Source: Litoreibacter roseus
Lineage (GTDB): Bacteria > Pseudomonadota > Alphaproteobacteria > Rhodobacterales > Rhodobacteraceae
Assembly (NCBI RefSeq): GCF_009811795.1
Contig: NZ_BLJE01000002.1
Coordinates: forward strand, 248,001-312,000
DNA: 64,000 nt
Reading direction: 5' to 3'
The notes below the pieces were generated by a model. That model did no database searches. It saw nothing but the letters and a program-made list of their open reading frames with translations, and was not told the origin of the DNA. Positions 1 through 64,000 of this stretch are shown here, piece by piece (the stretch's first letter is position 1; each line of letters opens with the position of its first letter). The position numbers and the translations under genes are program-made.

Positions 1-230
1 ACACCTGCGGCACAAGCCTGTACTGGCGGCTGACCGCGCCCGGCGCGATGCACGGGATGATGGCTTTGTCTGCGGGCAGTTTGGACAGTTTGGAGGGGAT
101 GGTTCTGGATCATGAAGTATATGTCGATCACAAACCTGCCGCCTACGAATTTGCGGGCGACCGCAAACAGATGACCGAAGCCGACGTAATGGCGATGGTA
201 CAAGGATCACTTGAGGGAGACGCGCAATGA
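1..230 (+). CDS. GFA-family protein, C-terminal fragment
   Basis: This is the 3' end of a gene cut by the window edge. Read from base 3 it gives a fragment opening TCGTSLYWRL, which resembles the CGT(S/N) zinc-binding segment of the GFA family (glutathione-dependent formaldehyde-activating-like proteins, small zinc-binding beta folds). The rest (VDHKPAAYEF) matches the 'aspartate-lysine-P' tail usual in this family. The stop codon overlaps the gltB start as ATGA, so the two genes are probably co-transcribed. Function in the cell is not known. The assignment rests on the short tail only; the other zinc cysteines would be upstream of the window. Confidence 0.6.
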   Translation, partial: TCGTSLYWRLTAPGAMHGMMALSAGSLDSLEGMVLDHEVYVDHKPAAYEFAGDRKQMTEADVMAMVQGSLEGDAQ

Positions 231-3200
231 GCTTGGATGAAAATTGGGTCCTTCAGGAAGAACAAAAGCGCGCCTGGATGAGCGAGAACAGCCTTTATCG
301 TAACGAGGACGAACACGCGTCTTGCGGCGTTGGTCTCGTTGTTTCAATCAACGGGAAAAAGTCGCGCAAAGTCGTTGAGAATGGCATCAATGCGCTGAAA
401 GCTGTTTGGCACAGGGGGGCTGTGGATGCAGACGGGAAAACCGGTGACGGCGCGGGTATTCACGTTCAAATTCCCGTCCCGTTTTTCTACGATCAGATTG
501 AACGGACAGGGCATAAGCCGAAGACAGATGCGCTGATCGCCGTTGGTCAGGTCTTTCTGCCGCGTACTGATTTTGGTGCTCAGGAAACCTGCCGGACCAT
601 CGTCGAGACCGAAGTCCTCCGGATGGGATACTATATCTACGGCTGGCGGCACGTTCCTGTAAACATCACGGTTCTGGGCGAAAAGGCCAATGCGACACGG
701 CCCGAAATTGAACAAATCCTGATCTCGAATTCTAAGGGTGCGGACGAAGAGACATTCGAGCGGGAGCTTTACGTGATCCGCCGCCGCATCGAAAAAGCCG
801 CTGCTGCCGCGCAGGTGCCTACGCTCTACGTTTGCTCGCTGAGTTGCCGCTCGATCATCTACAAAGGGATGATGTTGGCCGAGCAGGTGGCAGAGTTTTA
901 TCCCGATCTGATGGATAAACGGTTTGAAAGCGCATTTGCCATCTACCACCAACGCTATTCGACCAACACGTTCCCGCAGTGGTGGTTGGCCCAACCGTTT
1001 CGCATGCTGGCGCATAACGGTGAAATCAACACGCTGAAAGGCAACATGAACTGGATGAAGAGCCATGAGATCCGCATGGCCTCTGGCGCATTCGGGGACA
1101 TGGCCGAGGATATCAAGCCAATCGTGCCGACCGGATCGTCAGATTCCGCGGCGTTAGACTCTGTTTTCGAGGTGCTTGTGCGTGCGGGGCGGTCCGCACC
1201 GATGGCCAAAACTATGCTGGTCCCGGAAAGCTGGTCAAAGCAGGCAGTCGAGATGCCGAAGGCGTGGCAGGACATGTATTCCTACTGCAACTCGGTGATG
1301 GAGCCTTGGGACGGTCCCGCAGCGCTTGCGATGACGGATGGGCGTTGGGTTTGCGCCGGTCTGGACCGAAACGGTCTGCGCCCGATGCGTTATGTCGTGA
1401 CGGGTGATGGCCTTTTGATTGCGGGATCCGAAATCGGGATGGTACCCACAGACGAAGCGACTGTTCGGGAGAAAGGCGCACTTGGGCCCGGCCAGATGAT
1501 TGGCGTCCATATGGGGAAGGGCAAGCTCTTCCATGATGAGGAGCTGAAGAACAAGATGTCTGCCGCGCTGCCATTCGGCGAATGGGTCGGCAAGATCACC
1601 GATCTGGAAAGCGTGACGTCCGGTGTTCAGGAAACTCCGTTGTTCTCCGGTGAGGAACTGCGGCAACGCCAAATCGCTGCCGGCTACTCCATCGAAGAGC
1701 TAGAGCAAATCCTCGCGCCAATGGCAGAGGACGGTAAAGAGACTTTGGCATCCATGGGCGATGACACGCCTTCCGCGGTTCTGTCCAAGAAGTATCGCCC
1801 GCTTAGTCATTTCTTCCGCCAGAACTTCAGCCAAGTAACGAACCCCCCGATTGACAGTTTGCGCGAATACCGCGTGATGAGCTTGAAGACCCGGTTCGGA
1901 AACTTGAAGAACGTGCTGGATGAGGATTCCAGCCAAACCGAGATTCTCGTACTCGACAGCCCATTCGTCGGTAATGCGCAGTTCGAGAAGATCATCGAGC
2001 ACTTCAATGCGCCGATGGTCAGCATCGATTGCACCTTCCCTGCAGAATCCGGACAAGGCGCCCTGCGAGAAGGCTTGGAACGTATTCGGGCCGAGGCTGA
2101 GGACGCCGTTCGGTCCGGCGCGGGACACATCGTACTGACCGATCAGCAACAGTCCGAAAGCAAGGTCGGGATGCCAATGATCCTCGCCACCAGCGCTGTC
2201 CACAGCTGGCTCACGCGTCAGGGTTTGAGGACGTTCTGTTCGCTGAATGTGCGGTCCGCCGAGTGTATTGACCCTCATTATTTCGCCGTTTTGATCGGTT
2301 GCGGTGCGACGACGGTAAATGCGTATCTGGCGGAGGATTCTATCGCTGATCGTATCGACCGCGGACTGCTTGATTGCACTCTGACAGAGGCCGTTGCCCG
2401 GTATCGCAATGCGATTGACCAAGGCCTTCTGAAGATCATGGCAAAGATGGGTATCTCTGTGATCTCCTCCTACCGCGGTGGTTTGAACTTTGAGGCCGTG
2501 GGTCTCAGTCGCGCTATGGTGGCAGAATACTTCCCGGGAATGCAAAGCCGGATTTCTGGGATTGGCGTGAACGGCATCCAAACGAAGGCAGCGGAAATTC
2601 ACAGTCGTGGATGGCTGGGGGAAAGCGGGATCCTTCCAATTGGCGGGTTCTACAAAGCCCGTCGCTCGGGGGAAAAGCACGCATGGGAAGCACAGACGAT
2701 GCACATGCTTCAGGCCGCCTGCACGCGCGCAAGTTATGACTTGTGGAAGCAGTATTCCCAAACGATGAAGGCCAACCCCCCTATCCACCTGCGTGATCTT
2801 CTTGAGATCAAGTCACTGGGCCAACCGATTTCGGTGGACGAAGTGGAAAGCATAACGTCGATCCGTAAGCGCTTTGTGACACCGGGCATGTCGCTGGGGG
2901 CGCTCAGCCCTGAAGCCCACAAGACCCTGAATGTTGCGATGAACCGGATTGGGGCCAAGTCGGACTCGGGCGAAGGCGGCGAAGATCCCGCGCATTTCGT
3001 ACCGGAGCCCAATGGTGACAATCCGTCCGCCAAGATCAAACAGGTCGCATCGGGTCGGTTCGGTGTGACAGCGGAATACCTCAACCATTGCGAAGAACTT
3101 GAGATCAAAGTCGCGCAGGGTGCAAAGCCCGGCGAAGGCGGTCAGCTTCCGGGAATGAAAGTCACAGACCTGATTGCTCGTCTGCGGCATTCAACCAAAG

Positions 3201-4762
3201 GTGTCACGCTAATTTCGCCGCCCCCGCACCACGATATCTATTCAATCGAGGATCTGGCTCAGCTGATTTACGATCTTAAACAGATCAACCCACGCTGTAA
3301 GGTAACTGTGAAGTTGGTCGCGGCTTCGGGCGTTGGCACGATTGCCGCGGGTGTCGCGAAGGCCAAAGCCGACGTTATTCTAATCTCGGGCCATAATGGC
3401 GGGACAGGTGCGTCGCCTGCCACATCGATCAAGTATGCAGGGCTGCCATGGGAAATGGGTCTGACAGAGGCGCATCAGGTTCTGGCGATGAACAACCTGC
3501 GGGATCGCGTGACTTTGCGTACCGATGGCGGTTTGCGGACCGGGCGTGATATCGTCATGGCGGCGATGATGGGCGCTGAGGAGTACGGCATCGGCACAGC
3601 CGCATTGATCGCGATGGGCTGCATTATGGTGCGCCAATGTCAGTCGAATACCTGCCCGGTCGGGGTTTGTACCCAAGACCAAGCGTTGCGGGACAAATTC
3701 ACGGGTACAGCGGACAAGGTGGTCAACCTGATCACGTTTTACGCGCAGGAGGTGCGGGACATCCTCGCCAGCATCGGTGCACGCTCTTTGGACGATGTCA
3801 TTGGTCGTGCCGACTTGCTAACGCAGGTCTCGCGTGGCTCGGCGCATCTCGACGATCTGGATCTAAATCCGCTTTTGATTACCGTCGATGGGGCAGAGCG
3901 GATTGTGTATGATCGCAGTCGCGCGCGGAATGCGGTGCCTGATACGCTTGATGCGGAGATCGTGAAAGATGCCCAGCCTTTCTTTAAGGACGGTGAGAAG
4001 ATGCAGCTGTCCTATGCCGTGCAGAATACCTTGCGCACTGTCGGTACGCGGGCATCTAGCCATATCGTTCAGCGGTTCGGCATGCGGAACGATCTGCAAC
4101 CCGATCATCTGACCGTGAACCTGACGGGCTCGGCCGGTCAATCGCTTGGGGCCTTTGCAGCCCCTGGTTTGAAGCTGGAAGTGTTTGGCGATGCCAATGA
4201 TTATGTCGGCAAAGGTCTATCCGGTGGCCGTATTATTGTTCGCCCCCCTCAGGAAAGTCCGCTGGTGGCGGAGGACAATACAATCATCGGCAACACTGTT
4301 CTTTACGGTGCAACTGACGGTCATCTGTTTGCAGCAGGTCGTGCGGGAGAGCGGTTCGCCGTCAGAAACTCCGGTGCCAAGGTTGTCATCGAAGGATGCG
4401 GCACCAACGGATGCGAATACATGACCGGCGGTGTCGCGGTTATTCTTGGTAGCATCGGCGCCAATTTCGGCGCTGGTATGACGGGGGGTATGGCGTATCT
4501 CTATGACCCGGACGGTGAGGCCACAGCGCTGATCAACATGGAAACACTCGTCACCGGGCCCGTGACCGTCGATCACTGGGAAAATGAGCTAAAGCAACTT
4601 GTTGAAGCACATGCCGCCGAAACAGGGAGTCAGAAAGCTGCAGGTCTTCTGCAACATTGGGATAGCGAAAAGCAGAACTTCCTGCAGATCTGTCCGATCG
4701 AAATGCTGCCCCATCTTGCAGCACCCCTGAACTATGAGGACGCCGCCGTCCCGGCGGAGTAG
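227..4762 (+). CDS. gltB: Glutamate synthase (NADPH) large subunit
   Basis: Large (alpha) subunit of glutamate synthase, which makes two glutamates from glutamine and 2-oxoglutarate in the cytoplasm. The 1511-residue length is normal. The class-II amidotransferase domain should begin at Cys33 (CGVGLVV) after a short propeptide. The middle and FMN/2-oxoglutarate domain follow, with the 3Fe-4S cysteine cluster at about residues 1132-1148 (CIMVRQCQSNTCPVGVC). The C-terminal GXGXG beta-helix domain contains repeated G-G-x-x-x-x-x-G blocks (GCGTNGCEYMTGG, about residues 1387-1400). The start is fixed by the ATGA overlap with the upstream gene. The small subunit gltD is not in this window. The gene is unrelated to photosynthesis. 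Confidence 0.98.
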   Translation: MSLDENWVLQEEQKRAWMSENSLYRNEDEHASCGVGLVVSINGKKSRKVVENGINALKAVWHRGAVDADGKTGDGAGIHVQIPVPFFYDQIERTGHKPKTDALIAVGQVFLPRTDFGAQETCRTIVETEVLRMGYYIYGWRHVPVNITVLGEKANATRPEIEQILISNSKGADEETFERELYVIRRRIEKAAAAAQVPTLYVCSLSCRSIIYKGMMLAEQVAEFYPDLMDKRFESAFAIYHQRYSTNTFPQWWLAQPFRMLAHNGEINTLKGNMNWMKSHEIRMASGAFGDMAEDIKPIVPTGSSDSAALDSVFEVLVRAGRSAPMAKTMLVPESWSKQAVEMPKAWQDMYSYCNSVMEPWDGPAALAMTDGRWVCAGLDRNGLRPMRYVVTGDGLLIAGSEIGMVPTDEATVREKGALGPGQMIGVHMGKGKLFHDEELKNKMSAALPFGEWVGKITDLESVTSGVQETPLFSGEELRQRQIAAGYSIEELEQILAPMAEDGKETLASMGDDTPSAVLSKKYRPLSHFFRQNFSQVTNPPIDSLREYRVMSLKTRFGNLKNVLDEDSSQTEILVLDSPFVGNAQFEKIIEHFNAPMVSIDCTFPAESGQGALREGLERIRAEAEDAVRSGAGHIVLTDQQQSESKVGMPMILATSAVHSWLTRQGLRTFCSLNVRSAECIDPHYFAVLIGCGATTVNAYLAEDSIADRIDRGLLDCTLTEAVARYRNAIDQGLLKIMAKMGISVISSYRGGLNFEAVGLSRAMVAEYFPGMQSRISGIGVNGIQTKAAEIHSRGWLGESGILPIGGFYKARRSGEKHAWEAQTMHMLQAACTRASYDLWKQYSQTMKANPPIHLRDLLEIKSLGQPISVDEVESITSIRKRFVTPGMSLGALSPEAHKTLNVAMNRIGAKSDSGEGGEDPAHFVPEPNGDNPSAKIKQVASGRFGVTAEYLNHCEELEIKVAQGAKPGEGGQLPGMKVTDLIARLRHSTKGVTLISPPPHHDIYSIEDLAQLIYDLKQINPRCKVTVKLVAASGVGTIAAGVAKAKADVILISGHNGGTGASPATSIKYAGLPWEMGLTEAHQVLAMNNLRDRVTLRTDGGLRTGRDIVMAAMMGAEEYGIGTAALIAMGCIMVRQCQSNTCPVGVCTQDQALRDKFTGTADKVVNLITFYAQEVRDILASIGARSLDDVIGRADLLTQVSRGSAHLDDLDLNPLLITVDGAERIVYDRSRARNAVPDTLDAEIVKDAQPFFKDGEKMQLSYAVQNTLRTVGTRASSHIVQRFGMRNDLQPDHLTVNLTGSAGQSLGAFAAPGLKLEVFGDANDYVGKGLSGGRIIVRPPQESPLVAEDNTIIGNTVLYGATDGHLFAAGRAGERFAVRNSGAKVVIEGCGTNGCEYMTGGVAVILGSIGANFGAGMTGGMAYLYDPDGEATALINMETLVTGPVTVDHWENELKQLVEAHAAETGSQKAAGLLQHWDSEKQNFLQICPIEMLPHLAAPLNYEDAAVPAE

Positions 4763-4767
4763 ACGCT

Positions 4768-5241
4768 TTACTGCGCCTCCGGCTCGCATGGGCCGGAGGC
4801 CGCACATTGTTCTATCCGTTTCAATGTGTCGTTTGCCGGATCGGCAAAGAGCGATTGATAGCAAGGACCGACGGTCATGCGCAACTGGCGGCCCTCCACT
4901 TCCACAAAAGCCAGATGTGTCGACGCTGGATTCAATGTCGCGCACCAAGGTCCCGCGCAGGTGAGCGTGATCTCAACAGGTGCCGCCACATCTTCGGTGA
5001 AGCCCCGGGCCGTCAAAAGCTGTCCGGCGAATTGAGCTTCCAAATTCAAGCTTTGCGGATTTTCCCGAACGGCGGGTGGCAAGGCGTCCTCGAATGAAAA
5101 AACGCCTTTCAAGACCACATAGGTTTTGGCCGATTGAGACGCCATCCCGTAGGCCTGCGCGACATCGGGCTTCATGCAAGACAGCGCATAGGCCGGGTTT
5201 GCCATCAGGGATAACGCGAGAATGTAGCAGATCCGCTTCAT
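4768..5241 (-). CDS. Small secreted protein of unknown function
   Basis: A 157-residue protein with a clear Sec signal peptide (MKRICYILALSLMANPAYA, cleavage expected after AYA near residue 19). The mature part has six cysteines, spread as C, C-x4-C, C and two near the C-terminus, which suggests disulfides in the periplasm. I recognise no family. The gene lies 7 bp downstream of rppH and is probably the last gene of the ctpA-rppH unit. Its final codons form half of a strong hairpin shared with the gltB 3' end. Codon use and the signal peptide make it a real gene; its function is open. Confidence 0.8.
   Translation of the reverse strand: MKRICYILALSLMANPAYALSCMKPDVAQAYGMASQSAKTYVVLKGVFSFEDALPPAVRENPQSLNLEAQFAGQLLTARGFTEDVAAPVEITLTCAGPWCATLNPASTHLAFVEVEGRQLRMTVGPCYQSLFADPANDTLKRIEQCAASGPCEPEAQ
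4775..4800. terminator. Perfect hairpin in convergent 3' region
   Basis: A perfect 9-bp inverted repeat (GCCTCCGGC / GCCGGAGGC, 8-nt loop) lies 12 bp past the gltB stop and inside the last codons of the convergent small secreted-protein gene. Neither strand has a T-run directly after it, so it may be a weak or Rho-assisted 3' end for either transcript rather than a classic intrinsic terminator. Confidence 0.45.
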
Positions 5242-5248
5242 TCGGCAT

Positions 5249-5728
5249 TCATATCATGTCGCGAAATTCGGCAACGACCTTTTCGTAAACGGGACGCTTG
5301 AACGGCACGATTTCACCGACAATCGTATTGATGTCCGCCCATCTCCAGCGTCCGAACTCCGGATATTTGGTTTCGATGTTGATCGCATCGTCATTTGCGG
5401 AAAGGCGCATCAGGAACCACATCTGCGTTTGTCCGCGAAACCGCCCGTTGGCCACTTTTGCGACAATCTCGGGGGGGAAGTCGTAGTTCACCCAATCGGA
5501 CGTTTGACCCACGACAATCACATCATGAGCACTTACACCGATTTCTTCTTCAAGTTCGCGAAAGGCGGCGGTTTCGGGCGTTTCGCCTTCGTCGATCCCG
5601 CCCTGAGGCATTTGCCAGGCCTCAGGCGTATCCAAGCGTTCGCCGACAAAGATCTTGCCATCTTTATTCGCCAGCATAACCCCGACGCAAGGTCGATAGG
5701 GCAGCTGGCGAATGTCTTTTTGCGTCAC
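5249..5728 (-). CDS. rppH: RNA pyrophosphohydrolase (Nudix)
   Basis: Removes pyrophosphate from 5'-triphosphate RNA ends, starting 5'-end-dependent mRNA decay. The 159-residue protein begins with the family's MTQKDIRQLPYRPCVGVML opening and carries a full Nudix box at about residues 42-64 (GGIDEGETPETAAFRELEEE followed by IGV), with the catalytic glutamates in REL-EE. The ATG overlaps the ctpA stop by four bases, so translation is probably coupled to ctpA. The rppH-ctpA pairing is common in alphaproteobacteria. Confidence 0.95.
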   Translation of the reverse strand: MTQKDIRQLPYRPCVGVMLANKDGKIFVGERLDTPEAWQMPQGGIDEGETPETAAFRELEEEIGVSAHDVIVVGQTSDWVNYDFPPEIVAKVANGRFRGQTQMWFLMRLSANDDAINIETKYPEFGRWRWADINTIVGEIVPFKRPVYEKVVAEFRDMI

Positions 5729-7062
5729 TGATTGGCAGGCGTCAGCGCACCGAGGCCTTTCAGGATATCGATTGCATAGGCCAGTTGATAATCCTGATCG
5801 CGTAAAGCTGCGGCGGCTTCGGCTCTGGCTGTCTCTTCTTCAAGCAATTTGCGCTCATCCTCAGAGATCGAGTCGTTATTGAGGGAGCCGCGAAGGTCAG
5901 CCTCGTACCGGCCCTGTTGCGCGGCTTCTTCGTCCTCCTCCGCCTCGGGACGGCGGGGTGGCTGTTTCACGATGATATCAGGCGAAACGCCCAATGCCTG
6001 AATCGAGCGTCCCGACGGTGTATAGTAGCGCGAGGTCGTCAGGCGCATCGCGCCGTCACCGCGGACTGGCACAACGGTTTGGACCGACCCTTTGCCAAAG
6101 CTCTTTTCGCCAATCACAACAGCGCGACGGTGATCCTGCAATGCACCCGCGACAATCTCGGATGCGGAGGCTGAACCGCCGTTGATCAAAACAACAATCG
6201 GTTTTCCTTCGGTCAGATCACCTTCTGTCGCGTTGTAGCGTTCGCTGTCACGGGGGTTGCGGCCACGTGTTGATACGATCTCGCCCTTGTCCAGAAACGC
6301 ATCACTTACCGCGATCGCCTGGGTCAGAAGCCCGCCGGGATTGTTCCGAAGATCAAGGACAATGCCGTTGACGTTGTCGATGCCACCGGCCTCTTCGATC
6401 TGCTTTCTCAAACCTTCTTCAAGATTTGGGTATGTCTGCCGGTTGAACGTGGACACCCGCAGTACAACAGACTGCCCTTCGGTCCGGGCCCGCACAGCTG
6501 TCAGTTTGATGGTGTCCCGGATGATGGAGACGTCAAACGGCTCATCCACACCTTCCCGCACCACGGTCAAAACGATCTCTGACCCAACGGGACCGCGCAT
6601 CATTTCGACCGCTTGGTCAAGTTGAAGACCCAGAACGCTCTCGCCGTCGACAGCTGTGATAAAGTCGCCCGCTGCCATGCCGGCATCATCGGCCGGCGTA
6701 CCGTCCATCGGTGCGACAACTTTCACGTAACCATCTTCCTGTGTCACTTCGATACCCAAACCGCCGAACTCACCGCTCGTCTGCGTCCGCATGTCATCGT
6801 AGTCTTGCGGCGCAAGATAAGACGAGTGGGGATCGAGTGATGTTAGCATCCCATTGATTGCGGCTTCGATCAGATCTGCTTCTTCAACGTCCTCGACATA
6901 CTGGGCGCGGATGCGCTCAAAAATGTCACCGAACAGATCAAGCTGTTCGTAGACGGAGGACTTTCTATCTGCTTCTTGAGCCAGAAGCGGGCCCGCGACC
7001 TGAGTGGTCAGCAGGGCGCTCGCAGCGGTCCCCACAAATGCAGCCATAAGAAATTTCTTCAT
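5725..7062 (-). CDS. ctpA: C-terminal processing peptidase, S41 family
   Basis: Periplasmic S41 peptidase (CtpA/Prc-like) of 445 residues. The start chosen is the MKKFLMAAFVGTAASALLTT signal peptide, preceded by an AAGGGA ribosome site; an in-frame ATG 38 codons further upstream would spoil the signal peptide. A PDZ domain follows (about residues 85-165, GGLGIEV... GESVLGL). The peptidase domain then has the Ser of GSASASE and the Lys of GEKSFGKGS forming the Ser-Lys dyad. The C-terminal tail is acidic and low in complexity. It acts on C-termini of envelope proteins. The start agrees with the usual length for the family. Confidence 0.93.
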   Translation of the reverse strand: MKKFLMAAFVGTAASALLTTQVAGPLLAQEADRKSSVYEQLDLFGDIFERIRAQYVEDVEEADLIEAAINGMLTSLDPHSSYLAPQDYDDMRTQTSGEFGGLGIEVTQEDGYVKVVAPMDGTPADDAGMAAGDFITAVDGESVLGLQLDQAVEMMRGPVGSEIVLTVVREGVDEPFDVSIIRDTIKLTAVRARTEGQSVVLRVSTFNRQTYPNLEEGLRKQIEEAGGIDNVNGIVLDLRNNPGGLLTQAIAVSDAFLDKGEIVSTRGRNPRDSERYNATEGDLTEGKPIVVLINGGSASASEIVAGALQDHRRAVVIGEKSFGKGSVQTVVPVRGDGAMRLTTSRYYTPSGRSIQALGVSPDIIVKQPPRRPEAEEDEEAAQQGRYEADLRGSLNNDSISEDERKLLEEETARAEAAAALRDQDYQLAYAIDILKGLGALTPANQ

Positions 7063-7229
7063 GAGGTTTTCGTTCCCTTTCCGCAGCGCGCGTGCGCGCC
7101 CGACGTCACCTTGTCTGTGCACATATAAACCGGTTGAAGGCGTTTGCCGCCACATTGATTTGCCTTGGGCTATCAAAAAACCGTCATATTCTCTGTCCCA
7201 AACGCTAAATTGTGCCGAAATGCCACGCC

Positions 7230-8750
7230 TTATTGGTTAATCAGCGAAGCCCCGGTCATTTCCTTCGGCTTTGGCAGGTCCATGAGTTCGAGCAGCGTTG
7301 GTGCAAGGTCGGCAAGCCTGCCCGAAGATAGTGTGGCATCCGGGGGCCCGCCGACAAGAAGGACAGGAACGGGATTGAGCGTATGAGACGTGTGCGGTCC
7401 GCCCGTGTCCGGGTCGATCATCGTCTCGCAGTTCCCGTGATCTGCTGTAACGATCATGGCGCCGCCCGCTTTGTTAAGGGCCTCTATGGTTCGCCCTAGC
7501 CCCGTGTCGACAGCTTCACAGGCCGAAACGGCGGCGTCGATGTCGCCTGTGTGTCCGACCATATCAGGGTTGGCGTAATTGACGACGATAAGATCAACCC
7601 CGGATCCGATTGCCTTGATCAAAGCATCTGTTACCTCACCCGCAGACATCTCCGGCTGCAGATCGTATGTCGCCACATCGGGGCTTTTGGGCATGGAGCG
7701 ATCTTCGCCAGCCTCGGGGTCTTCCTTGCCACCATTCAGAAAGAACGTCACGTGTGGATATTTTTCAGTCTCTGCCAACCGAAACTGAGTTTTTCCATGC
7801 TGTGCGACCCAAGCGCCCAATGTGTTTGTAATCGTTTGCTTGGGAAAGACCGTGGTCATGTAGTCGTTGTGAGCGGTGGAATAGTCTACCATCCCAAGGC
7901 GGGCGGCTAGTTTCGGGCGGCTCTCAATCGGAAAAGCGTCAAAGTCCGGCTGACCAAACGCTGCCAAAATTTCGCGCGCCCGGTCCGCACGGAAATTCAG
8001 ACAAAAGAGCCCATCACCGTCAACCATACCGGCGTAGTCACCAATAACAGTCGGCAGGATGAATTCGTCTGTTGTGTCGGTCTCGTAAGCTGCTTCGACA
8101 GCGCTCATTGCGCTTTTGGCCATTTCACCTTCGCCATTGCCCATCGCATCGAAGGCCTTCTTGACGCGGTCCCATCTGTTATCGCGATCCATTGCATAAT
8201 AGCGTCCTGATAACGTTCCGATCTTCACGCTTGCGGGTAGGCCGTCCAGTAGCGCTTCGAGATAGATTTTCGCTGATTTTGGCGCGACATCTCGACCATC
8301 TGTTATGGTGTGTAGGGTCACGGGGACGTCGGCGTCCGTCAAAGCCTTTGCGGCAGCGATCATATGTTCGTGGTGGCCGTGAACACCGCCGTCCGAGATG
8401 ACACCCATGAGATGCGCCGTTCCGCCGGTCCCCTTAAGCGTTTCGATGAACCCCTGCAGAGACGGGTTCTCGTGAAAGCTACCATCCTCAATCGCCAGAT
8501 CGATCTGTCCAAGGTCCATGGCGACAACGCGGCCGGCGCCGATGTTGGTATGCCCGACCTCGGAATTACCCATCTGGCCACTAGGCAGACCAACATCTGG
8601 GCCATGGGTGACCAGCGTTGCATTTGGACAGGTCTCAAGCAGCCGGTCCATGGTCGGCGTGTTCGCCAGAACCGGCGCATTGCCGTCGCGGGTGTCGGAC
8701 AGGCCCCACCCGTCCAATATGCAAAGAACAACGGGCTTTGGTGCAGACAT
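7230..8750 (-). CDS. gpmI: Phosphoglycerate mutase, 2,3-BPG-independent
   Basis: Interconverts 3- and 2-phosphoglycerate with two Mn ions. The 506-residue length is normal. The N-terminal metal motif (LCILDGWGLS), the catalytic Ser motif (GNSEVGHTNIGAGR) and the C-terminal metal motif (TADHGNCE) are all present. The gene stands alone on the minus strand, separated by about 170 bp from ctpA and 68 bp from the exopolysaccharide genes. This is a housekeeping gene at the edge of the photosynthesis region. Confidence 0.97.
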   Translation of the reverse strand: MSAPKPVVLCILDGWGLSDTRDGNAPVLANTPTMDRLLETCPNATLVTHGPDVGLPSGQMGNSEVGHTNIGAGRVVAMDLGQIDLAIEDGSFHENPSLQGFIETLKGTGGTAHLMGVISDGGVHGHHEHMIAAAKALTDADVPVTLHTITDGRDVAPKSAKIYLEALLDGLPASVKIGTLSGRYYAMDRDNRWDRVKKAFDAMGNGEGEMAKSAMSAVEAAYETDTTDEFILPTVIGDYAGMVDGDGLFCLNFRADRAREILAAFGQPDFDAFPIESRPKLAARLGMVDYSTAHNDYMTTVFPKQTITNTLGAWVAQHGKTQFRLAETEKYPHVTFFLNGGKEDPEAGEDRSMPKSPDVATYDLQPEMSAGEVTDALIKAIGSGVDLIVVNYANPDMVGHTGDIDAAVSACEAVDTGLGRTIEALNKAGGAMIVTADHGNCETMIDPDTGGPHTSHTLNPVPVLLVGGPPDATLSSGRLADLAPTLLELMDLPKPKEMTGASLINQ

Positions 8751-8818
8751 GACGGACCTCTCTTTTGCCGTCTTGTCTAGTCGCCGCGCTTTGCCACATC
8801 AACGTGGTTTCCCGAGAC

Positions 8819-9595
8819 TTACGAAAATCGATCACGGTTCAGCGCAACACCCAGAAAATCAGTACTGTCCTTCAGGATATCGCGGCACGTTTCCAACTGG
8901 TCGATATCAGACTGCCCCGCCCGTGTTACCAGAAGTGACGCATCGAACATATCAAGGGCCGCCAGGGTGTCGTCATGGGGCAGCAAGGCTGGCATGTCGA
9001 AAATTATGACATCCGGCTGGAAATGCGCCTCAACCTTGTCGAGCAGGCTCCGGCTTTGAAATGCCGCCAGCATTTCGGCGGGCATGTCCACGGGGGTCTC
9101 GTTTAAACTAAGCGCAAGGTTGGTGCCGACCCGCAAGGTCGTGCTGGCAAAGGATCGGTGGGTTGTTGCTAAAGCGGACAGGCGTGGTCCCTTACTGTCG
9201 AGATCGAGATATTTCGAAAGGGTTGGACTGCGCAGATCGAAGTCAAACAGCATCACCCGCAGGTCATGCTGCCGCGCCATTGCAAATGCGAGATTGGCCG
9301 CAACGACAGATGTGCCGCAGCCTTCCATCGGTGCCGTGACGGCAAGCCTATGGTGGCTGCATGTGCGCATCTTTTGCAAGACGGAGGTACGCAGCCGGTC
9401 GAAATACTCGGTCCGCTTGTCCGCGCGGTCTGCGAAAATCATGTTGCGCCTTAATCGCTTCGGATCCAGCTCAACCGGTGTAAAAAGCTCCCATGCGTCG
9501 GCAGCCTCGCTGTCGAGAATACGCTTTCGCAAACCAGAAGGTGCCTCGTTTTTTGTTGCGGCAACCAGGTTTTCAGGCTCTTTGATCTGTTCCAT
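8819..9595 (-). CDS. BY-kinase-like ATPase with degenerate Walker A
   Basis: A 258-residue cytoplasmic protein of the CpsD/CapB (bacterial tyrosine kinase-like) P-loop family that partners Wzz-type chain-length proteins in exopolysaccharide export. Walker A' (FDFDLRSP, about residue 140) and Walker B (VIIFDMPAL, about residue 199) are clear. The Walker A loop, however, reads APMEGCGTSVVAANLA, with Thr where the invariant lysine of G-x-G-K-S/T belongs. There is no C-terminal tyrosine cluster. It lies 18 bp downstream of the Wzz-like gene and is surely co-transcribed with it. It may be a regulatory ATP-binding or pseudokinase subunit rather than an active tyrosine kinase. Confidence 0.75.
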   Translation of the reverse strand: MEQIKEPENLVAATKNEAPSGLRKRILDSEAADAWELFTPVELDPKRLRRNMIFADRADKRTEYFDRLRTSVLQKMRTCSHHRLAVTAPMEGCGTSVVAANLAFAMARQHDLRVMLFDFDLRSPTLSKYLDLDSKGPRLSALATTHRSFASTTLRVGTNLALSLNETPVDMPAEMLAAFQSRSLLDKVEAHFQPDVIIFDMPALLPHDDTLAALDMFDASLLVTRAGQSDIDQLETCRDILKDSTDFLGVALNRDRFS

Positions 9596-9613
9596 AGGAA
9601 GGCTCCTTCGAGG

Positions 9614-10759
9614 TCAGGACAGCGTCTTGGAAAAATTGGGGATCACCGCCAGAGGCGTGAGACCCAATCCGTGGCTGATGTCTTTTGCGCGGTGAATGCG
9701 ACGATCACTGCGGCGGAAAAATGATCCGACAAGCCACAGGCCCGAGACAGTCATCAGGGCGCCGCTGATCAATATGAGCCATTTCAGCCGTAAAGACGTC
9801 GCGGTGGTCTGAACGAATGGCCCGACGATGGAGGATGTCGCGGTTTGATTGATCCGATTGTCATACTGAGACAGGGCGTCTGTCGCGTTGCGGTAAAGAC
9901 TTGCGAGGCGACCCTCCTCTTCCCGCAGTGTTTCTAGGGCCAGCGCCTTTTCTGGCGCCAACGTCTGCTCGGCGTTTATCTTTGCGATCTGTGCTTCAAC
10001 CTCGGCCAGTGGTGCGCCAACCGCGGGTTGTGGATCTGTCGTGTGCCCTACGAATTTCGCGCCGTTCGTTTTCGTAGGCGCTTGGCGAAGGGCTGCAAGA
10101 CTTGTTTCGGTCGGTTGAGGCGGCTTCACCTTCAGCAGGCTTGCCCGTTGTGTCTGAAGTTCGGTCAGCTTCTTGGTCCGCGCCGCGACGGCTGTTGGAC
10201 TGAGATCGGAATTTGTTTGGGTGAATTCCAGAATACGCTTGCTTTGTGTATTCAGCGCATGTTCCGCCCGGGCGGCGCTCAACTCGAGACTCTGTCGTTG
10301 TCGCGTCGCAGTGGCCATTAAACGTTTCTTTTGTTCGTCGATGATCTGACCCGCGACCCCCAGTGTTAGGGCTTGTGCGATCTCGGCGTTTCCGTGACCG
10401 TGCCGCGCGCGGAGGATCGTGGCGTCGGACGTATTCGCGATGATGTCGACGACGAGGCTATCGCGAAGCGCCTCGTGAACGCTGGTCGCATCAGCGCCAA
10501 ACGTGCTTTCCAGACCTAGATCCTGAACCAGTTGGGCCAAGACGTCCGGACGTGTCGCGAGGTGCCGAAGAAGCGTGCCTTCGGCGCCGCGAGCCGTATC
10601 AGGACGCTCAGGCGTCTGGAGCATAACCTCTGTCGTGGCCGTGTATGTGAGCGGGAAATTTGACACACCCCAATGCGTCGCTGCTGCACCCGCGCCCAGG
10701 ATCAACGCATATGCGGGAAGGCGTTTGAGCGACATCCAAAGATGGAAGCGTGTGTTCAT
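9614..10759 (-). CDS. Wzz/GumC-like polysaccharide chain-length protein
   Basis: Inner-membrane polysaccharide co-polymerase of 381 residues. There is a transmembrane segment near residues 16-34 (LPAYALILGAGAAATHWGV), a periplasmic Wzz domain, a long coiled-coil-like middle (about residues 135-285, rich in Q, A, E, K) and a second membrane segment near residues 328-348 (WLILISGALMTVSGLWLVGSF), followed by a basic cytoplasmic tail. It is encoded directly upstream of the kinase-like ATPase on the same strand and divergent from the sugar transferase. The three genes form a small exopolysaccharide/biofilm group. Confidence 0.8.
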   Translation of the reverse strand: MNTRFHLWMSLKRLPAYALILGAGAAATHWGVSNFPLTYTATTEVMLQTPERPDTARGAEGTLLRHLATRPDVLAQLVQDLGLESTFGADATSVHEALRDSLVVDIIANTSDATILRARHGHGNAEIAQALTLGVAGQIIDEQKKRLMATATRQRQSLELSAARAEHALNTQSKRILEFTQTNSDLSPTAVAARTKKLTELQTQRASLLKVKPPQPTETSLAALRQAPTKTNGAKFVGHTTDPQPAVGAPLAEVEAQIAKINAEQTLAPEKALALETLREEEGRLASLYRNATDALSQYDNRINQTATSSIVGPFVQTTATSLRLKWLILISGALMTVSGLWLVGSFFRRSDRRIHRAKDISHGLGLTPLAVIPNFSKTLS

Positions 10760-10984
10760 GGAGATGTTCCTTTTTTGCGTAACACCAAGCGTTTAACCGG
10801 CGAATTCATGCCATTTTTCGTGCAAATTCAGGAACGAAGGATGTGTTTAAAGGTTTAAGACATAATTAATCGTATTCTTCGATTTGTTCGACTAAGCCGA
10901 AGAAGCGAGTTGATGGTCCTTGTGTAAGAAAAGAATCAGGCAGGCTCTCTCCTGCTGCTGCAAAAGAAACCTGCGAGGATCCGG
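10760..10984. promoter_or_regulatory. Divergent promoter region, exopolysaccharide genes
   Basis: A 225-bp AT-rich gap separates the minus-strand Wzz-like gene from the plus-strand sugar transferase. It must hold both promoters. A GAGGA ribosome site sits 6 bp before the sugar transferase ATG, and a small hairpin (GCAGG-6 nt-CCTGC) lies about 30 bp upstream of it. I see no recognisable operator. Confidence 0.5.
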
Positions 10985-11671
10985 ATGACAGCACCCATTA
11001 AGATTACCGAGGTCGACGGCTTTGGGCCTGTCGAACCGGTCCCTGCTGCACGCCCCTTTCGAAAACGAATTTACGACGGCTTTGGAAAGCGCGCGTTGGA
11101 TCTGACGCTGATCGCGTTGTCTCTGCCGCTTATTGTTCCATTGATCACTCTGATGGCGTTGGCCGTTATTTTGCAGGGGCAAAAGCCTTTCTTCCGCCAG
11201 CGCCGTATCGGTCGGCATGGCGACGTCTTCACGATGTTCAAGCTGCAGACGATGTGCAGAAACGCCGATGCAAAGTTGGGCGATATACTGAAAGATGATC
11301 CAGACGCCGCCGCCGCATGGGCCAAAAAGCAAAAGCTAGATCACGATCCTCGTGTGACGCCTGTCGGACGTGTTTTGCGCAAAAGCTCTATGGATGAACT
11401 GCCGCAGATTTGGAATGTTCTGATTGGCGATATGTCGTTGGTCGGGCCTCGGCCGATGATGGAGAATCAGGCGGCCCTTTACGAAGGTACGGCGTATTTT
11501 AACCTTCGTCCGGGTCTGACCGGTCCTTGGCAAGTCTCCGCGCGCAATAAGTCTAGTTTTGGGCAACGCGCCCATTTCGATGATCTCTACGGTAGGAAGA
11601 AAAGCTTGACCTACGACGTCGCCATGATCCTTCGCACCTTGCGTGTGGTTGCTCGCGGAACGGGCAGCTAG
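10985..11671 (+). CDS. ExoY-like bacterial sugar transferase
   Basis: Undecaprenyl-phosphate glycosyl-1-phosphate transferase (bacterial sugar transferase, Pfam Bac_transf type) that starts exopolysaccharide repeat units at the inner membrane. The protein has 228 residues. The family's N-terminal KRALDLTL plus membrane segment (about residues 36-60), the basic [18 protein letters not shown] block (about 75-92), the [20 protein letters not shown] motif and the VGPRPMM motif are all present. The stop overlaps the convergent rlmH stop by four bases. Which sugar is transferred cannot be told. Confidence 0.9.
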
Positions 11672-12138
11672 ATCCTGTGATAGGGTAAGTTGGCCGCGAT
11701 GGAGGCAGCGCGATAAAGCTGTTCGGATAGCATCACGCGGGCCAGCATATGCGGCCAGACCATTTTCCCAAAAGACATCGAGAAATCTGCCTGCGCCCTG
11801 ACCTTGGTTGAAAGACCATCCGCGCCGCCTATCAGAAACGTGGCATCGCTTCGCCCCGCATCGCGCCAATTTGCGAGCTTTGACGCAAACTCAGGCGATG
11901 TCAGCGCATCTCCCCGCTCATCCAATGTACAGACCAAGCTGCCTTTCGGGATCGCATTTGCAAGCAGTGCGCCTTCGCGTTCAGAGCCGCCGCTCTTTTT
12001 GTCTTCGATCTCAACAATACGGGCGGGCCCAAGACCCAGCCCGCGACCGGTGCGGTCAAATCGTTTCAGATAGTCTTCTATGAGGTCCAGTTCCGGCCCG
12101 GATCTCAGGCGACCGACCGCACAAATGTGGATCCGCAT
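11668..12138 (-). CDS. rlmH: 23S rRNA pseudouridine-1915 N3-methyltransferase
   Basis: SPOUT-fold SAM-dependent enzyme that methylates pseudouridine 1915 of 23S rRNA in the 70S ribosome. At 156 residues the length is normal. The C-terminal knot motif FLIGGADGLS and the tail GKMVWPHMLARVMLSEQLYR-A are diagnostic. It follows rsfS with no gap; this rsfS-rlmH pair is near universal. Confidence 0.97.
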   Translation of the reverse strand: MRIHICAVGRLRSGPELDLIEDYLKRFDRTGRGLGLGPARIVEIEDKKSGGSEREGALLANAIPKGSLVCTLDERGDALTSPEFASKLANWRDAGRSDATFLIGGADGLSTKVRAQADFSMSFGKMVWPHMLARVMLSEQLYRAASIAANLPYHRI

Positions 12139-12495
12139 TCAAAGATCAGCGTCTTTGGATCCTGCAGGCAGCCACATTTTCTCAAGTTGATAAAATTCAC
12201 GAACTTCGGGGCGGAAGATATGCACGACGACATCGCCCGTATCGAGCAGAACCCAGTCACCCTGGCTCTTTCCTTCGATCTTCGAGATACGCCCGAACGT
12301 CTGTTTGATGTGATCCGTCAGCTTCTCTGCCAAAGAGGACACCTGCCGTGTCGACCGGCCTGAACAGATTACCATGTAGTCGGCAATCTCAGAGCGACCG
12401 CGCAAATCGATTTGCACGATGTCTTCCGCTTTATCAGATGTGAGGGATTTAACGATGGCGTCCAGCACCTCTTCGCTGGTTCCGACATCACGCAT
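12139..12495 (-). CDS. rsfS: Ribosome silencing factor RsfS
   Basis: Binds uL14 and blocks joining of ribosomal subunits when nutrients are short. The 118-residue form contains the family core (DDKAEDIVQIDLRG-type segment SDKAEDIVQIDLRGRSEIAD and DYMVICSGRSTRQV). The ATG used here has no Shine-Dalgarno sequence. A strong AAGGAG lies about 70 bp upstream, placed 9 bp before an in-frame CTG at 12555 that would add 20 residues. The true start may therefore be that CTG. The gene is followed directly by rlmH. Confidence 0.93.
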   Translation of the reverse strand: MRDVGTSEEVLDAIVKSLTSDKAEDIVQIDLRGRSEIADYMVICSGRSTRQVSSLAEKLTDHIKQTFGRISKIEGKSQGDWVLLDTGDVVVHIFRPEVREFYQLEKMWLPAGSKDADL

Positions 12496-12646
12496 AGCGG
12501 CCGTGTTGGCCTTTGAAGCAACTGGCGTTCCAGTTGCATTTGCAAGTTGAGACAGCGCTCAAATCTCCTTCGTGGCGCGCCGCAAACCCTCGGCGCCAGG
12601 TAAGTCGAAGATAACACCGGTTTTGAGAAATCTCAACGTCGCGAAA

Positions 12647-13510
12647 TCAGGCTGCGTCGATATGGGACCTTATGAGCGCGGTGCAGCGATCCGGGTCCTC
12701 TTCGTGCATAAGGTGTCCCAGGTCATCAAGCATGACGAATTTTCCGTTTTTCACGCGTCTTGCGGCTTCATCGGACACATCAGTTGGAACGGCGCCGTCC
12801 TTCTTGCCAGCCAGAAACAGTGTCTCTTGTTCCAGATGAGGCAACTGTCTGCGCAGCTTGGTAAGTGACCAGTTCGCCATCATTGAAAGCGTTCCGTCCA
12901 CATGGTCTCGATCCGAGATCAGACGTTGGTAGAAATCGAGGCCGTCAGGCCCAATATCGCTGCCCGTTCCCGTAATTAGCTTATGGACCGTCGCTGGGCG
13001 TGATGCGGTTTTGCTGAAGACGGAGGCGGTCAAAGGATTGAGCGCGAGCAATTTAGCCATTGTGGGAAACAGGACTCCAGCCACCCCCTCAAAGTTCTCG
13101 AGCGCGCCATTGATCGCAACCAGCCTGGTGGACTTTAGCGACGGCCAATCCAGTGCCATGCGGAAAGCAATCGCTGCGCCGGCTGAATGGCCGATAATTG
13201 CTTTTGGAATGACTTTCATATGCCGCAACAGACTGATGATATCTGCGCTCATGAAATCAAGCGACAGTCGCGACTTTCTGTCGGCCTTAGTAAATCCCTG
13301 CCCTGGTAAATCAACGGCGATAACGCGGTGGTCTTTGGATAGATCGGTGAATACCGCGCGCCAGGAATGGCACGATCCGCCCGCGCCATGGATAAGAAGA
13401 ACCAGCGGTCCTGTGCCCGCATCCTGTACGAACCAGCGATAGGGACGCACGTCGACAAAGCTGCTGAACTCGGCATTCGGCCAGTCTTCAGAGTTTTCGT
13501 CCCAGTTCAT
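12647..13510 (-). CDS. bchO: Alpha/beta hydrolase, Mg-chelatase accessory BchO
   Basis: A 287-residue alpha/beta hydrolase with the nucleophile elbow GHSAGAAIAF (about residues 108-117) and the HGAGGSCHSW oxyanion segment (about 40-49). Its place at the end of crtA-bchI-bchD-bchO, with an ATGA overlap to bchD, is that of BchO in purple bacteria, a gene linked to Mg-protoporphyrin formation with no proven substrate. It is the left border of the photosynthesis cluster; the next gene downstream, rsfS, is housekeeping. Confidence 0.9.
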   Translation of the reverse strand: MNWDENSEDWPNAEFSSFVDVRPYRWFVQDAGTGPLVLLIHGAGGSCHSWRAVFTDLSKDHRVIAVDLPGQGFTKADRKSRLSLDFMSADIISLLRHMKVIPKAIIGHSAGAAIAFRMALDWPSLKSTRLVAINGALENFEGVAGVLFPTMAKLLALNPLTASVFSKTASRPATVHKLITGTGSDIGPDGLDFYQRLISDRDHVDGTLSMMANWSLTKLRRQLPHLEQETLFLAGKKDGAVPTDVSDEAARRVKNGKFVMLDDLGHLMHEEDPDRCTALIRSHIDAA

Positions 13511-15183
13511 TCCAGAACAGCTTCGATCGCCTGACTGACACCATGCGCGTTTGCTCGCGGAAGGGGCAGATATGGCGCGCCAAGGTCATGGGCAAGATCC
13601 TTCAAAGCCGCTTGCGGTCGCGTGCCGGTGTCGATCACCAGGGCGGGTGTCTGCTTTTCGCGAATTAATCGCGCGATTTTGGACGCATCCCTCTGTGCCT
13701 CGCCCCGGTTGGCCGAGCCATCCAGCGCGATATTTGCCCGGCCATCAGTCAACAAGGCAATTGTTGGCGTCATACCTTTGCTCTTCGTTGACAAGGCTAA
13801 AAGAAACGCGGCTTCCAACCCTGTTGCAAGTGGGGTGCCGCCCCCACCGGGCAGTGCAGACAAGCGGCGCTTGGTTTGAACCAAAGAACGCGTCGGTGGC
13901 AAAAGTAATTCCGCGTCCGTGCCTCTGAATGCAATCAGGGCGACTTGATCCCGTCGCGCGTAGGCTTCCGCCAAAAGCAACTCGACTGCGCCCTTTGCCT
14001 CAGCCATTCGGGCCAATGCTGCGGACCCGGATGCATCTACGGCGAATATAAGAAGCCGGTCACTCTTTTCTTCGAACCGCTTCAGGCAGAGGTCCTCAGC
14101 ACGGATGTGTATCGTCCGGTCCGGTGCGTAGGGCGCTCCCGCCCTGATCTTCTGCCATGGGGCTGCCCTACGCAAAGTGGCGATCAGGTCCAGCCGGGCC
14201 GCGCCGCCCAGTCGCCCGCGGATTGATGGCTTTGGTTTGCCGCGCCGATTGCTTCGTTTTTTCGCTCCAGCTCCTGAAGACCCGGTGGTGGTCGCTTTCG
14301 CAGCGCCGGTTTTCAAATCCTGCAGAACGTTTTTCGGCAATGCAGCCGCGACGGCTTGCAAGACGATATCTTCGGGGATTCCGGTTTGGGTCGTTTGGTT
14401 TTCAGGTTGACCTTCAGGGGATGCGCTTTCTTGGGGTGCAGGTGCATCCGACAGGTCTGGCACGCGGATGGCACGCGGCGCGATCACAAGTGCCATGGCT
14501 TGTGCCAAATGGGCTTCTGTCACACTCGCATTCCGCTGGAGCGCCGCCAAAGCGCGCGCGGCCCGGATCGCGAACAGAACTGCCCGCGTGCTGACCACCC
14601 CAAACAAAAACGCAGTCTCCACCGCTTGCGCGACGAGGTCGGCGGAGATTTCGAGTTTTGCGTAGGCAATCCTGGCGATTTCGATGCTGTCATGATCCAG
14701 AATAATCTCGCTGGTGTTTCGATGGCTAAGGCCATTCAGATCCAGATGAAACGCCAACCGGTCCTGCAAGGCGGGTGGAAGCATTTCGTCATCATCGCTC
14801 TCATCAAGCGCCAAAAGACTATGACCTTGACCGCCATCAAGCGACTGCCCAAGCCGGGCAGCAAGGGGGGCGGGACACCGTTCGGCCATGCTCAGCATCA
14901 AAACAGAAGGCTCGCGGCCAAGAAGTCCCGATGTCAGGACAGTTCGACCGAGATCGAGCGTTTGGGTCAGATCAAGACCACCAAACAACTGATCGTCGCT
15001 GACATTCGGATGCAAACGGGCAAGAGGTCGGGGTGCCATAGCCGGACCGACCGCAGCAATAAGCCGATCCCGTGGTGCGTCTGCTTTCGCGCGCAGCCAG
15101 ATGCCACCCAAGCCTGCGGGATCAATCGCAAGAAGCGTCAGTGCCGCTGTGGCCGTTTCCCATTCAGCGGCCCGCTCGGTCAT
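13507..15183 (-). CDS. bchD: Magnesium chelatase subunit D
   Basis: BchD, the AAA+/vWA subunit that with BchI forms the motor of Mg-chelatase for protoporphyrin IX. The protein has 558 residues. The N-terminal AAA+ half is degenerate in its nucleotide motifs, as usual for BchD. A low-complexity proline/glycine/lysine linker follows (about residues 240-320), then a C-terminal vWA domain with a MIDAS motif (VDASGSAALARM). ATGA overlaps on both sides (bchI stop, bchO start) show tight translational coupling. Confidence 0.97.
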   Translation of the reverse strand: MTERAAEWETATAALTLLAIDPAGLGGIWLRAKADAPRDRLIAAVGPAMAPRPLARLHPNVSDDQLFGGLDLTQTLDLGRTVLTSGLLGREPSVLMLSMAERCPAPLAARLGQSLDGGQGHSLLALDESDDDEMLPPALQDRLAFHLDLNGLSHRNTSEIILDHDSIEIARIAYAKLEISADLVAQAVETAFLFGVVSTRAVLFAIRAARALAALQRNASVTEAHLAQAMALVIAPRAIRVPDLSDAPAPQESASPEGQPENQTTQTGIPEDIVLQAVAAALPKNVLQDLKTGAAKATTTGSSGAGAKKRSNRRGKPKPSIRGRLGGAARLDLIATLRRAAPWQKIRAGAPYAPDRTIHIRAEDLCLKRFEEKSDRLLIFAVDASGSAALARMAEAKGAVELLLAEAYARRDQVALIAFRGTDAELLLPPTRSLVQTKRRLSALPGGGGTPLATGLEAAFLLALSTKSKGMTPTIALLTDGRANIALDGSANRGEAQRDASKIARLIREKQTPALVIDTGTRPQAALKDLAHDLGAPYLPLPRANAHGVSQAIEAVLE

Positions 15184-16187
15184 ACCAAGACTTCATTGAT
15201 CACCCGATGCACCCGGGCAGTCGAGCCTGCTTCGTCAAGTGGATCGCGGCGAAGCCTGTGTCGCAACGACGACGGTGCAATATCGCGGATGTGCGATCTG
15301 GTGATTTCTGCATCCCCTTGAAACGCCGCCAAGGCGCGTGCGGCTTTCAAAAGGGTAAGCTCACCGCGTAGCCCATCTGACCCCAAGGCGACGCACAGCT
15401 TGGCGCACTCTTCCAGCGCGCTGTCCGGGGTCGCGACACCACCGAGCAAATCTCGCGCGGCCAAGATACGGTTGCGTAGCTTGGTGTCCTCGGCGCGCCA
15501 CCGCTTCATGAACGGTTTCGGGTTGGTTTCATATGCGTCGCGTCGCTTGATCACCTCGACCCGGTGCGCAATATCCGTCGGCGATGCCACCTCCACAGAC
15601 AGACCAAACCGATCAAGAAGTTGGGGGCGCAATTCGCCCTCCTCCGGGTTGCCGGAACCGACAAGAACAAACCGGGCTGCATGGCGGATAGACAGTCCGT
15701 CGCGCTCAACAACGTTTTCTCCCGAGACAGCGACATCAAGGAGAAGATCCACGATGTGATCCTCAAGCAAATTGACTTCGTCTATATAGAGATATCCCCG
15801 ATGCGCGCGCGCCAGCAGACCAGGTTCAAAGTCCTTTTTGCCCTGTGTCAGAGCCTTTTCGATATCGAGCGCGCCCACGACGCGGTCCTCGGTCACACCC
15901 AACGGCAAATCGATCACGGGCGTGGGAACCTGGATCGTGCGGTTGCCTTTCACCGTCTCGGGCACAGGGCAGTCCGCCACTGTTTCACTGTTGTAGGGAC
16001 ATCCGCTTACGACGTTAATCTTCGGCAGAAGTGCGGCCAAGGCCCGGACAGCGGTCGACTTTCCGGTGCCACGATCCCCGAATACCAGAACACCACCGAT
16101 GGACGGGTCGATGGCCGTGAGGACCATCGCTTGCTTCATCTCGGTCTGCCCGACGATTGCCGAAAACGGATAGGGTTGTGCGCTCAT
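15180..16187 (-). CDS. bchI: Magnesium chelatase ATPase subunit I
   Basis: BchI is the AAA+ ATPase of Mg-chelatase. The protein is 335 residues from the ATG chosen, which is preceded by AGGAGG and overlaps the crtA stop; a longer in-frame extension lacks support. Walker A ([14 protein letters not shown], about residues 40-53) and Walker B ([20 protein letters not shown]) are intact, with the family's insertion between them. The C-terminal helical lid ends in [10 protein letters not shown]. It is the second gene of the crtA-bchI-bchD-bchO operon. Confidence 0.97.
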
Positions 16188-16921
16188 GGGCCGCCCTCCT
16201 CTGGTTTGAATGCGGCCAAGGGGTTTTTGCCCTGCCAACTGCCGACAGCCTCGCGCACCGCAAACCGGGCGTAGAGCTCTTCCGAGAACCAGTCACCGGC
16301 GCGGACCGCTTTGATCGCGCGCGCATGCGGCCCATCTTTGCGGGCGAAATGGCTCATGCTGGTCAGATCAGGCCAGATTGAGAACGTCACTTGGTGGAAC
16401 CATGGCACTTCCCCAACCCCGATCTTGAATAAAACCGAGGAGTCGCTGCCAATCACGGTACTGATTGCGGGCACCCGTTTCCAGAATTGTAGCGCCACGG
16501 ATGGTTTGATCGTAGCCCGCGTCAACGCAGCGATCGGTCCGTCATCCGTGGCGGTACCAGGCTCAAAGGGGTTAGCATCTGACCATCGCCCCCGCACCGA
16601 CGACGTCTGCAAAAACACGGTCCAATGTTCTGCGCATTTGTTGCGATATCGATTGAATAGACCCTCGTCCTCCAACCGGGATTTGGCGATGTCGAAGGAC
16701 GGCCAAACCGCGAGGATGGCATACACCTCGGTGTTGGGGACGGGTGTAAATCCTTCCCCCGTTCCGCTGCCGAAAAGCTTCCAGAACTGGAGGTCTCGGA
16801 TTCGTTTCATAGGGCGTCTGGCAAGACCCATTTGAGCGAACGCCCAAAGCCGTCCGTACGCGGATGGAAACCGAAAGAAGCTGAGGCTTACGGTTTGTAT
16901 GGCGACTCTCCCGATCGACAT
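16184..16921 (-). CDS. crtA: Spheroidene monooxygenase
   Basis: CrtA adds the 2-keto group to spheroidene, giving spheroidenone, the red carotenoid of oxic cells. The 245-residue protein has the family's QTVSLSFFRF opening, FWKLFGSGTGEGFTP, and KIGVGEVPWFHQVTFSIWPD. The ATG is the only start ahead of the conserved N-terminus. It has no Shine-Dalgarno sequence and is one base from a PpsR-type operator, suggesting a leaderless or near-leaderless message. It is the first gene of the crtA-bchIDO operon and divergent from crtI. Confidence 0.95.
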   Translation of the reverse strand: MSIGRVAIQTVSLSFFRFPSAYGRLWAFAQMGLARRPMKRIRDLQFWKLFGSGTGEGFTPVPNTEVYAILAVWPSFDIAKSRLEDEGLFNRYRNKCAEHWTVFLQTSSVRGRWSDANPFEPGTATDDGPIAALTRATIKPSVALQFWKRVPAISTVIGSDSSVLFKIGVGEVPWFHQVTFSIWPDLTSMSHFARKDGPHARAIKAVRAGDWFSEELYARFAVREAVGSWQGKNPLAAFKPEEGGP

Positions 16922-16922
16922 G

Positions 16923-16940
16923 TGTCAACTAAGTCTGACA
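16923..16940. promoter_or_regulatory. PpsR/CrtJ operator, crtA side
   Basis: TGTCAACTAAGTCTGACA matches TGT-N12-ACA and the tighter TGTC-N10-GACA form. It is one base upstream of the crtA ATG. PpsR (encoded in this window) is the expected repressor under oxygen and high light. Confidence 0.85.
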
Positions 16941-16968
16941 TAACTGGGTTCGGTTTGAAAGGAATTGT

Positions 16969-16986
16969 TGTAAACAAAAATAGACA
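16969..16986. promoter_or_regulatory. PpsR/CrtJ operator, crtI side
   Basis: TGTAAACAAAAATAGACA matches TGT-N12-ACA. It sits 17 bp before the crtI ATG and 28 bp from the crtA-side operator, so one PpsR assembly could silence both divergent units. Confidence 0.8.
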
Positions 16987-17003
16987 CATGTACGCTTCTC
17001 AGA

Positions 17004-18551
17004 ATGACAAGAGTCGATCCTAACCTATTCTATCCGACACCTCCTAAGCATCGCCCGACCGCAGTCGTAATAGGCGCTGGATTGGGTGGGCTCGCTGCCG
17101 GGATGCGCCTTGGTGCGCGGGGCTACCGGGTCGAGATTGTTGATCGTTTGGATATGCCCGGGGGGCGCGGATCGTGCCTTCATCAGAACGGTCACCGGTT
17201 CGACTTGGGGCCGACGATTGTGACCGTACCCCAGACCTTGCGAGAGCTTTGGGCTGCTTGCGGCGAAGACTTTGATGCCGCAGTAGATCTGCGGCCGATG
17301 GATCCGTTTTACGAAATCCGCTTTCCAGATGGGTCGAACTTCAAGGCAACCGGTACCACGGATGGCATGCGTGCCGAGGTCGCGCGGCTGTCCCCGTCTG
17401 ACCTGAAAGGGTTCGACAAATTCCTCGTCGACAGCGAAGCCCGATATCAGTTTGGCTTTGAAGATTTGGGCCGCAGGCCGATGAACAAGCTCGCGGATCT
17501 GATAAAGGTCCTGCCAAAATTTGCATATCTGCGCGCAGATCGGTCTGTGTACGCCCATGCCGCACGCAGGGTCAAAGACGAACGTCTGCGCATGGCACTG
17601 TCATTTCATCCGCTCTTTATCGGCGGCGACCCATTTCATGTCACCTCCATGTATATTCTGGTGAGCCATCTCGAGAAGGAGTTCGGTGTTCACTATGCGA
17701 TGGGCGGTGTCGCCGCGATCGCGCAGGCTATGGCCGATGTCATCGAGCGTCAGGCCGGAACGTTGAACTTCAATCAGGATGTCAGCGAGGTTCTGACGAA
17801 AAACGGACGTGCGGCTGGCGTCAAGCTGGCGTCGGGTCGGATCATTCCGGCGGATATTGTCGTGTCAAACGCGGACGCCGGACACACCTACAAGCATTTG
17901 GTCAAGTCGCCGCGTAAGCGCTGGACTGACAATCGTTTGAAAAAGTCACGCTGGTCGATGGGTCTTTTCGTCTGGTATTTCGGAACCAAGGGCACGCGGA
18001 AGATGTGGGAAGATGTCGGTCACCACACAATTCTAAATGGGCCGCGCTACAAGGGGCTGGTTCGTGACATCTTCATCAAGGGCAAGCTGTCCGATGACAT
18101 GAGCCTTTACATCCACCGTCCAACAGTCACGGATCCGTCCGCCGCGCCCGAAGGGGATGACACGTTCTACGTTCTCTCCCCCGTTCCGCATCTCGGGTTT
18201 GACACGGTCATTGATTGGGAAGAAGAGCGCGAGCGTTACAAGGCAAAGGTTACCAAGGTTCTCGAAGACAAAGTGTTGCCGGGCTTTTCCGAGCGTATCT
18301 CTGCCAGCGAGATCTTTACTCCGAATGAGTTTCGGGATCGCTACCTGTCGCCCAATGGGTCGGGCTTCTCGATCGAGCCGCGGATTCTACAAAGCGCATG
18401 GTTCCGTCCGCATAATGTGTCAGAGGAATTGCCCGGCCTCTACCTCGTCGGCGCAGGAACCCATCCGGGCGCCGGTCTGCCGGGCGTCATTTCCTCTGCG
18501 GAGGTTCTTTCGAAGCTTGTGCCCGATCCCGTAAAGGTTCCTGCAGAATGA
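17004..18551 (+). CDS. crtI: Phytoene desaturase
   Basis: FAD-dependent desaturase converting phytoene to neurosporene/lycopene at the membrane. The protein has 515 residues. The N-terminal dinucleotide-binding motif VVIGAGLGGLAAGMRL is at about residues 21-36, and the C-terminal carotenoid-desaturase signature LYLVGAGTHPGAGLPGV-I is at about 479-496. No clear Shine-Dalgarno sequence precedes the ATG. The stop overlaps the crtB start by four bases. Transcription is probably PpsR-controlled from the shared crtA/crtI region. Confidence 0.97.
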   Translation: MTRVDPNLFYPTPPKHRPTAVVIGAGLGGLAAGMRLGARGYRVEIVDRLDMPGGRGSCLHQNGHRFDLGPTIVTVPQTLRELWAACGEDFDAAVDLRPMDPFYEIRFPDGSNFKATGTTDGMRAEVARLSPSDLKGFDKFLVDSEARYQFGFEDLGRRPMNKLADLIKVLPKFAYLRADRSVYAHAARRVKDERLRMALSFHPLFIGGDPFHVTSMYILVSHLEKEFGVHYAMGGVAAIAQAMADVIERQAGTLNFNQDVSEVLTKNGRAAGVKLASGRIIPADIVVSNADAGHTYKHLVKSPRKRWTDNRLKKSRWSMGLFVWYFGTKGTRKMWEDVGHHTILNGPRYKGLVRDIFIKGKLSDDMSLYIHRPTVTDPSAAPEGDDTFYVLSPVPHLGFDTVIDWEEERERYKAKVTKVLEDKVLPGFSERISASEIFTPNEFRDRYLSPNGSGFSIEPRILQSAWFRPHNVSEELPGLYLVGAGTHPGAGLPGVISSAEVLSKLVPDPVKVPAE

Positions 18552-19555
18552 TCCCCGCCGCAGATCTTGCGCACTGTCGCGCTGCGATCCGCACGGGATC
18601 CCGGTCTTTTTTCGCGGCCTCTCATCTTTTGCCGGCGCGGGTGCGTGATCCGGCCCTCGCGCTTTATACTTTTTGCCGGCTGGCAGATGATGCGGTCGAC
18701 TTGCACCGCGAAAAGGCGCAGGCTGTTGCCGCCTTACGGGATCGTCTCGAACTGGCTTACGCAAAGACCCCGCGTGATGCGCCCGCTGATCGTGCCTTTG
18801 CAGCGATGATTTCCGATCATGAGATGCCGCGGGAGTTGCCGGAAGCACTTTTGGAAGGCCTTGCGTGGGATGCTGCGGGGCGCGATTATGAAACGCTCAG
18901 CGATGTGCGGGCTTACTCTGCCCGCGTCGCCGCTGCGGTTGGCGCGATGATGACCGTACTGATGGGTGTGCGAGACGCGGATGCCTTGGCGCGGGCCTGT
19001 GATTTGGGCGTCGCGATGCAACTGACCAACATTGCCCGCGATGTGGGCGAGGACGCCGTGGAAGGCCGCCTCTACCTGCCGCGTCAGATGATGGAGGATG
19101 AAGGGCTCGATCCCGACGATTTCCTAGCTGCGCCGAAGCCTTCCGCTGCATTGGGTCGAGTGACGCGCCGATTGCTGAGAGAAGCGCAGCGTCTTTATCA
19201 TCGATCAGAGCCGGGGATCAGTGCGCTGCCTTTATCCTGTCGTCCAGGGATCTTTGCCGCGCGCCATATCTACGATGGCATCGGCCAACAGGTCAGACGC
19301 AATCAGTACGATAGCTTCAGTCAGCGCGCGCGCACGAACAAATGGCAAAAAACGGCATGGTTGATGCAGTCTGTTCTGCGCACGGGCGTAACCTGTGCGA
19401 TGCCGCAATCCGCTGTTCTCTTTGCTGCCCCTTTGCCTGAAGTCGAATTCTTGGTAACCGCCGCTGCCATTGATCAGGATCGTAGACAACCCCGGGCGGC
19501 TGCGGTGATCGATGTATTTGCCCAACTCGAAGCGCGAGATAGGTTAGGCGCATAA
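18548..19555 (+). CDS. crtB: Phytoene synthase
   Basis: Condenses two geranylgeranyl diphosphates into phytoene. The protein has 335 residues. Aspartate-rich sites are FCRLADDAVDLHREK (about residues 42-56) and TNIARDVGEDAVEGRLYLP (about 159-177), both binding Mg-diphosphate. The ATG overlaps the crtI stop (ATGA), so the pair is translationally coupled. tspO follows after 25 bp. Confidence 0.97.
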   Translation: MIPAADLAHCRAAIRTGSRSFFAASHLLPARVRDPALALYTFCRLADDAVDLHREKAQAVAALRDRLELAYAKTPRDAPADRAFAAMISDHEMPRELPEALLEGLAWDAAGRDYETLSDVRAYSARVAAAVGAMMTVLMGVRDADALARACDLGVAMQLTNIARDVGEDAVEGRLYLPRQMMEDEGLDPDDFLAAPKPSAALGRVTRRLLREAQRLYHRSEPGISALPLSCRPGIFAARHIYDGIGQQVRRNQYDSFSQRARTNKWQKTAWLMQSVLRTGVTCAMPQSAVLFAAPLPEVEFLVTAAAIDQDRRQPRAAAVIDVFAQLEARDRLGA

Positions 19556-19580
19556 GCATCGTCAATTTGCAGGATCACTG

Positions 19581-20048
19581 ATGGACTGGACGCTCTTCCT
19601 CATCTTCTTCGGGGCTTGCTGCGCTGCTGCGGCGACGGGCGCGCTATTTCAGCCGGGAGAGTGGTACGAGAGCCTCGACAAACCGAGCTGGACGCCGCCG
19701 GATTGGGTCTTTCCGGTGACGTGGACGATCCTTTACATCGCTATCGCTGTCGCAGCCGCGCGTGTTGCCAAGATGGAAGGGGCATATCTGGCGCTGGCCT
19801 TTTGGTCTCTGCAGATCGCTCTCAACACCCTCTGGACGCCGATTTTCTTTGGCTTGCGGCGTCTGAAGGCTGGGATGATTGTTATCGTGGCCCTATGGGT
19901 GGCGGTCGCCGGATGCCTCTGGACAATGATGCAGCTAGACACAATCGCAGCGCTGCTGTTTGCGCCCTATCTGGTCTGGGTCACCATCGCATCTGCGCTT
20001 AACTTTTCAGTGATGCAACGCAATCCGGACGTTGAGCCTATAACCTAG
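19581..20048 (+). CDS. tspO: TspO/MBR tryptophan-rich sensory protein
   Basis: A 155-residue membrane protein with five hydrophobic helices and many tryptophans. Conserved KPSWTPPDWVFPVTWTILY lies at about residues 34-52. TspO binds porphyrins and in Rhodobacter acts in oxygen-dependent control of photosynthesis genes; its place right after crtIB fits that role. An AGGA ribosome site lies 8 bp before the ATG. The stop overlaps the convergent crtC stop by four bases. Confidence 0.96.
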   Translation: MDWTLFLIFFGACCAAAATGALFQPGEWYESLDKPSWTPPDWVFPVTWTILYIAIAVAAARVAKMEGAYLALAFWSLQIALNTLWTPIFFGLRRLKAGMIVIVALWVAVAGCLWTMMQLDTIAALLFAPYLVWVTIASALNFSVMQRNPDVEPIT

Positions 20049-20959
20049 GTTGCCCAACGCGCGCGGCGTGGCACTTTTACCGCCAGCATTGGCTTGATCC
20101 AGCGCGATCCGAACCTGTTGAGATCCAGCGCCTCGTGAACGCCCTCGGACCGAAGTCCGTTTATGGTGGTTTGGACAACAGACCGGCAGTAAAACGGCGC
20201 ATCCAGCATCGACTTAACCTGAACAGGATGTGTGCCAGCGTCACCCCGTGTTTCGCGGCGTACGGTCCAGAGGGATCGCTGCATTTCCTGCTTCGGCGGT
20301 GCTTCGAACTGCTGGATTTGGCCCATCGCGTCAAATTTCAGCGCAACCGCCAGATCCGGCGATCCATCGCGTCGCGTGGCATCGTAAAAGCAGGCAGTCC
20401 CATCAGGCATCGGATAGCGACCCCACGTCCAGTAGCTGAAATCATCTTCAAGCGCCGCTGTACCAAAATTCGCATCGAAGTACCCATGGCCATGCCAGTT
20501 CCAGCCCGCTCGGCCCAGATCGACCTCGATGTCTGCCACCGGCGCAAAGGGCCGCCAAATGTGCCTGTCCGTTTTGTGTAGTGACACTTCTACGTCTGTC
20601 ACAGCTTTCGGATGTACCTTTATGGTCCCTCGAACCCGGTCAAGATGGGGTACACTGCGCTCATTAACGGCGATCGTTAGCGACGTACCATCCCAGTGAA
20701 AGGAACTTGGCCCAACTTCGAATGTGTCATCGCTTTGTGTCAGCGCAGATGATCCCCGGTCCGTCATGGTCCAACGGCCGCCAGCGCCATAAGTGGCGAC
20801 ATTAATGCAGCAGTGGTCTTGGGGTGATCGTCGTCCGCTCCAACGATACCAGGGCGAAAAGACCGATCCTATGAAGCCGATGATTGAGATGGCCCGTGTG
20901 CCATCTGCGCTGACCCCGTCGATGTACCACCATGCATAGCCGTCCGGCGCGACCTGGAT
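20045..20959 (-). CDS. crtC: Hydroxyneurosporene synthase (carotenoid 1,2-hydratase); start unresolved
   Basis: CrtC adds water across the C1-C2 double bond of neurosporene or lycopene. The conserved protein starts near APDGYAWWYIDGVSADG, followed by GFIGSVFSPWYRWSGRR, CCINVATYG and a C-terminal FGSRWIKPMLAVKVPRRAR. The frame stays open upstream to an ATG at 21259, but those first ~100 residues lie inside the conserved end of crtD in another frame and are not CrtC-like. Between that ATG and an internal Met in WTMTDRG there is no ATG, GTG, TTG or CTG. The 5' limit given here is a rare-type ATC codon just before the conserved region and is only a placeholder. Alternatives are coupling or frameshifting from crtD. 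The CrtC identity itself is secure. Confidence 0.85.
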   Translation of the reverse strand: MQVAPDGYAWWYIDGVSADGTRAISIIGFIGSVFSPWYRWSGRRSPQDHCCINVATYGAGGRWTMTDRGSSALTQSDDTFEVGPSSFHWDGTSLTIAVNERSVPHLDRVRGTIKVHPKAVTDVEVSLHKTDRHIWRPFAPVADIEVDLGRAGWNWHGHGYFDANFGTAALEDDFSYWTWGRYPMPDGTACFYDATRRDGSPDLAVALKFDAMGQIQQFEAPPKQEMQRSLWTVRRETRGDAGTHPVQVKSMLDAPFYCRSVVQTTINGLRSEGVHEALDLNRFGSRWIKPMLAVKVPRRARWAT

Positions 20960-22443
20960 GCTGAAGTTCGGTCCGCTAAGATCGCCTCTGCCGCGTGCTT
21001 GCCGGAGAGGGCCGCCATGGGGATACCCGCCCCCGGATGCGCCCCGCCCCCTGCCAGATAGAGCCCCGGTATTTTCGTCTGTGCGCGGGGCCGCTTCATC
21101 GCGGCCAACAGTCCGTGCGGGCTTCGACCGTAGAGTGCGCCCGCGGAGCCCGGAAACAAGTCCGCGAAGTCTGTCGGTGTCGTCAGAGACTTCAGGGTCG
21201 GTGTTGTCTCGAAGGTCAGCCCCATTCTGGACAGCCTCTCGAAGGTTTGAGTCTGACATTGCGCTGCCTCCTCCTGATAGGTTGCACTTTGGGCTGGCGG
21301 GCCATTCATGATGATTTCGAACCGCTCGGCGCCGCCCGTTGGTTGCGCGCTGTCATTGCGATCCTGCGCGCAGACATAAAGCGTTGCGTCGGACGGCACC
21401 TGTCCTTGGGCAAGATCGCCAAACTCGGTCTCAGGGTTATCTGCAAAGAATAAATTGTGATGGACCAGATTGGCCCCTCTTGGTTTTGCGGCGAAGGACC
21501 AGACAAAGGCCGAAAGGCTACGTGGTTCTACGTGTGATTTTGAGACAGCGCCGCCCACGTTCTGCCCAAGCATCCCGTGGGACAGAGCCCTGGGGTCCCC
21601 GTTGAAGACGACCTTCTCTGTCAGAATATGACTGCCGTCATCAGTGATCACGCCCGTAACGCCGTGGCCATCAGTTTGGATACGCGCGACGCCTTGGTTC
21701 AAGGTGATGGTTCCGCCGGCCTTCTCGATCAGCCCAGCGAGGGCGGCAGCAAGCGTGTGCATCCCCCCTTTGAGCGACCAGACACCAGCCTGCTCCGCAC
21801 TCCAGATAAGGGACAAAAGAGCAGGCGATGCGTAGGGAGAGCCGCCGACATATGTCGCATATCGCCCAAACAGCTGCCGCAGGCGTGGATCACCAAATGT
21901 ATTCGACAAAGACGCGGCCAGACTACGCAGCGGGTCCATCTTCGGGATCACATGTGGCTGGCTCATGACCTTCAAGGTCAAGTCCATTTGGCGGGGCGAT
22001 GCTGCCTGCATCATCGGCTCGTCGAATGCGTCAAAGAGGATTTTGGTTCGCTCTGAAAATCTAAGGAACGCATCAGCTTCGCGCTTACCGGCAAAGCTCT
22101 CTACAGCGGCTGCACTTTTGGCCGTGTCGTAATAGAGATCAAGCGCGCTTCCGTCTGACCAAGCGTGGCGTGCCAAAATGTCGTGTTGGATGAGATCGAC
22201 GGTGCTTTCCAGCGTGGTGCCTGCATTTTCCAAAAGATCGTCAAAGACATGGCGCATCGTCATCACTGTCGGTCCAGCGTCGACCGGCCCGACCTCTGAC
22301 GGAACAGTGCGCATCTTGCCCCCGACGGCAGCGTGACGCTCAAGAACCAGAACATTTTCGCCTGCAACGGCCAATCGAAGGGCTGCCGCAAGACCGCCAA
22401 TGCCTGCGCCAATCACGACGATCTGTTCCGCCTTCTGTCCCAC
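20869..22443 (-). CDS. crtD: Methoxyneurosporene (hydroxyneurosporene) 3,4-desaturase
   Basis: CrtD is an FAD-dependent desaturase related to CrtI that introduces the 3,4 double bond in the spheroidene branch. The protein has 524 residues. The start is GTG with AGAGGA 7 bp upstream. The FAD motif VVIGAGIGGLAAALRL lies at about residues 9-24 and the signature LYLAGGGAHPGAGIPMAALS lies near residue 470. The last ~30 residues (Ser/Arg/Thr-rich) run through the beginning of crtC in another frame and make the protein longer than the ~495 residues usual in Rhodobacter. crtD and crtC form one minus-strand unit divergent from crtE. Confidence 0.95.
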   Translation of the reverse strand: MGQKAEQIVVIGAGIGGLAAALRLAVAGENVLVLERHAAVGGKMRTVPSEVGPVDAGPTVMTMRHVFDDLLENAGTTLESTVDLIQHDILARHAWSDGSALDLYYDTAKSAAAVESFAGKREADAFLRFSERTKILFDAFDEPMMQAASPRQMDLTLKVMSQPHVIPKMDPLRSLAASLSNTFGDPRLRQLFGRYATYVGGSPYASPALLSLIWSAEQAGVWSLKGGMHTLAAALAGLIEKAGGTITLNQGVARIQTDGHGVTGVITDDGSHILTEKVVFNGDPRALSHGMLGQNVGGAVSKSHVEPRSLSAFVWSFAAKPRGANLVHHNLFFADNPETEFGDLAQGQVPSDATLYVCAQDRNDSAQPTGGAERFEIIMNGPPAQSATYQEEAAQCQTQTFERLSRMGLTFETTPTLKSLTTPTDFADLFPGSAGALYGRSPHGLLAAMKRPRAQTKIPGLYLAGGGAHPGAGIPMAALSGKHAAEAILADRTSASRSRRTAMHGGTSTGSAQMAHGPSQSSAS

Positions 22444-22492
22444 GCCAATCCTCTGCTGTGTGCCACGCTTATGTTGACAGCTTTCGGACAGC

Positions 22493-22510
22493 TGTCCACT
22501 ATAACTTACA
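22493..22510. promoter_or_regulatory. PpsR/CrtJ operator between crtD and crtE
   Basis: TGTCCACTATAACTTACA matches TGT-N12-ACA. It partly overlaps a perfect GGACAGCTGTCC palindrome and follows a TTGACA hexamer (22474-22479), so it could block promoters of both crtD-crtC and crtE-crtF. Confidence 0.8.
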
Positions 22511-22547
22511 CTATGACTGTAATCAAAAGCGGACAGAGGGGTGGGCG

Positions 22548-23429
22548 ATGCCTTTTACCAAACGGATAGATGCGGCCGTTATAAGATCCCTTCGTACAGC
22601 GCAAGCTGGTGCCGCACCGCCCAAACTCGCCGCAGCGCTCGAGCACGCTGTGCTGCCCGGTGGCGCACGCATTCGTCCGCAGATTTGTATGTCCGTGGCG
22701 AAGGCTTGCGGGGATGACCAACCTCAAATTGCAGATGCCGCAGCTGCAGCGATTGAATTGATCCACTGCGCAAGCTTGGTGCATGATGATCTGCCTTGCT
22801 TCGACGATGCGGGGTTCCGGCGCGGAAAGCCAAGCGTTCATGTCGCCTATGGTGAGCCGCTTGCTGTTCTCGCGGGTGATAGCCTTATCATATTGGCTTT
22901 TGAGACGCTGGCGCGTCAGGCACATCATGACTGCCAGCGCACGGCCCAGTTGATCCTATCGCTTACCCAATCCACTGGAATGCCCAATGGGATCTGCGCC
23001 GGGCAAGCCTGGGAGAGTGAGCCCGAAGTAAACCTGTCTGCATATCACCGCGCAAAGACCGGCGCGCTGTTTGTCGCTGCGTCCCGCATGGGTGCAATCG
23101 CGGCGGGTCATGACCCCGAACCATGGACCGAGCTTGGCGCCCGCATTGGTGAGGCCTTTCAGGTCGCCGATGATTTGCGTGATGTGCTTTACGATGAAGA
23201 GACGCTTGGAAAGCCCGTAGGTCAGGATGAAATTCACACGCGACCAAATGCTGTGTCAGAGCTTGGCGTGCGCGGTGCGATTCGAAGGCTCAAGGACATC
23301 CTCGGTGGTGCCATTGCGTCCATCCCCTCGTGCGAAGGCGAGGCAGAGCTGGCCGAAGTTGTGCGCAAAACCGCCGAGCGTCTGACGCCTGTTTCGGTCA
23401 AGCGCAGCGGCGCCGCCCACGCGGTATAG
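22548..23429 (+). CDS. crtE: Geranylgeranyl diphosphate synthase
   Basis: Makes geranylgeranyl diphosphate for carotenoids and for the bacteriochlorophyll tail. The protein has 293 residues. The first aspartate-rich motif HDDLPCFDDAGFRRGKP (about residues 80-96) and the second motif DDLRDVLYDEETLGKP are intact. The ATG chosen has GAGGGG 8 bp upstream; an in-frame ATG 30 codons earlier lies in the promoter and PpsR site region and is rejected. crtF follows after 3 bp. Confidence 0.96.
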   Translation: MPFTKRIDAAVIRSLRTAQAGAAPPKLAAALEHAVLPGGARIRPQICMSVAKACGDDQPQIADAAAAAIELIHCASLVHDDLPCFDDAGFRRGKPSVHVAYGEPLAVLAGDSLIILAFETLARQAHHDCQRTAQLILSLTQSTGMPNGICAGQAWESEPEVNLSAYHRAKTGALFVAASRMGAIAAGHDPEPWTELGARIGEAFQVADDLRDVLYDEETLGKPVGQDEIHTRPNAVSELGVRGAIRRLKDILGGAIASIPSCEGEAELAEVVRKTAERLTPVSVKRSGAAHAV

Positions 23430-23432
23430 ATT

Positions 23433-24557
23433 GTGGCGGCCGTTGATCCAGGCAACGCGGTTCGACCCGGCGTTTTGGAGCGCCTTCAAAACTGGATGAT
23501 GTCGCTGGTCGCACGACCTGGGTTTCAAGCTTGGGCGTCGCAGAACAGAATGACACGCCATCTTGCCGCGAAAGACGGCGCGCGGCTCTTTGATCTGGTT
23601 TCGGGCTTTGCCTATACGCAAGTTCTTCTTGCGGCGGTTGAATTAGACCTCCTTGCGATCCTGAAAGCCGGGCCTTTGAGCTTGGATCAAGTCTCGCAGC
23701 GGATCGGTGTGCCCCGTAAAAACGCAGAGATTCTTCTGAATGCGGCAGCCGCGCTTGATCTGATCAAAAAGCAGCGTGATGGCCGATATCGTCTGGCGCG
23801 CTTAGGCGCGGCCACCCTTGGTGTCCCCGGTTTGGAGCAGATGATCCTTCATCACCGCATGTTCTATGATGATCTTAGCGATCCGGTCGCCCTGCTCCGC
23901 GGAGAGACCAGGCCGCAACTGGCAGAGTTCTGGCCTTACGTAAAAGGTGAGGCCGGACGCGATATCCCGCCAGAGACTGCTGCGACCTATTCAAATCTCA
24001 TGTCAGAGAGCCAATCCCTCGTTGCAGCGGAAACGCTCGCGACCGTCAAACTTGATGATGTATGCCATTTGCTCGACATCGGCGGCGGCACTGGCGCGTT
24101 CATGACGAAAGTGCTCGCGCAGTATCCGAAGATGAACGGCACCGTGATGGACTTGCCGTCCGTTGTTCAAAATGCAGTCTCAGCTGAACCTCGGATGAAT
24201 TTCCAACCCGGTAGTTTTCTTGAACCTATCGATACCAGCGCAGACGCCATCAGCCTGATCCGCGTACTCTACGATCATTCTGATGAAACGGTTCAGAGCT
24301 TGCTGACAAACATCTACGACACGCTTCCAAGCGGCGGGCTATTGCTTATTTCTGAGCCGATGTCCGGTGGTGCGACGCCCCAGCGAGCGGGCGATGTCTA
24401 CTTCCCTTTATATACGCTTTGCATGGTCACGGGGCGAACCCGGTCTGCCGATCAAATCTCAGATCTGCTGTCAATTGCCGGATTTTGCGACATCAAAATA
24501 CATGCTGCACACCGCCCCTACGTCACATGCTGCGTGACATGCCGGAAGGCTGTCTAG
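23433..24557 (+). CDS. crtF: Hydroxyneurosporene/demethylspheroidene O-methyltransferase
   Basis: CrtF methylates the C1 hydroxyl of carotenoids with SAM, the last step of spheroidene formation. The protein has 374 residues with a GTG start 3 bp after crtE. A dimerisation/winged-helix N-terminal half is followed by a Rossmann methyltransferase domain with LLDIGGGTGAFMTKVLAQYP (about residues 212-231) and DLPSVVQ. Cysteines cluster at the C-terminus (CCVTCRKAV). The bchC promoter lies just downstream, so crtEF can read through into bchCXYZ-puf as the classical superoperon. Confidence 0.95.
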   Translation: MAAVDPGNAVRPGVLERLQNWMMSLVARPGFQAWASQNRMTRHLAAKDGARLFDLVSGFAYTQVLLAAVELDLLAILKAGPLSLDQVSQRIGVPRKNAEILLNAAAALDLIKKQRDGRYRLARLGAATLGVPGLEQMILHHRMFYDDLSDPVALLRGETRPQLAEFWPYVKGEAGRDIPPETAATYSNLMSESQSLVAAETLATVKLDDVCHLLDIGGGTGAFMTKVLAQYPKMNGTVMDLPSVVQNAVSAEPRMNFQPGSFLEPIDTSADAISLIRVLYDHSDETVQSLLTNIYDTLPSGGLLLISEPMSGGATPQRAGDVYFPLYTLCMVTGRTRSADQISDLLSIAGFCDIKIHAAHRPYVTCCVTCRKAV

Positions 24558-24575
24558 CATGTTGGACATATTTGC

Positions 24576-24593
24576 TGTCCAAAAGAATTGACA
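24576..24593. promoter_or_regulatory. PpsR/CrtJ operator 1 at bchC promoter
   Basis: TGTCCAAAAGAATTGACA matches TGT-N12-ACA. Its right half overlaps a TTGACA -35 hexamer (24588-24593). Confidence 0.85.
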
Positions 24594-24601
24594 ATCAGTT
24601 C

Positions 24602-24619
24602 TGTCAACTTAAACTGACA
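24602..24619. promoter_or_regulatory. PpsR/CrtJ operator 2 at bchC promoter
   Basis: TGTCAACTTAAACTGACA matches TGT-N12-ACA and TGTC-N10-GACA. It lies exactly 8 bp from operator 1, the spacing established for cooperative CrtJ binding at R. capsulatus bchC, and overlaps a candidate -10 (TAAACT, 16 bp from the TTGACA). Confidence 0.87.
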
Positions 24620-24687
24620 CATAAGACTCAAAAGTCATCAATGCGAGCCAAAAGGCTTCCAAATTAGCCGACACGGGGAGAAAATTT

Positions 24688-25629
24688 GTGCAAACGACCG
24701 CCGTTCTTCTTTCCGGGCCCAAGGATCTCAGCTTGGATTCCATTGAATTGAATGCGCCTGCGGATGGCGATGTGGTGATTGATATCACGCATTCCGGAAT
24801 TTCTACCGGTACCGAAAAACTCTTCTGGACCGGTGAGATGCCGCCATTTCCCGGTATGGGATATCCGCTGGTGCCGGGATATGAGGCCGCCGGTGAGATC
24901 ATGCAGGCGCCCGCTGAAAGTGGATTCAAAGTTGGCGACCGAGTTTTTGTACCCGGCGCGAATTGCTTCGGCAACGTGAAGGGCCTGTTTGGCGGCGCAT
25001 CCCGCCGTATTGTCACACAGGCAGAGCGGGCCATTCGGATCGATCCGGAGCTAAAGGCCGAGGGCGCGCTTCTGGCGCTGGCTGCCACGGCACGTCATGC
25101 GATGGCCGGTCTTGATAAAGCGCTTCCCGATCTGATTGTCGGGCACGGCACTTTGGGGCGCTTGCTGGCGCGGCTCACAATCGCCGCTGGTGGGCCGCCG
25201 CCAACCGTATGGGAAATCGATCCGGACCGGCAAGTGAGTGATGGCAGCTATCCGGTGATCAATCCCGAGGCAGACGACAAGCGCGACTATGACTGCATCT
25301 ATGACGCCTCTGGCAACGGCGGTCTGCTCAATGAGCTGATTTCCCGTATTTGCAAAGGGGGCGAGATCGTCCTTGTAGGTTTCTACGCCGAGCCTTTGTC
25401 ATTCGCATTTCCACCCGCGTTCATGCGGGAAGCTCGGCTGCGTGTTGCGTCCGAATGGACCGCTGAAGATATGGTCGCAACCCGCCAGCTGATTGAATGC
25501 AACGCCCTCTCCTTAGATGGGCTAATCACACATCGCGCCAGCGCCGTGCGTGCAGAAAGCGCTTATCAGCAAGCCTTCGAAGATCCGGCCTGCCTGAAAA
25601 TGATACTCGACTGGAGGGATGTCGCGTGA
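24688..25629 (+). CDS. bchC: 2-desacetyl-2-hydroxyethyl bacteriochlorophyllide a dehydrogenase
   Basis: BchC oxidises the 3-hydroxyethyl side chain to the acetyl group of bacteriochlorophyllide a. The protein has 313 residues, from a GTG preceded by GGGGAGA, and belongs to the medium-chain dehydrogenase-like family. It opens [20 protein letters not shown] and has a nucleotide-binding-like segment [15 protein letters not shown] (about residues 148-162). The stop overlaps the bchX start (GTGA). It is the first gene of the bchCXYZ-puf run under two PpsR operators. Confidence 0.95.
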
Positions 25630-26627
25630 AAGACGAAGTGCCAAATCTGAAAGACTTCGATCAACGCCTGCGCGACGAAGCGCACGAAGACCTGGCGGAC
25701 GTCATTGCAGAAGAGCCGACTTCCAAAACGCAGATCATCGCGATCTACGGTAAAGGTGGGATCGGAAAATCGTTCACGCTCGCAAACCTCAGTCACATGA
25801 TGGCGGAGCAGGGCAAACGGGTCCTGCTCATCGGCTGCGATCCGAAGTCTGACACGACCAGCTTACTGTTTGGCGGCAAGGCCTGCCCTACGATCATCGA
25901 GACCTCCACCAAAAAGAAACTCGCCGGAGAAGAGGTCAAGATCGGCGATGTCTGCTTCAAGCGTGGTGGCGTCTTTGCAATGGAGCTTGGCGGACCCGAA
26001 GTGGGTCGTGGGTGTGGTGGTCGCGGGATCATCCACGGGTTTGAGCTTCTTGAAAAGCTCGGTTTCCACGACTGGGATTTTGACTATGTGCTGCTCGATT
26101 TTCTGGGCGACGTGGTTTGTGGAGGATTTGGCCTGCCGATCGCACGCGACATGGCACAAAAGGTCATTCTCGTTGGTTCGAACGACCTCCAGTCTCTCTA
26201 TGTGGCCAATAACGTTTGTTCCGCGGTGGAATACTTCCGCAAGCTCGGGGGTAATGTCGGCGTCGCGGGTCTGGTCATCAACAAGGATGACGGGAGCGGT
26301 GAGGCTCAGAAATTTGCCGATGCGGTCGATATCCCCGTTCTGGCTTCCATACCGCAGGACGATGATCTGCGTAAGAAATCCGCCAACTATCAAATTGTCG
26401 GTACGTCCAAATCTCAGTGGGGTGCACTCTTCGCAGCCCTTGGGGACAATGTCGCCGAAGCACCGCCCGTTCGTCCGGCGCCGCTGGATCAGGACGGCTT
26501 GCTGGCCCTTTTCGACAGTAAAGACACGGGCGGCGACTTTGTGCTGCAGCCCGCGACAGATGAAGACATGCGCGGGAAGAACGCCAAGCCGGTCGAAAGT
26601 CTCGAGGTGATCTATGACCACGTCTGA
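25626..26627 (+). CDS. bchX: Chlorophyllide a reductase iron protein BchX
   Basis: BchX is the ATP-driven Fe-protein-like reductase that feeds electrons to BchYZ to reduce chlorophyllide ring B. The protein has 333 residues from a GTG overlapping the bchC stop. The P-loop [17 protein letters not shown] lies at about residues 39-55 with the [10 protein letters not shown] switch. The 4Fe-4S ligands are expected in GRGCGGRG and in the DVVCGGFG motif. The N-terminal ~35 residues are an acidic extension. Its 3' end overlaps a small ORF by 14 bp. Confidence 0.97.
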
Positions 26628-26793
26628 GATGAAACTGGTGATGCGTGAAATGCTCGAGGAGCTTGAAAGGCAACGTGCGGAGGCCGTTCGGCAAGCGAAA
26701 CGCTGCAAAGATATGGAGAAAACATATCAGCGCATGCGAGACGATGCCGAACAGCTTTATCGCGCAAGCTTGGGGAACCGGACCGATGTTTGA
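26614..26793 (+). CDS. Small charged helical protein between bchX and bchY
   Basis: A 59-codon ORF opening [20 protein letters not shown], with 13 basic and 12 acidic residues and no helix breakers until its last few residues. This predicts a single amphipathic or coiled-coil helix. The start overlaps the end of bchX by 14 bp and has a good GAGG ribosome site 6-7 bp upstream; the stop overlaps the next small ORF by eight bases. I do not recognise a family. Linked starts and stops (bchC-bchX-this-next-bchY all overlap) argue for translation. It could be an assembly or regulatory partner of chlorophyllide a reductase (inference only). With the next ORF it could also be one gene split by a +1 shift at GTT-TGA. 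Confidence 0.6.
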   Translation: MTTSEMKLVMREMLEELERQRAEAVRQAKRCKDMEKTYQRMRDDAEQLYRASLGNRTDV

Positions 26794-26893
26794 TCTCGAA
26801 GAACTCGCCCAGTGGGACGAAGGATTGTCAGCGCTTGATACGGATACGCCGGAGATGGATGACGACGTCTCTGAAGATGGGGCGGACGATTGA
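26786..26893 (+). CDS. 35-residue hyperacidic peptide between bchX and bchY
   Basis: An ORF of 35 codons starting MFDLEELAQWDEG. It has 15 Asp/Glu and no Lys, Arg or His, so net charge is about -15. The ATG lies inside the end of the upstream 59-codon ORF, with GGGGA 10 bp before it. The stop TGA shares bases with the bchY TTG start. No known family comes to mind. It may be translated to couple bchY, or act as an acidic partner of the basic/acidic helix encoded upstream, or form the C-terminus of that protein if a +1 frameshift occurs at its GTT-TGA end. Confidence 0.55.
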   Translation: MFDLEELAQWDEGLSALDTDTPEMDDDVSEDGADD

Positions 26894-28392
26894 AAGATGA
26901 GCTGACATACGCCCCAGCCGATGGTGCGGGGTGCCATGCCGGCGATACGATGAAGGCGGCTGCGCGGGAGGCAGGCAATTCCGAGGTGCTGGATCAGTAC
27001 GCCGCCGACTACCCTCAAGGTCCCCACGACAAACCGCAAAGCATGTGCCCGGCTTTTGGCTCATTGCGCGTGGGCCTGCGTATGCGGCGCACCGCAACCG
27101 TTCTGAGCGGATCAGCCTGCTGCGTCTATGGGCTGAGCTTTGTTAGCCATTTCTACGGTGCGCGGCGGTCTGTCGGATACGTGCCGTTCAACTCTGAGAC
27201 GCTCGTTACAGGTAAGTTGTTCGAAGATATTCGGGACAGCGTTCACGAGCTGGCAGATCCCGACCGCTATGATGCCATTGTCGTGACGAACCTTTGCGTG
27301 CCAACGGCGTCTGGCGTGCCGCTGCGGCTTTTGCCGTCTGAAATTAATGGCGTACGGATCATCGGAATTGACGTTCCGGGATTTGGTATTCCGACTCATG
27401 CCGAGGCGAAGGATGTGCTTGCCGGGGCCATGCTGAACTACGCCCGTGCAGAGATTGAAGCCGGTCCTGTTGCCGCGCCGGTAAGTGCCAAATCCGATAG
27501 GCCGACCGTTACGCTGCTGGGCGAGATGTTCCCTGCGGATCCGATGAGCATTGGTCAGATGATCGAGCCGCTGGGCTTGGCTGTGGGTCCGACGGTGCCG
27601 TGCCGTGAATGGCGGGAGCTTTATGCCGCGCTGGACTGTGGCGCGGTTGCTGCGATCCATCCGTTCTATACAAGTTCCATTCGCGAATTTCAGGCCGCCG
27701 GGCGGCCGATACTGGGATCTGCCCCGGTGGGTGTCGATGGCACTGCCGCGTGGCTCAGGGGTCTGGGGGATGCGTTCGGTCTCTCTGACACGGCGGTGGC
27801 GGCGGCGCAGAATGCGTCTCTCCCGGCGATTTCATCTGCGCTTGCCGCCTCGCCAATCTCGGGCACCATCACATTGTCGGGGTATGAAGGCAGTGAGTTG
27901 TTGGTGGCCCGCCTTCTTATCGAAAGCGGTGCCGATGTGCCTTATGTCGGCACCGCTTGTCCAAAGACGCCTTGGTCTGCCGCTGACGCGGAGTGGCTTG
28001 AAAACAAGGGCGTTAAGGTGAAATTCCGGGCGTCCCTTGAGGATGACTGCGCGGCGATGGAAGGGGTCAAGCCCGACCTTGCCATCGGCACGACGCCGGT
28101 CGTTCAGAAGGGCAAGGAGCTTGGGATCCCATCGCTCTACTTTACCAATCTGATCTCGGCGCGACCGCTCATGGGGCCTGCTGGTGCCGGGTCGTTGGCG
28201 CAGGTCGTTAACGCGGCCATCGCGAACAAAGACCGGATGGATCACATGCGGGAATTCTTCGATGGCGTGGGTCACGACGACACTGCCGGGGTCTGGGAAG
28301 GGACACCGAATGTGCGGGAGGATTTCAGGGAACTGAACCGCAAGAAGCTCGAAAAGCAGGCCCGCGCGGCAAAAGCGGCGGAGATGATATGA
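26890..28392 (+). CDS. bchY: Chlorophyllide a reductase subunit Y
   Basis: BchY is one half of the NifDK-like catalytic part of chlorophyllide a reductase. The protein has 500 residues. The conserved [36 protein letters not shown] and [12 protein letters not shown] segments bring the cluster cysteines. The start is TTG, overlapping the stop of the acidic small ORF (TTGA), with GGGGCGG 3-4 bp upstream; the next in-frame ATG is 17 codons in, inside conserved sequence. The stop overlaps a 33-codon leader ORF before bchZ. Confidence 0.96.
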
Positions 28393-28490
28393 AACCTCTC
28401 CGCAGCCGCGAAATCACCTTTCGGACTTCTATCGGACTTTTGTCGGACTTCCCTCGGACCGCATCCGGTCCGGAGGGGCGCCCATGCTGA
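28389..28490 (+). CDS. Possible 33-codon bridging leader ORF bchY-bchZ
   Basis: An ORF that starts ATGA on the bchY stop (GGAG 5 bp upstream) and stops TGA seven bases into bchZ (it spans the bchZ ATG). The product begins [19 protein letters not shown] see no family. Its reading frame runs across four copies of TCGGAC spaced exactly 11 bp, so its sequence is probably not under protein constraint. The most likely role is translational coupling across the unusually long (91-bp) bchY-bchZ gap. Confidence 0.35.
28421..28459. repeat. Four direct repeats of TCGGAC(TT), 11-bp period
   Basis: TCGGACTT occurs at 28421, 28432 and 28443, and TCGGAC again at 28454: four units with an exact period of 11 bp, close to one helical turn. 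The period is not a multiple of three. They fill the gap between bchY and bchZ just before the bchZ ribosome site (GGAGGGG). Confidence 0.8.
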
Positions 28491-29962
28491 TCCAGGATCA
28501 TGACAGGGCCGGCGGATACTGGGGCGCGGTCTATGCGTTTTGCGCCGTCAAAGGTCTGCAGGTCGTGATCGACGGTCCGGTCGGCTGCGAGAACCTGCCG
28601 GTCACGTCTGTTTTGCACTACACCGATGCGCTGCCTCCACATGAGTTGCCCATCGTGGTGACTGGACTTGGCGAGGAAGAGTTGGGTCGCGATGGCACCG
28701 AAGGCGCGATGAAGCGCGCATGGGGCACCCTTGATCCGGCGCTGCCTGCGGTCGTCGTCACTGGCTCGATTGCCGAGATGATCGGCGGGGGCGTCACGCC
28801 CATGGGGACCAACATCCAGCGGTTCTTGCCCCGCACGATCGACGAGGATCAGTGGGAAGCAGCGGATCGCGCGATGACGTGGATCTTCACAGAGTTCGGC
28901 ATGACCAAGGGTCGAATGCCGCGCGAGGCCAAGCGTGAGGAGGACGCGAAGCCTCGCGTCAATATTTTGGGTCCGATGTATGGCACGTTCAACATGCCAT
29001 CCGATCTGGCCGAAATCCGGCGTCTGGTCGAAGGGATCGGGGCTGAGGTCAATATGGTGATGCCCATGGGTGCCCATGTGGCCGAGATGCGCAATCTCGT
29101 GAACGCCGATGTAAACGTCTGCATGTATCGGGAGTTCGGGCGCGGCCTGTGCGAAGTTCTGGGCAAGCCCTATCTGCAAGCGCCGATCGGGATCGACAGC
29201 ACAACCAAGTTTCTGCGCACTCTGGGCGAGATGCTGGATCTGGATCCTGAGCCGTTCATCGAGCGCGAAAAGCATTCGACGATCAAGCCCGTCTGGGACC
29301 TGTGGCGGTCGGTCACGCAGGACTTCTTTGCGACGGCCAGTTTCGGGATCGTCGCGAACGAAACCTATACGCGGGGGATCCGCAACTTCCTTGAGGACGA
29401 TATGGGACTGCCATGTGCCTTGGCCGTTCCGCGGTGCGCCGGGAAGAAAACCAACAACGAAGCGGTGCGTGCGGAACTTGCGCAAAAACGTCCGCTGATC
29501 GTCTTGGGTTCGATCAACGAAAAGATGTATCTGGCCGAGCAAAAAGGCGGGTTTGGCCCCTCGCCTGCTTTCATCCCGGCCAGCTTTCCGGGCGCCGCGA
29601 TCCGGCGCGCGACGGGCACGCCCTTTATGGGCTACGCCGGGGCGACCTACCTGATCCAGGAGGTGTGCAACGGGCTGTTCGATGCGCTCTTCCACATTCT
29701 GCCGCTGGCATCCGAGATGGATGCGGCGGAGGCTACGCCGACCAATCTACGCCGCGATTTTCCGTGGGACGAGGACGCCCAGCGGCTGCTCGACACGATT
29801 GTTGCAACCCACCCGATTTTGACCCGCATCTCGGCCGCGAAAAACCTGCGGGATCAAGCCGAAGCGGCCGCGCTGAGCCAAGGCGCGGAGCGGGTGGTCA
29901 AGGAAACGATGCTGGCCTTTGCACCAGCCGGATTTGAATTCAACGAGGGAGAACGCTCATGA
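28484..29962 (+). CDS. bchZ: Chlorophyllide a reductase subunit Z
   Basis: BchZ is the second NifDK-like catalytic subunit of chlorophyllide a reductase. The protein has 492 residues. The start [19 protein letters not shown] agrees with the family, and GGAGGGG lies 4-5 bp before the ATG. The conserved [20 protein letters not shown] (about residues 31-50) supplies a cluster cysteine, and [14 protein letters not shown] follows. The C-terminal extension of BchZ is present (PCP-like tail, [12 protein letters not shown]...). The stop overlaps the pufQ start by four bases, so bacteriochlorophyll and reaction-centre genes are joined in one message. Confidence 0.97.
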
Positions 29963-30183
29963 GCGATCAAACATCGAATGGCGGATTTGACACCGCCCCA
30001 CGCCGGACGCCGCGGACTGAATTTTATGTCTACTTCGCGATCATCTTCGCGGCGGCGCTGCCTTTGGCCTTTCTGGCCTGGGGTCTGGCCTTTCTGAAAA
30101 ACGGCAGTCTGGCCAACAAAGGTCCGATTGCGCGGGCCTGGAGCCAGGCCCGGATCATCACACCGATGATCTTCAGCGCCTGA
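29959..30183 (+). CDS. pufQ: PufQ, bacteriochlorophyll/photosystem assembly protein
   Basis: A 74-residue protein with one membrane helix (about residues 22-46, [20 protein letters not shown]) and a basic tail. This size and place (between bchZ and pufB) are those of PufQ, needed for normal bacteriochlorophyll formation and thought to carry or sense pigment intermediates. The ATG overlaps the bchZ stop and GAGGGAG lies 6-7 bp upstream. Confidence 0.93.
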
Positions 30184-30324
30184 GCGCGCTTCCAAGTTTC
30201 CGGTGTCACAACCGGGATGCTGATCTGTCACTCCCCCCCGGGGTGGCGGATTGTGACGGGGGAAGAGCCCTCGACATAACCCGGCCGCGGGGGGCGCGGC
30301 GTCAGTCTAATTTCGGAGGAAACG
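30184..30324 (+). promoter_or_regulatory. pufQ-pufB intergenic leader
   Basis: A GC-rich 141-bp gap containing an inverted repeat GTCAC/GTGAC (30227-30231 and 30253-30257) enclosing CCCCGGGG (30236-30243), and a strong CGGAGGAAA ribosome site before pufB. In Rhodobacter this interval carries an mRNA processing site that lowers pufQ relative to pufBA; the hairpin fits such a role (inference). Confidence 0.5.
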
Positions 30325-30471
30325 ATGGCTGATAATTTGTCCTTCACGGGACTTACTGACGAGCAGGCACAAGAGCTGCACGCAGTGTATATGAGCGGGC
30401 TTTGGCTGTTTTCGGCCGTGGCACTCGTCGCTCATATCGCGACGTACATCTGGCGTCCCTGGTTCGCATAA
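30325..30471 (+). CDS. pufB: Light-harvesting LH1 beta subunit
   Basis: A 48-residue LH1 beta polypeptide: a polar N-terminus with the conserved [20 protein letters not shown], one helix, the bacteriochlorophyll-ligand His in [15 protein letters not shown], and the W-x-x-x-W-R-P-W end. It binds two bacteriochlorophylls with PufA around the reaction centre. GGAGGAAAC precedes the ATG, giving very strong expected translation. Confidence 0.97.
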
Positions 30472-30482
30472 AGGATTGAAAC

Positions 30483-30638
30483 ATGGCTAAGTTTTACAAA
30501 ATCTGGCTCGTCTTCGATCCCCGCCGCGTGTTTGTCGCACAAGGCGTGTTTCTGTTCCTGCTGGCTGCGATGATTCATCTCGTCGTGCTCAGCTCGGGCC
30601 TGAACTGGTTCGAACTGGCTGCAAACACCGGTCAGTAA
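30483..30638 (+). CDS. pufA: Light-harvesting LH1 alpha subunit
   Basis: A 51-residue LH1 alpha polypeptide: [20 protein letters not shown], a single helix with the pigment-binding His in [11 protein letters not shown], and the GLNWFELA end. It lies 11 bp after pufB. A strong hairpin follows its stop. Confidence 0.97.
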
Positions 30639-30657
30639 GAACGTTCAAACCAACGCT

Positions 30658-30688
30658 GCGGGCGGGCTCACCCGAAAACCCCGCCCGC
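30658..30688 (+). ncRNA. pufBA 3' stabilising hairpin
   Basis: A perfect 9-bp stem GCGGGCGGG / CCCGCCCGC with a 13-nt loop lies 19 bp past the pufA stop and about 72 bp before pufL. There is no T-run. In Rhodobacter the equivalent hairpin protects the pufBA segment from 3'-to-5' decay, giving more LH1 than reaction centre; the same role is expected here. Confidence 0.8.
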
Positions 30689-30760
30689 GGCAAACCGGAT
30701 TTCAGTGGGACGGCTACGACCCCAATCACGATCAAGGCCGCCAAGTGAGGGAGACAAGCA

Positions 30761-31600
30761 ATGGCATTGCTCAGTTTCGAAAAGAAATATCGCGTCCGAG
30801 GTGGGACGCTCATTGGCGGCGATCTGTTCGATTTCTGGATTGGGCCGTTCTATGTCGGCTTCTTCGGCGTCACGACAGCGTTTTTCGCGGGTCTTGGCAC
30901 CATTTTGATTTTCTGGGGCGCCAGTCAGCAGGGTACGTTCAACCCGTGGCTGATCAACATCGCGCCCCCTGATCTGAGTTACGGTCTGGGCATGGCGCCC
31001 CTGATGGAAGGGGGGCTTTGGCAGATCATCACATTCTGTGCGGTTGGTGCCTTCATCAGTTGGGCGCTGCGCGAGGTCGAGATCTGTCGCAAACTGGGGA
31101 TGGGCTATCATGTGCCCGTGGCCTTTGGTGTCGCGATCTTCGCCTATCTGACGCTGGTCGTCTTCCGCCCGCTTTTGATGGGCGCGTGGGGGCACGGGTT
31201 TCCGTACGGGATCTTCAGCCACCTCGATTGGGTGTCCAACACGGGCTACGCCTATCTGCATTTCCACTACAACCCGGCCCATATGCTGGCGGTGACCTTC
31301 TTCTTCACCACGACCATGTTCCTTGCGCTGCACGGCGCGCTGGTTCTGTCGGCGGCCAACCCTGAGAAGGGCGAAGAGATGAAGACGCCCGATCACGAGG
31401 ACACGTTCTTCCGGGATTTCATCGGCTATTCCATCGGCACCCTAGGCATCCACCGGGTGGGTCTGCTTCTGGCGCTTAACGCCGGGTTCTGGTCGGCGAT
31501 CTGTATCATCATCTCCGGTCCGGTCTGGACGAAGGGCTGGCCCGAGTGGTGGAACTGGTGGCTCGATTTGCCGATCTGGCCAAGCCAAGTGGGGTTATGA
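30761..31600 (+). CDS. pufL: Photosynthetic reaction centre L subunit
   Basis: L subunit of the type-II reaction centre, a five-helix inner-membrane protein binding bacteriochlorophylls, bacteriopheophytin and QA/QB with PufM. The protein has 279 residues. It starts [20 protein letters not shown] and contains [20 protein letters not shown] and [19 protein letters not shown] (special-pair and Fe-ligand regions). GAGGGAGA is 5-6 bp upstream. pufM follows after three bases. Confidence 0.98.
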
Positions 31601-31603
31601 GAC

Positions 31604-32572
31604 ATGATTGAGTATCAAAACATATTCACCCAAGTTCAGGTCCAGGGCACGCCCGAATGGGGCATGGACAATGAGCACAACATGGTGGCCGAACGGGCCG
31701 TCAAGCCACGGTTCTCGACGCTGATCGGTTGGATCGGGAACGCGCAGCTGGGTCCGATCTATCTGGGCTATTTCGGCGTGATCTCACTGGCGACCGGTCT
31801 GCTCTGGTTCAATATCGTGGGCCTGAACATGCTGGCGCAGGTCGACTGGTCGATCCCCGAGTTCATCCGGCAGCTGTTCTGGCTGGCCCTTGAGCCGCCA
31901 TCGCCTGAATACGGTCTGCGCATTCCGCCGCTCAACGATGGCGGGTGGTACATTATCTCAAGTCTTATGCTTCTGGTGTCCGTCTGTGCGTGGTGGTTGC
32001 GGACCTATCTGCTGGCCGAGCAACACAAGATGGGCAAGCACGTTGCATGGGCCTTTGCGGGCGCGATCTGGCTGTTCCTTGTGCTGGGCCTTTTCCGGCC
32101 GATCCTGATGGGGTCGTGGTCCGAGGCTGTGCCCTACGGCATCTTCCCGCATCTGGATTGGACGACGGCGTTCTCGATCCGGTACGGAAACCTCTATTAC
32201 AACCCATTCCACTGTCTTTCGATCGTGTTCCTCTATGGCTCTGTCCTGCTGTTCGCGATGCACGGCGCCACCATTCTGGCGGTCACTCGTCAGGGCGGCG
32301 ACCGGGAGTTGGAGCAGATCGCCGACCGGGGCACCGCGTCCGAGCGCGCGGGTCTCTTCTGGCGCTGGACCATGGGGTTCAACGCGTCGATGGAAGGCAT
32401 TCACCGCTGGGCCTGGTGGTTTGCGGTGCTGACACCTGTCACCGGCGGCATCGGCATCCTTCTGACCGGGACCGTTGTCGACAACTGGTTCATCTGGGCG
32501 CAGGAGCATCACTTCGCACCGGCCTATGACGGAAGCTACGGCTACGAGGCCTATAACGGGGAAGGAGGCTGA
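31604..32572 (+). CDS. pufM: Photosynthetic reaction centre M subunit
   Basis: M subunit of the reaction centre, 322 residues, five membrane helices. It opens [40 protein letters not shown] and [20 protein letters not shown] carry pigment and iron ligands. The C-terminus extends past the last helix ([20 protein letters not shown]), as seen in species with a bound cytochrome subunit. pufC follows three bases later; there is no room for pufX. Confidence 0.98.
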
Positions 32573-32575
32573 GCC

Positions 32576-33682
32576 ATGCTACCCAAGTGGTTTAATGACT
32601 GGAATTCCAAGAATCCGACGAACATTTTCGGCCCCGCCATCGTCGTGGGTGTCGTGGGATCGGCGGTGTTCTTCGCGGCGATGATCGTCTCCTGGGGTCA
32701 GCCCTTTGCGACGACCTCGCTTCAGACCGGCCCTCGGGGCACGGGGATGAGCGTCCCTGAGTTCGTGGCCGAACTGGAAGCGGGTGATCCGACGATCGAT
32801 GAATACTACACGGACAGCCCGATCATTCCCGAAGGCAACGAGCCGCTGTCGGGGGAGATCTACGAAAACGTGCAGGTCCTGACCAACCTCACGGAAGACA
32901 ACTTCAACCGTGTGATGCTGGCGATCACGAACTGGGTCTCGCCCGATCAGGGGTGTGCCTATTGCCACGCTGGCGCGGATGAAGGGGAATATGCCTCGGA
33001 CGACCTTTACACCAAGGTTGTATCGCGGCGGATGATCCAGATGACCCAGGCCATCAATGAGGACTGGGATGCACATGTGAACGCGAATGCCCAAGTGGGT
33101 GTGAATTGTTCGACCTGCCACCGTGGGCAGAACGTGCCGACCTATATCTGGTTCGAACAAACGCCTGTGGCCGACAAGTTCGCCGGCTGGTCTGCTGTGC
33201 AGAACCAGGCAACACCGAACAGCGAGTTCACCTCGCTGCCATCCGATGCTTTGCAGGAGCTTTTGGTAAATTATGGCCAGATCAATGTGCATGATCTGGA
33301 GAGCCGTGTGGCGCAACAGCCGGGCGATCCTACATGGCAGAACACCGAACGCACTTTTGCACTGATGAACTACTTCTCGAACTCGCTGGGGGTGAACTGT
33401 CTGTTCTGTCACAATTCCCGCGCGTTCTATGATCCAGAGCAGTTCACACCGCAGTGGTCTACGGCCAGCATTGCCATCGGTATGGTGCAGGAGTTGAACA
33501 ATGACTACCTGATCCCGCTGCGCGACGAGTATCCCGAAGAGCGGCTTGGTCCGATCCACGCGGATGCCCCGAAAGCGGCGTGTAAGACCTGCCACCAAGG
33601 CTATCAGAAACCCTATCAGGGTCTGAACGTGATCGCCGACTGGCCTGAGCTGGCAACGACAGGTGTCCCTGTCTACGAATGA
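32576..33682 (+). CDS. pufC: Reaction centre tetraheme cytochrome c subunit
   Basis: Periplasmic cytochrome that re-reduces the special pair. The protein has 368 residues with an N-terminal membrane helix (about residues 19-40, FGPAIVVGVVGSAVFFAAM) and no lipobox cysteine at its end. Four haem motifs are seen: CAYCH (about 127), CSTCH (about 180), CLFCH (about 277) and CKTCH (about 337). It closes the puf operon and is followed by a strong hairpin. Confidence 0.97.
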   Translation: MLPKWFNDWNSKNPTNIFGPAIVVGVVGSAVFFAAMIVSWGQPFATTSLQTGPRGTGMSVPEFVAELEAGDPTIDEYYTDSPIIPEGNEPLSGEIYENVQVLTNLTEDNFNRVMLAITNWVSPDQGCAYCHAGADEGEYASDDLYTKVVSRRMIQMTQAINEDWDAHVNANAQVGVNCSTCHRGQNVPTYIWFEQTPVADKFAGWSAVQNQATPNSEFTSLPSDALQELLVNYGQINVHDLESRVAQQPGDPTWQNTERTFALMNYFSNSLGVNCLFCHNSRAFYDPEQFTPQWSTASIAIGMVQELNNDYLIPLRDEYPEERLGPIHADAPKAACKTCHQGYQKPYQGLNVIADWPELATTGVPVYE

Positions 33683-33708
33683 GACGCTTGCTGACATATT
33701 CTTGAAAG

Positions 33709-33751
33709 AGACGCCGCGCCGGAGAGACTCCTGCGCGGCGTCTTCAGTTTT
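33709..33751 (+). terminator. puf operon terminator
   Basis: A perfect 11-bp stem AGACGCCGCGC / GCGCGGCGTCT with a 13-nt loop, followed by TCAGTTTT. It lies 26 bp past the pufC stop and before dxs, so it ends or greatly lowers transcription into dxs. Confidence 0.85.
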
Positions 33752-33762
33752 GGAGAACGCCG

Positions 33763-35646
33763 ATGTCCCGCCCCGACACTCCGACCCTCGACAAGGTGGA
33801 TGGTCCGTCAGACATGACCGCTTTGGACGACGCGACCCTCGGTCTGCTGGCGACCGAGTTGCGGGAGGAGCTGATCTCGGCGGTGTCCGAGACCGGCGGG
33901 CATCTGGGATCATCGCTTGGAGTGGTCGAATTGACCGTCGCCTTGCATGCGGTCTTTCGCGCGCCCTATGACAAGATCATCTGGGACGTCGGGCATCAGT
34001 GCTATCCTCACAAGATCCTGACCGAGCGGCGCGATCAGATCAGAACGCTGCGCCAGAAGGACGGTCTGAGCGGGTTTACCAAACGCAGCGAGTCCGAGTT
34101 CGATCCGTTCGGGGCGGCGCATTCGTCGACCTCGATCTCTGCCGCGCTGGGCTTTGCGGCGGCCCGGGATCTTGGCGCGGACACGGGCCATGCGGTGGCC
34201 GTTATTGGCGACGGGTCGATCAGCGCTGGCATGGCTTACGAGGCGCTCAACAATGCCGGCCATGACAAGCGGCGGTTGATTGTTGTGCTGAACGACAACG
34301 AGATGTCCATTGCGCCGCCGGTTGGCGCGATGTCGCGATATCTGACTGGATTGCAGTCCGAATTGGGCGGTCTGAGCGCGTCGATCAAGGATCATGCGCG
34401 CCGGGCGCGGGCGCTGGTCACCGGACAACCGGATCGCGGTACCTTGTTTGAACAGATGGGGTTCACCTATGTCGGGCCAATTGACGGCCACGACATGGGG
34501 CAGCTCTTGCAGACCCTGCGGGCGGTTCAGTCGCGGGCGGACGGTCCGGTTCTGATCCATTGCTGCACGGTGAAGGGCAAGGGCTACCGCCCCGCCGAGC
34601 ATTCCCCTGACAAGTATCATGGCGTTTCGAAATTCGATGTCCTGTCCGGCGCCCAGCAGAAGGCGAAAAGCAACGCGCCCAGCTATACCTCGGTCTTCGG
34701 TCATGCCCTTGTGGACGAGGCCGAGCGCGATCCGAAGATTGTCGCGATCACGGCGGCCATGCCAAGCGGCACGGGTCTGGATTTCATGGTGGAGCGGTTT
34801 CCGGAGCGGACGTTTGACGTTGGGATTGCGGAACAGCACGCGGTGACGTTCTCCGCCGGGTTGGCGGCGGCCGGGATGCGGCCCTTCTGCGCGATCTATT
34901 CCACCTTTTTGCAGCGGGCGTATGACCAGATCGTCCATGATGTCGCGTTGCAAAACCTGCCAGTACGCTTTGCGATTGACCGTGCGGGGCTGGTGGGGGC
35001 CGACGGCCCGACCCATGCGGGCGCATTTGACATTGGTTATTTGACCCATTTGCCGAACTTCACCGTCATGGCGGCGGCCGATGAGGCGGAGTTGATCCAT
35101 ATGGTCGCCACGGCGGCGGAACATGACGGCGGGCCGATTGCGTTTCGGTATCCGCGCGGCACGGGTGTGGGGGTGGATCTGCCCGCGATCCCACAGCCGT
35201 TGCCCATCGGGCGGGGCCGGATCATGACCGAGGGCAATGATGTCGCCATCCTGTCCTACGGCGCTCATTTGTCTGAATGCCTGATGGCGGCAGAGCGGCT
35301 TGAGGCGCAGGGGATTTCCGCGACTGTGGCCGATGCACGGTTCTCGAAGCCGCTCGACACGAATATGATCAAGCAGCTTTTGCGCCACCACAAGGCGATG
35401 ATTACGGTGGAACAGGGTGCGCGCGGCGGGTTCGGGGCCCATGTGCTGGAATGGCTGGCCAATGAGGGCGGGTTTGATCGCGGCATGAAAGTGCGCACGA
35501 TGACGCTGCCCGACCGGTTCATCAATCAGGCGAGCCCGATGGAGATGTACGAGGATGCGGGCCTGGATGCGGCCTATATCACCGTGAATTGCGTGGAGCT
35601 TTTAGGGCTGGTCGGTGGGCGGTTTCCCGCGCCGCTTCAGGCCTGA
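33763..35646 (+). CDS. dxs: 1-deoxy-D-xylulose-5-phosphate synthase
   Basis: Thiamin-diphosphate enzyme joining pyruvate and glyceraldehyde-3-phosphate, the first step of the MEP isoprenoid route. The protein has 627 residues. TPP motif [20 protein letters not shown] (about residues 146-165) and transketolase C-half [20 protein letters not shown] are present. In Rhodobacter an equivalent gene also follows the puf operon. It lies behind the puf terminator, so part of its expression may be read-through. Its stop overlaps the convergent idi end by 10 bp. Confidence 0.97.
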
Positions 35647-36179
35647 ACGAGCGAGCCGAAGATTCGGTCGCGGTGTTCCTGCAGGTAGATGCGCAGCCAT
35701 GCGCTGTAGCGTTCGGGCTTGCGTGCCACCTCTGCCGCGAGGTCGAAGAAACTGATCCAGCGCGTGTCCATCACCTCGTCCGGGTTGGGTGTCACGGACA
35801 GGTCAGCCGGGGCTGTAGCCAGAAAGATATCGACCAGTTCATGCTCGGTCATGCCGTTGCCGACATCAGCGCGGTATTCGACCTGATCACGGAACGATGG
35901 GTAGAGCCCGGTGATCCCAAGCTCCTCGTTCAGACGGCGGATGGCGCAATCCTCGGGTGCCTCCCCCCACAGCGGATGGGTACAGCACGTGTTCGCCCAA
36001 AGACCGGGCGTGTGATATTTCGTTAGCGCGCGCCGCTGGATCAGAACCTTGTCGTTGCGCATGACAAACACCGAGACCGCCTTATGACGCAGACCGCGCT
36101 TGTGGACGTCCATCTTTTCGACGGCGGTCAGCTTGCCGTCGACCCAGGCGGGAATCATATCGCGGGCCATCATGTTCAT
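35637..36179 (-). CDS. idi: Isopentenyl-diphosphate delta-isomerase, type 1
   Basis: Interconverts IPP and DMAPP, precursors of carotenoids and phytol. The protein has 180 residues from the ATG that overlaps the bchP stop (ATGA). Nudix-like IDI type 1 motifs are visible: [20 protein letters not shown] (catalytic Cys in the TCC-H segment, about residues 64-83) and [25 protein letters not shown] carries the catalytic Glu. An upstream in-frame extension runs through bchP and is not used. Confidence 0.95.
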
Positions 36180-37357
36180 GTGCGTACGGCCGGGATCAGC
36201 CGCAGCAGGTGGGCTGCGTTCTTCAGGCCGATTTTCAGGTGGGCCATGGGGCGGGCCCTCACAAGTTTCTTGTTCATATAGGCCTCGAAGGTCAGGCGCT
36301 GCACGTCGATGTCGTGACAGAGTGACACGAACCGTTCGCGCCGCTCGTCTGATTTGTAATACGCGTCCTGCATCGCGCCCAAAACGCGAAAAACTGTCCC
36401 ATGCTGTTTCAGGAACGCCTTGCGCGCGAGCCCCAGATCCTTGACGCGGCCCGAGGCAAGGCAGGCCATCGCGGCATTGGCGGCCTGACGCCCGCCTTCC
36501 ATCGCGTAGTAGATCCCTTCGCCCGAGGACGGCGCGACAACGCCTGCGGCATCCCCCGCCAGCACCACATCCCGGCCATTGTCCCATTTGTCCAATGGCT
36601 TCAGGGGGATCGGTGCGCCTTCCTTGCGGATGGTCTCGCACCCCGACAGGCCCGCGTTTTCCCGCAGGGAGCGCGTGGCCTCTTTCAGATCAATGCCGTC
36701 GATGCCTGTGCCCATGCCGACGCTGGCGGACTTACCATGGGGGAACACCCAGCCGTAGAAATCCGGTGAAATGGCGCCATCGTAGATCACGTCGCAGCGG
36801 GTCGGGTCATAGGCGCTGGGACCGGTGGGGGCTTCGATGATCTCGTGATAGGCGATCACGTAGGGGATTGTATCGCCGCCGGGCACTTCTGCGCGGGCCA
36901 CGTCTGACCGCGCCCCATCAGCGCCGATGATCAGCTTGGTTTCCAGCTCCAGCGTGTTGCGGCTGACCTTGTCTCGGTAGACCACCTTGGTCGAGCCGTC
37001 TTCACGGTCAATCCTGAGGAACGTCCCTGTGTAGCGGTGGACACCGGCTTTTTTGGCGCGGACGCGCAGAAACTCGTCGAAATGTTCGCGATCAACCATG
37101 CCGACATAGCCGTTCTCGATCGGGATATCGACGGAGCGGGCGGTGGGCGAGATCATGCGGGCGGTGGAGATACGCGCCACCAGCTGGTCCTCGGGAATAT
37201 CGAAATCCGCGACAGCGCGGGGTGGGATGGCACCCCCGCACGGCTTGATGCGCCCGGCGCGGTCCAGCATGGCGACGGTGTGGCCCTTGCGGGCAAGGTC
37301 TTCTGCAGCCGTGGCCCCAGCGGGACCGCCACCGACAATAACGACGTCATAGATCAT
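36176..37357 (-). CDS. bchP: Geranylgeranyl bacteriochlorophyll reductase
   Basis: BchP reduces the geranylgeranyl tail of bacteriochlorophyll to phytyl. The protein has 393 residues. It is an FAD/NAD(P)-binding protein with VVIVGGGPAGATAAEDLARK at residues 5-24 and the second FAD motif VVLAGDAAGVVAPSSGEGI (about 285-303). It is the third gene of bchG-orf428-bchP-idi, all closely packed on the minus strand; the start lies three bases after the orf428 stop. Confidence 0.97.
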   Translation of the reverse strand: MIYDVVIVGGGPAGATAAEDLARKGHTVAMLDRAGRIKPCGGAIPPRAVADFDIPEDQLVARISTARMISPTARSVDIPIENGYVGMVDREHFDEFLRVRAKKAGVHRYTGTFLRIDREDGSTKVVYRDKVSRNTLELETKLIIGADGARSDVARAEVPGGDTIPYVIAYHEIIEAPTGPSAYDPTRCDVIYDGAISPDFYGWVFPHGKSASVGMGTGIDGIDLKEATRSLRENAGLSGCETIRKEGAPIPLKPLDKWDNGRDVVLAGDAAGVVAPSSGEGIYYAMEGGRQAANAAMACLASGRVKDLGLARKAFLKQHGTVFRVLGAMQDAYYKSDERRERFVSLCHDIDVQRLTFEAYMNKKLVRARPMAHLKIGLKNAAHLLRLIPAVRT

Positions 37358-37360
37358 GGG

Positions 37361-38647
37361 TTATTCCCCCGGGACAAAATGAGATGTTTGCGTATACGTG
37401 TTGCGTTCGATCACCCGCGCGGCCATCAGGCCCGCGATCAGGAAAAGGCTTCCCTCGACCAGAAAAACGGCGCCGAAAGCATCGGCATCGGTCATCAGCG
37501 GGCGTAGGATATCGACGGCGGCGGCACCCAGAAGTCCGCCAAATCCAGCCGCGACTGCTTGCGCGGCGCCCCAAAGACCCATGCGGGTGCCTTCGCGGCG
37601 GGACTGACCCTCGCCTGCCAGCTGCATCATCGACCCGATGGCGGCCACGGCGAAGGCTCCGTTGGAGAAACCCAAGAATACTGTTGCGGGCAGAAGCAGG
37701 TTTTCCTGCTGCGTCTGACCGATGAAGAAAATCCCAAAAAGCGCGATGGCCGACAAGGCGCAGCCCACGACGACCCAATGGCGCAGCGCGCCCAGTTTCA
37801 GCCCTGTGGCACAGATGCCGACGCAGATCATGCCCAAGAAGACGCCGCCGTTCTGTGCGCCGGACAGGGATGTCGTCTGACCGGGGGTGAGGCCGAAGAC
37901 GAGGCCCGCGTAAGGTTCAAGGATCAGTTCCTGCATGAAATACGCGGTCATCGACAGGAAAACGAAGATGGTGAAATTGCGGGCCTTGGGCTCGGCCCAG
38001 ACCTCTTTCATGCCGGTCATGAAGGGAACGGCGACGGCGGGCGTCTGTGGCTGGCTGACCCGACGCTCGATCCCCCAGACGGCCAGAGTTGTCAGGACGA
38101 CGGCACCTGTGGTGACGATGGCCACGATCTTCAGCAGAAGCGCGGGGGTGTAAGGATCAAGGAACGCGCCAACGGTGCCTGCGGTCACTGCAATGCCTGC
38201 GATCATCATCAGCCAAGTGATCGTCGCGGCGGCAGCGCGGCGGCGGGGATGGGTGGCCGTGGCCAGAAGCGCCAGCAGGGATGTGCCGGACGCACCCACG
38301 CCCAACCCGATCAGCGCGTAGGCAAAGACTGAGATAAGAAGCCCTGTGCTCAGGCTCTGTTCCAGCTGAATAACGCCGAGCGCGGCCAGAAAACCGCCTA
38401 GGGCCAAGGCAACCATGCCGCCGATGATCCAGCGGGTCCGGCTGCCGCCCATGTCTGACAGAAAGCCCCAGTTCGGCCGGGTGATCTGAATGCCGTAATG
38501 CAGCGCGACCAGAAGGCCGGGCAGGACGGCGGGTAATGCAAGCTCCACCACCATGAGGCGGTTGAGGGTGGATGTGGTCAGAACGACAATCGCGCCCAAC
38601 GCCATCTGCACCAAACCAAGGCGGACGATGGACAGCCAGCTGAGCAT
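37361..38647 (-). CDS. PucC-family MFS protein, orf428 type
   Basis: A 428-residue, roughly 12-helix membrane protein of the BCD/PucC/LhaA family of the major facilitator superfamily. The start MLSWLSIVRLGLVQMALGAI overlaps the bchG stop; a longer in-frame extension is spurious. It sits between bchG and bchP, as does orf428 (also called bch2) in R. capsulatus. These proteins are thought to pass bacteriochlorophyll to antenna apoproteins. It is a second paralogue beside lhaA in this window. Confidence 0.92.
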   Translation of the reverse strand: MLSWLSIVRLGLVQMALGAIVVLTTSTLNRLMVVELALPAVLPGLLVALHYGIQITRPNWGFLSDMGGSRTRWIIGGMVALALGGFLAALGVIQLEQSLSTGLLISVFAYALIGLGVGASGTSLLALLATATHPRRRAAAATITWLMMIAGIAVTAGTVGAFLDPYTPALLLKIVAIVTTGAVVLTTLAVWGIERRVSQPQTPAVAVPFMTGMKEVWAEPKARNFTIFVFLSMTAYFMQELILEPYAGLVFGLTPGQTTSLSGAQNGGVFLGMICVGICATGLKLGALRHWVVVGCALSAIALFGIFFIGQTQQENLLLPATVFLGFSNGAFAVAAIGSMMQLAGEGQSRREGTRMGLWGAAQAVAAGFGGLLGAAAVDILRPLMTDADAFGAVFLVEGSLFLIAGLMAARVIERNTYTQTSHFVPGE

Positions 38648-39546
38648 CAGACGAGCCCCCGAAGCGCGAAAGCGGCCACCATCATGCCGGTCACATAGAG
38701 CGCAACGCCGGTGCCGTTGTACCACGGCGCCTTTGCGCGTGGGTCACGGATCAGGATGGTCATGGCCCAGATTTGCAGACCCAAGAGTGCCGTGATGGCG
38801 AGGGCGAAATAGGGTCTATCCCAGCCCAAAAGTAGGAAAATCACCCCGATTTGCGACAGGGTCATCACAGCGCAGGCCACCAGGGCGGCGCGCGCGGGGC
38901 CAAGGGTGACGGGCAAGGAATTTACGCCAGTTTGGCGGTCGCCTTTCAGCGCCTTGAAATCGTTTAAGGTCATGATGCCATGGGCGCCTATCGCGTAGAG
39001 CATGGCGATGGTTATGATCCGCCAATCGGGCAGTCCGGCGGACAGGACGGCGGCGCCTGTGAACCACGGCAGGCCTTCGTAGCAGAGGCCAACCAGACCG
39101 GGGCCCCACCAACCGGATTTCTTCAGACGAACGGGTTCGGCGGAGTAGGCCCATGCGGCGGCAACGGCCGCACATGTTGCGGCAAAGCCCCATGGTCCAA
39201 GGGCGAGACCGACCAGCAAGGACAAGGCGGACATGCCGAGTGCGATGTAAAGCCCCCATTGACCGGGGACGCGGCCCGATGGAATAGGACGTTCGGGTTG
39301 ATTGATGGCGTCCACGTGACGGTCGCACCAGTCATTGGCGGCTTGGCTCATCCCGCACACAATGGGACCGGCCAACAAGATGCCGAGACCCACCAGCCAC
39401 AGGTTTTCCAAAGGCGAGACGCCGACTGAGACCACGCCGCACAGATAGGCCCACATGGGTGGAAACCATGTAATCGGCTTCAATAGGCGCAGAGCGGCTG
39501 CGGGTTCGGGGTAACGACGTCGTTGTAATGTGTAGCTGACAGTCAT
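38647..39546 (-). CDS. bchG: Bacteriochlorophyll synthase (geranylgeranyltransferase)
   Basis: BchG, a UbiA-family membrane prenyltransferase, esterifies bacteriochlorophyllide a. The protein has 299 residues. Mg-diphosphate motifs SQAANDWCDRHVDAINQPER (about residues 67-86) and LNDFKALKGDRQTG (about 206-219) are present, as is the WFPPMWAYLCGVVS opening. The ATG has no Shine-Dalgarno sequence and is one base from a PpsR operator, with TATAGT 11 bp upstream, suggesting a leaderless message. It heads the bchG-orf428-bchP-idi operon. Confidence 0.96.
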   Translation of the reverse strand: MTVSYTLQRRRYPEPAAALRLLKPITWFPPMWAYLCGVVSVGVSPLENLWLVGLGILLAGPIVCGMSQAANDWCDRHVDAINQPERPIPSGRVPGQWGLYIALGMSALSLLVGLALGPWGFAATCAAVAAAWAYSAEPVRLKKSGWWGPGLVGLCYEGLPWFTGAAVLSAGLPDWRIITIAMLYAIGAHGIMTLNDFKALKGDRQTGVNSLPVTLGPARAALVACAVMTLSQIGVIFLLLGWDRPYFALAITALLGLQIWAMTILIRDPRAKAPWYNGTGVALYVTGMMVAAFALRGLV

Positions 39547-39547
39547 G

Positions 39548-39565
39548 TGTCAACTTAACTATACA
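39548..39565. promoter_or_regulatory. PpsR/CrtJ operator at bchG
   Basis: TGTCAACTTAACTATACA matches TGT-N12-ACA. It lies one base upstream of the bchG start and overlaps a TATAGT hexamer read towards bchG. The arrangement GTTGACAC-ATG on the coding strand is identical at crtA. Confidence 0.82.
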
Positions 39566-39642
39566 AACTGAGTCCCGACAAGAATTTTAACCGAGGCAAA
39601 AGGCCCCAGTTCCTGGTTCGGCTTGAAATGGCTGTAGGCGCC

Positions 39643-41064
39643 TCAATCCTTGGGGGATTTGTCGAGCAAATTGTACTTGCGCAGCTTCACATAGAGGCTC
39701 TGACGGCTGAGGCCCAGCATCTCGGCCACGGCGACGCGGTTGTTGCCGGTCAATTCGACGGCGGTCTCGATGCAGATCTTCTCAATCACGTCGGTGGTCG
39801 CAGCGACGATGTCTTTCAGGGGCGATGAGCCGACCAGATCGACGATGTCGTTCATCCGGTGGGTGCTGTCCTGCTCGTCTTGGCTGCGCAAAAGATCGCC
39901 GCGCGAGGCGTCCCGCAGGATAAAGGCGAAGTTGGATTGGGGGCCGTCATCCAGACGCGTGGCCGAAATCTCGACCTGACGCGAGGATCCGTGGCTGCCC
40001 ACAAGCTGCGTCGCGTAAAGTTGCATCCGACCGGCGCGGGTGGCGTTTTCCAGCAAGACGTTGCTGTCGATCTTGCCGCGCACGAGGAAATCGGCGATGG
40101 GCCGCCCCTTCACGCTGGACATCAGCGCGATATCGGTCAGGCCAAGGAACGCTTCGTTGACGAAGCGGATGACGCCCCGGTCGTCGGTGAAGACGATCGC
40201 ATCGACGCCTTTCTGAAACAGGGTTTCCAAGCCGCCCGAGATTTCGATGTCCGCGCCGTCGGTGGCGGTCTCGGTCTCCAACCGGCATAGGAATGTCCGT
40301 TCGCCCGCTGCCCGGAAGAGCGTTGGATGAATGCTGATCTTGCGCCCGCTGCGCCGCGCGACGACGCTGACGCCGGACTTGATGTTCTCGGCAGAGGCCC
40401 CGGCCAGGCTGTCGATGAAATCGTCTGAGCCGTTTGCCTCAACTTCACTTTCCAGATTGCACCCGACAAGTGCCTCGGCACTGCCGCCCAGAACGCGGGC
40501 TGCGGCCTGATTGCAATCGGTGATCCGACCCGATGCGGCGCTCATCAGAACGAGGGCGTCCTGAGAGGTTTCCATCAGCACACGGTAGCGGGTCTCGAAA
40601 TCGCGATGCGCCTCGTAGTCACGTTCCAGCGCCAGTTGCGCTTTGACAAGCCGTTGTTGCAACTCGGCGATGGCGCGCATGTCCCGACCCAGCATCAGGA
40701 TGCGCCCGTCCTGGCCGGTCAGGTGGAAGCTGTAGCTGATCGGGAACTGCCAGTTGGCGTTGTCGAAATGATTGACCTCGACGGCGGGAATGATCTGGGC
40801 CTTGCCGCGGCGATAATCCTCGATGATCGACATCACGCGGTTCACGCTGTCTTCCGCCAGAAACTCGCAGATGTTGCGACCCTTCCAGTGGTCCAACTGA
40901 CCCATAGTCTTTGTCAGGGGGTTGATCGTCACCATTTCGATTTCGCCCGTGTTGGTGACAACGATGGCGATATCCGCTGCGGTCGCGATGACCTGATTGA
41001 TGTAGTCAGGTGCAACCTGTGGATCGGCATTATCGATCCAGAACCCAATCTCTCTGATGTTCAT
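39643..41064 (-). CDS. ppsR: Transcriptional repressor PpsR (CrtJ)
   Basis: Redox- and light-responsive repressor of photosynthesis genes, 473 residues. Three PAS-like regions lie at about residues 20-125, 160-260 and 270-390, and a Fis-type HTH lies at the C-terminus (NNRVAVAEMLGLSRQSLYVK). A cysteine just before the HTH (EKICIETA) is in the position of the redox-active C-terminal cysteine of Rhodobacter PpsR/CrtJ (alignment needed). The start chosen places the first PAS region at the usual distance; two starts 8-9 codons upstream (GTG, ATG) are possible. No good ribosome site precedes any of them. It lies directly downstream of ppaA. Confidence 0.95.
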   Translation of the reverse strand: MNIREIGFWIDNADPQVAPDYINQVIATAADIAIVVTNTGEIEMVTINPLTKTMGQLDHWKGRNICEFLAEDSVNRVMSIIEDYRRGKAQIIPAVEVNHFDNANWQFPISYSFHLTGQDGRILMLGRDMRAIAELQQRLVKAQLALERDYEAHRDFETRYRVLMETSQDALVLMSAASGRITDCNQAAARVLGGSAEALVGCNLESEVEANGSDDFIDSLAGASAENIKSGVSVVARRSGRKISIHPTLFRAAGERTFLCRLETETATDGADIEISGGLETLFQKGVDAIVFTDDRGVIRFVNEAFLGLTDIALMSSVKGRPIADFLVRGKIDSNVLLENATRAGRMQLYATQLVGSHGSSRQVEISATRLDDGPQSNFAFILRDASRGDLLRSQDEQDSTHRMNDIVDLVGSSPLKDIVAATTDVIEKICIETAVELTGNNRVAVAEMLGLSRQSLYVKLRKYNLLDKSPKD

Positions 41065-41120
41065 ACCAACGTACCTATGCTTCGACATCACTATGTCAAA
41101 GACTCAACCGGTCTTCCAGA

Positions 41121-41891
41121 CTACCCCACCACAAGATTTCGTAAGTTGCAAAATGCGACAGCGGCTCGTGGATCCGATGTCACAATATCAGCACCTGTGA
41201 GTGCTTTGATCTCGTCATCGTCGGTCATGGTTCCGATACTCAGCACAATCGGAACCCTGTTGATGACGGTATCGCGCAGTTCCTTGATCAACTGCCGTGC
41301 ACCACTGACGGTGCGTTTGCTCGAGATCGACAGTCCGATCATCGAAAACTGTTCGGCCTTGGCGATCCGCGCGATGTCCGTATTGGACCGGCCGATCATC
41401 ACGCGGGTCATGCATCCCAGGGCGTCGAATGCGTCCGCTGCAATCAGACCACCCAGCACATGGTCTTCGGTCAGCGGAACGGCGATCAGGACCTTGGGGC
41501 CTGCATCGGTTCTATTGGGTGCGCGCCGGGCCACCAACTGGCGAACCATTTCTTGGATGCGGGCGGTTCCGATTGTGACATCGGCAAAGCTGACGTGATT
41601 GTCGCTCCAGAGTTGGCCCAGATAGCGCGCAGCGTCGCCCGCAAAATGGTGGATGAACGCATTGGGCGATACACCGCTTTCCATCAGTTCAGACATGGTG
41701 GCGCGGCGCAAATTAGGATCGTCGGCCACAACCGACATGGCCAAGGCTTCGGTCCGGGGATCAACCCCCTTGGCGTTCGGATTACATTGTTTCGACGACA
41801 CGACGCGCAGGGCTTGAGCGGCGAGTTCTTCCACGGACGAGCGCTGATGCCATCCAGCCTCGCCGTTTTTGGTCTCGAACATCAGCGTCAT
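41121..41891 (-). CDS. ppaA: B12-binding antirepressor PpaA/AerR
   Basis: A 256-residue protein with a cobalamin-binding-like domain (about residues 115-240) and a helical leader of the SCHIC type. The family (PpaA in R. sphaeroides, AerR in R. capsulatus) binds cobalamin in the light and counteracts PpsR/CrtJ. Recognisable parts are VSFADVTIGTARIQEMVRQL and VLIAVPLTEDHVLGGLIAAD. It lies next to ppsR as in Rhodobacter. The ATG lacks a ribosome site but overlaps the stop of an upstream short ORF (ATGA), hinting at coupling. Confidence 0.9.
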   Translation of the reverse strand: MTLMFETKNGEAGWHQRSSVEELAAQALRVVSSKQCNPNAKGVDPRTEALAMSVVADDPNLRRATMSELMESGVSPNAFIHHFAGDAARYLGQLWSDNHVSFADVTIGTARIQEMVRQLVARRAPNRTDAGPKVLIAVPLTEDHVLGGLIAADAFDALGCMTRVMIGRSNTDIARIAKAEQFSMIGLSISSKRTVSGARQLIKELRDTVINRVPIVLSIGTMTDDDEIKALTGADIVTSDPRAAVAFCNLRNLVVG

Positions 41892-42013
41892 GTGGTCAGT
41901 CGGTACGAGAAGCGATCCATGCCGGAAATACGGCCTGTAGGAACCCCCCGTTGCCTTTCGAGAAAACTATGCAGTTTTAGGTCCATTTTGTAAAGTTCCG
42001 TATCCCTTACCAA

Positions 42014-42031
42014 TGTCCAATTCAGTTGACA
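42014..42031. promoter_or_regulatory. PpsR/CrtJ operator, ppaA side
   Basis: TGTCCAATTCAGTTGACA matches TGT-N12-ACA and lies about 120 bp upstream of ppaA. It suggests PpsR control of its own antirepressor and perhaps of ppsR. Confidence 0.8.
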
Positions 42032-42132
42032 CACGGCGGCTCGCGCCAGGTCCCACCACGCGGAATCGCGCAATGCCTTATTTTTTCTTCGTATAGGGAA
42101 GCGGTTATCGGCCTGCGTGTCAACTTTGATAG

Positions 42133-43969
<1,837 letters not shown>

Positions 43970-44021
43970 ACCGCGTCGTGGTCTTCTTTCTGGCAAAAAT
44001 ACTCACGGCGGGACGCAGGCC

Positions 44022-45552
44022 ATGAAGTTGACCGTCTGGACATATGAAGGTCCGCCCCATGTGGGTGCCATGCGGGTCGCAACGGGCATGACCGGTCTGC
44101 ACTATGTGCTCCATGCGCCTCAGGGTGACACCTACGCCGATCTGCTATTCACGATGATCGAACGGCGCGGTCAGCGCCCGCCGGTAACCTACACGACCTT
44201 TCAGGCCCGCGATCTGGGCGCCGACACCGCGCATCTCTTCAAGGACGCCTGTCAGGACGCCTATGACCGGTTCAAGCCGGAGGCGATCATCGTCGGCTCT
44301 TCCTGCACCGCGGAACTGATCCAGGACGATCCCGGCGGTCTGGCCGAGACGATGGGCTTGCCGGTTCCCGTGATCCCGCTGGAATTGCCCAGCTACCAGC
44401 GCAAGGAAAACTTCGGCGCGGATGAGACGTTCTTTCAGATCGTCCGCCATCTCAGCACGCTGCAGCCCAAAACCGAGCGCATCACGTGCAATATTCTGGG
44501 CCCAACGGGTCTGGGCTTTCGCCACCGCGACGATATCGAGGAGCTGACCGCACTTCTCTATGACATCGGTGTCGAGGTGAATTGCGTGGCGCCAATGGGG
44601 TCCAGCCCCGGCGATATCTCCCGCCTCGGTGCGGCGCATTTCAACGTGATGCTCTATCCCGAGACCTGCGAGATGGCGTGCCGCTGGCTGCAGAAAACCT
44701 ACGATCAGCCTTATACCAAGACAGTGCCTATCGGGGTTGGCGCCACGCGGGATTTCATCGCAGAGGTCGCGCAGATCATCGGCAAGCCTACGGGTCAGAT
44801 CGACGACAGCCGTCTGCGCCTTCCGTGGTATTCGGCCTCTGTCGACAGCACCTACCTGACCGGCAAGCGCGTTTTCCTTTTTGGCGACGCAACCCATGTC
44901 AAAGCCGCCGCACGGATCGCCCGCGACGAGATGGGGTTCGAGGTCGTGGGTCTTGGCTGCTACAACCGCGAATTTGCCCGCGACATCCGCGCGCTGGCCA
45001 AGGATTACGGCGTCGAGGCGCTGATCACAGATGATTATCTGGAGGTGGAGCGCGCTATCGAAACGCTCACGCCGGAAATGATCCTCGGCACCCAAATGGA
45101 ACGCCACATTGGCAAGCGGCTGGGCATTCCCTGCGCCGTCATCTCCGCGCCCGTTCACGTGCAGGATTTCCCCGCGCGCTACTCGCCGCAGGTCGGTTGG
45201 GAAGGCGCGAATGTGATCTTCGACACATGGGTCCATCCGCTGGTCATGGGGCTGGAAGAACATCTGCTGCACATGTTCCGCGAGGATTTCGAGTTCCACG
45301 ATGCCGCCGGCCCGTCCCACCATGGCCATGCGGCAACCCCGCGGATGCCGGCCGCGGCCGAAGGGGGCTCGATGCCCGCTGAGGGCGCCTCTGTTTCCAC
45401 CGATATCCGATGGCTGCTGGACGCGGAAAAAGAGCTGAAGAAAATCCCGTTTTTCGTGCGCGGCAAGGCGCGTCGCAACACAGAAAAATTCGCGGCAGAC
45501 CGCGGTGTCGCCGAGATATCGGTCGACACGCTGTACGAGGCAAAGGCCCATT

Positions 45553-45563
<11 letters not shown>
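44022..45563 (+). CDS. bchB: Light-independent protochlorophyllide reductase subunit B
   Basis: BchB, NifK-like partner of BchN in DPOR. The protein has 513 residues. It begins [20 protein letters not shown] with the conserved [14 protein letters not shown] segment. The cluster-coordinating Asp near residue 36 (PQGDTYADL) and the Cys of [16 protein letters not shown] are present. A Pro/Ala/His-rich linker near residue 430 precedes the C-terminal protochlorophyllide-lid domain. The end overlaps bchH by 11 bp. Confidence 0.97.
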
Positions 45564-50723
<5,160 letters not shown>

Positions 50724-50727
<4 letters not shown>

Positions 50728-52163
50728 GCGACGAGCCGCATCCCCTGACGCGTTTCACGTTGCGCATGCTTCCCTTCTCGGACGCGGCCAGCGCGGATCT
50801 GCCGATGGGCCAATTGTTGCGGCTGTCGCTGTTTCAGGTCTCGGTGGGGATGGCGGCGGTCATGCTGCTGGGCACGCTCAACCGTGTGATGATCGTCGAA
50901 CTCAGCGTTCCTGCGTTTCTGGTCGCTATCATGATCGCATTGCCGGTTCTGATTGCGCCGTTCCGCGCGCTGCTGGGGTTCCGATCCGACACCTATCGGT
51001 CTGCCATCGGATGGAAACGCATCCCCTATCTCTGGTTCGGCACGCTCTGGCAGATGGGTGGTCTGGCCATAATGCCCATGAGCCTTTTGGTTTTGGGCGG
51101 GGATACAGTTCACGACGTGCCATTCGCGGGCGAGGTTCTGGCCGCGCTTGCGTTTCTGATGACCGGCTTGGGCATGCACATGACCCAGACCGCGGGCCTT
51201 GCCTTGGCCGCAGATCGGGCCACGGATGAAACGCGGCCCCGCGTCGTCGCGCTGCTTTATGTTATGTTCCTGATCGGGATGGGCGTCAGTGCCGTGATCG
51301 TGGGCTACCTGCTGCGGGACTTTGGAAATATTCGCTTGATCCAGGTGGTGCAAGGCACTGCCGTGGCCACGATTGTCCTGAACGTTATCGCCCTGTGGAA
51401 GCAGGAGCGGATGAGCCCGATGACCGCCGCCGAGCGCGCAGAACCCCGTCCCAAATTTGCCGAAGCCTGGGCCGATTTCTCGGCCGGTGGGCAGGCGGGT
51501 CGCCTGATTGCGGTCGTCGGCATCGGGACGCTGGGGTTCAATATGCAGGACGTGCTGCTGGAACCCTATGGCGGCGAGATCCTCGGCCTGTCGGTCAGCG
51601 CGACCACGTTCCTGACGGCCCTGTGGGCCATGGGGGCTTTGGTCGGCTTCGGGCTTGCTGCAAGGTGGCTTTCCGCTGGAATAGACCCTTATCGGATGGC
51701 CAGCCGCGGCCTTCTGGCGGGTGTCGTGGCCTTTTGCGCGGTGATCTTCGCGGCGCCCATGAACTTCGCGCCGCTGTTCTTCGCCGGTGCCACCCTGATT
51801 GGGTTTGGCGGCGGGCTCTTCTCGGTCGCGACGCTGACGGCTGCCATGACGATGCCCGCCACCGGGCTGGCTGGACGCGGTCTGGCGCTGGGCGCCTGGG
51901 GCGCGGCTCAGGCGACAGCGGCGGGACTTGGCGTGGCGCTGGGCGGCACAATCCGCGACGTGGTCAACGCCGCAGCCACCCAAGGTGTACTGGGCGAGGC
52001 GATGAACTCCGCCGCAACCGGATATTCTGTCGTCTATCACATCGAAATCGCGTTGCTGTTTGCGACGCTCATCGTGCTTGGCCCGCTGGTGCGGACGGGG
52101 CGCAATTTCATTCAAACCTCGGAAGAGACACGCAAGATCGGGCTTGCGGACTTCCCCACATGA
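50724..52163 (+). CDS. lhaA: LhaA, LH1 assembly factor (PucC family)
   Basis: LhaA is a 12-helix PucC-family MFS membrane protein that helps insert bacteriochlorophyll into LH1. The protein has 479 residues from the ATG overlapping the bchM stop. LSLFQVSVGMAAVMLLGTLN and FRSDTYRSAIGWKRIPYLWF are characteristic. Its place between bchM and puhA is standard. It is about 50 residues longer than the orf428-type paralogue encoded between bchG and bchP. Confidence 0.95.
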
Positions 52164-52197
52164 CCCACACCCCCGGGTCACATAACTGGAGGATAAA

Positions 52198-52965
52198 ATG
52201 GTAGATCCATTTTTTGGCAACTTCGATCTGGCGTCTCTTGCGCTCTGGCTGTTCTGGGCCTTTTTTGCGCTTTTGATCTATTATCTGCAGACCGAAAACA
52301 TGCGGGAAGGCTACCCGCTGGAAGATGATGACGGCAATCCGGCGCCCAACCAAGGTCCGTTCCCGCTGCCTTCGCCCAAGACCTTCAAGCTGCCCCATGG
52401 GCGTGGCGAGGTCACCGTGCCTGACATGCAGCCGGAAAATCGTGAGGTCGCCCTGAAGCGGACCAATGGCGCGAATGGCTTCCCATTTGAGCCAACGGGT
52501 GATCCGCTTGTTGATGGTGTTGGTCCCGCATCCTGGGCTCCGCGCCGTGATGTGCCCGAGCTTGATGGCCACGGTCATCCCAAGATTGTGCCGATGGCGG
52601 GCGCGGATGGCTTTGTGGTGGCCGCCGGTAAAGACCCGCGCGGTTTACCGGTTCAGGCGGGCGACAAGGCTGTCGTGGGTGTGGTCACGGATATGTGGAT
52701 CGATGAGCCCGAGCAGCTGGTGCGGTATCTGGAGTTCGAACTGAGTGAAGAGTACGGGTCCGGCACGCGGCTGGTGCCCATGCAACTGGCGCGGATCAAA
52801 TCCGACCGGGTGCAGGTCAAAACGCTTTTCGGGAAGCACTTCGCCAATGTGCCAACCACCAAATCGACCACGCAGGTCACGTTGCTCGAAGAGGACAAGA
52901 TCTGTGGCTACTACTCGGGCGGTGTTCTCTACGCCTCCGAAGATCGCCTGAACCCGCAGCTCTGA
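52198..52965 (+). CDS. puhA: Photosynthetic reaction centre H subunit
   Basis: H subunit of the reaction centre, 255 residues. A short periplasmic start, one membrane helix (about residues 10-31, [20 protein letters not shown]), then a PRC-barrel cytoplasmic domain that shields [18 protein letters not shown] and [20 protein letters not shown] are diagnostic. A GGAGGA ribosome site lies 6 bp before the ATG. Confidence 0.98.
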
Positions 52966-52978
52966 GGACACGAGACCC

Positions 52979-53617
52979 ATGCCCCATGATGATTTCGCCG
53001 TAGAACCCATTGAAGGCCTGCCGGAACTGCCACCGGAGGGGGAAAAAATCCTCTGGCAGGGCAAGCCACATTGGTGGACGCTCGCGAAGGAAAGCCTGAA
53101 CATCTATTGGGTCATGGGATATTTCGTGCTTTTGGGCGTTTGGCGCTCGGTCAATCTGGCGGAGTTCACTCCGCCCCTCGCGGCAACGCTGGGGGCCATT
53201 CCGTTCCTGATCCTTGGCTTGATTGCCTGCGGTCTGTTGCTGCTGATCTCGGTCGTGCAGGCGCAGACGACCGTCTACACCATCACGAACCGCCGCGTTG
53301 CCATGCGCATCGGGGCGGCGCTGACCGTAACGCTGAACCTGCCCTACCGCTGGATCGGGTCGGCTGATCTGGACCTGCGCCGGGGCGGCACAGGCACAAT
53401 TGCTCTGTCGCTGATCGATGAAGGCACGCGGTTGAGCTATCTGACGTGCTGGCCCCATGTCCGGCCGTGGCGGATGAACCCGACGCAGCCCGCTTTGCGC
53501 TGCATCAAGGACGCCGAGCATGTCTCACGTATTTTGGCGCAGGCCGTGGGCTCGAACGTTCCCGTCACACAACCGCAACCTCAACCACAGATGCCAGACG
53601 CCGTTCCGGCAGAGTAA
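52979..53617 (+). CDS. puhB: Photosynthetic complex assembly protein PuhB
   Basis: PuhB is a 212-residue membrane protein with about three helices and a PH-like (bacterial PH domain) C-terminal half; it assists reaction-centre assembly. The segment LPELPPEGEKILWQGKPHWW opens the protein, and TVYTITNRRVAMRIGAALTV is the PH-type core. It lies 13 bp after puhA and 12 bp before puhC. The Pro/Gln-rich C-terminus (QPQPQPQM) looks unstructured. Confidence 0.95.
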   Translation: MPHDDFAVEPIEGLPELPPEGEKILWQGKPHWWTLAKESLNIYWVMGYFVLLGVWRSVNLAEFTPPLAATLGAIPFLILGLIACGLLLLISVVQAQTTVYTITNRRVAMRIGAALTVTLNLPYRWIGSADLDLRRGGTGTIALSLIDEGTRLSYLTCWPHVRPWRMNPTQPALRCIKDAEHVSRILAQAVGSNVPVTQPQPQPQMPDAVPAE

Positions 53618-53629
53618 GGGAGCCATTCC

Positions 53630-54082
53630 ATGAGCGAACAGCAACTGATCGACCGCGACCGCGAGATGATCCCGACCTTTTTGCTGCGGGCGATGCTGGG
53701 TGTTGTCGTGGCGATCTTTGCGCTGGCCGCCTTTGCGTCCTTCACCGACCGCCCCCTTGAGGCGATGCCACCTGAGGTGCCCGTGATTCAGAGCCGGGAT
53801 ATCGTGATCCACGCCACCATGTCGGGTGCGGTGCGCGTCACCGACACCTCCGGCGCTGTAATCGCGGATCTGGCCCCGGAAGAGGGCGGGTTTATTGCAG
53901 GTGTTGGCCGCGTGCTGGAGCGGGAGCGTGCCAAGATCGGCATCACCGAACCTACCGCGATCAAGCTGATCAAATACGAAAACGGTCGTCTTGCCCTGAG
54001 AGACGATTTCACCACGTGGCGTGCTGAACTTCAGGGGTTTGGCCAAACGAATGAAGCTGCGTTCCATAAACTGCTCAAGTAA
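53630..54082 (+). CDS. puhC: Photosynthetic complex assembly protein PuhC
   Basis: PuhC is a 150-residue protein with one N-terminal membrane helix (about residues 19-41, LLRAMLGVVVAIFALAAFAS) and a periplasmic domain. The family is required for efficient RC-LH1 build-up in Rhodobacter. The recognisable part is the RDIVIHATMSGAVRVTDTSG stretch and the IKLIKYENGRLALRDDFTTW segment near the C-terminus. It lies in the puhA-puhB-puhC block, followed after 18 bp by a small gene. Confidence 0.93.
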   Translation: MSEQQLIDRDREMIPTFLLRAMLGVVVAIFALAAFASFTDRPLEAMPPEVPVIQSRDIVIHATMSGAVRVTDTSGAVIADLAPEEGGFIAGVGRVLERERAKIGITEPTAIKLIKYENGRLALRDDFTTWRAELQGFGQTNEAAFHKLLK

Positions 54083-54100
54083 TTGCCGGGAGACAATTCA

Positions 54101-54397
54101 ATGGGATTATTTACGAAAGAGAAGGAAACCGCACCCTGTGAGGTCGAGGTCAGTCACACGTTCGACAGCCTGCACGCTCACGTCAAATTTCTGAACGGCG
54201 CCACGATCAATCCGGGCGACGAGGTGCTGGTGCACGGCGCGCCGGTTCTGGCGGGTTACGGCGAGATCATCATTGAGGAACGCACGGCGACGATCACACG
54301 CGCTTCGATGGTTGAACAGGTCTGGACCCGAATGACGGGCGATCTGGAATGCATGGAACTGGCAGAGTTTGCCTTCTCGGAAGGAGCTTTGTCATGA
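54101..54397 (+). CDS. Conserved small cluster protein between puhC and acsF
   Basis: A 98-residue soluble protein without signal peptide or membrane helix. It reads as alternating beta strands (VSHTFDSLHAHVKFLNGATI, PGDEVLVHGAPVLAGYGE, ERTATITRA) followed by a C-terminal helix, like a small beta-barrel or adaptor. It begins MGLFTKEKE, 18 bp after puhC, with GGGAGA about 8 bp upstream, and its TGA shares bases with the acsF ATG. An unnamed gene in this slot is usual in Roseobacter-type clusters. I do not know its function; coupling to acsF suggests a role in cyclase function or assembly (inference). Confidence 0.8.
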   Translation: MGLFTKEKETAPCEVEVSHTFDSLHAHVKFLNGATINPGDEVLVHGAPVLAGYGEIIIEERTATITRASMVEQVWTRMTGDLECMELAEFAFSEGALS

Positions 54398-55488
54398 ACG
54401 CGCATACGGATGTAAACGCCGCTGGCATCATTCCCGAAAACTCCGATGACAGCACCGCGATGGCCACGGAAACCACGCTGCTGGATCCGCGGTTCTACAC
54501 CACCGATTTCGACGAGATGGACAAGATCGACGTCACGCCCGTTCGCAAGGAATGGGACGAGATGATCGCGGCCATGTCGGCCGACCCGAACAAGGGTCAC
54601 TTTAAGAAAAACGACGAATGGAACACGCCTGATTGGGAGGCGATGGATCCCAAGCTGAAGGCCGAGTTGATCGATTTCCTCGTGTCTTCATTGACGGCGG
54701 AATTCTCGGGCTGCGTCCTCTACAAAGAGATGAAGCGGCGCGGCAACAATCCTGACATCTGTGCGCTGTTCCAACTGATGGCGCGGGACGAGGCACGCCA
54801 TGCGGGGTTCATCAATGATGCGCTGCGCGAGGCGGGTGTTGCGGTCAATCTGGGTTTTTTGACCAAGGCCAAGAAGTACACCTATTTCCGGCCGAAGTTC
54901 ATCTATTACGCGACCTATCTGTCCGAGAAGATCGGGTATGCGCGCTACATCACGATCTACCGGCATCTGGAGAAGAACCCGGACAAGATGATCCATCCAA
55001 TTTTCAAGTGGTTCGAAAACTGGTGCAATGACGAGTTCAGCCACGGCGAGGCGTTTGCCCTGCTGATGAAGACGGACCCCAAACTGACAAACAGCTTCGT
55101 CAACAAGTTGTGGATCCGGTTCTTCCTTGTCGCGGTGTTCTCGGTCATGTGCATCCGCGACCATCTGCGTCCGGAATTTCACAAGGCGCTTGGCATCGAT
55201 ATCGACTGGTATGACCGGGAGGTGCTGCGCAAGACCTCCGATATTTCCAAGCAGATTTTCCCCGTTGCGATCGATCTGGAAAATCCACGCTGGGAAAAGA
55301 ACCTGCTGAAACTGCGGCAGGCTTCGGCGGCCATGGACGCGGCTCGGCGCAAGGGCGGGATTGCCGGTGCGTTTGGGAAAGTCGGCGCGGGCGCGCGGGC
55401 GGGTCTGGCCTTTGCTAGCCTCTACCTGATCCCCGTAAAAACCGATCACGTCATTGAAGAGGACAGCCGCATGGTGCCGAGCTACTGA
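54394..55488 (+). CDS. acsF: Mg-protoporphyrin IX monomethyl ester (oxidative) cyclase
   Basis: AcsF is the oxygen-dependent diiron cyclase that closes ring E. The protein has 364 residues from MNAHTDVNAAGII, with AAGGAG 7 bp upstream. Diiron ligands are seen in LMARDEARHAGFINDAL (about residues 126-142) and WCNDEFSHGEAFALLM (about 211-226). The oxygen need of this enzyme fits an aerobic phototroph; the anaerobic BchE is not in the window. The stop overlaps the puhE start. Confidence 0.97.
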   Translation: MNAHTDVNAAGIIPENSDDSTAMATETTLLDPRFYTTDFDEMDKIDVTPVRKEWDEMIAAMSADPNKGHFKKNDEWNTPDWEAMDPKLKAELIDFLVSSLTAEFSGCVLYKEMKRRGNNPDICALFQLMARDEARHAGFINDALREAGVAVNLGFLTKAKKYTYFRPKFIYYATYLSEKIGYARYITIYRHLEKNPDKMIHPIFKWFENWCNDEFSHGEAFALLMKTDPKLTNSFVNKLWIRFFLVAVFSVMCIRDHLRPEFHKALGIDIDWYDREVLRKTSDISKQIFPVAIDLENPRWEKNLLKLRQASAAMDAARRKGGIAGAFGKVGAGARAGLAFASLYLIPVKTDHVIEEDSRMVPSY

Positions 55489-56342
55489 TGTTTGACAACG
55501 GATGGATAGCGGCCCTGTCGGCCCTCTTTCTCTGGTGGTTTTCCACCGGGGCGATCCTGATTGCGGTCCGGGTCGCCGAAAAGAAAGAGCGTCACACCAA
55601 GATGACGTTGGGTCTGTTTCCGCTGTTGTTAATTGGATTCGCAGGAATCGCTGCTACGACGGGCGAGGGAAGGGTAACGAGTTCTCTTTTTCCTCTCTCG
55701 GACGTGTTCCTGTCCGACACCGCTGCGGTCTATATCAGCTTTCTGTCGGCGCTCGCCATTTGGGGCTGGATTGAATTGGCGTTCTTGACCGGGCTGATCA
55801 CTGGACCCAACACAAATATCTGCCCCAAACATATCCCCGAGTGGGAGCGGTTCATTCGCGCCTGGGGTACTGTTGCTTATCACGAGATGCTTTTGACGGC
55901 AGCGCTGCTGGCTGTGGCGTATCTGACCTTCGGGGCCGACAACACTGTCGGGTTCTGGACATTCGCCGTGCTGTACTTCGCGCGGATTTCGGCGAAGCTG
56001 AACCTCTTTCTGGGGGTGCGTGAGATCAATACAGAGTTTCTGCCCCGCCGCCTTGCCCATCTTCCCAGCCATTTCAGGCACGGACGTATCAACTGGCTGT
56101 TCCCGGTTTCCGTCACAGTCCTGACCTTTGCCACGGCTTGCTGGCTGGAGCGGATCTACTCCAGCATTACAGGAGCGGAAGTGGCTGGATTTGCCCTTCT
56201 GTCCGCGCTCACCGCGCTGGCGCTTTTTGAGCACTGGATGATGGTGCTGCCGTTGCCCGACGAAAAACTCTGGCGCTGGATGCTGCCGGAAAAAACAACA
56301 ATAAAGACCAAACGACTGAACGAGGAAGCCCATGGACTTTGA
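55488..56342 (+). CDS. puhE: Photosynthetic complex assembly protein PuhE
   Basis: PuhE is a 284-residue, seven-to-eight-helix membrane protein (DUF3623-type) that modulates bacteriochlorophyll supply during RC assembly. [20 protein letters not shown] opens the protein and [20 protein letters not shown] is the best-conserved loop. The ATG shares bases with the acsF stop (TGATG), and the end overlaps hemA by 11 bp, so acsF-puhE-hemA are translated as a coupled set. Confidence 0.94.
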
Positions 56343-57543
56343 CAGCCTGTTCAACGCCCAGCTCGATACGCTGAAGGCCGAAGGAAACTACCGGATCTTT
56401 GCCAATCTTGAGCGACATTGCGGGGACTTCCCGAAAGCACGCAACCATTCGGACGGCGCGGATGAAGTCACGGTCTGGTGCTCAAACGATTATCTTGGCA
56501 TGGGCCAGCACCCGAAGGTGCGGCAGGCGATGAAAGACGCCATCGACAAATGCGGGGCGGGCGCCGGCGGCACGCGCAATATCTCCGGCACCAATCACGC
56601 CCATACGGAGCTTGAGGGTGAACTGGCCGACCTGCATGGCAAAGAGGCCGCACTGTTGTTTACGTCTGGCTATGTGTCCAATTGGGCCGCGCTCAGCACT
56701 CTTGGGGCACGTTTGCCCAATGCGGTGATCCTCAGTGATGAGTTGAACCATGCCTCCATGATCGAAGGCATCCGCCATTCCCGCGCGGACAAGATCCTGT
56801 GGAAACACAATGATCCGGAAGATCTGGATCGCAAGCTGGCAGCGTTGCCTGCCAATGCCACGAAGATCGTCGCATTCGAATCCGTCTATTCGATGGACGG
56901 GGACATCGCGCCCATCCGCGAGATCGTCGAGGTTGCCGAAAAGCACAACGCGCTGACCTATCTGGATGAGGTTCATGCCGTTGGTCTCTATGGCGCGCGT
57001 GGCGGGGGGATCAGCGAGCGCGAAGGCGTAGCGGATCGGATCACCCTGATCGAAGGGACGCTGGGCAAGGCGTATGGCGTGGTGGGTGGTTACATCACCG
57101 GGTCCGAGGCGCTATGTGATTTCATCCGCTCTTTTGCGTCAGGTTTTATCTTCACGACGGCTTTGCCGCCCGCGGTGGCGGCGGCTGCCCAGACCTCGAT
57201 CGCGCATCTGAAGCAGTCCAGCGCAGAGCGCACCCAGCAGCGGCGTCAGGTCGCGCGCCTGCGGGCCGCGTTGGATCGCGAAGGCATCCCCCATCTGGAA
57301 AATCCCAGCCACATCATTCCGGTGATGATCAAAGATCCGGTCAAGTGTCGCCAGATCGCGGATATCCTGATGCAGGATCACGGAATTTACGTGCAGCCGA
57401 TCAATTATCCCACGGTTCCCAAGGGCACCGAGCGTTTGCGGTTCACGCCGTCACCTCTGCATACGGATGCCGATATCGACCATCTGGTCCATGCGCTGAC
57501 GCAGCTTTGGAAGCAATGCGCGCTGGCCCGTGCAGTGGCATAG
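56332..57543 (+). CDS. hemA: 5-aminolevulinate synthase
   Basis: PLP enzyme joining glycine and succinyl-CoA, the entry to tetrapyrroles by the Shemin route. The protein has 403 residues. The PLP lysine is in [19 protein letters not shown] (about residues 240-258); [18 protein letters not shown] holds the PLP-binding Asp/His. GAGGAAG precedes the ATG by 3-4 bp. Its place at the end of the puh run ties precursor supply to photosynthesis; whether another ALA synthase exists elsewhere cannot be seen here. Confidence 0.97.
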
Positions 57544-57634
57544 GGTCGCCCCACTTCGTTTTGCAAAAATGTGAACTTTACCTGCGTTCTAAACACTTTA
57601 AGTATGGCTGCAGCTAGTAGGAGGAACGATTCCA

Positions 57635-58084
57635 ATGAAATTCCCAGCCATTGCTGTCGCCGCGACAGCACTCTTCGCTGCACCCGCTTTTGCCGATGGT
57701 CATGCCACCGGTGATGCGGCTGAAGGCGAGAATGTTTTCAAGAAATGCCGGTCCTGCCACATGATCGTGGCCGATGACGGAACCGAGATCCAGAAGGGCG
57801 GACGCACTGGTCCGAACCTCTATGGCATCTATCAACGTGTGCCCGGATCGGTGGAAGATTACCGCTACGGTGACTCGTTGGCCTCCATCTCCGAAGAGGG
57901 CCTGATGCCCGATGGTTGGGTCGAAGAAGAGTTCGTCGTCTACGTCGCCGACCCTAAGGCTTGGCTTGAGACAAAGGTTGAGGGCAATGCCCGCTCGAAA
58001 ATGTCCTACAAACTGCGCGATGAGCAGGAAGCCAAGGACATCTGGGCCTATCTGGTTTCAGTCGGTCCGGCCCCTGAAAGCTGA
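57635..58084 (+). CDS. cycA: Cytochrome c2-type periplasmic cytochrome
   Basis: Small monohaem cytochrome c that shuttles electrons between the bc1 complex and the reaction centre or oxidase. The protein has 149 residues with a signal peptide (MKFPAIAVAATALFAAPAFA, residues 1-20). The haem motif CRSCH is near residue 38; the axial Met is probably in ARSKMSYKL near residue 127. TAGGAGGA lies 9 bp before the ATG. It is followed by a good intrinsic terminator and ends the plus-strand run. Confidence 0.93.
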   Translation: MKFPAIAVAATALFAAPAFADGHATGDAAEGENVFKKCRSCHMIVADDGTEIQKGGRTGPNLYGIYQRVPGSVEDYRYGDSLASISEEGLMPDGWVEEEFVVYVADPKAWLETKVEGNARSKMSYKLRDEQEAKDIWAYLVSVGPAPES

Positions 58085-58110
58085 TCTGACACATCAAAGT
58101 CCTGAAATGC

Positions 58111-58141
58111 GGCGGCCCACGGCCCACGGGTCGCCGTTTTT
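58111..58141 (+). terminator. Terminator after cycA
   Basis: An 8-bp stem GGCGGCCC / GGGTCGCC (one G-T wobble, 9-nt loop) followed by GTTTTT, 26 bp past the cycA stop. It marks the right end of the photosynthesis cluster. Confidence 0.9.
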
Positions 58142-59526
58142 CATTCCGACATCAGAGTTTTGTCGTTTGAGTGACCTTCCAACCCCTGTGGCGCGTCGTC
58201 GTTGAGCAAACGAACCTCCCGCTGCGGGAACGGGAAGGAGATGCCGTTTTCTTTGAACGCATCCCAGAGCGCCAAATAGACATTACCCCGGATATTGGTC
58301 AGCCCGCCCGTCGGATCGGAGATCCAGAACCGCAGGATATAGTCGACGGAACTGTCCCCAAAGCCCACGATATGGCAGACCGGCGGGCGAAACTGCAGTA
58401 CGCGGTTTACGCCCATTGAGGCTTCGATTGCGATTTTCCGAACTTCATGGGGATCGCAGCCATAGGACGTTCCAAAGAAGATATCGAGCCGGACGAACTC
58501 GTTCGAGTGAGACCAGTTGACCACCTGGTTCGTGATCAGGTCTTCGTTCGGGATCAGGTATTCTTTGCCGTCCCGCGTGGTGATCGACACGTAACGCGCG
58601 CCGAGGGAGTTGATCCAGCCGAAGGTTTCCCCCAACGAAATTACGTCGCCTGGCTTGATCGACTTGTCGAGTAGGATGATGACGCCGGAGACAAGGTTTG
58701 AGACGACCTTTTGCAGACCAAAACCAAGGCCGACACCGATGGCACCAGACAGGACCGCAAGCCCGGTCAGATCCAAACCCACCGCTTTGACGCCAAGATA
58801 AAAAGCCAGACCGTAGAAGGCGATTTGCAGCATCTTGACGATGAGCACCCGCATGGATGGTGAGATTTCTTCGTTGGCCTGAATGCGCTGCGTTGTGGTC
58901 CGCGTGGCAAAGCGCGCCACGGCAATGAGCGCACCAAGGATCGCAAAGGCCTGTACCACGATCAGCAGCGACAGGCGCATATCGCCAAGTTCAATGGCGG
59001 CGCTGTCGAGAATGCGCGCGGCGTCTGCTGTCAGGCCCAGAATATAGAGCGTCACGTAGACCCACGCGCCATAGCGCACGACCATGCGCAAGAACCGCGA
59101 CCGGATCAGTCGCGTGAGGAACACAACAAAAAGCCACGCGGTCGCCAGCGTTGCGATGATGCCCAGCAGATAGGACCGGCTGGGCCACGTCATCTCGCGC
59201 ATGATCAGGACGGCCACCCATATCAGGGCGACAAAGAAAATCGATCGCAGGCGTTGGTGGACGATGGCCAGAAGACGCAGGCGCCATTTCGGCCAACCTT
59301 CCCGTGTGCCCATCCATGCACGAATGCGTGGCCCAAGAATGGCCCGCAAAAGATGCGCCAGAACAAACATGCCCACGGCGATTGCGATCTGATAGGCGTT
59401 CCACGGGCGCCAGAGTGTTTGGACAAAGGCCTCGCTCTGCATCAACAGCATCTGGCTCAGGTCCAGAAACTCGACGACAGCCTCAGGCGCCAGATCTTCA
59501 GGAAGTGTGCTGGTGTGCTCTGACAT
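58141..59526 (-). CDS. Mechanosensitive ion channel, MscS family
   Basis: A 461-residue membrane protein with several N-terminal helices, a pore-lining helix and the MscS beta domain. GLAVLSGAIGVGLGFGLQKVVSN (shortened here: AIGVGLGFGLQKVVSNL) is the Gly/Ala-packed pore helix TM3, followed by SGVIILLDKSIKPGDVISLG, the start of the beta domain. It releases solutes on hypo-osmotic shock in the inner membrane. It is outside the photosynthesis cluster and convergent with cycA. Confidence 0.93.
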   Translation of the reverse strand: MSEHTSTLPEDLAPEAVVEFLDLSQMLLMQSEAFVQTLWRPWNAYQIAIAVGMFVLAHLLRAILGPRIRAWMGTREGWPKWRLRLLAIVHQRLRSIFFVALIWVAVLIMREMTWPSRSYLLGIIATLATAWLFVVFLTRLIRSRFLRMVVRYGAWVYVTLYILGLTADAARILDSAAIELGDMRLSLLIVVQAFAILGALIAVARFATRTTTQRIQANEEISPSMRVLIVKMLQIAFYGLAFYLGVKAVGLDLTGLAVLSGAIGVGLGFGLQKVVSNLVSGVIILLDKSIKPGDVISLGETFGWINSLGARYVSITTRDGKEYLIPNEDLITNQVVNWSHSNEFVRLDIFFGTSYGCDPHEVRKIAIEASMGVNRVLQFRPPVCHIVGFGDSSVDYILRFWISDPTGGLTNIRGNVYLALWDAFKENGISFPFPQREVRLLNDDAPQGLEGHSNDKTLMSE

Positions 59527-59602
59527 TGGCCCCGTTCATTGCACGTATTATTCCGCGCGTTGCTTCACTTTGGCATGGGTCAGGGCCAGCCCGCAAGATG
59601 GA

Positions 59603-60214
59603 CTACTCGACGCGGAACGCGACCTCGTTCCGCCGGTTCCATGGCAGGGTGAACGGATCATCATAAAAGTGAAAGATTGGCGGCTCGACAATCTCAAGCC
59701 CTTCGCTAGCCGCGAACTGACGCAGGTCATTGGTCTTCTCACCAAGGATGGCATCCGACCAGCGACCGGAAAACTGTAGAACCAGCTGTGTCTCCGGCTG
59801 GGTTTCAAAGAACCGGATCGCCGGATCCTTGGCGGTGGGCAGCGTGTCGAGGGTATAGCTTGCGGGCATCATGAAGCGAATGTCCCAGGCGTCGCCCTCT
59901 GGCATCTGAGTGACGGGGGCTGTCATCGCGATCTTGGTGCTGTCGCCCGCATCGGTTTCATTCTTGCCAAAGATATAGCCCGCCAGCATCCGAAACCCCT
60001 TGGAGGCCGCACCGCGCCGGGACCCTCTGACCCGCACTTCCGCAACCACGTGGGGGGCGTAGCGGCGCAGTTCGATATCACCTGCACTGCGGATCACTTC
60101 GGCGGGCGGTGTCTCGTAGCCCTTGTAGTCGGCTGTGGTGTCCGCCTGCGCGGCGCCAACAGCACTCAGCAGAACACCCGCGGCAATTGCGAAGGTCGTT
60201 TCTTCGATGCCCAT
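59603..60214 (-). CDS. SOUL-family haem-binding protein
   Basis: A 203-residue SOUL/HBP-type protein. An N-terminal hydrophobic stretch (TTFAIAAGVLLSAVGAAQAD) looks like a signal peptide with cleavage after AQA. Family motifs include IELRRYAPHVVAEVRV, RMLAGYIFG and KIAMTAPVTQ. The start used has AAGGGG 10 bp upstream; another ATG 10 codons earlier would bury the signal peptide. SOUL proteins bind tetrapyrroles; location next to the photosynthesis cluster is suggestive but not proof of a link. Confidence 0.88.
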   Translation of the reverse strand: MGIEETTFAIAAGVLLSAVGAAQADTTADYKGYETPPAEVIRSAGDIELRRYAPHVVAEVRVRGSRRGAASKGFRMLAGYIFGKNETDAGDSTKIAMTAPVTQMPEGDAWDIRFMMPASYTLDTLPTAKDPAIRFFETQPETQLVLQFSGRWSDAILGEKTNDLRQFAASEGLEIVEPPIFHFYDDPFTLPWNRRNEVAFRVE

Positions 60215-60316
60215 AGTGCATCTACCCCTTAATTCTTTGATCATTATACGCTGTGAGTAGCATATTGGATTATTCGCACTCTTGCGAGACTCGTCCCCGC
60301 GCGGTATGGCCCCCTT

Positions 60317-60403
60317 ATGATACGCATTTTCGACATGGATGATCGCGCCCGTCTGCGCGAGCGCTTTTACGGCGCGACCTTCACGGTTCTGGCCCGTCTA
60401 TAG
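60317..60403 (+). CDS. Possible 28-codon ORF upstream of leuC
   Basis: An ORF giving a 28-residue Arg-rich peptide (opening MIRIFDMDDRARLRERFYGA). It ends 54 bp before leuC. It has no run of leucine codons, so a classic leucine attenuator peptide is not supported. No strong ribosome site precedes it. It may be a small conserved gene or chance. Confidence 0.3.
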   Translation: MIRIFDMDDRARLRERFYGATFTVLARL

Positions 60404-60457
60404 GCGGCTGCCCCTTCGTCGACGCCTATTCACATCTATACCGGGAGAGGACCTAAA

Positions 60458-61860
<1,403 letters not shown>

Positions 61861-61861
<1 letters not shown>

Positions 61862-62466
61862 TGGATAAGTTTGAAGCACTCACAGGGATCGCGGCGCCAA
61901 TGCCGTTGGTCAATATCGATACGGATATGATCATCCCCAAGCAGTTCCTGAAGACGATCAAGCGGTCGGGCCTTGGGGTGAACCTGTTTGACGAAATGCG
62001 CTATGACCGGCAGGGCAATGAAATTCCCGATTTCGTACTGAACAAGCCGCAATACCGCGACGCCGAGATACTGGTGGCGGGCGAAAATTTCGGCTGCGGA
62101 TCGTCGCGGGAACACGCACCTTGGGCGATCAAGGATTTCGGCATCCGCTGCGTGATCGCGCCCAGCTATGCCGACATCTTCTACAACAACTGCTTCAAAA
62201 ACGGGATCCTTCCCATCGCCTTACCGCAAGAACAGGTGGATGTTTTGATGAAGGACGCCGAGAAGGGGGCGAACGCCCGGATGACCGTCGATCTGGAGGC
62301 ACAGACGGTCACCACATCGGATGGTGAGGTGTTCAATTTTGAGGTCGATGCCTTTAAAAAACACTGTCTTCTTGAGGGGTTGGACGATATTGGGCTGACC
62401 TTAGGTAAGGCTGATGCGATCAAAAAGTTCGAGGCAAGTGCGAGCACTGCTCGGCCATGGATTTGA
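61861..62466 (+). CDS. leuD: 3-isopropylmalate dehydratase small subunit
   Basis: Swivel-domain partner of LeuC, 201 residues. [20 protein letters not shown] (about residues 19-38) and [20 protein letters not shown] are family motifs. The start ATG shares one base with the leuC TAA, so the two are coupled. A hairpin follows about 14 bp after the stop. Confidence 0.98.
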
Positions 62467-62479
62467 CACAATAAAAGCT

Positions 62480-62516
62480 ATATCTGGGCCTTTGTCTCTA
62501 AATCAGGCCTAGATAT
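62480..62516 (+). terminator. Hairpin after leuD
   Basis: An 11-bp stem ATATCTGGGCC / GGCCTAGATAT (one G-T wobble) with a 15-nt loop lies just past leuD. No T-run follows, so termination is likely Rho-aided or partial. Confidence 0.5.
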
Positions 62517-62627
62517 TGCATCGGAACTTTTCCGGTGACACAAGAAAAACACGATTCCTCCCAACAAATTCCCCCCGCCTTATCCAAAGGTTGAGACCAT
62601 AGGGGAATTGGGGAAGATTGTATTAAA

Positions 62628-63557
62628 ATGAAAAAGAACCTGGAGGCTATTGCCAAAAGATCAGGTCAGGAGGAAGAGCGTTTGGGCTCTGTCTCCGATC
62701 ACTTTGAGGGGCTGTTTGACGTGATTTCGCGCGTGACGGGGGCGGTTGCCCGCGCATTTTTCGTCGTACTTTTGATTGCGACACCATCTTTGCTGTTGCC
62801 GGGACAATCTCAGGACACGACTCAGATCGTTGTTCTGATTGCGTTCTTCGCTGCGCTTATCACATTGATTGAATATTCATCATCTTATCCGGCCTTGATC
62901 GAATTCAGAAATGCGCCGCCGCTGAACCGCATCCGGTTCATCACGCTGTTCCTGATCGTCTTTTTCCTGTCGATTGTCTTCCGCGGTTTGTCCGATCCGA
63001 CAACGCTGACGCAGTTCATAACCGTTGTGGGTCTTCTGGTCGGTCACGTGATCGACTTTCCATACAGCCCTGTTCGACTGGTCATTTACCTGATGCCAGA
63101 GGACGTGAGCCCCGATCATCTGAGCCTCGTGCGGGCAAGTGCCGGGATCAGCTACCTTGTGGCGCTGGTATCGCTGGCGGTCTTTATGATTGTCATCCGT
63201 GTCAGCCAGTGGCCGAACCAAGCCGAGCGGTTCAACTTCTGGACGAACCTGCCGACCTTCGACCCAACCATGGGTGGCGACATCGTGACCCGTCTGAACC
63301 GGGATGCGCGCTTTAACATTACGTTAGGGTTTTTACTGCCATTCCTGACGCCACTGATTGTAAAGACGGCGTCGGGCTTCTTCGACACATCCATGAGCCA
63401 AGCGCCGCAGACCTTGGTGTGGATGATCGCAGTATGGACCTTCCTTCCCGCAAGCCTGTTCATGCGCGGTATCGCGATGAACCGGATTGCCGAGATGATC
63501 GAGCATTACCGCACGCGCGGCGCTGGTGCCATCCAGCCAAGTCTCGCGCGGGCCTAG
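62628..63557 (+). CDS. Membrane protein of unknown function
   Basis: A 309-residue protein with about seven or eight hydrophobic segments (for example ARAFFVVLLIATPSLLLPG, TQIVVLIAFFAALITLI, FITLFLIVFFLSIVF, LVALVSLAVFMIVIRV and a pair near the C-terminus). There is a charged cytoplasmic N-terminus (MKKNLEAIAKRSGQEEERLG). I recognise no family or catalytic motif. The upstream 160 bp holds the leuD hairpin and a GGGGAATTGGGGAAG stretch that includes the ribosome site. It is probably followed by, and co-transcribed with, the next gene. Confidence 0.8.
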   Translation: MKKNLEAIAKRSGQEEERLGSVSDHFEGLFDVISRVTGAVARAFFVVLLIATPSLLLPGQSQDTTQIVVLIAFFAALITLIEYSSSYPALIEFRNAPPLNRIRFITLFLIVFFLSIVFRGLSDPTTLTQFITVVGLLVGHVIDFPYSPVRLVIYLMPEDVSPDHLSLVRASAGISYLVALVSLAVFMIVIRVSQWPNQAERFNFWTNLPTFDPTMGGDIVTRLNRDARFNITLGFLLPFLTPLIVKTASGFFDTSMSQAPQTLVWMIAVWTFLPASLFMRGIAMNRIAEMIEHYRTRGAGAIQPSLARA

Positions 63558-63622
63558 CAGCCCTCTGCTATCTTGCGCTCGGGTGCCTCACGCAGGCACT
63601 CGCGGCTGACCCTTTTCGGGTT

Positions 63623-64000
63623 ATGAGCTTCAATACGGGGCTGGACCGAAAGGGTCCCGGTTTGTTGGTTCGGGATATCCTTAAGGGCGAAGACGAAGAC
63701 ATCGGGGCGGTTCTTGCCGAGATTGCGGCTGTCTCACCCGATATCGCGGTTCTGCAAGGCATCGACTTTGATCACAATGGCGTCGTTCTGGACGTACTTG
63801 CTGACGCGCTTCGGGATCACGGGCTGGACCTACCTCACCATTTCATGCGCCGGCCGAATACCGGGACGGGAACGGGCTTTGATCTCGATAAGAACGGTCG
63901 CCTTGGTGAGGCGCGAGATGCGCAAGGCTACGGCACGTTCTCGGGGCAAGGTGGCATTGGGATTCTGTCACGCTTTCCGATCCTTGAAGACACCGTTGGC
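63623..64000 (+). CDS. Endonuclease/exonuclease/phosphatase-family protein, N-terminal part
   Basis: The start of a gene cut by the window end. It reads FRVMSFNTGLDRKGPGLLVR, then IAAVSPDIAVLQGIDFDHNG and GTFSGQGGIGILSRFPIL, the pattern of the EEP (DNase I-like) superfamily with the N of SFN and the usual Glu position read as Gln (LQGID). The ATG used is inside the domain. An in-frame hydrophobic stretch just before it (AALCYLALGCLTQALAADPF) looks like a signal peptide but has no ATG, GTG or TTG start unless translation begins at 63434 inside the previous gene. The real start is therefore uncertain. Confidence 0.65.
   Translation, partial: MSFNTGLDRKGPGLLVRDILKGEDEDIGAVLAEIAAVSPDIAVLQGIDFDHNGVVLDVLADALRDHGLDLPHHFMRRPNTGTGTGFDLDKNGRLGEARDAQGYGTFSGQGGIGILSRFPILEDTVG

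Follow-up and report, generated by a model that had tools for sequence, protein, structure and literature searches.

How is bchG, the gene for bacteriochlorophyll synthase, transcribed and translated when a PpsR-type operator ends one base before its start codon and no Shine-Dalgarno sequence precedes it? A first-pass annotation of the window, the whole 64-kb stretch of DNA analysed here, had noticed this arrangement at bchG, had seen the same one at crtA, and had proposed a class of PpsR-repressed leaderless promoters. Family-wide comparison bears out most of what was said of bchG and dissolves the class. We consider it likely that bchG is a PpsR-repressed leaderless gene whose AUG is flanked by paired operators, with a possible input from CcrM and GcrA.

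The bchG locus and the operator at its start codon

The following features define the locus.

39643..41091, minus strand: ppsR, the presumed repressor gene and upstream neighbour of bchG (TIGR02040, above cut-off)
38647..39546, minus strand: bchG, bacteriochlorophyll synthase (NCBIfam NF005742 and TIGR01476, both above cut-off)
39546-39544, minus strand: ATG start codon of bchG
39548..39565, minus strand: operator M, a PpsR-type TGT-N12-ACA, TGTATAGTTAAGTTGACA, covering the -10 element and ending one base before the bchG ATG
39524..39541, minus strand: operator C, a second PpsR-type TGT-N12-ACA, TGTCAGCTACACATTACA, inside bchG codons 2-8 and separated from M by 6 bp

On the minus strand ppsR is followed after 96 nt by bchG, and the product models match PpsR and a (bacterio)chlorophyll synthase. 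We found BchG in 164 of 394 genomes of one family and read the upstream DNA for 130 of the 164, about one locus per genus. All 130 have a matching ATG. More than one candidate ATG was present at six loci; L005, L094, L103 and L127 were set by eye, and otherwise the most upstream ATG was used. A second set of 80 named loci, less 21 duplicates of the first set, gave a further 59. As the bchG loci are related by ancestry, the counts that follow are not counts of independent events.

An exact TGT-N12-ACA begins 19-21 nt 5' of the bchG ATG at 107 of the 130 loci, and a site with at least five of the six operator bases begins at -19 to -22 at 116. Of 73,019 upstream positions used as a control, 6 match exactly. 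Operator M is also exact in 49 of the 59 named loci, where the ATG was picked so as to favour this site. Judged from the upstream DNA of these genera, the operator-abutting layout is far beyond chance. The first-pass annotation had described the site as ending one base 5' of the ATG, which is where we find it, and had named a layout unique to this strain as the outcome that would speak against its reading; for bchG the layout is clearly not unique. As is expected of a PpsR/CrtJ-repressed promoter, operators overlap the bchG promoter, two of them exact, and ppsR is encoded. Within the window TGT-N12-ACA occurs 17 times, against 8.5 expected.

An identical GTTGACACATG at bchG and crtA had been offered as further support. 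Both exact copies are indeed present, with no other in the 4.47-Mb genome, but about two copies are expected of any 11-mer, and we discarded the shared sequence as evidence for the layout because it does not exceed chance.

Operator M is absent from 14 of the 130 loci (L018, L028, L030, L031, L081, L098, L116, L129, L130, L137, L141, L143, L157 and L159), 10 of which retain the operator in the coding sequence. At L134 the start-abutting operator is degenerate. Median ungapped identity between genera is 0.42 from -38 to +23 of bchG, compared with 0.26 from -125 to -61, which is near random. Because sequence beyond -60 is near random between genera, the core around the start has probably been kept by selection.

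The promoter register and a GANTC site in its spacer

A scan for consensus sigma-70 promoters found no consensus site at bchG, and after this the promoter elements were derived from family columns, using the 116 loci that could be aligned on operator M.

39576..39581, minus strand: bchG -35 element TTGTCG (CTTG core at 39579-39582), in a register conserved in the family
39570..39574, minus strand: GANTC (GACTC on the bchG strand), a CcrM methylation site between the bchG -35 and -10
39553..39558, minus strand: bchG -10 element TTAAGT in the family register, with a 17-bp spacer, at -12 to -7 when counted from a +1 at the A of the ATG

Counted from the operator's first bases (op+0), the 116 aligned loci share a conserved -35 register at op -16 to -11. 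In the 60 loci of offset 19, CTTG(C) occupies op -17 to -13 (C 95%, T 98%, T 98%, G 96%, C 75%). A TATAGT-like hexamer stands at op +7 to +12 after a 17-bp spacer, with A in the fourth place in 88% and T in the sixth in 98%. These -10 columns are absent from operator C: in the offset-19 set T at +12 is found in 98% of the M sites, compared with 26% at the matching position of C. Conservation and spacing are read directly from the aligned DNA, and they indicate that bchG has a specific promoter in a layout common to most of the related genera examined. This would be a sigma-70-type promoter with its -10 inside the PpsR operator. The fit in the window is imperfect, TTAAGT matching TATAAT at three of six places. 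A register scan scored op+0 higher (3.30) than op+7 (2.98); op+0 would give a 10-bp spacer.

The spacer carries a further signal. At 90 of the 130 bchG loci a GANTC has its first base between -32 and -28, where 0.94 would be expected at the local rate, and the other 40 have none in this register; the site recurs in 43 of the 59 new named loci. Widening the region to -45 to -16 gives 97 of 129, compared with 48 of 1291 background windows, and the corresponding region of crtA has GANTC in 8 of 109 loci. The genome encodes GcrA (PF07750) and a CcrM-like methylase with a RAMA domain, so that a GANTC within the promoter is accompanied by both proteins expected at a CcrM/GcrA-controlled promoter. 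For the L324 ORF the best match is NF050803, the Caulobacter CcrM model, at 638 bits, which is below the curated cut-off of 830. GcrA-type sites are located between -35 and -10.

It is possible, if somewhat doubtful, that this GANTC is no methylation switch and simply belongs to the core promoter or serves another protein as a binding site. Its place 5-7 nt from the -35 TTG would suit such a role, as would the preponderance of cytosine at N (76 of 102 sites). However, the site's distance from the -35 varies by 2 nt, each of the four bases is found at N, and single changes from GACTC hit N in 18 of 21 cases (p = 2e-10). This degeneracy, which is plain in the alignments, is that of the CcrM target. 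GANTC is otherwise rare: the window holds 54, compared with 234 expected from composition (about 4.5-fold fewer) and a shuffle mean of 309.5. Finally, CGACTC is the CcrM-responsive motif of ftsZ and mipZ, where it is required for activation by CcrM (PMC3708114).

A methylation switch at bchG can be modelled on these two Caulobacter promoters. The CcrM methylation state of the spacer GANTC, probably read by GcrA with sigma-70, would set the strength of the bchG promoter. The likeness lies in a conserved CGACTC upstream of +1 (PMC3708114); ftsZ and mipZ are cell-division genes without PpsR, and at bchG the methylation effect is a prediction. The extended motif YGAKTCK is found at 57 of 90 bchG promoter sites compared with 28 of 123 background sites, a preference that B. 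subvibrioides does not have (PMC7987155). In that species many genes with a promoter GANTC are unresponsive to CcrM (PMC7987155). In the Alphaproteobacteria GANTC is described as rarer than expected overall and more frequent than expected between genes (PMC3973325). An input from CcrM and GcrA at the bchG promoter is, on this pattern, possible. We found no link between CcrM or GANTC and photosynthesis genes or bacteriochlorophyll among the literature matches listed. The site may be a first hint, at the level of sequence, of CcrM methylation touching a photosynthesis gene; if it is, chromosome replication may be linked to pigment synthesis.

Two smaller observations belong here. The first-pass annotation reported neither this GANTC (39570-39574) nor operator C (39524-39541). 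Elsewhere in the cluster, single GANTC sites lie close to several PpsR-type operators (24625, 42063 and 42202) and near the start of ppsR (41101).

The start of the bchG transcript, and crtA compared

39546, minus strand: predicted transcription start of bchG, the A of the ATG, seventh base after the -10

The -10 hexamer ends 6, 7, 8 or 9 nt before the bchG ATG in 60, 42, 13 and 1 of the 116 loci, that is, at the 6-8 nt expected of a leaderless gene in 115 of them. If transcription begins at the A of the ATG, the -10 lies at -12 to -7 and the -35 at -35 to -30. As both positions are then canonical, a leaderless bchG mRNA is the best reading. Runs of at least four bases of AAGGAGG upstream of bchG occur at 7 of 130 loci, a random level (8.8% in random 15-mers), compared with 77 of 109 for crtA. 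The start is thus free of a Shine-Dalgarno sequence throughout the family, as had been noted for this strain. In the window an in-frame TGA two codons 5' of the ATG makes an upstream start unusable.

Transcription of bchG would accordingly begin at the A of the AUG, giving a leaderless mRNA translated without a Shine-Dalgarno sequence. The conserved register places +1 at the ATG or within about 2 nt of it, and a leader of a few nucleotides is possible; the earlier estimate of a +1 within about 5 nt of the ATG agrees with this. Among the matches listed in the literature on bchG, we found no mapped 5' end of its transcript.

The earlier estimate rested on a different hexamer. TATAGT is present at 39558-39563, 11 bp before the ATG as described, but it does not fit as the -10, since it would leave a 12-bp spacer to the conserved -35, compared with 17 bp for TTAAGT, and the family -10 lies 5 bp downstream. 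We discarded it on this spacing. A transcript using TATAGT would start 3-6 nt before the bchG ATG, giving a short leader that would still be translated without a Shine-Dalgarno sequence. TATAGT matches TATAAT at five of six places and recurs in a relative of the same genus (L004) and in L257. These two loci nevertheless keep CTTG or CTTC in register, with TTTACT and TTTAAT at op+7, the hexamer arises partly from the operator's left end, and across the 116 loci it is op+7 that stands 17 bp from the -35. We regard this short leader as unlikely.

It is less likely still that most bchG expression comes from transcripts reading through from ppaA-ppsR, with the upstream elements of bchG binding PpsR and no leaderless transcript being made. 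The gene ppsR ends 96 nt before bchG and shares its strand, which would allow this, no terminator-like site was found between the two genes, and the C-terminal end of PpsR lies within 500 nt upstream of bchG at 81 of 129 loci. At the remaining 48 of 129, however, there is no recognised PpsR end upstream, and at least 34 of these 48 retain operator M; moreover, the -35, -10 and GANTC between the operator and ppsR are conserved.

The predicted leaderless start of bchG has a precedent in R. sphaeroides, where the acuR-acuI-dddL transcript is leaderless with +1 exactly at the acuR AUG (PMC3017554). The two are alike in having a repressor operator over the promoter, no Shine-Dalgarno sequence, +1 at the AUG (predicted for bchG) and motifs centred on -10 and -35 (PMC3017554). 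They differ in that acuR is an autoregulated TetR-family gene with acrylate as inducer, whereas bchG encodes an enzyme and has PpsR, an in-gene operator and a GANTC (PMC3017554). As a metabolic gene with a deeply conserved start layout, bchG is a candidate for leaderless expression in Gram-negative bacteria.

crtA had been put forward as the second gene of this kind.

16955..16960, minus strand: crtA -35 TTTCAA, family register
16932..16937, minus strand: crtA -10 CAGACT, family register with a 17-bp spacer, placing a predicted +1 at about 16925
16923..16940, minus strand: crtA operator TGTCAGACTTAGTTGACA, a TGT-N12-ACA match
16919-16921, minus strand: ATG assumed as the crtA start in the first-pass annotation, one base past the operator
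16906..16912, minus strand: crtA Shine-Dalgarno sequence GGGAGAG, of a kind enriched at crtA starts (77 of 109)
16898..16900, minus strand: ATA, the likely true crtA start, in a family column of ATG, ATT, ATC, GTG, TTG and ATA

CrtA was found in 165 genomes; 110 crtA loci were read and 109 used, L232 having yielded no start. At the column of residue 8 the 109 loci have 34 ATG, 25 ATT, 11 ATC, 5 GTG, 3 TTG and 2 ATA, and the remaining loci have a canonical codon one to five codons upstream of it. AUU, AUC or AUA appears to stand behind a Shine-Dalgarno sequence as the start in 38 of 109 loci (crtA loci L033-L062 and L163-L242), and in 15 of the 38 there is no ATG, GTG or TTG in frame between the preceding stop and this start. 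A rare start codon that recurs in this way may be under IF3 control. In 101 loci a distance of 12-51 nt, usually 14-22 nt, separates the end of the crtA operator from the start. Both promoter elements of crtA, a CTTTTC-like -35 that begins at -21 and a CAGACT-like -10 at +3 to +8, lie 4 bp upstream of the bchG register. crtA, to judge by its family, is a gene with a leader, a Shine-Dalgarno sequence and often a rare start codon.

That crtA is nonetheless leaderless at ATG 16919-16921 is improbable. This ATG is in frame, one base past the operator and some 4 nt away from where the crtA transcript is predicted to begin, yet a relative of the same genus (L035) has no ATG at its crtA operator, the family start column lies 21 nt downstream behind a Shine-Dalgarno sequence, and residue 8 of the crtA ORF is where the NCBIfam CrtA model begins. 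We therefore discarded crtA as a second leaderless gene on the family comparison. Here uniqueness to the strain, named in the first pass as an adverse outcome, does count against the annotated start. With the crtA start downstream behind a Shine-Dalgarno sequence and its register shifted, bchG and crtA do not form a two-gene class; the comparison corrects that proposal and also improves the assignment of the crtA start codon.

A crtE-like gene was also considered and rejected. The site pair 22493-22510/22518-22535 reads operator-CT-ATG-AC-operator, but its ATG is not in the reading frame of the gene, whose likely start is ATG 22548 behind an SD-like GAGGGG; the gene would hence not be leaderless. 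Where bchG has its -10, the stretch 22493-22535 before this gene has TATAAC. In the crtA leader (-22 to -1) GANTC occurs at 30 of 109 loci compared with 2.8 expected, and at 16904-16908 in the window; several of these overlap the Shine-Dalgarno sequence (GGAGTC) and may be CcrM sites or an effect of the SD sequence.

The operator in the first codons of bchG

The second bchG operator begins at +5, with an exact match at 62 of the 130 loci and at least five of six bases at 89; it is absent from 41. It is separated from operator M by 6 bp at offset 19, 7 bp at offset 20 and 8 bp at offset 21. The codons beneath it are unusual. Codon 7 is TTA in 49 of 67 leucines compared with 23 of 1559 elsewhere (p = 2e-60), isoleucine is encoded by ATA in 24 of 32 cases compared with 32 of 736, codon 2 is AGT or ACT in 80 of 99 compared with 44 of 322, and GTG is avoided at codon 3 (1 of 106 compared with 448 of 1133). 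This constraint is visible in the codon counts themselves, and the conclusion we draw from it is that operator C forces rare TTA and ATA codons in bchG. The peptide M-S/T-V-S-x-x-L-H is conserved, M1 and V3 being invariant in 10 proteins, but that the operator is a mere by-product of it is highly improbable and was discarded on codon bias, as synonymous choice tracks the operator and the R. sphaeroides ChIP-seq motif (PMC4344238) falls on codons 2-8.

In that ChIP-seq study of R. sphaeroides PpsR, bchG-pucC-bchP is listed with the motif TGTAAGGATAGATTGACACT and an expression value of -8.03 (PMC4344238), which we read as repression. TGTAAGGATAGATTGACACT is the reverse strand of bchG codons 2-8 in L134, which we take to be R. 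sphaeroides, and the set contains it nowhere else, on either strand. Gene and repressor are the same as here, and the motif is the coding site. In the passages of the report consulted we found no statement that the site lies within the gene, and none on the start-abutting site, a leaderless layout or the GANTC (PMC4344238). PpsR binding at bchG together with an effect on expression is shown for R. sphaeroides only (PMC4344238).

The closest structural parallel is R. capsulatus bchC, where tandem PpsR/CrtJ operators consist of two TGT-N12-ACA sites 8 bp apart (PMC6199135). bchG is alike in having two close sites, the first over the -10 region; its gap is 6 bp (7 or 8 bp at offsets 20 and 21). 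Unlike at bchC, the second bchG site is in the coding sequence, where it shapes codons 2-8, and the start codon lies between the sites. Under repressing conditions PpsR would occupy two operators 6-8 bp apart, one over the -10 and +1 and one in codons 2-8, presumably binding them cooperatively. A PpsR pair flanking the start codon would then block RNA polymerase, like the tandem CrtJ sites of bchC.

Much of this is known in kind: tandem PpsR sites, PpsR control of bchG, a leaderless acuR and CcrM-activated promoters all have precedents. The start-flanking geometry, the coding operator with its codon cost, the cross-genus prediction of a leaderless gene and the GANTC were not found stated in the passages of the literature consulted. 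Operator C is a case of an operator dictating codon choice inside a gene. A broader reading is plausible but still tentative: across the family, replication-linked methylation, through CcrM and GcrA with sigma-70, and the redox and light repressor PpsR may converge on a single leaderless bchG promoter with one repressor site in the first codons. If this is true, the last step of bacteriochlorophyll synthesis, and with it pigment synthesis, would be coupled to the cell cycle.

A third exact TGT-N12-ACA, beginning at -52 to -58 just upstream of the -35, is present at 23 of the 130 bchG loci. It occurs at 17 of the 41 loci without operator C compared with 6 of the 89 with it (Fisher p = 5e-6, a value that ignores phylogeny). 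The third site is thus found mostly where the coding operator is lacking, as though the second operator had changed its place.
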